Position numbers and translations under genes: made by a program. A stretch of DNA of 26,277 nt, taken from positions 1 through 26,277 of the IMG/VR virus record IMGVR_UViG_3300031840_000464, one strand, 5' to 3'. Positions 1-26,277 of this stretch are shown here, piece after piece. The stretch is from a virus. The stretch's first letter is position 1; the number at the start of each line of letters is the position of its first letter. The notes under the pieces were generated by a model. That model saw only the letters and a program-made list of their open reading frames with translations, was not told the origin of the DNA and searched no databases.

Positions 1-187
1 AGAGAGCGTAAATGCGACTTCACCGATTGCAGTTTCCTGCCGATACTTGCTCCAGACGGATACGTGTTTTAATCCCTCCGAATTGCGCCACAGGCCATCG
101 TATGATTTGGTTTCACCAATTACTGTCAGCATTCCGTCGCCGATTTCTTGACTTACTCCTCCTGCCGCGCGTCGCCACTGATACTGA
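1..187. other. Left-edge segment of uncertain origin
   Basis: The tail-fibre frame that ends at 451 is blocked here by in-frame stops, the last at 185-187. The other plus frames are either closed or give an Arg/Leu-rich translation that does not look like a protein. The minus strand is open across the whole segment and onward to about 290. Between about 204 and 1 it reads like a normal protein, with stretches such as GQYQWRRAAGG and WSKYRQETAIGEVAF. Base composition is near 50% GC, richer than the following genes. A reverse-strand gene fragment, an inversion or a contig-end chimera would each explain this. I do not recognise the protein. Confidence 0.4.
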
Positions 188-451
188 CCTATTTCTGCGG
201 ATACAACAGCATTATATTTTTGGTACACTAATGGAACCGACGAAGACAAACTGTTTGCAAATAATGTAGAAGAAGGAGACTTAACAGCTAATACACCTCC
301 AAACCTTCCATTTACTAGAATCGGTGCAAGAAACTCAGATAGTGACCCATACAATTCTAGAATTACAGAAGTTATTGCTTTCGCCGAAGATTTATCGGCT
401 GACAGAACAGTACTTCAAGACGATATAAATAACAATTATAATATTTTTTAA
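188..451 (+). CDS. C-terminal end of a LamG/concanavalin-like tail fibre or adhesin (5' part missing)
   Basis: The frame is open from just after the TGA at 185-187 to TAA at 449-451. It reads like the last strands of a concanavalin A-like (LamG/laminin G-3) jelly roll: ALYFWYTNGTDEDK, then FTRIGARNSDSDPY, then the typical closing segment ITEVIAFAEDLSADR followed by DDINNNYNIF. In phage tail fibres and marine adhesins such domains end in this way, with a short 'hatching' of Asn residues, and bind host surface glycans. No start codon belongs to this piece, because the upstream part is outside the window or displaced by the odd segment at 1-187. It could also be a pseudogene remnant. The position just ahead of the lysis-type genes fits a late tail gene. 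Confidence 0.6.
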   Translation, partial: PISADTTALYFWYTNGTDEDKLFANNVEEGDLTANTPPNLPFTRIGARNSDSDPYNSRITEVIAFAEDLSADRTVLQDDINNNYNIF

Positions 452-452
452 T

Positions 453-707
453 ATGAGCGAAGAAGAAATTACAATCAATTACTTAGTATACGACAACGAA
501 TCTGATGCTATTGCGAGAGCAGACACAGAGGGTGCTAGACGAGGCTATGCTTACCACAGAGTAGGTTCTGGTACTCGTTATCACACTTACCCACAAGTGA
601 CCGCTGACAGCAAGTACGCCCTTGTCGTAGACGGATACGAACTAACAGAAGATGAAACGGCTGCTACCACAACTAGCGTCACCTTCCCAGAACCAGAGGA
701 AGTCTAG
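453..707 (+). CDS. Small conserved-type phage protein, function unknown
   Basis: An 84-residue acidic, Tyr-rich protein beginning MSEEEITINYLVYDN. It contains an Ala/Arg segment (DAIARADTEGARRG) and a C-terminal run of Glu, Thr and Pro. There is no signal peptide or membrane segment. It starts one base after the tail-fibre stop and ends one base before the next start, so it belongs to the late operon. The first part looks like a compact alpha/beta fold. Small proteins with this layout (LVYDNE..A..RAD) sit beside tail-fibre genes in other marine phages as far as I recall, but I cannot assign a role. A tail-fibre chaperone or a small virion component are possibilities only. Confidence 0.75.
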   Translation: MSEEEITINYLVYDNESDAIARADTEGARRGYAYHRVGSGTRYHTYPQVTADSKYALVVDGYELTEDETAATTTSVTFPEPEEV

Positions 708-708
708 T

Positions 709-867
709 ATGGAAGAGACACTACAAAGATTATCCGTAGGAATCTTCGGATGGATAGCTACGGACACAATACAGAATGTAGACCTAATGCTGGGTGTAGT
801 GTCTAAAGCGGTTTTAATTACTTTAACAGTTTTATCAATCTATAAACTATGGAAGGAACTTAAATGA
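709..867 (+). CDS. Small single-pass membrane protein, lysis-cassette candidate
   Basis: A 52-residue protein. I start it at the ATG at 709, one base after the previous stop, because the in-frame ATG further upstream lies inside the preceding gene. Residues about 27-46 (LMLGVVSKAVLITLTVLSIY) form one clear hydrophobic helix, and the tail ends in KLWKELK, giving a positive C-terminus. The stop overlaps the next start as ATGA, so it is translationally coupled to the holin-like gene. Size, one membrane helix and position suggest a small holin or antiholin, or a holin partner. This role rests on context; no family was recognised. Confidence 0.7.
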   Translation: MEETLQRLSVGIFGWIATDTIQNVDLMLGVVSKAVLITLTVLSIYKLWKELK

Positions 868-1271
868 GTACAGAATTATTAGCAATGCTAGGTGGTGGAG
901 CAAGTGGATTCTTGTTCAAACTTATCGGCACATTAGTACAGAATCAAGCGGCAGTAACTGAAGGCTTGATTAAAAAACAAAAAGCATCGGACGATAGTGC
1001 AGATGCAGCAGCAGCTAGGGTAGATGCCTTTGGTGCTTGGACACGCCGGATAATTGTACTAACTGTCCTTTTTGGTGTTATCATAGCACCATTTATCTTA
1101 GCTCATAGCGAAGAGGGAGTAACGGTTGCAAGCGAATACAGCAAATGGTTTGGCTTCTCTAAAGGAACTAGCTACCAAACTCTTCACGGTTACATCATTC
1201 TACCAGAAATTAAAACAGCGGTTATCAGTATCATTTCTTTCTACTTCGGAAGTGCCGCAGTAAGCAAGTAA
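864..1271 (+). CDS. Holin-like protein (GTA/3TM holin type)
   Basis: A 135-residue membrane protein. Three hydrophobic stretches are visible: a Gly-rich one near residues 5-25 (LAMLGGGASGFLFKLIGTLV), a strong helix after the paired arginines near 62-82 (RRIIVLTVLFGVIIAPFILA), and a C-terminal one near 112-133 ending in FYFGSAAVSK. The order Gly-rich N-terminus, charged Ala-rich middle, RR before a helix and a final FYFGS segment matches the three-helix holin family described from gene-transfer agents (GTA_holin_3TM). Such holins make the inner-membrane holes that let the endolysin out. It overlaps the preceding small membrane gene by four bases, forming a lysis pair. No endolysin is adjacent; the only candidate is at 19195-19596 on the other strand. 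Confidence 0.7.
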   Translation: MSTELLAMLGGGASGFLFKLIGTLVQNQAAVTEGLIKKQKASDDSADAAAARVDAFGAWTRRIIVLTVLFGVIIAPFILAHSEEGVTVASEYSKWFGFSKGTSYQTLHGYIILPEIKTAVISIISFYFGSAAVSK

Positions 1272-1275
1272 TGAA

Positions 1276-2190
1276 ATGGATAAGAAATCTGCTAAGAAAC
1301 TTCTTCTTGAGCATAAGGATGCACTTGAGACTCTTCTCAAATCAGAAGGTCTGGCAGATGTTAAAGCAGAGGTTGAGAGCAACCTTGAGAAAGCTAAAGA
1401 CGCTAGTAAAAAGGTAGGGAAGGATTTAGCTAAAGAAGCCGGCAAAGAAGTAGCTAAGGATCAAGCAAAACAAACAGTTGTCCAAAGAGCAGTAGAGCAA
1501 GTACAAAATGTAGCCGCTCCGATAATAGAAAAGGTTACGACATTAGGGACAGCTGGGACGGTAGCGATGGGAACAGCAGCAGTTACTCAAGTAGAACTAG
1601 CAACGGATCAGACCGAAACATTAGTAGCTCTAGTAGCTAATGATGTCGTGGAGCAAAGGATTGAAGCTCCGATGTTCATCGATGTCTTTGTAGACTTCGA
1701 TGCAGTCAATGACTGGGGTCAAGAAGTTATGGCTGAGAAGGTGGAGGAGGCACAGACCTTTGCTTCCGAGGTGTCCGAACAGATACAGATACAGTCCGAA
1801 ACTTCCTCTGAGCCGGATCCCAAACCTCAACCCGTTGTCGCTTCCGATACTGTTGAGGAAAAGTCTTCCGATGAGAAACTTGAGCCAAAAGAACAACCAC
1901 AAGAAACAGAGAAAGAAATAAAAGAAGAAAAGTCATCTGAGGAAAAACAAGAAGTTAAAGAAGATAGTCCAAAAGAAGATAAAGAAGATAAGCCAGTAAA
2001 AGACCAAGAACCCAAAACTGAAGATAAGAAACAATCTGAACAAAAGGTAGAAAAAACTCCATCAGAAGAGATTAAAGATGAAGTAAAGGAAGAAGTCAAG
2101 CAAGATCCGCCAAAAGTTGAAACCCCTACGATTGAAGAAATGGACCCAATAAAACCACACGATTTAGTAGAACCCAGCCCAATAATATAA
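1276..2190 (+). CDS. Lys/Glu-rich low-complexity protein, unknown
   Basis: A 304-residue protein in three zones. Residues 1-70 are helical and strongly charged (KKSAKKLLLEHKDALETLLK). Residues about 85-110 are weakly hydrophobic and rich in Gly, Ala and Thr (LGTAGTVAMGTAAVTQVELA), and could be a short membrane segment. From about 165 the chain is an extended tail of Glu, Lys, Ser and Pro that runs almost to the end. It follows the holin-like gene by four bases and its stop overlaps the next membrane-protein start, so it sits inside the presumed lysis or membrane cassette. A membrane-anchored periplasm-spanning protein, by analogy with TolA or inner-membrane spanins, is possible but unproven. 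Several antisense open frames over the tail are by-products of its codon bias. Confidence 0.75.
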   Translation: MDKKSAKKLLLEHKDALETLLKSEGLADVKAEVESNLEKAKDASKKVGKDLAKEAGKEVAKDQAKQTVVQRAVEQVQNVAAPIIEKVTTLGTAGTVAMGTAAVTQVELATDQTETLVALVANDVVEQRIEAPMFIDVFVDFDAVNDWGQEVMAEKVEEAQTFASEVSEQIQIQSETSSEPDPKPQPVVASDTVEEKSSDEKLEPKEQPQETEKEIKEEKSSEEKQEVKEDSPKEDKEDKPVKDQEPKTEDKKQSEQKVEKTPSEEIKDEVKEEVKQDPPKVETPTIEEMDPIKPHDLVEPSPII

Positions 2191-2348
2191 TGGAATTTTT
2201 TGAACACATATTTGGAAACTATAAAGACAACCTCACAGCAATGGGGCTTGCCTATATTGGTATACTATCAATAGTGGCAATGTTTTTGCCCAAGAACAAT
2301 ATCCTTAATAAAATCCTTAACGAGATTAAATCCCTTTTCAAGAAATGA
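2190..2348 (+). CDS. Small single-pass membrane protein
   Basis: A 52-residue protein that starts on the last base of the preceding stop (TAATG) and overlaps the next gene by four bases (ATGA). Both junctions make it likely to be translated. An N-terminal aromatic and acidic stretch (MEFFEHIFGNY) is followed by a hydrophobic helix at about residues 19-34 (MGLAYIGILSIVAMFL) and a Lys-rich, probably cytoplasmic end (NEIKSLFKK). I recognise no family. Its place between the Lys/Glu-rich protein and the PEP-CTERM-like protein suggests a membrane-associated group of genes, perhaps for lysis or host-envelope interaction. Confidence 0.65.
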   Translation: MEFFEHIFGNYKDNLTAMGLAYIGILSIVAMFLPKNNILNKILNEIKSLFKK

Positions 2349-2647
2349 GCCACGAATACGAACAGCCAATTACTTACATAGAAACTGATTACAAGTACGA
2401 TAGTGACTTCGATATTAATTACGAGTACGGTACAATCAATGGATTCTTTTATATTGAACCAATCCCGGACTTCTTTACACAAGAGTTTCAAGGACTGTAC
2501 TACGATGGAGTCAGCTACTCTTGGGACGAGATTGAATACAGAATGGGAGTAGAATACACACCATCTGTACCAGAGCCATCTTCAGTAGGAGTAGTAATGG
2601 GAACAATCTTTTTAGGGTTTGTAATATTCAAGAAATTAACTAAGTAA
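2345..2647 (+). CDS. Tyr-rich acidic protein with a PEP-CTERM-like C-terminal anchor
   Basis: A 100-residue protein. Residues 1-74 are very acidic and hold about 12 tyrosines, with no signal peptide visible at the N-terminus. Residues 75-100 have the layout of a PEP-CTERM sorting signal: VPEPSS, a Gly-containing hydrophobic helix (VGVVMGTIFLGFVIF), then basic KKLTK at the very end. In bacteria that make exopolysaccharide, such tails are recognised by exosortases, and the proteins normally also carry an N-terminal signal peptide. Its lack here is unusual. It overlaps both neighbours (ATGA upstream, TAATG downstream). It may be a tail-anchored membrane protein that only resembles the signal, or a phage product that uses the host sorting system. 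Confidence 0.75.
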   Translation: MSHEYEQPITYIETDYKYDSDFDINYEYGTINGFFYIEPIPDFFTQEFQGLYYDGVSYSWDEIEYRMGVEYTPSVPEPSSVGVVMGTIFLGFVIFKKLTK

Positions 2648-2859
2648 TGCCGGGACCAATCATAGCTAGGAAATTAATTCAAATGGGCTTAGATCTTTCC
2701 AAGAAACAAGTTAAGAAAAATATTAAGAAAGCTACACCCAAGAAGAAGGATCCAATACAAGAATTTAAAAGATTTATTGACGAGGACTACGTGCCGCAAA
2801 AAAGACCTAGTCCTACAACAAGAACTAAAGCATTTTACAAACAGATAACTAAGGATTAA
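2647..2859 (+). CDS. Small basic protein, unknown
   Basis: A 70-residue, Lys-rich protein (LSKKQVKKNIKKATPKKKD) with a short hydrophobic amphipathic start (PGPIIARKLIQMG) and an acidic patch in the middle (FIDEDYV). The start shares one base with the preceding stop (TAATG). It is the first of a run of very small positively charged proteins that continues to 4514. The charge suggests nucleic-acid or acidic-surface binding, possibly inside the virion. No family was recognised. Confidence 0.7.
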   Translation: MPGPIIARKLIQMGLDLSKKQVKKNIKKATPKKKDPIQEFKRFIDEDYVPQKRPSPTTRTKAFYKQITKD

Positions 2860-2860
2860 T

Positions 2861-2953
2861 ATGAAAGGACAATGTTGCCCAGCTTGTGCGGCGGAATCAG
2901 AAGCACAAAATAACAGACGCAAACAACCTAATTACAAACGGAGAAAAGTATAA
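2861..2953 (+). CDS. Cys-containing microprotein (30 aa)
   Basis: This 30-codon frame fills the gap between its neighbours exactly: its ATG lies one base after the previous stop, and its TAA shares a base with the next ATG. It begins MKGQCCPACAAESEA and ends in a basic tail (RRKQPNYKRRKV). The CCPAC pattern could bind a metal or form disulfides. A GGAG about eight bases before the next start lies within this frame and serves the following gene. The fit of both junctions is the main evidence for translation. Confidence 0.55.
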   Translation: MKGQCCPACAAESEAQNNRRKQPNYKRRKV

Positions 2954-3405
2954 TGCCTACAATTACTCAATCAATCGAAACTTTTATCGGAGGCAAAAGA
3001 TATTCAGCTTCTAACAGTTTTACTGGTACACATATATCTACGATAGACACAACACTTTCAATAGGTGGAGGTGATACGACACGACCAATATATGCGGAAA
3101 ATGGAACTGACGGTGATATTAAATTCATAGCATTTAAATGCGATAGAGCACTTAGTGCACTAACATTAAGGAATGCTGCCGGATCACAAGATATTATAGA
3201 TTTAGTTTCGGTCATTCCAGATTCAACAGTAGTTGCCAATAAGACCTATCAGATTCCGGGTAGTGCAGATATGCCTACACTAAGCGGTGCTCAGTTAGTT
3301 GATGTAGAAGAAGTTTTAATAAATAAAGTTTCGACTGACACTGAAGATACTAAATTTGAACTCTCTATAGTTTTTGATACATCGGCTGGTGACGATATAG
3401 GATAA
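2953..3405 (+). CDS. Probable virion protein, beta-rich, unknown
   Basis: A 150-residue, acidic, Thr/Ser/Ile-rich protein with alternating hydrophobic residues typical of beta-sandwich virion proteins (for example FTGTHISTIDTTLSIGGG and TYQIPGSADMP). There is no signal peptide or membrane helix. It starts on the preceding TAA with a good ribosome-binding sequence (GGAG, eight-base spacing). It stands among late genes between two basic microproteins. A capsid decoration or small tail protein would fit its length and composition, but no family was recognised. Confidence 0.75.
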   Translation: MPTITQSIETFIGGKRYSASNSFTGTHISTIDTTLSIGGGDTTRPIYAENGTDGDIKFIAFKCDRALSALTLRNAAGSQDIIDLVSVIPDSTVVANKTYQIPGSADMPTLSGAQLVDVEEVLINKVSTDTEDTKFELSIVFDTSAGDDIG

Positions 3406-3409
3406 TATT

Positions 3410-3538
3410 ATGCCAAAACCAAAAGGACAAACACAGTACTCAAGGAAACAGAAAGAGCTCGCAAAGCTTGCGATTCCTTACGACAAAATAACAGCAGAAG
3501 ACTTGGAGGCAATCCGTGGCGACAAAAAGAAAAAGTAA
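3410..3538 (+). CDS. Basic microprotein (42 aa)
   Basis: The frame runs from the ATG at 3410, four bases after the previous stop, to TAA at 3536-3538. The product starts MPKPKGQTQYSRKQKELAK and ends in a Lys-rich tail (IRGDKKKK). It overlaps the next gene by 23 bases in another frame, and that gene's ribosome-binding sequence lies inside this one. The length and charge match its neighbours in the basic cluster. Function unknown. Confidence 0.6.
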   Translation: MPKPKGQTQYSRKQKELAKLAIPYDKITAEDLEAIRGDKKKK

Positions 3539-3677
3539 CAAAATCTGTCCAGCTGGAATAGCTTGGGCTAGACGTACATTTGATAAGTATCCATCCGCTT
3601 ATGCGAATATGGCTGCTTCAAAGTACTGCAAAGATCCAAACTACGCCAAAGGTGCTAAACGAAAAAAGAAAAAATAA
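3516..3677 (+). CDS. Small conserved phage protein with CPAG...YCKDP motif, GTG start
   Basis: A 53-residue protein that I start at GTG 3516. No ATG precedes the conserved part, and a strong GGAGG stands six bases upstream of the GTG. The core reads KICPAGIAWARRTFDKYPSA, then YANMAASKYCKDPNYAKG, ending in a run of lysines. Short proteins with this pattern (Cys, an Arg-rich helix, YPSAYAN, then KYCKDP) recur in cyanophages and other marine phages as I remember them, and their role is unknown. The two cysteines 28 residues apart and the Lys-rich tail suggest a small metal- or nucleic-acid-binding fold. It is easily missed because it lacks an ATG start. Confidence 0.75.
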   Translation: MATKRKSNKICPAGIAWARRTFDKYPSAYANMAASKYCKDPNYAKGAKRKKKK

Positions 3678-3683
3678 TTTATT

Positions 3684-3893
3684 ATGTCATACTTACAAAA
3701 AAGCAAAGCTCAACAAATACAAGACGCATTAAAAAGTAATGCTAACTTAACTAGAAAAGCAGATAAAATGCTAAGAGAAAAAAGCGTAGATGCTGATTTT
3801 CAAAGATTCTTAACTGAAGACAAGAAAAGGCTCAGTCAAGAAAGAAGAAAACTCACAGATATGCTTGGAAAAACTCAAGGAAAAACAAAGTAA
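3684..3893 (+). CDS. Small coiled-coil basic protein
   Basis: A 69-residue protein predicted to be almost wholly helical, dense in Lys, Arg, Gln and Asp (KAQQIQDALKSNANLTRKAD, then FLTEDKKRLSQERRKL), with heptad-like Leu spacing. It starts six bases after the previous stop and ends in a TAATG overlap with the next gene. No family was recognised. It could be a small scaffold-like or DNA-binding virion component. Confidence 0.7.
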   Translation: MSYLQKSKAQQIQDALKSNANLTRKADKMLREKSVDADFQRFLTEDKKRLSQERRKLTDMLGKTQGKTK

Positions 3894-4144
3894 TGGGTGA
3901 GCTTAAAAAGTGGAGAGAACAAAACTGGGTTCGCATCGGCATTGATGGCGAGATTAAAGGACCTTGCGGTACTTCAAAAGACAAGAAAAGACCAGACCGT
4001 TGCCTTCCACTGGCTAAAGCTAAAAGCTTATCAAAAGCTGAAAGAGCCGCCACAGCTAGAAAGAAAAAAGCTGGAGGACGTAAAGGAAAACAGTTCGTAT
4101 CAAATACGCCAAAAGCAAGAGTAACATTCAAGAAGACTAAATGA
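3893..4144 (+). CDS. Small basic protein resembling DUF5872 (EKWVDI / PCG type)
   Basis: An 83-residue basic protein. The N-terminal half (KKWREQNWVRIGID, then KGPCGTSKDKKRPDRCLPLA) and the following helix (KSLSKAERAATARKKKAGG) match the layout I know from short proteins of marine phages and algal viruses: a Trp-Val motif, PCG, a Cys-containing basic turn, then an Ala/Arg/Lys helix. The two Cys may bind a metal. The function in those viruses is unknown; a DNA- or capsid-associated role is usually assumed. It is joined to its neighbours by TAATG and ATGA overlaps. Confidence 0.7.
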   Translation: MGELKKWREQNWVRIGIDGEIKGPCGTSKDKKRPDRCLPLAKAKSLSKAERAATARKKKAGGRKGKQFVSNTPKARVTFKKTK

Positions 4145-4248
4145 TTAAACGCAAACCCGGAATACTGATAATACATCACTACAATAGACCACCAACATTT
4201 AAAGAAAGACTACAAGAGATATGGCAAAAAATCCTAAAAAAGATATGA
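4141..4248 (+). CDS. Microprotein (35 aa), translationally coupled
   Basis: The ATG at 4141 overlaps the preceding stop as ATGA and the frame closes at TGA 4246-4248, 28 bases inside the next gene. The product starts MIKRKPGILIIHHYN and continues with a basic amphipathic helix (FKERLQEIWQKILKK). Without it there would be a 77-base gap in an otherwise gap-free operon. It may also act mainly as a leader that carries ribosomes to the next start. Function unknown. Confidence 0.5.
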   Translation: MIKRKPGILIIHHYNRPPTFKERLQEIWQKILKKI

Positions 4249-4514
4249 GCTGCGGCGAAGTTCGCCGAAGCACTCGCCCCGGAAAAAAGATTATGAAACT
4301 TTACTGCGTAGACGGTAAGCGTAAACTTGTACACGCTGGGGCAAAAGGATACGGTCATAATTATTCAGACGCTGCTCGCAAATCATTTAGAGCACGCCAT
4401 AAATGCTCACAAGCAAAACCCGGAACTGCTAAACACTTAGCTTGCACAGAGCTATGGTCCGGCAAAGGTGGAAGAACAAAGTCATCACCTAGATCAAGAA
4501 AAGGTAAGTACTAA
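4221..4514 (+). CDS. Small basic Cys-containing phage protein
   Basis: A 97-residue, very basic protein with four Cys (SCGEVRRSTRPGKK, KLYCVDGK, RARHKCSQAKPG, HLACTELW). The stretch SFRARHKC, a spacer, then ACTELW matches a recurring marine-phage motif in which a basic helix is followed by a second Cys and a Trp. This suggests a small zinc-binding fold. The start is preceded by AAGAG and lies inside the upstream microprotein; the stop shares a base with the next ATG. Role unknown, probably nucleic-acid or virion associated. Confidence 0.7.
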   Translation: MAKNPKKDMSCGEVRRSTRPGKKIMKLYCVDGKRKLVHAGAKGYGHNYSDAARKSFRARHKCSQAKPGTAKHLACTELWSGKGGRTKSSPRSRKGKY

Positions 4515-5104
4515 TGTCAAAAGAATCTATATATGTTGATGGAGTGCCTTGCGTACTTCTAACTTCTGAAACAACTTTCACCCTTCCGAGTGCAACAAAC
4601 TCTGAGCCGATTATGGTTAGAAACACTAGCGAAGGTGTTTGTACTATATCTACTTACGGAAGTGAAACCATCAACGGGAACTCAACAGTTCCATTAAGAA
4701 GTGAAGTATGTATCTTGTTCCATCCAGATGGTTCAAACTGGAAGTACTTCAGTCACAATATTCCTAACGTCATTGGATTCTCTGATGGTGTGGGTGTATC
4801 CGTTACGCAAACAACAAGTGTAACAACTGCAGTTACTTTAAATAAGATAACTGGAAAGATCACTATGTTCGCTCACGATTATTCCAATAATGATATACAA
4901 ACATTTACTTTAAATAATTCATTTATTGAAGAGGATGATATAATCGCTGTTAGTATGAGATCCGGTAGCAATAAGCTAAATGTTCAAGTTGATGCAGTTG
5001 CTGATGGATCTTGTGAAATATCCGTTGGTGACATTCATAACCAAAGCACTGGGTCAATATCAGTAGTATTAAATTTTGCAGTAATTAAAGGAACAATAAC
5101 TTAA
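4514..5104 (+). CDS. Tail/fibre-type virion protein with beta-sandwich C-terminus
   Basis: A 196-residue, Thr/Ser/Val-rich protein. Residues 1-85 form short strands around a repeated theme (TFTLPSATNSEPIMVRNT, then GNSTVPLRSEV) seen in phage fibre and neck proteins. Residues about 95-196 (SVTQTTSVTTAVTLNKITGK, FTLNNSFIEEDDIIAVSM, ending VVLNFAVIKG) match a well-known C-terminal phage beta-sandwich in which 'TQ.TS..T.VTLN...G.IT' is followed by 'VVLNFAVIK'. That domain is common on tail fibres and capsid decorations and probably faces outward. It begins at a TAATG overlap. The exact location on the particle cannot be read from the sequence. Confidence 0.75.
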   Translation: MSKESIYVDGVPCVLLTSETTFTLPSATNSEPIMVRNTSEGVCTISTYGSETINGNSTVPLRSEVCILFHPDGSNWKYFSHNIPNVIGFSDGVGVSVTQTTSVTTAVTLNKITGKITMFAHDYSNNDIQTFTLNNSFIEEDDIIAVSMRSGSNKLNVQVDAVADGSCEISVGDIHNQSTGSISVVLNFAVIKGTIT

Positions 5105-6063
5105 TGCCAACTTACACAAATACACTTCGGCTGAACGATAGCATTATTTCAGTTGAGAGAGTTGAACTCTCTCAGTTTTCGCTTGTAGCTGCTTACCGAT
5201 ACACAAGTAAAGGTTCTTCTCCTAAGAACATTCACGATCGTGATGCTTTACAAAAACCGGATGGGACTTTACTGAATGCTAATGCTACATTCCTAGAGGC
5301 TGAGGTAAACAATCAAGCAAACCCTCCAATATTTGAGCAAATTGTATTAGATACATCCTCTGCTTTTGATGGAGGTACTCCGCTGACTGTTCATCAGTAC
5401 GAAACATTTGTGCCATTTACTTACCCCGGAATTGTTGACACATTAAAAATAGAAGAAGACGAGAACAGAAGAACTACGGTTGGTAGTGGTACTTTCACAT
5501 TTAATTATAGCGAGGGAGCTATATCATTAATCACAGAGTCTCCGGTAACCGCTGAAGTAAAAAGTACTGTATTTGAAATCATTCAAAGTGCTTCAACGCT
5601 TTCATCTAGCGATTTTAGTTTTTCTGGTGCTTCGGGTTTATGGAGCCCTAATCAATGGGCTACAGTTAAAGCAGAAGGGTTAAACCCAGAACCAACAAAT
5701 AACAGTAGAAACACAACTTACCTTGAAACTATTGATTTTAAAGGGTATCGTTTAGTTGAAAATTTCGGTGAATCAACTGTCGGAAAAGAGACAGTTCGCT
5801 TTAATAATAATACAGCTGTTAGACAGTTTGGTTCATCTACTACTGTTGCCGGTGCAGCTGCTGGCGAGAAAGTTAAACAAACTCAGTTAATTATTAGTGG
5901 AGTTGATTTCGGTCCAGAAGACCCAGTCGGAAATTCTTATGTTTTAGATATTGATTTAAAACCTTTTGCTTCACTTGATGATGGCACATTACTTTATAAA
6001 AAAACTATAGTCAAGACGGACACTATCCTAGCACAAACAGATGACGGAACTCCTTACTCATAA
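5104..6063 (+). CDS. Probable structural protein, unknown
   Basis: A 319-residue, beta-rich, acidic protein starting MPTYTNTLRLNDSIISVERV. It has repeated short strands and Gly/Asn/Thr turns, no Cys, and no membrane segment. It overlaps both neighbours by one base (TAATG on each side). Position between a fibre-type protein and two further large late proteins suggests a tail or head-fibre component. I see no recognisable domain. A ribosome-binding AAAGGAA lies about ten bases before the start. Confidence 0.75.
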   Translation: MPTYTNTLRLNDSIISVERVELSQFSLVAAYRYTSKGSSPKNIHDRDALQKPDGTLLNANATFLEAEVNNQANPPIFEQIVLDTSSAFDGGTPLTVHQYETFVPFTYPGIVDTLKIEEDENRRTTVGSGTFTFNYSEGAISLITESPVTAEVKSTVFEIIQSASTLSSSDFSFSGASGLWSPNQWATVKAEGLNPEPTNNSRNTTYLETIDFKGYRLVENFGESTVGKETVRFNNNTAVRQFGSSTTVAGAAAGEKVKQTQLIISGVDFGPEDPVGNSYVLDIDLKPFASLDDGTLLYKKTIVKTDTILAQTDDGTPYS

Positions 6064-6419
6064 TGCAAGATAATTATTACGAACAAAAATTAGGAAAGAC
6101 TCAAGCTCAAGTAGACCTTGAGACAAGAAACGCAGAAAGACGTGCTCGATCAGAATCTAGAAAAGCGGCTAAATCTGCTGGTGAAGCTGCACTCGGTGGT
6201 AGGACATTATCTGAAGCACTCAGAGGAACAACTAGCACAAAACAAAGAAGAGCAATAAAGGATGCTTATGAAGGTGCTAAGACAAGAGCAACGGATCCAT
6301 TTGCCCCAAAAAGTTCTAATGACTTAAAGCCTATTGGCTCCGGTTCTTTATTTTCGCAGTCCATAACAATAATAGTAAATGGACAAGCTGAAGAAATAGA
6401 TTTAATAGCTGGTTCATAA
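6063..6419 (+). CDS. Ala/Arg-rich helical protein, unknown
   Basis: A 118-residue protein. The first 80 residues are a charged helix rich in Ala, Arg, Glu and Gln (RNAERRARSESRKAAKSAGE), and the last 30 form a short hydrophobic beta segment (SQSITIIVNGQAEEIDLIAGS). Such a helix-plus-strand layout occurs in small virion or chaperone proteins, but no family was recognised. Both ends overlap the neighbouring genes by one base, so translation is coupled along the operon. Confidence 0.7.
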   Translation: MQDNYYEQKLGKTQAQVDLETRNAERRARSESRKAAKSAGEAALGGRTLSEALRGTTSTKQRRAIKDAYEGAKTRATDPFAPKSSNDLKPIGSGSLFSQSITIIVNGQAEEIDLIAGS

Positions 6420-7417
6420 TGGCGGAATCATTTGAAACATTAGCTGACGGTGATGGATTCAGCACTTTTTGTGGTGCCGCCCATTACGATTCTACTTTTC
6501 CTACTCCATTAGGTTTAAGTTTAAATAATTCTCAAGTTAATACTAGCTCTAACTTTCTATCAAGACCACAAACAGCTGAAGAACTTTGCCCTATATTTTG
6601 GAATATGAAAGGGGTTGAATTAAATCATACAGCAGATGACTCATATAATTATATACAAGATGGTATTGGAACTCTTGAGTTAGACGAAGTTGAAGTTCTA
6701 TATTCTGATGTATCCCAGAACCAAGATGAGTACGACTTATTGGTTGAGGATGGATTTTATTTAGGCTCTGATTTATACCAACCTAAGAGTAGAGCTACTA
6801 CCGCCGGATTTATAAACATTACAGATGCTGGTGCTAGATTTAGATTTTTAAATCCAAGTCTTAGCGGAACTAATACCGCTCAAGGTTTGTACGGTCACGG
6901 TGGTGTAGTAGAAGCAAGTTTTTCATTAGGGTTTGAGTTCTGTTATCCTACTGATTGTTTAAGTCGTTATTTTAAAGAAGGAAGTTTTGATGGATTTGGG
7001 TTATGTGCAAACAGTGAAAACTCAAGATTGCTTGATGCTCTAATGGATACTTCAAAGCCATTTTTAATTTGTGAACAACTTTTAACTATTATAGCTGAAG
7101 ATACATTCTCTGGTTCTCCACCGGTAAATAATGAAGATGGGTGGATAGTTCAAATAGGTAGAACAGACAGCTGGGCTAATGCTTTTAATACAAGTAATGA
7201 CACTCATACACCGCAAAGGGTAACAGACAGTTCGGTTATTAAATCTTTTACTGGATCTGATTTTTTAAGTAGTGCGACTTTTAATTATAATAATGTTTCT
7301 CTAAATGGATGGAACTGTATACAAAGAACACAAACCACTAGTGTTGTTTCCAATTTTGCCCCGTCAAGCACAGTTCTCGATCCATTAGTTCCAGAACTTT
7401 TGTTTCACACTTATTAA
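6419..7417 (+). CDS. Probable structural protein, Cys-containing, unknown
   Basis: A 332-residue acidic, Asn/Ser/Phe-rich protein with eight Cys spread along it (for example FSTFCGAAHYD, ELCPIFWNM, FCYPTDCLSRYF, FGLCANS). No signal peptide or membrane helix is visible. The aromatic and Asn-rich composition with short strands suits a receptor-facing tail or fibre protein. It is the last gene of the coupled late group: a 28-base gap containing a promoter separates it from the next gene. Function unknown. Confidence 0.7.
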   Translation: MAESFETLADGDGFSTFCGAAHYDSTFPTPLGLSLNNSQVNTSSNFLSRPQTAEELCPIFWNMKGVELNHTADDSYNYIQDGIGTLELDEVEVLYSDVSQNQDEYDLLVEDGFYLGSDLYQPKSRATTAGFINITDAGARFRFLNPSLSGTNTAQGLYGHGGVVEASFSLGFEFCYPTDCLSRYFKEGSFDGFGLCANSENSRLLDALMDTSKPFLICEQLLTIIAEDTFSGSPPVNNEDGWIVQIGRTDSWANAFNTSNDTHTPQRVTDSSVIKSFTGSDFLSSATFNYNNVSLNGWNCIQRTQTTSVVSNFAPSSTVLDPLVPELLFHTY

Positions 7418-7430
7418 CACTTGAACCCTA

Positions 7431-7439
7431 TGATATAAT
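7431..7439 (+). promoter_or_regulatory. Extended -10 promoter for the internal-virion genes
   Basis: The sequence TGATATAAT is a perfect extended -10 element (TGnTATAAT). No good -35 is present at the usual distance, which is allowed for this promoter class. The likely start of transcription is about seven bases after the hexamer, at or next to the ATG at 7446. This is the only real intergenic gap in the late block, which supports its use. Confidence 0.6.
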
Positions 7440-7445
7440 ACCACT

Positions 7446-8621
7446 ATGTTTCAATATCTTCCATTTATAGGCAATGCAGTTAATGCAGCAAAAAATCTTG
7501 AACCGTTTCAAACGAATCAAGACCAAAGTTTACCAGATACTTCAGTTAATCCTACTGGAGAAATGGAAAAGTCTACAATTCAAAAAATAGGTGAAGGAAC
7601 TCAAAGCCTTGCCGACCAAGCAATTATTGCAGCTTCAAGGCTAGGTAAGTCCGATATAGATTTTGATGCACCGTTCACAACTATTGGGGACCAATCATTC
7701 TTTACGACAGAGGCTGGGGAGACCGGTGTTTCTAATTTAGACGCAGTACAGAGAGAATTACTTAGACAGAGCAAGATGAACCCAATGGAAGCAAGGGAGG
7801 CTAGAAAAACTGGAGAGTTTATTCTTGGTACAGTAGCACCAGCACCCGAAGTTGACGGACCTTTACCTCAAAGTATAGTAGATCCAGATGACCCATCAAA
7901 AAGATTAAGGCGTTTATACAGTCCAATTACTGGAGGATTGCTAGACCAGTACGGAGATAGAACCGCTCAAGAGTCATTACTATCTACTGTAAACCCAGCA
8001 ACTGGAAAACTTTTCGTAGAAGAACAAAGAGTTCAAGATATAGCCGATGATAAATTTAAAGCATTCCAACAGTTTGCTGCAGCTACTCCACAGACTTACG
8101 CTAGAACTCAAGAGGACATAGCCGCAAAAGAAGCTGCTTCACGAGCGTTACAAGCAAGCATAGCTCAAAAGGACGCAACTCGTGATTTAGCTCAAAGAGC
8201 CAGAATGCTTAATCTAAAACCAGAGGAGCTAATGGCAATGGAGGCTCCGGCTCCAGCTCCTCAACAATCTATGTACGGAGCAGCTCAGCTGATCAAAGCA
8301 CTTGAAGGATTTCCGGAAGCACAAGCAGCTGTTGCTAAACAGTTTGGTGTTTCAAATGGTAAAGAGGTATCAGATATGGTAGCTAGACCTCCAGAAGAAC
8401 CCTTAGGAACAATAACTCCTAGACCAGCTACTACAACTCAAACTTCGACTGGTGGTTCAGTTAGTGTATTAGGTGTTGATCCAGTACCAGAAGGTAGTGA
8501 TCGAGCTAACGCAATTATTGAGCGTGCAATAGAAAGAAATCCACAAGCAAGTAAAGAGAGCATCATAGACCTCTTACGCCGAAGAGGAGTTATATTTTCT
8601 CCACAGCAAACAGTTAGGTAA
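7446..8621 (+). CDS. Probable internal virion / ejection-associated protein
   Basis: A 391-residue protein, Gln/Ala-rich with coiled-coil stretches (FKAFQQFAAATPQTYARTQE, then an Ala/Gln helix to about residue 255), followed by a Pro/Thr-rich linker and a short helical end (ANAIIERAIERNPQASKESI). No enzyme motif is seen. It lies directly upstream of a 1225-residue giant, to which it is joined by a TAATG overlap, behind its own promoter. This arrangement resembles the internal core protein genes of podoviruses, whose products leave the head first during DNA injection. That role is inferred from order and composition only. No Shine-Dalgarno sequence precedes the ATG. Confidence 0.65.
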   Translation: MFQYLPFIGNAVNAAKNLEPFQTNQDQSLPDTSVNPTGEMEKSTIQKIGEGTQSLADQAIIAASRLGKSDIDFDAPFTTIGDQSFFTTEAGETGVSNLDAVQRELLRQSKMNPMEAREARKTGEFILGTVAPAPEVDGPLPQSIVDPDDPSKRLRRLYSPITGGLLDQYGDRTAQESLLSTVNPATGKLFVEEQRVQDIADDKFKAFQQFAAATPQTYARTQEDIAAKEAASRALQASIAQKDATRDLAQRARMLNLKPEELMAMEAPAPAPQQSMYGAAQLIKALEGFPEAQAAVAKQFGVSNGKEVSDMVARPPEEPLGTITPRPATTTQTSTGGSVSVLGVDPVPEGSDRANAIIERAIERNPQASKESIIDLLRRRGVIFSPQQTVR

Positions 8622-11600
8622 TGGAAGAAAATGAAATCGATTTATCTTTTCTCGAAGAGCCGGAGATAGATCTTTCTTTTTTAGAAGAGGAGAAAAAAGA
8701 AGACATTGATCTCTCTTTTCTAGAGGAAGACATAGATCTTTCTTTTTTAGCTGAAGAAGAAAAAGAAGACATTGATCTCTCTTTTCTAGCTGAGGAAAAA
8801 GAAGAAGACAAGATGCCATCCCTTGGTTCCATCGGAACTGGTATCGGTGCAGAACTTCTAGTAGGAGAAGGAGCTAAGTACGCACTAGCAACTTACGGAG
8901 CTGGTATAGGTGGACCCGCTGGTGCTGCTATCGGATATGGAATAGGTGCTGTAACTGGTGGTATAACCGGATCACTGGCTGCTCAAAGAATTGAGGGAAG
9001 GGACAAAGTAAGTTGGGGTAGAGTCGCTGCTGATACTATTCTTAATGTTATCCCATTCGGAATTGGTAAAGCACCTAAAGCTGTAAAGGCTGGAGAAAAA
9101 GTATTTCCAGAGTTGGCGAAAAAGATTGGGAAAAGAGCAGCAACTGGTGCAGCTATATCTACTGGTGCAGTCCAAGTAGAAAAAGGAATTGAGGAAGGTA
9201 GACTTCTAACACCTCAAGAATTGTTACTAACTGCTGGTACCGGTGGTGCCCTAAATATTGGGATAGGTGCTTTATCCGATAGTCTAAGTTCTATTTACGC
9301 AAGAAAGTTTGCTGGTAAAAATTCAGACGAGATAAATAAAGCTTACGAAAAGGGTGATCCGGAAATAAACACATTCATTGATACGACAACTGGAGGTGAT
9401 AAAAAGAATGACTTCTTTAGATTTATGGATGTCATCAATTCTTATGTTATGCCAAGTGGTGTAATCGGAAGAAAGGGTTCAAAGGAAGTTCGTAAGTTTA
9501 TGCAAGAAGCTGAAGCCGCCCAATCATTTGCTGGTCGTGCTAGAAAACAAATGCAGAACTTAACTTCAAATTTTTCCGAAGATCAAAAAGTAAAACTAAA
9601 TGATTATATGGCTGGAAGAATCAAAGAGCTTCCTCCAGAGATGAAACCAGCTCAAGATATTGTAGATCAAGTCCGAGAAGAAATAAGAAAGTACCAACAG
9701 ACATTAACTAAATTATACGAAGACGGTGTTCTTAAACTAGAGGAATCCACTTATAAGAAAATACTGAAGTCAATGGAAGATGGTGACTACTTGAGAACAG
9801 AGTACAAACTTTATGTAGATCCTAAGTACGTTCCATCGGAAACTTTAAAGAAAAAACTGAAGGATAGGTTAGTTCTTGAATCCCAACAAAAGGCGGTAAT
9901 TGAATTAAAGAAACAAGGCAAATCAAAACAAGAAGTAGATGAAGCACTTGACTCATTGTTAGAAGAACATAATGAACAAGCCGAAAAGTACATAAGAGAA
10001 CTATTAGATGCTAGAGAAAATCCGGACGGATTAAGAAATGTGCTCAAAAGAAAAGAAGAGCAGTACGATGAAATGAAAGAGTTCTTGGGTATTATAACGG
10101 ATCCCGGAGAAAGATTTTTCGGCACGTTAGCAAGAATCGGAAGGGACGCATCGGTACTTTTAGGACAAGCAGAAGTGTCTAAGTTTGTAGTAAGAACTGG
10201 AATAGGTAAACTAATTTCTCAAGGTGAAATTCCTATCGATTACGTTCCTTTAAGAATTGGAGGTAGGATTCAGAATACTTTTGGTAGAGAAAGAATTACA
10301 AAGACTTTAACTAAACCAGTATTCAGAGACTTGAGAACTGGTGAAGAATACAGCTCTATCGCAAAGGCTAATGAAGCCGGGGTTCCGACTGGAAGATTAG
10401 AGAAGATCACACAAAAGGATGAGTTCGTTGGAGGCGAAGTTGTATACGTTCCTAAAGACTACGAACGTGCAATGAACCTTTTATCATCTAGGGAAATCAG
10501 TGCACAGTCATCTATATGGGCTGCTAGGTACGCCGAAATGTTGTTCGGAAGAACAACTGCTTTGTCTAAATTTGCTAAAGTTCCTTTAAGTTTAGCTGCT
10601 TATCCAGTGCAAATATTTGGTAATATGATGATGGTTAGTGCACTTGGAATCAATCCGATTTCAGCTTATCTAAGGATGAACCCAGATAAGAGATCTATCC
10701 TTAACCCATTTGGAATCGAGGGGTTCGGAAGAGGTATAAAGATTGCTTTAAGTGATGTAAATAGTCTTGGTTTAAGAGAAGGTAAGTTCGGTTACACTAT
10801 ACAAGAAACTAAAAGGCTAAAGGAACTAGGTATACTAGAGCAAGATATTATCATAAGAGAAATCGAGGAAGGTCTAAGGGATGGATTCCTTGGTAAGGTA
10901 CTACCAACTAGAACTATCGGTAAAGTATACAGTGTCTTTGATGCCGCTCAACGTGTTGCTGTTTACGATCATTACAAGAACTTTATACTTAAAGGTCTTA
11001 GTCCAGCGGATAGAGCTAAGTTGCCAACTGAAAAGCTAGAGGAGTTGGCGGCTGAAATGACGAACGCCACTTATCAAAACTATTCACGCATTAGTCCTAC
11101 CCTAAGATACTTATCTAGAATCGGTGTCTTAAATGAGTTCGCTTCTTTTAATTTAGAACAATTAAGAACTGGATTCAATAGCGGAGTACTACTCAGAGAT
11201 ATGATTTCTGGCAAATTTGTAGATGACATAGCTGAAGAGTACGGAGTAAGCCTAGATAGGCAGTACGTAAAGAACGATGGTTTAAGAAGGTTAGCTATGA
11301 TGAGCACTATGATCGGCGGAGTTACTGCTGGCTTGAATCAATTCAATCGCCAGAAAGGAATTTCAGAAGAAGAAGAGTTAGCTCTTAGAGAAACTGTTGT
11401 GCCAGATTGGGATAGAAACAGTAAACTTCTTTTCAATAGAGACGGTGACAATATTAAGATGGCGAACGCAAGTTATCAGTTCCCTATGGCTGAATTAACA
11501 TCTGTCATTGAGTCCGGTCTAAGGGGTGAGGACGGAGTTGACGCAGTCGGAAGAACTTTTACTTCTGCTTGGGATAAGTTAGGTGGTACCGGAACAATGA

Positions 11601-12298
11601 ATATGACTAACTTTTACTCTGCACTTGTCAACAGAGATCCTAGAACTGGAAGACCTATTAGTTCAGAACCCGAAGGTATTAGGCAGTTTAAGGATAGGTT
11701 CTTGTACTACAGTACAGAAACATTTAATCCTACTTTACTTGGTAAAACAAGTGACAAGACTGTTCCGGATTTAATATGGAGATATACTCTAGGTTTAAGA
11801 AACCAGAACACAACTATTATGGACGGTGCTGGGTTTAAATTCAGAGCACTGAAGGATAACATAAATAACGTTCGCAGAAGTTACTCAAGTGATTTCTACC
11901 AAGATAAAGATATGGTATCTTCTTACCAAGAAAGAAATGCAACGTACCAAAGGAACTTAGCTCAAGTAATTAGGCACGTAAGGAATCTTAGAATCTTAGG
12001 TAAGTCAGACGAAGAAATAAATAAAGTTATGTCCAAAAATGGATTATCTAAATCCATTCGTGAGTCCGCACTTAGAGGAGAGATGGACAATATGCCACTC
12101 GCAGTTGGGATCAGCGGATCAAGAGCTGAACGCAAGGAAAAACTTTTACAAATTTACGATAAGCTACCTCCGGAGATTGGTTTACTTATGTTGAACGAAG
12201 CCAAGGAGGATGGTAAGATTAAGCAAAGCACAATCAATGAAGTCATTAGACAGTCTCAGTTGAATAAACTGAATCCGGACTTAAGTGCGTTGCAATAA
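8621..12298 (+). CDS. Large internal virion / ejection protein with N-terminal IDLSFL repeats
   Basis: A 1225-residue protein. Residues 1-63 hold five IDLSFL(E/A)E repeats in an acidic linker. Residues about 66-125 form a long Gly/Ala-rich hydrophobic region (GTGIGAELLVGEGAKYALAT, then GPAGAAIGYGIGAVTGGITG), of the type that can cross a membrane. The rest is mostly helical, with coiled-coil stretches near 330-480 and a basic C-terminal part. No lytic transglycosylase or protease motif was found. The size, last position in the late operon, glycine-rich hydrophobic zone and helical body match phage ejection proteins that build the injection conduit (T7 gp15/gp16-like role). This role is inferred. 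Confidence 0.7.
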   Translation: MEENEIDLSFLEEPEIDLSFLEEEKKEDIDLSFLEEDIDLSFLAEEEKEDIDLSFLAEEKEEDKMPSLGSIGTGIGAELLVGEGAKYALATYGAGIGGPAGAAIGYGIGAVTGGITGSLAAQRIEGRDKVSWGRVAADTILNVIPFGIGKAPKAVKAGEKVFPELAKKIGKRAATGAAISTGAVQVEKGIEEGRLLTPQELLLTAGTGGALNIGIGALSDSLSSIYARKFAGKNSDEINKAYEKGDPEINTFIDTTTGGDKKNDFFRFMDVINSYVMPSGVIGRKGSKEVRKFMQEAEAAQSFAGRARKQMQNLTSNFSEDQKVKLNDYMAGRIKELPPEMKPAQDIVDQVREEIRKYQQTLTKLYEDGVLKLEESTYKKILKSMEDGDYLRTEYKLYVDPKYVPSETLKKKLKDRLVLESQQKAVIELKKQGKSKQEVDEALDSLLEEHNEQAEKYIRELLDARENPDGLRNVLKRKEEQYDEMKEFLGIITDPGERFFGTLARIGRDASVLLGQAEVSKFVVRTGIGKLISQGEIPIDYVPLRIGGRIQNTFGRERITKTLTKPVFRDLRTGEEYSSIAKANEAGVPTGRLEKITQKDEFVGGEVVYVPKDYERAMNLLSSREISAQSSIWAARYAEMLFGRTTALSKFAKVPLSLAAYPVQIFGNMMMVSALGINPISAYLRMNPDKRSILNPFGIEGFGRGIKIALSDVNSLGLREGKFGYTIQETKRLKELGILEQDIIIREIEEGLRDGFLGKVLPTRTIGKVYSVFDAAQRVAVYDHYKNFILKGLSPADRAKLPTEKLEELAAEMTNATYQNYSRISPTLRYLSRIGVLNEFASFNLEQLRTGFNSGVLLRDMISGKFVDDIAEEYGVSLDRQYVKNDGLRRLAMMSTMIGGVTAGLNQFNRQKGISEEEELALRETVVPDWDRNSKLLFNRDGDNIKMANASYQFPMAELTSVIESGLRGEDGVDAVGRTFTSAWDKLGGTGTMNMTNFYSALVNRDPRTGRPISSEPEGIRQFKDRFLYYSTETFNPTLLGKTSDKTVPDLIWRYTLGLRNQNTTIMDGAGFKFRALKDNINNVRRSYSSDFYQDKDMVSSYQERNATYQRNLAQVIRHVRNLRILGKSDEEINKVMSKNGLSKSIRESALRGEMDNMPLAVGISGSRAERKEKLLQIYDKLPPEIGLLMLNEAKEDGKIKQSTINEVIRQSQLNKLNPDLSALQ
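8636..8794 (+). repeat. Five in-frame IDLSFL(E/A)E repeats
   Basis: The repeats begin at residues 6, 16, 29, 38 and 51 of the 1225-residue protein. At DNA level units 2 and 4 are almost identical, and so are units 3 and 5, with the same synonymous codons. The simplest history is duplication of a two-unit block (2-3 to 4-5). The spacers are acidic (EEKKED, EEEKED). Confidence 0.9.
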
Positions 12299-12335
12299 AA
12301 AACCCCCACTGGTAAACTCGCAAAACCAGTGAGGG
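12297..12335 (-). terminator. Rho-independent terminator of the leftward early operon
   Basis: CACTGGT at 12307-12313 pairs with ACCAGTG at 12325-12331. The stem extends by three G-C pairs (12304-12306 with 12333-12335) around one bulged base, with an 11-base loop. On the minus strand the stem is followed by six T (12302-12297). It lies between the convergent 3' ends of the late and early blocks, and no T-run follows it on the plus strand. Confidence 0.8.
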
Positions 12336-12357
12336 CACTACAACACCAAGACGTATC

Positions 12358-12993
12358 CTAATACGCAAAGTCTGAATCACCGAACAATTCGTAAGGCTGT
12401 TCCAACCATTCTTTGTCCCACACTGTATTAGATGCTACGCACCACTTCGGTGCTTTCTTGATAGCTTCTTTTGTGGTTAATGATTCCGGAATCCATTTTA
12501 GTCTATTGTTTGGATAAATAGCAATCTGTCCATTCTTTAAACGGATGACGTTCATTTCTTTATGTTCGTCTAACAAGTCCGAGTCACCTACATCAATGTA
12601 ACCAAGTGACTGTTTCTCTGGTAAACAATCTATCGTAAACCAATAATTGCCCTCTTCAAAATCTCCTTCGCCGAGATTAACTAACATAGGTACATCGGCG
12701 AGTTGTGCTTTATGAAATAGTTCAATGTCGCTAGATAAGCACTCCCACATCTGTACTTCAGTAATTAGCAGTGGCTCATCGTCATCTGTCGGTAGCTTCC
12801 AGTACAAGCAGTCCGGCTTTACTTTATCGTAACAAGCGGCGAACTCATCAACCCATACTTGAAAGCAGAATGGTCTACCTCTCAGTGCACGAACTGAAAC
12901 TAGCCAAGCTTCTTGAAACTCGTTAGGGTTTTCCCCCCAAGCATCCTTGCGGACGTAAACCCTCGTCTTTGGTAAATTAATGTTTCTCGGCAT
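12358..12993 (-). CDS. Conserved tailed-phage protein of unknown function
   Basis: A 211-residue acidic, Trp-rich protein. Recognisable blocks are RVYVRKDAWGENP near the start, VSVRALRGRPFCFQVW, LYWKLPTDDDEPL, QMWECLSSD, GNYWFTIDCLPE, EHKEMNVIRLKNGQIAIYPN and a final KWCVASNTVWDKEW. The same order of blocks occurs in a widespread hypothetical protein of podo- and siphophages of marine and soil Proteobacteria; its role is not known to me. No signal peptide or membrane helix. It is the last gene before the terminator and overlaps the upstream coiled-coil microprotein by 17 bases. Confidence 0.8.
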   Translation of the reverse strand: MPRNINLPKTRVYVRKDAWGENPNEFQEAWLVSVRALRGRPFCFQVWVDEFAACYDKVKPDCLYWKLPTDDDEPLLITEVQMWECLSSDIELFHKAQLADVPMLVNLGEGDFEEGNYWFTIDCLPEKQSLGYIDVGDSDLLDEHKEMNVIRLKNGQIAIYPNNRLKWIPESLTTKEAIKKAPKWCVASNTVWDKEWLEQPYELFGDSDFAY

Positions 12994-13147
12994 TTACTTC
13001 AGATAGTAAAGATTTTAGTTGTTTCTTTTGTTCTTGAAGTTCTTTCCGGCGTTCCTCAAGAGCTTCTATTCTATAAGAGATTTGACGTGACTCCATACGG
13101 ATCATATCAATCCTAGTTTGTAACCGTTCTATGTTATCTTGTTTCAT
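12977..13147 (-). CDS. Coiled-coil microprotein (56 aa)
   Basis: A 56-codon frame from ATG at 13147 to TAA at 12979-12977. The product is one long charged helix (IERLQTRIDMIRMESRQISY, then EALEERRKELQEQKKQLKSL) with heptad Leu/Ile spacing, which points to a coiled-coil dimer or an adaptor. It overlaps the 3' end of the upstream gene by 14 bases and the start of the downstream gene by 17, which is common in this operon. Function unknown. Confidence 0.65.
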   Translation of the reverse strand: MKQDNIERLQTRIDMIRMESRQISYRIEALEERRKELQEQKKQLKSLLSEVNAEKH

Positions 13148-13289
13148 TTGTGAAATAAATACTAATTGTTTTGTTCCAGAATCCTAGTGAGATCCAAGTT
13201 GTACGAGATGTTGAGTCCTTGAATGTTTCAAAGAAAAAGGAAGGAATTAAGTAGTGTTCCTCGACTGTGAATATTTTTATTCTTTTCAT
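13134..13289 (-). CDS. Small protein (51 aa), coupled to the nuclease gene
   Basis: I place the start at the ATG at 13289 because it overlaps the stop of the upstream nuclease as ATGA. A longer in-frame version starting at 13394 would lie largely inside that nuclease gene. The product begins MKRIKIFTVEEHYLIPSFFF and is rich in aromatic residues and Thr/Ser. No domain was recognised. Confidence 0.55.
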   Translation of the reverse strand: MKRIKIFTVEEHYLIPSFFFETFKDSTSRTTWISLGFWNKTISIYFTNETR

Positions 13290-13693
13290 AGGTGTATTAA
13301 TAAAGCTTCTCTTACGTAGAGGAAGTTTACAAGTTTCTCTATCTTGTCCGTGTTTGTGAACTCTGTTGAGTTCGGTAATAGTTTCGTAGTCCATTCAAAT
13401 TTTCTCCCTAGGTTTGTTAGTTTGCTGATGTTGTAAAGATAAACAGTTTTATCTACTTCTGTCAAGAATATGAAGTCCTTATTTTTGGACTTAGCTATTT
13501 CCATATTGGCATCGTACTTAATTTTTTCAATGAACCACGGATCCCAAACTTTTGATCTGCACTTAACTTCTATTGTGTACTTATCGCATTCAAAGTCGAA
13601 TGGGCTGAACTGATCCTCTGGCTCAACCAAAGGTCCCAGTTGGGGGTAGAGTTTTTCTAGTCCTCTTGCGACTGCTCGTTCTTTAACTTTCAT
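13286..13693 (-). CDS. PD-(D/E)XK-type nuclease, resolvase-like size
   Basis: A 135-residue protein with the restriction-enzyme-like core: an N-terminal helix with KERAVARGLEKLY, then Asp33 in SPFDFECDK, and E42-V-K44 in YTIEVKCRSK, followed by a helix and a strand with FIFLTEVDKTVYLY. The spacing D-(8)-ExK fits PD-(D/E)XK phosphodiesterases, which cut DNA with two metal ions. Its length suits phage Holliday-junction resolvases or nickases rather than a restriction enzyme, but substrate cannot be read from the sequence. It stands downstream of the helicase gene after a hairpin, and its 3' end is coupled to the next small gene. Confidence 0.7.
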   Translation of the reverse strand: MKVKERAVARGLEKLYPQLGPLVEPEDQFSPFDFECDKYTIEVKCRSKVWDPWFIEKIKYDANMEIAKSKNKDFIFLTEVDKTVYLYNISKLTNLGRKFEWTTKLLPNSTEFTNTDKIEKLVNFLYVREALLIHL

Positions 13694-13701
13694 AAAAGTG
13701 G

Positions 13702-13773
13702 TGATATAGGCGGTTATGAAGGGTGAATGAAAGAAAACCCACCAGCGTCTTAATAGCTGGACTACCTATATCA
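13702..13773 (-). terminator. Inverted repeat enclosing a terminator-like hairpin
   Basis: A perfect 9-bp inverted repeat (TGATATAGG at 13702-13710, CCTATATCA at 13765-13773) encloses a smaller hairpin, CCAGC at 13742-13746 with GCTGG at 13756-13760. On the minus strand the small hairpin is followed by TTTTCTTT. It lies in the 82-base gap between the helicase and the nuclease genes, so it could end or attenuate transcription there. The large repeat may instead be a protein-binding site. Confidence 0.5.
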
Positions 13774-13775
13774 AA

Positions 13776-15107
13776 TTATATAAACACGCCTTTGTCTGCG
13801 TAGAACTTTAGTTTACCTTGCACGTCTCTTTCTCCTTCTCGATTCTTTGCTATGTTGTAAATCATCCTAACGTATGTTCCGTTTCTGTCAAGGCTTTTTG
13901 ACATCTGAATATCACCTTCTTCAGCCCACATAAGGATGATTGCATCAGCATCGTTCTCAATATCTCCGGAGTCCTTGAGGTCATAAATCGCCAGACCTCC
14001 TTCTCGCTTGGCTCCTTCTCTGTTTACTTGAGAAAGTAGTAAGATGCCTACGTTGAGTTCAAGTGCTAACTGTTTGATCGTGTGTGAAATATCTGCAACT
14101 GCGTCATTCTTTGACATAGTTTTATTAGACCAAGGAATAAGTTGAAGGTAATCAATTACCAACAACTTAACCTTGTGCCTACGAACCATAGTACGAGCGT
14201 AGGAGCATAGCTCGTTCACGCTTTTAATACTATGAACCGTATAGATAGGAAGAGTTTTCATAAGGTCACACCCCTCTCGGACCTTATGCATCCTATCTTC
14301 TGTTATTACCCTATCCTTGATCTGTCTCAAGTTCGCTTGGGACTTGATCGTTAAAAGTCTTTTCACCACTTGCTTTTGTGGCATCTCGAAACTGAATATA
14401 CCACAAGGAGTACCGTCCTTGATGGCTGTTTTGGCTACAATGTTTAGAGCCAACTGGGATTTACCGCAACTGGTCGGTGCTGAGATAACTACAACCTCCC
14501 CAGCTCCTATACCAGAAGACCCCAGAACGCTGTCAAATTGCTCTATATGGGTCTTTATCACGTCCTCCGTATACTCCCCCTTGAGTTGCTGTTCAAACTC
14601 CTCTGAGAGTAAATCTACGCTGTCCTTGATGGACATCTGAAGTGATGATCCGCTATCAAATTTAGTCAAACCGCCCTCGACATCTGCTCGGATGGACTCC
14701 GGCGTTTCAGTTTCTTCTTCTGCTTTCTCTAGGGCTTGCCTAAAGGTACGGATCATTTGTCGTAGTTCGGACTTTTCTTTTACAATGTTGGCACTAGAAT
14801 GTGCGTGCAACTGAGTTGTTATTACTCCAAGTAGGCTCGCTATGCGATCTACCCCTACCTCATCAAGGGCAGAGGATCGTTTTAGATCCTCCACCAATGA
14901 TATTTCTGTAAGAGGTTCGCCCCTTTGGGCGAGAGAACTGACACTTCTGAAAATTAATTTATGGCTGTAAAGGTAGAAGTCTTCTTCAGTTATTTTGTGT
15001 GCGATACTGTCATAGAAGTCAGTGCTTCCGTCCGCAAGACAGTAAGCAAGTACTTGCTCTTCAGCATCTACATTCTTTGGTATCTTTAAATCGTTCTCGG
15101 CTATCAT
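13776..15107 (-). CDS. Replicative DNA helicase, DnaB family
   Basis: A 443-residue protein with both DnaB domains. Residues about 10-110 are the helical N-terminal domain (DAEEQVLAYCLADGS). The RecA-like ATPase follows: Walker A APTSCGKS at 210-217, FSFEMPQKQVVKRL near 238-252, Walker B LLVIDYLQLI at 315-324, LLLSQVNREGAKREGG near 360, and a C-terminal KNREGERD arginine-finger region. It unwinds the fork 5' to 3' as a hexamer. No primase or polymerase gene is in the window, so the rest of the replisome must come from elsewhere in the genome or from the host. The start lies inside the upstream small gene by 47 bases. Confidence 0.92.
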   Translation of the reverse strand: MIAENDLKIPKNVDAEEQVLAYCLADGSTDFYDSIAHKITEEDFYLYSHKLIFRSVSSLAQRGEPLTEISLVEDLKRSSALDEVGVDRIASLLGVITTQLHAHSSANIVKEKSELRQMIRTFRQALEKAEEETETPESIRADVEGGLTKFDSGSSLQMSIKDSVDLLSEEFEQQLKGEYTEDVIKTHIEQFDSVLGSSGIGAGEVVVISAPTSCGKSQLALNIVAKTAIKDGTPCGIFSFEMPQKQVVKRLLTIKSQANLRQIKDRVITEDRMHKVREGCDLMKTLPIYTVHSIKSVNELCSYARTMVRRHKVKLLVIDYLQLIPWSNKTMSKNDAVADISHTIKQLALELNVGILLLSQVNREGAKREGGLAIYDLKDSGDIENDADAIILMWAEEGDIQMSKSLDRNGTYVRMIYNIAKNREGERDVQGKLKFYADKGVFI

Positions 15108-15258
15108 CTATGTGTTCTTTCATTGACTTGAGGCACTGTCCTAAGTACCTCAAATTGTTTCTTTTTTCATTATTATTTTCGCTATCATTAGCGGTGTTAT
15201 ACAAGTGGTTTGCTAAGTCCACTGCGTCCGACATTTGTTCGATTAGTTTAAGAGTCAT
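15061..15258 (-). CDS. Small helical protein (65 aa), unknown
   Basis: A 65-residue, mostly helical, charged protein (LKLIEQMSDAVDLANHLYNT, then a basic-acidic helix with KHMKEHIDD-like character, SMKEHIDDSRERFKD) ending in CRC. It overlaps the start of the helicase gene by 47 bases, more than elsewhere in this operon. That makes the coupling unusual but not impossible. It might act on the helicase, for example as a loader-like partner; this is only a positional guess. Confidence 0.5.
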   Translation of the reverse strand: MTLKLIEQMSDAVDLANHLYNTANDSENNNEKRNNLRYLGQCLKSMKEHIDDSRERFKDTKECRC

Positions 15259-15288
15259 AGAGTTCTATACTATCATAGAGGTCTAATC

Positions 15289-15642
15289 CTATCGATAAAT
15301 ATCGTCAAGTTCTTGTGGTAACTTGTTATCCTCAATGGCTTTAAGTGTCCACATCCAGCACGCTATGTTCCAGAGTACTGCCCCGAAGTGATCTTCGGAC
15401 TCGTCTCCGTCTCTGCACTGCATTAGATGTCGGTACGCCGCATCGCAATACCTAGAGGTAGGAATACCTTTCCTCCAGTTATCTGGACCGTACTTGGTGG
15501 CACCGTCCTCAAAGCGTTTTGCCATAGCCATTATTGCACAAGTAGGGATCATACTCGGTAGACCCTTGCCTTGCATAGAGTCACGAACCGCCCCCGTATC
15601 GAAGGCGGTCCTTGCTCCACTGTCTGGAAGAACAGAACTCAT
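15289..15642 (-). CDS. dATP/dGTP diphosphohydrolase-like protein (MazZ / DUF5664 family)
   Basis: A 117-residue helical protein matching the phage family called dATP/dGTP diphosphohydrolase N-terminal domain (DUF5664). Its signature is clear: FDTGAVRDSMQGKGLPSMIP, then AMAKRFEDGATKYGPDNWRK, GIPTSRYCDAAYRHL, and the acidic DGDESEDHFGAVLWNIACW. Family members of the MazG-like all-alpha superfamily remove pyrophosphate from purine dNTPs. In phages with 2-aminoadenine (Z) DNA a related protein (MazZ) supplies dGMP to PurZ. Neither PurZ nor DatZ is in this window, so general dNTP-pool adjustment is equally likely. It shares one base with the upstream SSB-like gene. Confidence 0.75.
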   Translation of the reverse strand: MSSVLPDSGARTAFDTGAVRDSMQGKGLPSMIPTCAIMAMAKRFEDGATKYGPDNWRKGIPTSRYCDAAYRHLMQCRDGDESEDHFGAVLWNIACWMWTLKAIEDNKLPQELDDIYR

Positions 15643-15878
15643 TAGAACGGAATGTCTTCTGAGCTAGTACTTGCAGTTGCTTTCGCTTCTGAACGAGGTT
15701 TGTTCTCGGACACTGCGATTGAGAAGTACTTACCGGCTTTGTCACTGGTTCGTACCCAAGCGGATAGTTGGTAGTCTTTACCATCTACGTTAATAGGACC
15801 ACGAAAGTCTGGTTGACGTTCGTTTTCCTTTTCATTTTTGAACAGAGCACCTCTGTTATTGTTATCGTAATCAGTCAT
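15642..15878 (-). CDS. Small SSB-like protein with C-terminal DIPF tip
   Basis: A 78-residue protein. Its core (NRGALFKNEKENERQPDFRG, then GKDYQLSAWVRTS and KYFSIAVS) matches small phage proteins of DUF736-like, OB-fold-type beta strands. The extreme C-terminus SSEDIPF copies the acidic tip (D-I-P-F) by which bacterial SSB recruits repair and replication proteins. It lies between the ERF annealing protein and the MazZ-like gene. A single-strand-binding role in phage replication or recombination is therefore likely. The upstream spacer has AATAAAATT just before the ATG and no clear Shine-Dalgarno sequence. Confidence 0.7.
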   Translation of the reverse strand: MTDYDNNNRGALFKNEKENERQPDFRGPINVDGKDYQLSAWVRTSDKAGKYFSIAVSENKPRSEAKATASTSSEDIPF

Positions 15879-15889
15879 AATTTTATTGG

Positions 15890-16354
15890 TTAAAGGATGT
15901 CATCAAAGGCATCAGTCTTTTTTACTGCTGGCTTGCCCTTAGGTTTAGGTTGTGATTTACCGTGGTCATTGGTAGCATCTGGGTCTTTAGTATCGTCAAT
16001 AGCGAACAGACCGTTCAGTGCGTACTTACGAGCGTAAGAACTGGCTGATCCAGTGATCTGTGCTTCGTCCATACCTTTCTTTGTCTCTGCTTCACGAGCA
16101 AAAGCTGTAGTGGATTCGATCTCTCCCTTGTGGGATTCGTGTAAAGTAGCAGTAGCCTTTACGTAGACTCTGCCACCGACTTCAACGATGTCGTCGCTAA
16201 CTGTTAAGTACGCATTGTACTTATTCAATAAAGGCTTTACTGCCTCTAAGATGTCTTCGGCTGATCTGTAACGATAACCGCCGAACTTATTTGTCTGACC
16301 CTTGGGAGCTTTTAGTTCCGCTTGGATTGACTGTAATATTTTTGGTTCACTCAT
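15890..16354 (-). CDS. erf: ERF-family single-strand annealing recombinase
   Basis: A 154-residue protein of the ERF superfamily. The signature blocks are FGGYRYRSAEDILEAVKPLL at residues 24-43 and GSASSYARKYALNGLFAID at 102-120, with ADEAQIT-like context (KKGMDEAQIT) just before. ERF proteins pair complementary single strands for recombination and end circularisation. The C-terminus is a short Lys/Pro linker with an acidic tip (TDAFDDIL), like that of SSB proteins. It overlaps the upstream endonuclease VII-like gene by four bases and is followed by an SSB-like gene, forming a typical phage recombination set. Confidence 0.9.
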   Translation of the reverse strand: MSEPKILQSIQAELKAPKGQTNKFGGYRYRSAEDILEAVKPLLNKYNAYLTVSDDIVEVGGRVYVKATATLHESHKGEIESTTAFAREAETKKGMDEAQITGSASSYARKYALNGLFAIDDTKDPDATNDHGKSQPKPKGKPAVKKTDAFDDIL

Positions 16355-16788
16355 TGCTTTATGTATTCTTTGTATAGGTTAGTGCGATCTTTTGAGTTGT
16401 TACACTCTAGGATTCGCTGTCTATTTATGCCAAGTTTTAGAAGGATGTCAAGTTGAAAATCCTTTTTTAACTTAGAAAATCTTTTGTAAAGTTGTCTGAA
16501 TCCCTCCGGATGTAAAATGTCGGTTGCTTCTTGTTCGAGATAATTAGCCATACATCTCAGTACAAACGGAAGCGAACAGTTCTTTGCATCCTTTGATAAA
16601 CGCTTGTGTGCGTTCTCTATTCTACCAAGGAAGGCATTACCCTCGGAGGACACAACGCCACGAACCATACCGTTATTATGGCAGTGATCCACGACCCAGT
16701 TCTTAGTCTTGTAATAAAGTAAAGGACAGAACTTTGGTTCGTTTTCTTTTCTCCAATCTGCGAGTTTATTCTGGGGTAAGTACTTCAT
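16351..16788 (-). CDS. Endonuclease VII-like HNH (beta-beta-alpha) nuclease
   Basis: A 145-residue protein with the recombination endonuclease VII core near residues 19-60: KFCPLLYYKTKNWVVDHCHN, then MVRGVVSSEGNAFLGRIENA. The catalytic His lies in DHCH (34-37) and the Asn in EGNAFLG (51). T4 endonuclease VII has four zinc-binding Cys around this core; here only isolated Cys remain (21 and 36) and the second CxxC is replaced by SSEG, so the fold seems to do without the structural zinc. It probably cuts branched DNA, aiding packaging and recombination. The gene touches the HNH gene upstream by one base and ERF downstream by four. Confidence 0.75.
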   Translation of the reverse strand: MKYLPQNKLADWRKENEPKFCPLLYYKTKNWVVDHCHNNGMVRGVVSSEGNAFLGRIENAHKRLSKDAKNCSLPFVLRCMANYLEQEATDILHPEGFRQLYKRFSKLKKDFQLDILLKLGINRQRILECNNSKDRTNLYKEYIKQ

Positions 16789-17150
16789 TAGTAATCGTCT
16801 GTAAGTCTATGACAGTTAGCACAAAGTAATTCACACTTGTGCAGTTCTTCTCTTAATAAATTAAATGCAGTACGAAGATTGGATATTGTATCTCTCTTTG
16901 TACTTGGATCAATGTGGTGGCAATCGAACTGTCTGGATTCACCCTCGAATCCACATCTGTTGCACTTCCATCCGCCGAAATGATCTTCAATAATCTTTCT
17001 GTATCTGATCGCTTGTGCTTTGTTTTCGCACTTCCTACAAGTAGGCTTGTACTTTTTTTCTCCTTTAGTGGTTCGACCATTGGAGTAAAATTTATCTATT
17101 GGTAGATCCTCTGAGCAGTCAACGCATATTTTAGTTTTCGTTTCATTCAT
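16788..17150 (-). CDS. HNH endonuclease with zinc-ribbon
   Basis: A 120-residue protein. The N-terminus is a zinc-ribbon (C9-C12 and C38-C41: CVDCSEDLP, then CRKC). The C-terminus is an HNH domain: CNRCG at 63-67, DCHHIDP at 76-82 with the catalytic His pair, and a CELLCANCHR end at 106-115. HNH nucleases of this size occur in phages as packaging nickases, restriction-like or homing enzymes. No intron-like boundary was seen around it, so a free-standing homing nuclease or a recombination nuclease are both possible. It overlaps genes at both ends by a few bases. Confidence 0.85.
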   Translation of the reverse strand: MNETKTKICVDCSEDLPIDKFYSNGRTTKGEKKYKPTCRKCENKAQAIRYRKIIEDHFGGWKCNRCGFEGESRQFDCHHIDPSTKRDTISNLRTAFNLLREELHKCELLCANCHRLTDDY

Positions 17151-17301
17151 CTTTTATTTGTTGTACGGATATAATCTTTACGTTCTGTTTCTTTTTAAAA
17201 AAATTCCTTGCGGTCTTTTCGTCCCTTGCCCACTTGTGGCTGACTCCCTTGTAGTCTGGGTTCATATCGGTGTGACCGTAAACTATCTCATATTTGTTCA
17301 T
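17143..17301 (-). CDS. Small protein (52 aa), unknown
   Basis: A 52-codon frame from ATG 17301 to TGA 17145-17143. It overlaps the upstream gene by 14 bases and the HNH start by eight, as GATGAATGA. The product reads MNKYEIVYGHTDMNPDYKG, then a basic helix with KHKWARDEK-like character (SHKWARDEKTARNFFKKK) and a strand VKIISVQQI. The shape resembles small phage proteins with one strand, one helix and one strand. No family was recognised. It fills an otherwise empty 137-base gap. Confidence 0.65.
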   Translation of the reverse strand: MNKYEIVYGHTDMNPDYKGVSHKWARDEKTARNFFKKKQNVKIISVQQIKDE

Positions 17302-17545
17302 TGCTGTAAAGTACTATGAATCCTTGACCGGCGTTTACCCCGATTACATTGTAATCAATCCATTCGATTGCTTCCTCTTCTGTCATCTCGCTATCTGTCA
17401 TAAAGCACTCAATCATTCGGTCGTAGTCATAGACGTAGTAACCATCGTGACTGGTGCCAACAATAGCGTAATCGAGTCCGTCAAATTGTATAGCGTCCTC
17501 GGCGTGAATTAGTTCTTCGTAGTATTCTAAGTTTGGATTCTCCAT
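17288..17545 (-). CDS. Small acidic conserved-type phage protein
   Basis: An 85-residue acidic protein with strands FDGLDYAIVGTSHDG and YYVYDYDRMIECFM, then a helix MTEEEAIEWIDYNVIG and a final strand GFIVLY. The block 'D..MTEEEAIEWIDYN' is common in small phage proteins of unknown function. The start is preceded by an A-rich stretch without Shine-Dalgarno signal. It follows the RecB-like gene with one base between them. Confidence 0.75.
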   Translation of the reverse strand: MENPNLEYYEELIHAEDAIQFDGLDYAIVGTSHDGYYVYDYDRMIECFMTDSEMTEEEAIEWIDYNVIGVNAGQGFIVLYSNEQI

Positions 17546-17546
17546 A

Positions 17547-18293
17547 TTATTTTTTTATTTTAATCATACGTTCTTGCCAGTACACCTTAGCGGCGAGCTT
17601 AGCACATTCTAAATAGTGGTCGAACTCTGGTTGAGTCCAGACCTTATGATAATGGTTGGCAGTGTTAGTACAGATGCATACTGATCTGATTTCGGGGTAG
17701 TAATCTAACTTCAACTTCTTAGCGAGCATTACGCTCTCTATTGCTAGTTGTTTACAGTCCTTCCCATAAAATTTTCCTTTGCCATCACAGCTTCGGCACT
17801 TGTAGTCCGCCATAAAAACCTTACCGTCCTTGACCCCAATGAAGTCAATACTTCCGGCGATCTTGAATCGGCGATCTGATACAACGTACTCGCAGTCAAC
17901 GACTTCCACATTGTTCTCATTCACCCAGTCAATGAAAGGTTTCGCCCAATCATCGTAAGCAGTTGCTTCTCCCTCTCCGTCCAGTAACCATTCCTCTATG
18001 CGTTTGTGGATTGCAGTCCCGAACTCAGATGATGGTATCAGTTCTCCAGTAAAAGGATGCTCCCGAAATCCGTACACCCATTCCTTTAGAATGGAGTAAT
18101 GTACATCTTGGTGTTCCCTTGCTAGTTCTACTAGCTTGCGTGGAGTATAAATACTATCCAAGAAATCGTCTTTAACGATTCCGAGTACAGTAGTAACGGA
18201 AGGATATGACTTGCCCTTTTTGCGAGCTTGAGCTGGTGTAGTTACATCAGCTAAGAACACTGGTTTGTTCGATGAAGAGTAGAAGTGAGCCAT
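17547..18293 (-). CDS. RecB/Cas4-like PD-(D/E)XK exonuclease
   Basis: A 248-residue nuclease. Motifs in order: GTAIHKRIEEWL at 92-103 (His96), AGSIDFIGVKDGKVF at 146-160 (Asp150), ADYKCR at 162-167 (Asp163, Lys165) and a helix with KDCKQLAIES at 178-187 (Gln182). This is the catalytic set of RecB-family exonucleases as found in lambda-exo-like, Cas4 and PDDEXK_1 proteins. No Cas4-type Fe-S Cys cluster is evident. Together with the ERF protein it forms an exonuclease/annealase pair: it would make 3' single strands for ERF to anneal. Its start overlaps the upstream microprotein stop by one base. Confidence 0.85.
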   Translation of the reverse strand: MAHFYSSSNKPVFLADVTTPAQARKKGKSYPSVTTVLGIVKDDFLDSIYTPRKLVELAREHQDVHYSILKEWVYGFREHPFTGELIPSSEFGTAIHKRIEEWLLDGEGEATAYDDWAKPFIDWVNENNVEVVDCEYVVSDRRFKIAGSIDFIGVKDGKVFMADYKCRSCDGKGKFYGKDCKQLAIESVMLAKKLKLDYYPEIRSVCICTNTANHYHKVWTQPEFDHYLECAKLAAKVYWQERMIKIKK

Positions 18294-18403
18294 TACTTTT
18301 TCTTAGTGGACTTCTTTCTAGTTTTACTCCAATCGATCTGATTGTAGTTTTCATCGTAGGCTTTCTGATTGTAGCCCTTCTTTGGTTCCATACCTTTACC
18401 CAT
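18293..18403 (-). CDS. Basic microprotein (36 aa)
   Basis: A 36-codon frame from ATG 18403 to TAA 18295-18293, sharing one base with the nuclease start and eight with the upstream gene. It begins MGKGMEPKKGYNQKAYDEN and ends in a Lys-rich tail. The fit between neighbours, with coupled stop and start, is the main support. Function unknown; binding of nucleic acid is plausible from the charge. Confidence 0.6.
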   Translation of the reverse strand: MGKGMEPKKGYNQKAYDENYNQIDWSKTRKKSTKKK

Positions 18404-18608
18404 TTTTAAATAGATTAGCGTCAGTCGGCGAAGAAATCAAACCCATAAGTTTGCACTTGTATACTGACTCCTTGCCTTCTTTTATAATCTTTTTCCTTTC
18501 TGCTTCTATGCTTTCTGGTTTATTCTCTTGTACTTTCTGATAGATTTCTTCAAATCTGTCAAGCAATCTTGTGCTAATTTTTTCGCTATGATCTTCTATT
18601 TCTATCAT
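18396..18608 (-). CDS. Small helical protein (70 aa), unknown
   Basis: A 70-residue charged helical protein (EKISTRLLDRFEEIYQKVQE, then IEAERKKIIKEGKES) with a short C-terminal loop containing one Cys (YKCKLMG). Overlaps the genes on both sides by four to eight bases. No family was recognised. Confidence 0.65.
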   Translation of the reverse strand: MIEIEDHSEKISTRLLDRFEEIYQKVQENKPESIEAERKKIIKEGKESVYKCKLMGLISSPTDANLFKNG

Positions 18609-18973
18609 AGCTCCTCCATATCCATAATGGGTTCAATAACATCTCGGATCGCAGTTCTTGCATCGTAGTATGTCATCTGACAAAGAACAAGGTTGCCCTT
18701 CATTGCTTCAATGAGTACAGTCTCGTGCGTTTCTTCGTCCTTGATGTAGTTCATATTGATTCCGTTCTTAGCCATATATTCCAAGATGTCATCAGCTGAC
18801 CTCGGCGGAAGTGGACTTGGGATTCTTTCGCAGTAGTAATCTCCTTGGACTAAGTCTCCAACAAACTTGTTGTCGAGCGATCCTAGACTGTTACGGACTA
18901 GGACGATTTCATCTTGACCCATAGTATCGGCGATACCTTCTGGGTAAGTGTAGAATGTAACTGTATTACTCAT
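18605..18973 (-). CDS. Protein of unknown function (122 aa)
   Basis: A 122-residue acidic protein. It starts with a strand (MSNTVTFYTYPEGIADTMG), has a middle with DEIVLVRNSLGSLDNKFVGD, and ends in a helix containing MTYYDARTAIRDVIEPIMDM. A Pro-rich turn (ERIPSPLPPRSADD) separates the halves. There is no signal peptide, membrane helix or enzyme motif. It overlaps the gene upstream by eight bases and the one downstream by four. Confidence 0.7.
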   Translation of the reverse strand: MSNTVTFYTYPEGIADTMGQDEIVLVRNSLGSLDNKFVGDLVQGDYYCERIPSPLPPRSADDILEYMAKNGINMNYIKDEETHETVLIEAMKGNLVLCQMTYYDARTAIRDVIEPIMDMEEL

Positions 18974-19211
18974 CGTTATAAATTCCGTGGACTTCTTGTG
19001 CTTGTTTAATTACAGACTGCGACCATTCGCATTCAAACAGTCCTTGTCGCTGGTCTTCTTGCTGACCTTTGACCATTGATACGATTACAGCATCTACGAC
19101 TTGCTCTAAGTCTTGCGTGAATCGTGGTGAAAAACGCACTTTATGTGGTGCGTAGTGTTGGGCAACTTCTAATGCCCTTATTTTTACATTTTGTTTATTT
19201 AAGTAACTCAT
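18966..19211 (-). CDS. Small protein (81 aa), possible DNA-associated helix pair
   Basis: An 81-residue protein starting MSYLNKQNVKIRALEVAQHY. Its middle (KVRFSPRFTQDLEQVVDAVI) resembles a short phage motif in which a basic RFS.RF turn precedes a helix. Such proteins are common near phage replication genes but have no known function. It overlaps the lysozyme-like gene upstream by 17 bases. Confidence 0.6.
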   Translation of the reverse strand: MSYLNKQNVKIRALEVAQHYAPHKVRFSPRFTQDLEQVVDAVIVSMVKGQQEDQRQGLFECEWSQSVIKQAQEVHGIYNDE

Positions 19212-19596
19212 AGTTTTTTATGTTTCCAAGTAAGAATTGAACTTTCTCCCAGTAGTTGTCAAGGTTATTCACAACCCTTGGGTCTGTCTTCTTCCAAGCT
19301 AATGCTCCACCGTTCCAAATCTTGGCGTAGATTTCGGCGGTTGGTTTGCTTCCAGTTTGTTTCTCGTAGTGTTCTCCCCAGTGCTTGAGGTACAATGCAC
19401 ATATGTTTACTGATTTCTTTTTATCAAAGCGATCATCGAGTGTATAATCACGATCGTAAAAGTAATTAACATCTTTAATTACTGCTGGTGTTATCTGTAA
19501 GTAGCCGACTGCATTCCCATCGTCCCCTATTGCTAGGGGATTTAAGGAACTCTCGACTATCGCTAGTGCTAGTATGAAGTGATTAAGGGTAATCAT
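19195..19596 (-). CDS. Lytic transglycosylase/lysozyme-like muralytic enzyme (endolysin candidate)
   Basis: A 133-residue protein with the SLT-type goose-lysozyme-like fold. The catalytic Glu15 lies in ALAIVESSLNPLA, followed by DDGNAVGYLQITPAVIKDV (the GYLQI block) and, near residue 92, AKIWNGGALAWKK. Enzymes of this fold cleave the glycan strand of peptidoglycan. The first 12 residues are hydrophobic but are part of the first catalytic helix rather than an obvious signal peptide, so exit would need the holin. It sits in the leftward early block about 18 kb from the holin-like gene, an unusual split of lysis functions. A role in entry rather than lysis cannot be excluded. Confidence 0.8.
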   Translation of the reverse strand: MITLNHFILALAIVESSLNPLAIGDDGNAVGYLQITPAVIKDVNYFYDRDYTLDDRFDKKKSVNICALYLKHWGEHYEKQTGSKPTAEIYAKIWNGGALAWKKTDPRVVNNLDNYWEKVQFLLGNIKNYELLK

Positions 19597-19599
19597 AAT

Positions 19600-19827
19600 T
19601 TATTCCTCATCAAAGTGGTAGTATAGTGCGTTGTTAATTGACATCAAAATATCTCTGTCTGTCGGCAAGCCCTCATCGGATGGCTCTTGATTGGTTACAT
19701 CAATGACGAGATCAAGAAGCTCTCCGTCTGACATTACTGGTTCTCCATCAGAGTGTTCTCTGGTTCCGCCATCTGCTAGATAGTCGGCGTATTTGTTTAG
19801 TGTTTCTATTGGTTTTGGTATGTTCAT
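19600..19827 (-). CDS. Small acidic protein (75 aa), unknown
   Basis: A 75-residue, strongly acidic protein (KYADYLADGGTREHSDGEPV, then DGELLDLVIDVTNQEPSDEG). The negative charge is like that of DNA mimics or inhibitor proteins, but this is only a possibility. It stops three bases before the muralytic-enzyme start, with TAAATT just ahead of that ATG. Confidence 0.65.
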   Translation of the reverse strand: MNIPKPIETLNKYADYLADGGTREHSDGEPVMSDGELLDLVIDVTNQEPSDEGLPTDRDILMSINNALYYHFDEE

Positions 19828-19832
19828 AATTT

Positions 19833-20207
19833 TTATCTTTCGGTATTAAAGTATGTTCGCTCTGCTTCGACATCTGCATCGTAGTCACTGCTATCATCGT
19901 ACTCATCATAAAGTAAGCTCTTGATATTGGACTCGCCAATGTCTCCGAAGTCTTGTTTAAAATGCTTACATCTGTGTTCCAGTTTCGGCAAGATCATTCT
20001 GACATCTGTTGTCATTTGTTCTAGTAAAGACTCAGCTTGAGTACATCTAATCATTACGCACTCTAGGATTAACTGAATCTTGGTTTTCTTTTCTTCGTCT
20101 CTTTCAAGGTAATCCTCGAAAGCTTCGTGGAAGTTGTGGTAGTAATGCCTCTGAGATAAACAGAGGTTGACCCACTTTCTGAATGTTTTGATTTCTTCTT
20201 TTGTCAT
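19833..20207 (-). CDS. Helical protein of unknown function (124 aa), first gene behind a leftward promoter
   Basis: A 124-residue protein, helical and charged (FRKWVNLCLSQRHYYHNFHE, then AFEDYLERDEEKKTKIQLIL) with several Cys and a very acidic C-terminal part (EYDDSSDYDADVEAE). The ATG lies about 12 bases after a candidate -10, so the transcript would have a very short leader. It heads the leftward group that ends at the terminator near 12300. No family was recognised. Confidence 0.7.
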   Translation of the reverse strand: MTKEEIKTFRKWVNLCLSQRHYYHNFHEAFEDYLERDEEKKTKIQLILECVMIRCTQAESLLEQMTTDVRMILPKLEHRCKHFKQDFGDIGESNIKSLLYDEYDDSSDYDADVEAERTYFNTER

Positions 20208-20218
20208 AATTTATTTCG

Positions 20219-20247
20219 TTGATAGTTAATTAGTTAAGGTCTGTCAA
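20219..20247 (-). promoter_or_regulatory. Leftward sigma70-type promoter
   Basis: On the minus strand TTGACA (plus 20247-20242) is followed after 17 bases by TATCAA (plus 20224-20219), four of six to the -10 consensus. It stands back to back with the rightward promoter at 20260-20288, 12 bases away, and points at the gene starting at 20207. Confidence 0.5.
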
Positions 20248-20259
20248 AGTATTTTGTGC

Positions 20260-20288
20260 TTGACATATAATTTATACTTTGGTATAAT
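20260..20288 (+). promoter_or_regulatory. Perfect consensus rightward sigma70 promoter
   Basis: TTGACA at 20260-20265 and TATAAT at 20283-20288 are separated by exactly 17 bases, the ideal housekeeping promoter. All genes around it are on the other strand, and the downstream DNA holds no coding frame of note, so its product is probably an RNA. Transcription would begin near 20295. Confidence 0.85.
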
Positions 20289-20294
20289 TGAAAG

Positions 20295-20423
20295 TGTAAA
20301 GTCCTCTCGAAGAGAAAGTGCAATCCAGCAAAGCCGAAGGTGCCTTGAAATGTCGGCGTGCGAGTTGTGGCGAAGTAGCTGGACTTGTCTCGATGGATTG
20401 CTCCTCGAATGCCTTCTCTTTTA
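20295..20423 (+). ncRNA. Putative structured RNA gene
   Basis: This stretch begins just after the consensus promoter. Its ends pair: AAGAGAA (20310-20316) with TTCTCTT (20414-20420), and inside that GCAATCCA (20320-20327) with TGGATTGC (20394-20401), eight perfect pairs. A further hairpin is GCCGA (20333-20337) with TCGGC (20353-20357). A competing helix, TCCAGC (20324-20329) with GCTGGA (20378-20383), would exclude part of the second stem, so two folds are possible. The closing stem is followed by TTTT (20419-20422), a possible end. No known RNA family was recognised. The 327-base interval 20208-20534 otherwise holds no gene; a minus-strand frame over it has no start signal and no protein character. 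Confidence 0.6.
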
Positions 20424-20534
20424 AGGATAGGTGTATCTACTGATCTAGATGTGATCATATCCCAAGTGATATAAAACATAGGAGTAGATAAAAGGCGAAG
20501 CTATACAACAAGAAGTATTTGATGAATGTAATCA

Positions 20535-20744
20535 TTATATATCAATAGTATCTTCGTTGTATCTTGTGATCTCTCCGTCCTCGTGGTAGTGAATGACAAT
20601 AGGTTTCACTCTTGTCCTACGCTCGTACTCATTGGCGAGTTCTTCCATCATTCGGCGATGGTCTAACTCGTTGTACATCTCTGTCATAATCTCGTGGTAC
20701 TCTCGCTCTGAGACACCAGCTTTCTGTGCTTGTTCTAGACTCAT
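20535..20744 (-). CDS. Small helical protein (69 aa), unknown
   Basis: A 69-residue protein: a helical N-terminal part (AQKAGVSEREYHEIMTEMYN, then RRMMEELANEYERRTRV) and a short C-terminal strand pair (VIHYHEDGEITRYN). It starts three bases after the stop of the upstream gene (TAAACTATG). The RNA gene at 20295-20423 lies beyond its stop. No family was recognised. Confidence 0.7.
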   Translation of the reverse strand: MSLEQAQKAGVSEREYHEIMTEMYNELDHRRMMEELANEYERRTRVKPIVIHYHEDGEITRYNEDTIDI

Positions 20745-20747
20745 AGT

Positions 20748-20909
20748 TTATTCTTGGTTGTGTAATTCTATTTTTATTTCTTCGTCAGTTAAATACAATC
20801 CGTAGTCATTGAAAAAATGTTCTTTGATTTTCTGAATTGCTTTCTCTTCATTCTCGGCTTCTCCGACTTCGGAAAAGGTAAGTGATATTTCGGCGTGATA
20901 GTCTTTCAT
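20748..20909 (-). CDS. Small protein (53 aa), unknown
   Basis: A 53-residue protein: a strand MKDYHAEISLTFSEVGE, a helix ENEEKAIQKIKEHFF, then a short strand ending in HNQE. This strand-helix-strand shape (with AIQKIKE) is typical of small phage proteins of unknown function. Its stop is followed after three bases by the next ATG. The start is preceded by an A/T-rich segment with no Shine-Dalgarno signal. Confidence 0.7.
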   Translation of the reverse strand: MKDYHAEISLTFSEVGEAENEEKAIQKIKEHFFNDYGLYLTDEEIKIELHNQE

Positions 20910-20911
20910 AT

Positions 20912-20995
20912 TTATTTTAATATATGTTTATATCTAGAAATGATTTCATTCATTTCTTTTTTAGAGTATTTTATTTTTCCATTTTTGTATTTCAT
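20912..20995 (-). CDS. Microprotein (27 aa), tentative
   Basis: A 27-codon frame from ATG 20995 to TAA 20914-20912, two bases after the preceding stop and two before the next start. The product is basic (MKYKNGKIKYSKKEMNEIIS). It fills an otherwise empty 88-base gap and shares the junction style of its neighbours. Support is only positional. Confidence 0.4.
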   Translation of the reverse strand: MKYKNGKIKYSKKEMNEIISRYKHILK

Positions 20996-20997
20996 AT

Positions 20998-21159
20998 TTA
21001 TTCATTTATATCCGTTTTGTAGAAAACGATCTTTCCATCGTTCTCAGCTATGTTAGGGTCTTTGAGTTCATCTTCTGTTAAGCAGTCAACGAACGCCCAG
21101 TTTGTGTGACCGTACTCGTCTTCACAAAGTCGGTCTATGTATTCAGTTAAGTCTGTCAT
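20998..21159 (-). CDS. Small protein (53 aa), unknown
   Basis: A 53-residue acidic protein (MTDLTEYIDRLCEDEYG, then WAFVDCLTEDELKD). It has one helix-rich half and one short strand, and two Cys. The ATG is preceded by GAATAAATT, a spacer seen before several genes of this block. No family was recognised. Confidence 0.65.
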   Translation of the reverse strand: MTDLTEYIDRLCEDEYGHTNWAFVDCLTEDELKDPNIAENDGKIVFYKTDINE

Positions 21160-21173
21160 AATTTATTCTTTGG

Positions 21174-21305
21174 TTAGTTTGGTAAGACTGCTACTCGTAA
21201 TATTTCGTCAGTAAATTTGTCTTGAAAGATTACTGCTCTCTCTTTGCCTTTACTGTCTCTGATTACAGAGTGGTACTGATCGTTTGTTTCTTTATTTGGA
21301 TTCAT
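21174..21305 (-). CDS. Small protein (43 aa), unknown
   Basis: A 43-residue frame overlapping the upstream gene by 14 bases. The product starts MNPNKETNDQYHSVIRDSKG and has a short beta-hairpin-like core (ERAVIFQDKFTDEILRVAVL). No family was recognised. Evidence is the position between two similar small genes and the lack of any other frame. Confidence 0.55.
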   Translation of the reverse strand: MNPNKETNDQYHSVIRDSKGKERAVIFQDKFTDEILRVAVLPN

Positions 21306-21420
21306 CTTCTTTTATTGGTATATGTATTTCAATTACTCCGTCCTTATCCTTTCCTTGATAACAAGGGAATGGCAAGTCGGCTACTGCGTTCATTACTTCT
21401 TCGTATGTTGGTTCTTTCAT
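21292..21420 (-). CDS. Small protein (42 aa), unknown
   Basis: A 42-residue protein (MKEPTYEEVMNAVADLPFP, then DGVIEIHIPIKEDE), with a helix and a strand pair. ATG 21420 follows the upstream stop after three bases (TAAATTATG). No family was recognised. Confidence 0.6.
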   Translation of the reverse strand: MKEPTYEEVMNAVADLPFPCYQGKDKDGVIEIHIPIKEDESK

Positions 21421-21423
21421 AAT

Positions 21424-21570
21424 TTATAGTAAGTTGTCCCACCACTTCTTATTGATGGGTATCTGTAGTTTACAGTCAGCTCCTAGCTTGTCAATGATTT
21501 CTTGAACAGTTAGGTACTGGACTCCGTTCTTGACTCCTTTCGGTCGTCCTCTTGTCTTTGTTTCACTCAT
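21424..21570 (-). CDS. Small protein (48 aa) with AT-hook-like GRP motif
   Basis: A 48-residue protein. Residues 4-15 (TKTRGRPKGVKN) carry the core RGRPKG of AT-hooks, which bind the minor groove of A/T-rich DNA. Behind it is a short helix (VQEIIDKLGADC) and a Trp-rich end (KKWWDNLL). The window has a long A/T-rich control region as a possible target; this link is inference. The start overlaps the upstream gene by eight bases. The motif also occurs in helix-turn-helix linkers, so the DNA role is not certain. Confidence 0.6.
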   Translation of the reverse strand: MSETKTRGRPKGVKNGVQYLTVQEIIDKLGADCKLQIPINKKWWDNLL

Positions 21571-21808
21571 AGCATTTATCTGTTATTGTTCCATCGAACT
21601 CAATGAATCCCTCTCCAATGAGGTCATTAGCCAATCGTTGATAGTGACCTTGCAGTTGCCATACTAAGCCACTCTTGATTAATTCTGAAAAGAGCAGTAC
21701 AGTTTGGATTGTGTCCAACTTACCGTCCTCGTAGTCAAACAATACTTGCATATTGCTTAGCGACATTGCGTTAGCAATCTCTTCATCTGGTTTGTAATCT
21801 TTTATCAT
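21563..21808 (-). CDS. Small phage protein of DUF7417-like type
   Basis: An 81-residue protein. I choose the ATG at 21808 because it overlaps the upstream stop as ATGA; an in-frame ATG lies nine bases further up. The part LFDYEDGKLDTIQTVLLFSE, then GLVWQLQGHYQRLANDLIGE, matches small phage proteins with 'YESGEL...LFQ.LIDTGLAWKLQGHYGR.A..LI..G', whose function is unknown. No signal peptide or membrane helix. Confidence 0.75.
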   Translation of the reverse strand: MIKDYKPDEEIANAMSLSNMQVLFDYEDGKLDTIQTVLLFSELIKSGLVWQLQGHYQRLANDLIGEGFIEFDGTITDKCYE

Positions 21809-22158
21809 AGTTCGCATTCAAAGTTGCATTCTCCGTTCTCGATTAGGCACTTTTCAATCTGCTTTCCAAGATGCCAATCGTACCAATTTAACTCATCTGA
21901 GTCCTTTATTCCCTCCTCTGTTAGATGTCTTGGACTGTACGAATCCACTTTATCGAAGAACTCTTTTGTCTTCTTGAAGTTTGGACTGTCCTCTATCCTC
22001 TTTAGCTCAGCTTGTACTTTCGGTAAATCACTTTTACTGAAGTAGTACTCGATGAATTGAGGGTCATTGTGCTCCACCCCAAATCGTGATGGTGCATCGC
22101 TTGGTTGTATTCCGACACCGAACTTTCCCTCGATGTCTCCGTTGTAGTATCTTCCCAT
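21805..22158 (-). CDS. Phage protein (117 aa) with MGRYYNGDIEGKF start
   Basis: A 117-residue protein. The start MGRYYNGDIEGKFGVGIQPS is typical of a family of small phage proteins of unknown function that begin with MGRYY.GDIEGKF. The rest is charged and helical (DLPKVQAELKRIEDSPNFK), ending in a Cys pair (CNFECEL). The stop overlaps the next ATG. The ATG is preceded by GGAGAATAAAATT, combining a weak Shine-Dalgarno element with the recurrent A/T spacer. Confidence 0.75.
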   Translation of the reverse strand: MGRYYNGDIEGKFGVGIQPSDAPSRFGVEHNDPQFIEYYFSKSDLPKVQAELKRIEDSPNFKKTKEFFDKVDSYSPRHLTEEGIKDSDELNWYDWHLGKQIEKCLIENGECNFECEL

Positions 22159-22162
22159 AATT

Positions 22163-22462
22163 TTATTCTCCTAGTTCTGATTCTATGTTTGCTATTATCT
22201 CGTCCCTTTGGTTCTGAGATAATAAGTTAAATTGCTTCTCGGCTTCTTCTCCTCCGTAGCTCTCATACCATCCGTTATCTCCGTAGTATTCGAGGCTGAC
22301 TATCTCGTGCTCGATGTCCTCAATCTCTGAGTAATGCTCGTAATCGTAGCCATCTCCACACGGATGTCTCTCGCTTGTTTCTTTTACCCAATAAGTGCTG
22401 ACCACCTCTACTTCGATGGTAGCTTCTTCGAGTTCTAGACTGTAGTAATTTGTTTCTTGCAT
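22163..22462 (-). CDS. Acidic protein (99 aa), unknown
   Basis: A 99-residue, very acidic, Tyr-rich protein (NYYSLELEEATIEVEVVSTY, then CGDGYDYEHYSEIEDIEHEI), ending in a helix (QRDEIIANIESELGE). Its negative charge and strand content resemble DNA mimics or small inhibitors made early in infection; that comparison is only a guess. It lies four bases before the next start and one base after the previous stop. Confidence 0.7.
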   Translation of the reverse strand: MQETNYYSLELEEATIEVEVVSTYWVKETSERHPCGDGYDYEHYSEIEDIEHEIVSLEYYGDNGWYESYGGEEAEKQFNLLSQNQRDEIIANIESELGE

Positions 22463-22463
22463 T

Positions 22464-22679
22464 TTATTCGTCCGTTAAATCGTATTCATAAATTCCCATT
22501 GTCATCAAAGCATCAGATGCTATTCTCCATTCACCTCTCCAATACTCTGATGCTGATATTGAGCCAATTTTGTCAGCTTTTCGGTAATTATCCCAAGCCT
22601 CTCGGCTTCTCTCAACAAGTATAGCGATTCTTTTTTTCGCTAGGCTTGGACTAATTGTTTTATAGTATTTGTATTTCAT
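22464..22679 (-). CDS. Helical protein (71 aa), unknown
   Basis: A 71-residue protein: basic and aromatic start (MKYKYYKTISPSLAKKRIAI), two helices (LVERSREAWDNYRKAD, then SEYWRGEWRIASDAL), acidic end. AAGGA stands seven bases before the ATG. Its leader contains the structured element at 22717-22816, so it may be controlled through that RNA. No family was recognised. Confidence 0.7.
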   Translation of the reverse strand: MKYKYYKTISPSLAKKRIAILVERSREAWDNYRKADKIGSISASEYWRGEWRIASDALMTMGIYEYDLTDE

Positions 22680-22716
22680 ATTGTTTCCTTTGTTCAGTTA
22701 AAAATTTTGCACCTTT

Positions 22717-22816
22717 CTTAGCCTCTCACCTCTCCTCGACACCACCATCGAGTGCAATGCGAGGTTATGACCTAGGGTATCCGTAGATATGCCTCCCTAG
22801 GCGAAGCTAAGTGGTG
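22717..22816. ncRNA. Structured intergenic element with pseudoknot potential
   Basis: This lies in the 151-base gap between two leftward genes. Pairings: CTTAGC (22717-22722) with GCTAAG (22806-22811); hairpin CTCGA (22735-22739) with TCGAG (22748-22752); CCTAGGG (22771-22777) with CCCTAGG (22795-22801), which encloses a small TATC/GATA hairpin. The loop of the first hairpin contains CACCAC (22740-22745), complementary to GTGGTG (22811-22816), giving a pseudoknot that crosses the outer stem by one shared base. Either strand could be the RNA; as part of the leftward transcript it would be the leader of the gene at 22464-22679. No known family was recognised. Confidence 0.5.
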
Positions 22817-22830
22817 CTATGTGGTAAATT

Positions 22831-23451
22831 CTATCTTCCCCATATTGATTTAATTGTTAGCCATACTATGGCTTGAAACTCGTAGCCTTTAAGCTTGTAC
22901 TTCTTGGCTAGTTGTGCAGTCAATGCTTCCAATCGTCTGTATTGGACTCCAGTGATTTGTGTTTGCGTATCTGTTACACCATCCTTGGCTTTCGTTAGAC
23001 ACGCTCTCACTTGCCATTTATCGATGGTTATATGGTCAGCTGACAGTAGCCCTACATTCATAGCAAAACTATGTATCTTGGGCGATTTAGATGTTATCAT
23101 TTCGCCTTTCTCTAGTACATCCCAAGCCGAGCTTTTATTTCGATTGTATGTACAGACTTTCACTAGTTGCATAAATTCTTCTTTTGTGAATTTACCACTC
23201 GCAAAAGCCCCGACTGTAGCCTCTGTATCTACTTTGTTTCTCTCCCATCTGTTATTGATGGATAGGTAAGCATTTGCTCCACTTATTCTAAATGGACAAA
23301 CACCGTATTTTTGAGACAAGTCCATCACAAAATTTTGTGCTTCCTTGTACCATACTTTCCCTTGTTTGCGTAGTACTCTATCGCTCGCAAGATAGTAGCT
23401 TTCGACATTGTTTTTGATTTGTCGATCGCTCGTTTCTATTACTCTTTTCAT
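22831..23451 (-). CDS. HhH-like (DUF7178-type) phage protein
   Basis: A 206-residue protein. The second half resembles phage proteins of a helix-hairpin-helix, glycosylase-like architecture: SPKIHSFAMNVGLLSADHIT, then TIDKWQVRACL (the 'VTIDRHA'-like block), a helix YRRLEALTAQLAKKYKLKGY and the end EFQAIVWLTIKSIWGR. The first half is basic and helical. The lysine and Asp of the true HhH-GPD active site are not clear, so it may bind rather than cut DNA. The start follows CGAAAGAAAAA with no strong Shine-Dalgarno signal. The family call is by remembered pattern and moderate. Confidence 0.55.
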   Translation of the reverse strand: MKRVIETSDRQIKNNVESYYLASDRVLRKQGKVWYKEAQNFVMDLSQKYGVCPFRISGANAYLSINNRWERNKVDTEATVGAFASGKFTKEEFMQLVKVCTYNRNKSSAWDVLEKGEMITSKSPKIHSFAMNVGLLSADHITIDKWQVRACLTKAKDGVTDTQTQITGVQYRRLEALTAQLAKKYKLKGYEFQAIVWLTIKSIWGR

Positions 23452-23462
23452 TTTTTCTTTCG

Positions 23463-23615
23463 TTATTGATCCATTGTTTCAATTGTTTGATTTGAGCCAA
23501 CTGAGAATGGTACTTTGTCTCCGTACGGTTCACCGTCATAATCGTCTGGTAATTCCACTACTTCAATGTTTATTACTTTTCCGTTGGCGTCATAGCTTTT
23601 TAATAGTGCTAACAT
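23463..23615 (-). CDS. Small acidic protein (50 aa), unknown
   Basis: A 50-residue protein (MLALLKSYDANGKVINIEVV, then ELPDDYDGEPYGDKVPFSVG), probably a small beta fold. AAGGA stands seven bases before the ATG. It lies 11 bases before the next start. No family was recognised. Confidence 0.7.
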   Translation of the reverse strand: MLALLKSYDANGKVINIEVVELPDDYDGEPYGDKVPFSVGSNQTIETMDQ

Positions 23616-23630
23616 ATTTTTTCCTTTGGT

Positions 23631-23885
23631 TTAAATTGCTTTCATTATTCGGTTTTGTTGCAACTTTGCGTTCATCCAATCGTTTGAAGGGATCGTTATT
23701 GTTACACCAAACTCGTCTTTCATTTTTCGCAAAGGTTTTTCAACCTTGATTTGTTTTACGACCTTGGCTTTTATTGCTTTGGCTTTTTGTAAGCGTTTTG
23801 TCTTTCGTACAAAGCTTGTATCTTGCCACGCAAAAGAACCTTTTGTTCGTTTTGTGGTTTGTACATTTGGTTTATACATAATCAT
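23631..23885 (-). CDS. Basic protein (84 aa), first gene after the control region
   Basis: An 84-residue, Lys-rich protein (KRTKGSFAWQDTSFVRKTKR, then LQKAKAIKAKVVKQIKVEKP) with a short, less charged end (FGVTITIPSNDWMNAKLQQN). A second in-frame ATG at 23879 (MYKP) is an alternative start. Being the first gene leftward from the control region, it is probably made very early; a DNA-binding role would fit the charge but is not shown. Confidence 0.65.
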   Translation of the reverse strand: MIMYKPNVQTTKRTKGSFAWQDTSFVRKTKRLQKAKAIKAKVVKQIKVEKPLRKMKDEFGVTITIPSNDWMNAKLQQNRIMKAI

Positions 23886-23930
23886 TTAATTTTGATTGAT
23901 TGAAGCCAATCTTTTACAATTAGCTTTAAA

Positions 23931-23972
23931 CAATCAAAACGAGCAAAGCATTTGCAATGCTCGTAATGATTG
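23931..23972. repeat. Perfect two-part hairpin
   Basis: CAATCA (23931-23936) pairs with TGATTG (23967-23972), and CGAGCA (23940-23945) with TGCTCG (23958-23963), separated by a symmetrical 3-by-3 internal loop. Inside, GCATT and AATGC can also pair. No long T-run follows on either strand, so a terminator is less likely than a cruciform, an attenuator in the leftward leader or a protein-binding site. Confidence 0.75.
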
Positions 23973-24077
23973 AAAAAAATTGAGTTATAAAGTGTCAGTT
24001 TATTTCTCTCTTTAGATGGTAGCTTTTAACTTCTATTGAAGCCACCTAAACGAGTTTGTAAGACTCGATCGCTTGTA

Positions 24078-24199
24078 GTCTTTTGAATGTGCATTCATTC
24101 AGTCATTGAGACAAGCTAGCCAATAACTCAAGCATATTAGAGTTGCTCTCGCAAATTAGCTTATTGCGTGATAAAGTTCCCACTCAACTTTCAAAAGAC
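24078..24199. repeat. Long-range inverted repeat closing a multi-hairpin domain
   Basis: GTCTTTTGAA (24078-24087) is perfectly complementary to TTCAAAAGAC (24190-24199). Between them lie AACTC/GAGTT (24125-24129 with 24140-24144) and CGCAA/TTGCG (24150-24154 with 24164-24168), both perfect. Just left of the domain are CGAGT/ACTCG (24051-24055 with 24063-24067) and TTTAG/CTAAA (24011-24015 with 24046-24050). The nested arrangement looks like a folded RNA or origin structure. No promoter was identified for it. Confidence 0.55.
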
Positions 24200-24695
24200 C
24201 CTCGACTTAAAATTGCTGTATCAGTTTAGTGACGGTTGGTACAATTTGCGATTAACAAAACAGAATCAAATTTTTATTAATTTAACAAGCAAAAAAATTC
24301 AAAAATAATAAAAAAAATTCAATAAATTGCATAAACCATTGAAAACAAACACTTTACGAAACTGAAAAAAATTCAGAAAAATGCTTAAAAAATAGCTCAT
24401 TTTGTCGCTTATAGTAAACATAAGAATAACTTATCAATAATTACTAATTAAAAAACCGTTAGAAAATAAGCTAATATAAACAAAAGTAATAAATAGAATA
24501 AGTGATATTAATTAACTAATAATAAGAATAAAAAATGCTAATCAATAAGAAAGAATAATAGAAAAGATAAGTAAAACTAATTCCAATAAGCTCTCCTAAT
24601 ATATTACATAAGAGAAGAAAAAAAACTAATATCACACATAAACAAAACTTATTGAATTAAAAACGCTAATATTTTAAATAAGTAACGCTAATTGA

Positions 24696-24724
24696 TTGAC
24701 AAATGAGAATGATTCTCAAATAAT
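24696..24724 (+). promoter_or_regulatory. Rightward sigma70-type promoter ahead of the terminase genes
   Basis: TTGACA (24696-24701) and AATAAT (24719-24724) are exactly 17 bases apart; the -10 differs from consensus at one base. Transcription would start near 24731 and give a leader of about 128 bases before the small terminase gene. The spacer is filled by a 15-bp palindrome resembling a Fur box. ATAAG/CTAAT repeats flank it on both sides. Confidence 0.75.
24704..24718. promoter_or_regulatory. Fur-box-like palindrome between -35 and -10
   Basis: TGAGAATGATTCTCA is a perfect inverted repeat about a central G. It matches the established 7-1-7 Fur consensus TGATAATnATTATCA at 12 of the 14 defined positions, with the two differences symmetrical. 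Its position would let a bound protein block RNA polymerase. A phage-encoded repressor using a similar half-site is an alternative. Confidence 0.6.
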
Positions 24725-24816
24725 GTACCATAAATAAAACTTATGTTTTGTATTAGTAACACTTATTTGAACGGATGTACCACAAAACGGGGGGAGGCAG
24801 TTAGCCACACGCCCAC

Positions 24817-24841
24817 ATACATATATATATATACATATATA
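24817..24841. repeat. AT dinucleotide tract
   Basis: A nearly pure run of alternating A and T, interrupted by two C, lies in the leader of the small terminase gene about 17 bases before its ATG. It would melt or extrude easily. It is also a spot where polymerase slippage or assembly error is likely. Confidence 0.85.
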
Positions 24842-24858
24842 GGGGTTTAAAAAAATAT

Positions 24859-25425
24859 ATGACTCAAGGGGCAGAAGAAGCAGAACTCAAGGCAAGTATC
24901 CAAGCGGCGATACGAGAAGTCGCTGACGACAAAGAGCTGAAGAAGATCAAGAGCTTATCTCGGCACAATCCTATGAAGGTAGCTGAGATACTGTACTTGT
25001 ACTCCATTGGCAAAAGCCAGACGCAGATCGTCAAGAAGTACAACGTCCAGCGATCTACGGTCATTCAAGTGCTGGTGGATTACGCCGACCATCTTGGGCA
25101 ACTAAGGGATCTAGCTGGCAAGATCAGTGCAAAGAACTATATGCAGCTGAGTTCATTGGAGGAGGATCTAGTCGAAAAGGTCCGGGACCGTATGGAGAAC
25201 GACCCAGAGATGGAGGTCACATTCCGTGATCTCAAGGAGTTGAGCATAGCTAAGGCTAACGCATTTCGGGAGACTATGACCACTAGGGGCGAAGCCACTA
25301 GCATTACGGAGGAGAGGAAGGTCATTACCCAAGAGGACTACGAAGATACCCTAGCAGCGGCAAGGAAGCGTTTGGAGCAAATGAAGCAAGTTGACAGCCC
25401 AGAGATAATAGAAACTGATGATTGA
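24859..25425 (+). CDS. Terminase small subunit
   Basis: A 188-residue protein with the order typical of small terminases: a helical N-terminus, a helix-turn-helix near residues 40-73 (VAEILYLYSIGKSQTQIVKK, then YNVQRSTVIQVLVDY), a helical oligomerisation part (LSSLEEDLVEKVRDRMENDP) and a charged C-terminus. Small terminases recognise the packaging site on phage DNA and feed it to the motor. The position directly before terL, with one short gene between, supports the call. The ATG is preceded by an A-rich stretch and no Shine-Dalgarno sequence. Codons here are more G/C-ending than in the tail genes. Confidence 0.85.
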   Translation: MTQGAEEAELKASIQAAIREVADDKELKKIKSLSRHNPMKVAEILYLYSIGKSQTQIVKKYNVQRSTVIQVLVDYADHLGQLRDLAGKISAKNYMQLSSLEEDLVEKVRDRMENDPEMEVTFRDLKELSIAKANAFRETMTTRGEATSITEERKVITQEDYEDTLAAARKRLEQMKQVDSPEIIETDD

Positions 25426-25657
25426 TGAAAATCACGATGACCTTTTTGACAGAGTCCGAGGTAACCTCGGCGAGCACTTTACTAACTATATGTTCATTGT
25501 TATGGACGATGAGGGTAATCTGTTCTATGACTACACGAACTATCGAGTTGGCAAGATGCTCGTTAGCGAAACCAAGCAAGATATGGACGCAGACAGTCTT
25601 GACATCTGGTGGGATGACGAAGAGGACATTGATGATATAGATGGAACTGACATTTAG
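25418..25657 (+). CDS. Small acidic protein between the terminase genes
   Basis: A 79-residue, very acidic protein (HFTNYMFIVMDDEGNLFYDY, then TNYRVGKMLVSETKQDM), ending in an Asp/Glu/Trp-rich tail (DIWWDDEEDIDDID). Proteins with 'YMFIVMD.EGN.YYDY.NYR..KMLV' sit beside terminase genes in other phages as I recall; their role is unknown. It overlaps terS by eight bases and terL by 17, so the three are co-translated. Confidence 0.8.
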   Translation: MIDENHDDLFDRVRGNLGEHFTNYMFIVMDDEGNLFYDYTNYRVGKMLVSETKQDMDADSLDIWWDDEEDIDDIDGTDI

Positions 25658-26277
25658 AAAGCATCCCTTTCTTCAGCCACCTACGGACGAAGAGATTGTT
25701 CTCCTAGCGGAGAAGGACCCACAGTTGTTGGAGGATTTATACAACGCCCACGAGGGACGTATACAAGCATCTGAAGAGGATCCAGTCCGGTACGGTTTTG
25801 ACCTAGCCGGATGGGAAAGAATGAGACTCAGTCTCAATAACCACAACGAGTGCTTAGTACTAGGTGGTAATAGATCGGGGAAGACTACTGGTTGTGCAAA
25901 GATGGTAATGCAAGCAGTTATGAACAACACAGATGGTCACATCGTTTGCTTTAGTCAAAACGCCGATACTTCAGTTAAAGTACAGCAAGCGGCGATGTGG
26001 GAGATGATGCCCAAAGAGTTCAAGCGAAAGACTAAGAGTACAGAGGGTTATATTAACTTCTCTATGCAGAATGGTTTCACCGGAAGTAGTTTTATTTTTC
26101 CAGATACTAGAACACGAGTTGATTTCAAGACTTATACGCAGTACAGTAACAATCAGACCATCCTAGAAGGATTTGAGTTCGGGTTCAAAAACCCTAACGA
26201 TATTAATATCGGAGCTTGGTTAGACGAGTACCTCGGAGATGCGGCTCTAGTAAATACACTACGATTCCGACTAGCTA
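25641..26277 (+). CDS. terL: Terminase large subunit, N-terminal ATPase part (cut by window end)
   Basis: The reading frame is open from ATG 25641 to the end of the window (212 codons seen). Walker A is GGNRSGKT at residues 75-82, with the adenine-binding region around it. Walker B is ININIGAWLDE-like (INIGAWLDE at 188-196), followed by a helix with GDAALVNTLRFRL. This is the ATP motor that pumps DNA into the head; the nuclease domain lies outside the window. The start overlaps the preceding gene by 17 bases. Confidence 0.95.
   Translation, partial: MELTFRKHPFLQPPTDEEIVLLAEKDPQLLEDLYNAHEGRIQASEEDPVRYGFDLAGWERMRLSLNNHNECLVLGGNRSGKTTGCAKMVMQAVMNNTDGHIVCFSQNADTSVKVQQAAMWEMMPKEFKRKTKSTEGYINFSMQNGFTGSSFIFPDTRTRVDFKTYTQYSNNQTILEGFEFGFKNPNDINIGAWLDEYLGDAALVNTLRFRLA

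Follow-up and report, generated by a model that had tools for sequence, protein, structure and literature searches.

A probable noncoding transcription unit opposing the early operon of a marine phage

The window, i.e., the whole stretch of 26,277 nucleotides that was analysed (IMG/VR record IMGVR_UViG_3300031840_000464), belongs to a marine phage of unclassified type and very probably contains a real noncoding transcription unit, according to the comparison of its sequence with those of relatives. The original prediction, made from the letters of the window, was that of a small RNA gene. It is supported by a promoter that is kept in relatives and unique in each genome, by signs of purifying selection on the RNA body in one class of relatives (class T), and by compensatory changes in an inner helix, P2. 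Beyond the model phages, known noncoding RNAs of phages are few, and this unit, which is absent from Rfam, is supported by comparison and not by folding energy.

The promoter and its conservation

The only TTGACA-16/18-TATAAT of the window lies on the plus strand at 20260-20288, whereas dinucleotide shuffles give an expectation of 0.01. It sits in a 330-bp gap flanked by two minus-strand genes (19833-20207 and 20535-20744), inside the minus-strand early operon and oriented against its genes, which confirms the claim of a perfect consensus promoter opposing its surroundings. The GC skew is positive at the RNA locus alone within the minus operon; the promoter and this local turn favour a plus-strand transcript. 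A high abundance of the RNA is only implied, by the strength of the promoter. The features of the locus are as follows.

20260-20288, plus strand: sigma70-type promoter with a TG extension before the -10 box (TTGACA 20260-20265, 17-nt spacer, TATAAT 20283-20288), from sequence
20295-20419, plus strand: noncoding RNA body without a long plus-strand frame; the start at about 20295 is deduced from the -10 box
20310-20316, plus strand: 5' arm of the outer stem P1, AAGAGAA, pairing with 20414-20420, from sequence
20320-20327, plus strand: 5' arm of the inner stem P2, GCAATCCA, pairing with 20394-20401, from covariation
20324-20329 and 20378-20383, plus strand: competing helix TCCAGC/GCTGGA, from sequence
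20394-20401, plus strand: 3' arm of P2, TGGATTGC, from covariation
20414-20420, plus strand: 3' arm of P1, TTCTCTT, from sequence
20418-20439, plus strand: 3' module TTTTAAGGATAGGTGTATCTA, common to T7-like phages, from a profile match, single copy in the window
20419-20422, plus strand: T run, from sequence
20435-20450, no strand assigned (RNA of either strand, or DNA): hairpin H3, ATCTA-CTGATC-TAGAT, from covariation of the arms
20455-20535, minus strand: ORF for a 26-aa hydrophobic peptide, MITFIKYFLLYSFAFYLLLCFISLGI, convergent with the RNA, with a TAATG overlap with the preceding gene
20535-20744, minus strand: early gene for 69 aa, situated upstream of the tiny peptide ORF

Elsewhere in the window, an AT-rich region of about 970 nt (23885-24859, about 30% GC), which has no ORF of 60 aa or more, separates divergent early and late gene blocks and is likely the late/early control region; it includes a TTGACA-17-AATAAT sequence at 24696 on the plus strand.

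Relatives were collected by scanning viral contigs with the exonuclease (17547-18293), which gave 31 loci, and by an alignment-based scan, which gave 80. The longest relatives found are about 36 kb, and, of the named phages, C75C1 came out as the closest relative (44% identity for DnaB and 46% for the exonuclease). The closer relatives retain both hexamers with a spacing of 16-18 nt, while the spacer and the surroundings vary. A search of whole records for TTGAC-N16/19-TATAAT gave one copy, always at the RNA locus, in seven of 12 related records; the five records that lack it are the more distant ones. The flanking 124-aa gene shows hardly any conservation, so the promoter is not retained for the adjoining gene. 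In four relatives (L015, L020, L023 and L024), the promoter persists despite a different body and module, and transcription from this point therefore seems to be itself under selection.

This persistence could also be explained if the strong promoter acted purely as a roadblock to convergent transcription, the sequence behind it being incidental and the RNA having no function, and the folds, which are no better than shuffled, are in line with that idea. The conservation of the class T body, the covariation of P2 and the shared 3' module all argue against it, and we consider it very unlikely.

In L015 (1500-1672) and L020 (2680-2858) (minus strand), the same promoter is followed by another downstream RNA sequence, of which about 65 nt are common to both (GGCTACGRCAGGTTTGTAATAGTGTGCAGTTAA...ACACTATGAG) and include a hairpin; this may be another RNA class at the locus. 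Most matches of a first scan with promoter plus motif were discarded as unrelated coding sequence, and a search with the 5' end of the unit gave no further members.

The RNA body and its stems

In 18 variants, the promoter is followed by a noncoding stretch of 104-158 nt, which leads to TTTAAGG[A/C]T. In the window, a long open frame behind the promoter is absent from all three plus-strand frames, in agreement with the earlier statement that nothing protein-like is encoded there. A translated leader or short gene is not seen in the relatives either: the frame that follows DTG differs in length and sequence between close relatives.

The perfect nested stems that had been described, together with the competing TCCAGC/GCTGGA helix, are all present in the window sequence. 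The stability of the fold is not above chance (MFE -35.5, z -0.67, 47 of 200 shuffles being equally good), so that an RNA gene could not be argued from the stems alone. The z-scores of plus-strand folds come out near zero; in L007, L008 and L028, the strand opposite to the promoter folds much better (z from about -2 to -4.5). The proposal that the fold can switch did not hold, since the competing helix does not appear in the sequences of relatives and the predicted fold is unremarkable. A P1-like stem occurs in L005 and, more loosely, in other relatives, and none is evident in L074.

Compensatory base changes, which the original prediction expected in homologues, are found in the inner helix P2. 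In the window's class (the window, L004/L005/L043, L074 and L007/L008/L028), three of the eight pairs are changed on both sides and 93.8% of the cells are paired, compared to 80.5% in shuffles, in an alignment of only four clades in which the two arms were placed by hand. None of 500 shuffles is paired to the same extent, and slid registers come nowhere near it.

The body classes barely align with each other (26-50% identity between clades). Class T comprises L010, L013, L016, L018, L022, L093, L094, L207 and L303, and L026 forms a separate class. The class T body is 77-93% identical between relatives, compared to 55-73% at the 4-fold sites of the neighbouring nuclease gene, in most pairs, which points to purifying selection on the noncoding sequence. 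This conservation is spread over about 150 nt, and the presence of indels indicates that the body has no reading frame. As the class T body hardly varies, RNAalifold detects little covariation in it.

Rfam searches with the window, class T and the T7-like unit, at gathering and at permissive thresholds, gave no match, nor did the 6S and pRNA covariance models, and no tRNA or tmRNA was found. The suggestion of a mimic RNA gains no direct support. Likenesses noticed by eye to a CsrA site, to the L1 stalk of 23S rRNA and to a CRISPR repeat were rejected, as the matching bases vary within the family.

The 3' module and the T7-like phages

The unit had been described as ending in TTTT. The T run is indeed there, but no terminator-like site is recognised at it and the end at 20423 has to be abandoned: the conserved unit runs past TTTT into TTTAAGGATAGGTGTRTYTA and then into a covarying hairpin (window 20418-20450), and thus reaches about 20450. 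Among 85 distinct members, the arms of this hairpin, H3, are GTTTA/TAAAC in 30, GTCTA/TAGAC in 20, ATCTA/TAGAT in seven and ATTTA/TAAAT in three. There are at least ten distinct hairpins, almost without G.U pairs.

A scan with a degenerate version of the module found more than 100 viral stretches among the matches listed. Those listed from outside the window's group belong mostly to one T7-like marine phage group (two clusters with at least 75 distinct sequences). The TerL of this group shares 65% identity with that of MedDCM-OCT-S45-C18 and 61% with that of Roseobacter phage CRP-171. A profile built from 14 T7-like modules only matched the window at 20418-20440 (E 7.8e-5 in 255 kb) and also most class W/T loci (best 1.5e-7), always at the RNA locus, in a test which is partly circular because the T7-like set had been found with a pattern from the window's group. 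The facts that the T7-like matches occupy one orthologous position, and that there is one copy per genome, are independent of this circularity.

The exact module has a single, chance-like match in 84,980 bacterial genomes (in Flavobacterium hydatis). It was not found in the named phages searched, and is absent from the stretches examined of C75C1, CRP-171, CRP-125, CRP-361 and MedDCM-OCT-S45-C18; blastn searches of named phages with the unit and the module gave nothing, or unrelated short matches only. L069, which has a UvsY-like gene recognised by eye, was considered as a third lineage and dropped as a chance match, as the profile misses it. At 1070-1235, upstream of its UvsY-like gene, it has a consensus promoter and TTTAAGGATAGGT, and this region resembles the unit by eye. 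The module is carried in one copy per genome by two unrelated marine phage lineages and is essentially absent from bacterial genomes. The sharing of the 20-base module and the hairpin by the two lineages suggests either a common host target or the exchange of a functional cassette.

In the T7-like genome G012, the module has the 3' end of TerL (36290) on one side and the first early gene (35722) on the other, and is antisense to the two genes. A T7-like cluster of 16 has a conserved TTTACA-15-TATAAT located 150-180 nt upstream of the module, and in the larger cluster a TATAAT with unusual spacing is a candidate promoter. The T7-like group also has a second hairpin; its loop is conserved (CTCATAC..CCGTTCTTTCG), and its matching stems are of many kinds. 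In L300 and L373, a 21-nt core upstream of the 3' module (GTCGATACTTCGTTCTTCTCC) is inverted compared to the other members of the T7-like cluster, and the inverted core is flanked by different short inverted repeats. This would be a small DNA inversion or a template switch, and seems to point to DNA events.

Because the plus-strand z-scores are near zero and G.U pairs are few, action at the level of DNA, or perfect arms produced by template switching, must be weighed. The locus could be a DNA element (an origin, a genome end or a recombination site) whose hairpins act in DNA and which is opened or activated by the promoter. Such an element would account for the nearly exclusive use of Watson–Crick pairs where H3 and the loop hairpin of the T7-like phages vary, for the inverted core, for the single copy per genome and for the unremarkable plus-strand folds, and the position between TerL and the first early genes is where genome ends are expected in T7-like phages. 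We nevertheless regard it as quite unlikely: two phages with unrelated replication systems would have to share the site, the position in the window's group is in the middle of an operon, the conservation of the class T body extends over about 150 nt, and template switching that keeps the arms perfect would give the same picture.

The common module may instead belong to a trans-acting RNA, which docks by it on a host factor, either the 30S subunit or the Nus/antitermination machinery, and serves as an early decoy or recruiter. That two unrelated phage lineages carry one and the same 20-nt module speaks for a host partner common to them, and the conservation of the body is independent of the neighbouring genes. 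In the 30S version, the U-tract is followed by UAAGG as a Shine-Dalgarno sequence and, four bases later, by GUG, UUG or AUG. In the 85 distinct members, the TG is preceded by G, T or A but not once by C, even though the search left this position free. However, the reading frame that the would-be start opens is not conserved (three codons in some members, more than 50 in close relatives), and the phage's own genes mostly lack Shine-Dalgarno sequences. In the Nus version, GGTGTRT would be boxC-like and UUUUAA loosely boxA-like, in comparison with the lambda boxes. The match to boxA is poor and was made by eye only, and several known motifs were compared in this way, so that a single short match is not strong. 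Docking of either sort is somewhat unlikely. A related and rather unlikely view is that these RNAs form a family found only in viruses, which unrelated marine phages have exchanged or have each kept independently. Its common 3' module would bind a single host machine (the ribosome or the transcription-elongation complex) right after infection, and its variable body would carry a function specific to the phage.

Convergent early genes and comparison with known systems

In each of the 18 variants examined, the RNA is directed towards the 3' ends of minus-strand genes, and in most of them a small ORF is 1-61 nt away. A hydrophobic ORF of 26-43 aa is found at this spot in 14 of the 18, with several unrelated sequences; these unrelated micropeptides beside the module look as if a cassette had been exchanged. 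The peptide ORF is absent from L022, L207, L028 and L026, in which the RNA and the module are kept.

A convergent 3' overlap is one known layout of type I toxin-antitoxin systems, and the tiny ORF that ends so close to the module could encode a hydrophobic toxin for which the RNA is the antitoxin. The four variants that keep the RNA and the module without the peptide speak against such a pair, as do the association of the same body with different peptides and the presence of TerL at this place in the T7-like group, which makes it highly improbable.

The convergent layout, the convergent early genes and the persistence of the promoter when the downstream sequence changes fit a brake of the type of lambda pO/OOP, the best supported of the mechanisms considered, which we put forward tentatively, as possible rather than probable. 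Transcription itself, the end point of the RNA and every functional step are what we infer here. The RNA polymerase of the host would start at the consensus sigma70 promoter inside the early operon and face it, producing a short RNA that is not translated and whose 3' part runs towards the 3' end of the early genes next to it. The operon would then be held back by this convergent transcription, and by pairing between RNA and early mRNA where the two overlap; the repressed targets would be the gene for the tiny membrane peptide and those that lie behind it, toward the nuclease/ERF/DnaB replication block into which the operon leads. The window layout is compatible with an OOP-style overlap of the 3' end of the early gene, which requires transcription past the T run. 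The body is conserved in L022, L207, L028 and L026, where the convergent gene differs or is missing, and this argues against antisense action in cis alone. Since exchange of the convergent gene leaves the body conserved within a class, an additional role in trans is probable. A test for pairing between the RNA and the translation starts of genes in the window gave nothing convincing (best z -2.2 of 43 tested), and the nearby genes have no similarity to the replication initiator of C75C1.

Several known systems resemble the unit in part. Like phi29 pRNA, it would be an early phage RNA whose position is kept while its sequence diverges, but it is common to phages with unrelated packaging genes and is far from the TerS-like gene of the window. 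Like 6S RNA, it combines long stems with a strong promoter, and the stems of the window's class flank an asymmetric bulge; class T, in contrast, has no 6S-like layout. The leftward promoter A0 of T7 is of host type, near the left end of the genome, and directed away from the early genes. The T7-like group described here appears to have a similar outward host-type promoter, but the phage of the window is not T7-like, and we know of no conserved RNA module associated with A0. With the nut and rrn antitermination sites, the unit shares short linear boxes beside a hairpin, just downstream of a strong promoter; it differs by a poor boxA, another order of elements and the lack of a same-strand gene downstream for more than 4 kb. 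The search string for rrn boxC in PMC10250234 is UCUGUGUGGG.

In lambda, the early gene cII lies next to OOP, which is antisense to it (PMC12197685), and the convergent pO promoter lowers transcription from pR and affects replication (PMC3985674). Both there and in the window, a host-type promoter lies within and against an early operon, with a short RNA, putative in the window, that is directed at the 3' end of the early gene beside it. We do not claim that the unit belongs to OOP, because no sequence relation was found between them, no intrinsic terminator is recognised at the T run of the window, and transcription is only inferred. Unlike OOP, the unit has a body that changes class between relatives and a 3' module common to several phage lineages. 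Small antisense phage RNAs are a known kind, to which this locus, absent from Rfam, would add class-switching bodies and a 3' module carried by two phage lineages.
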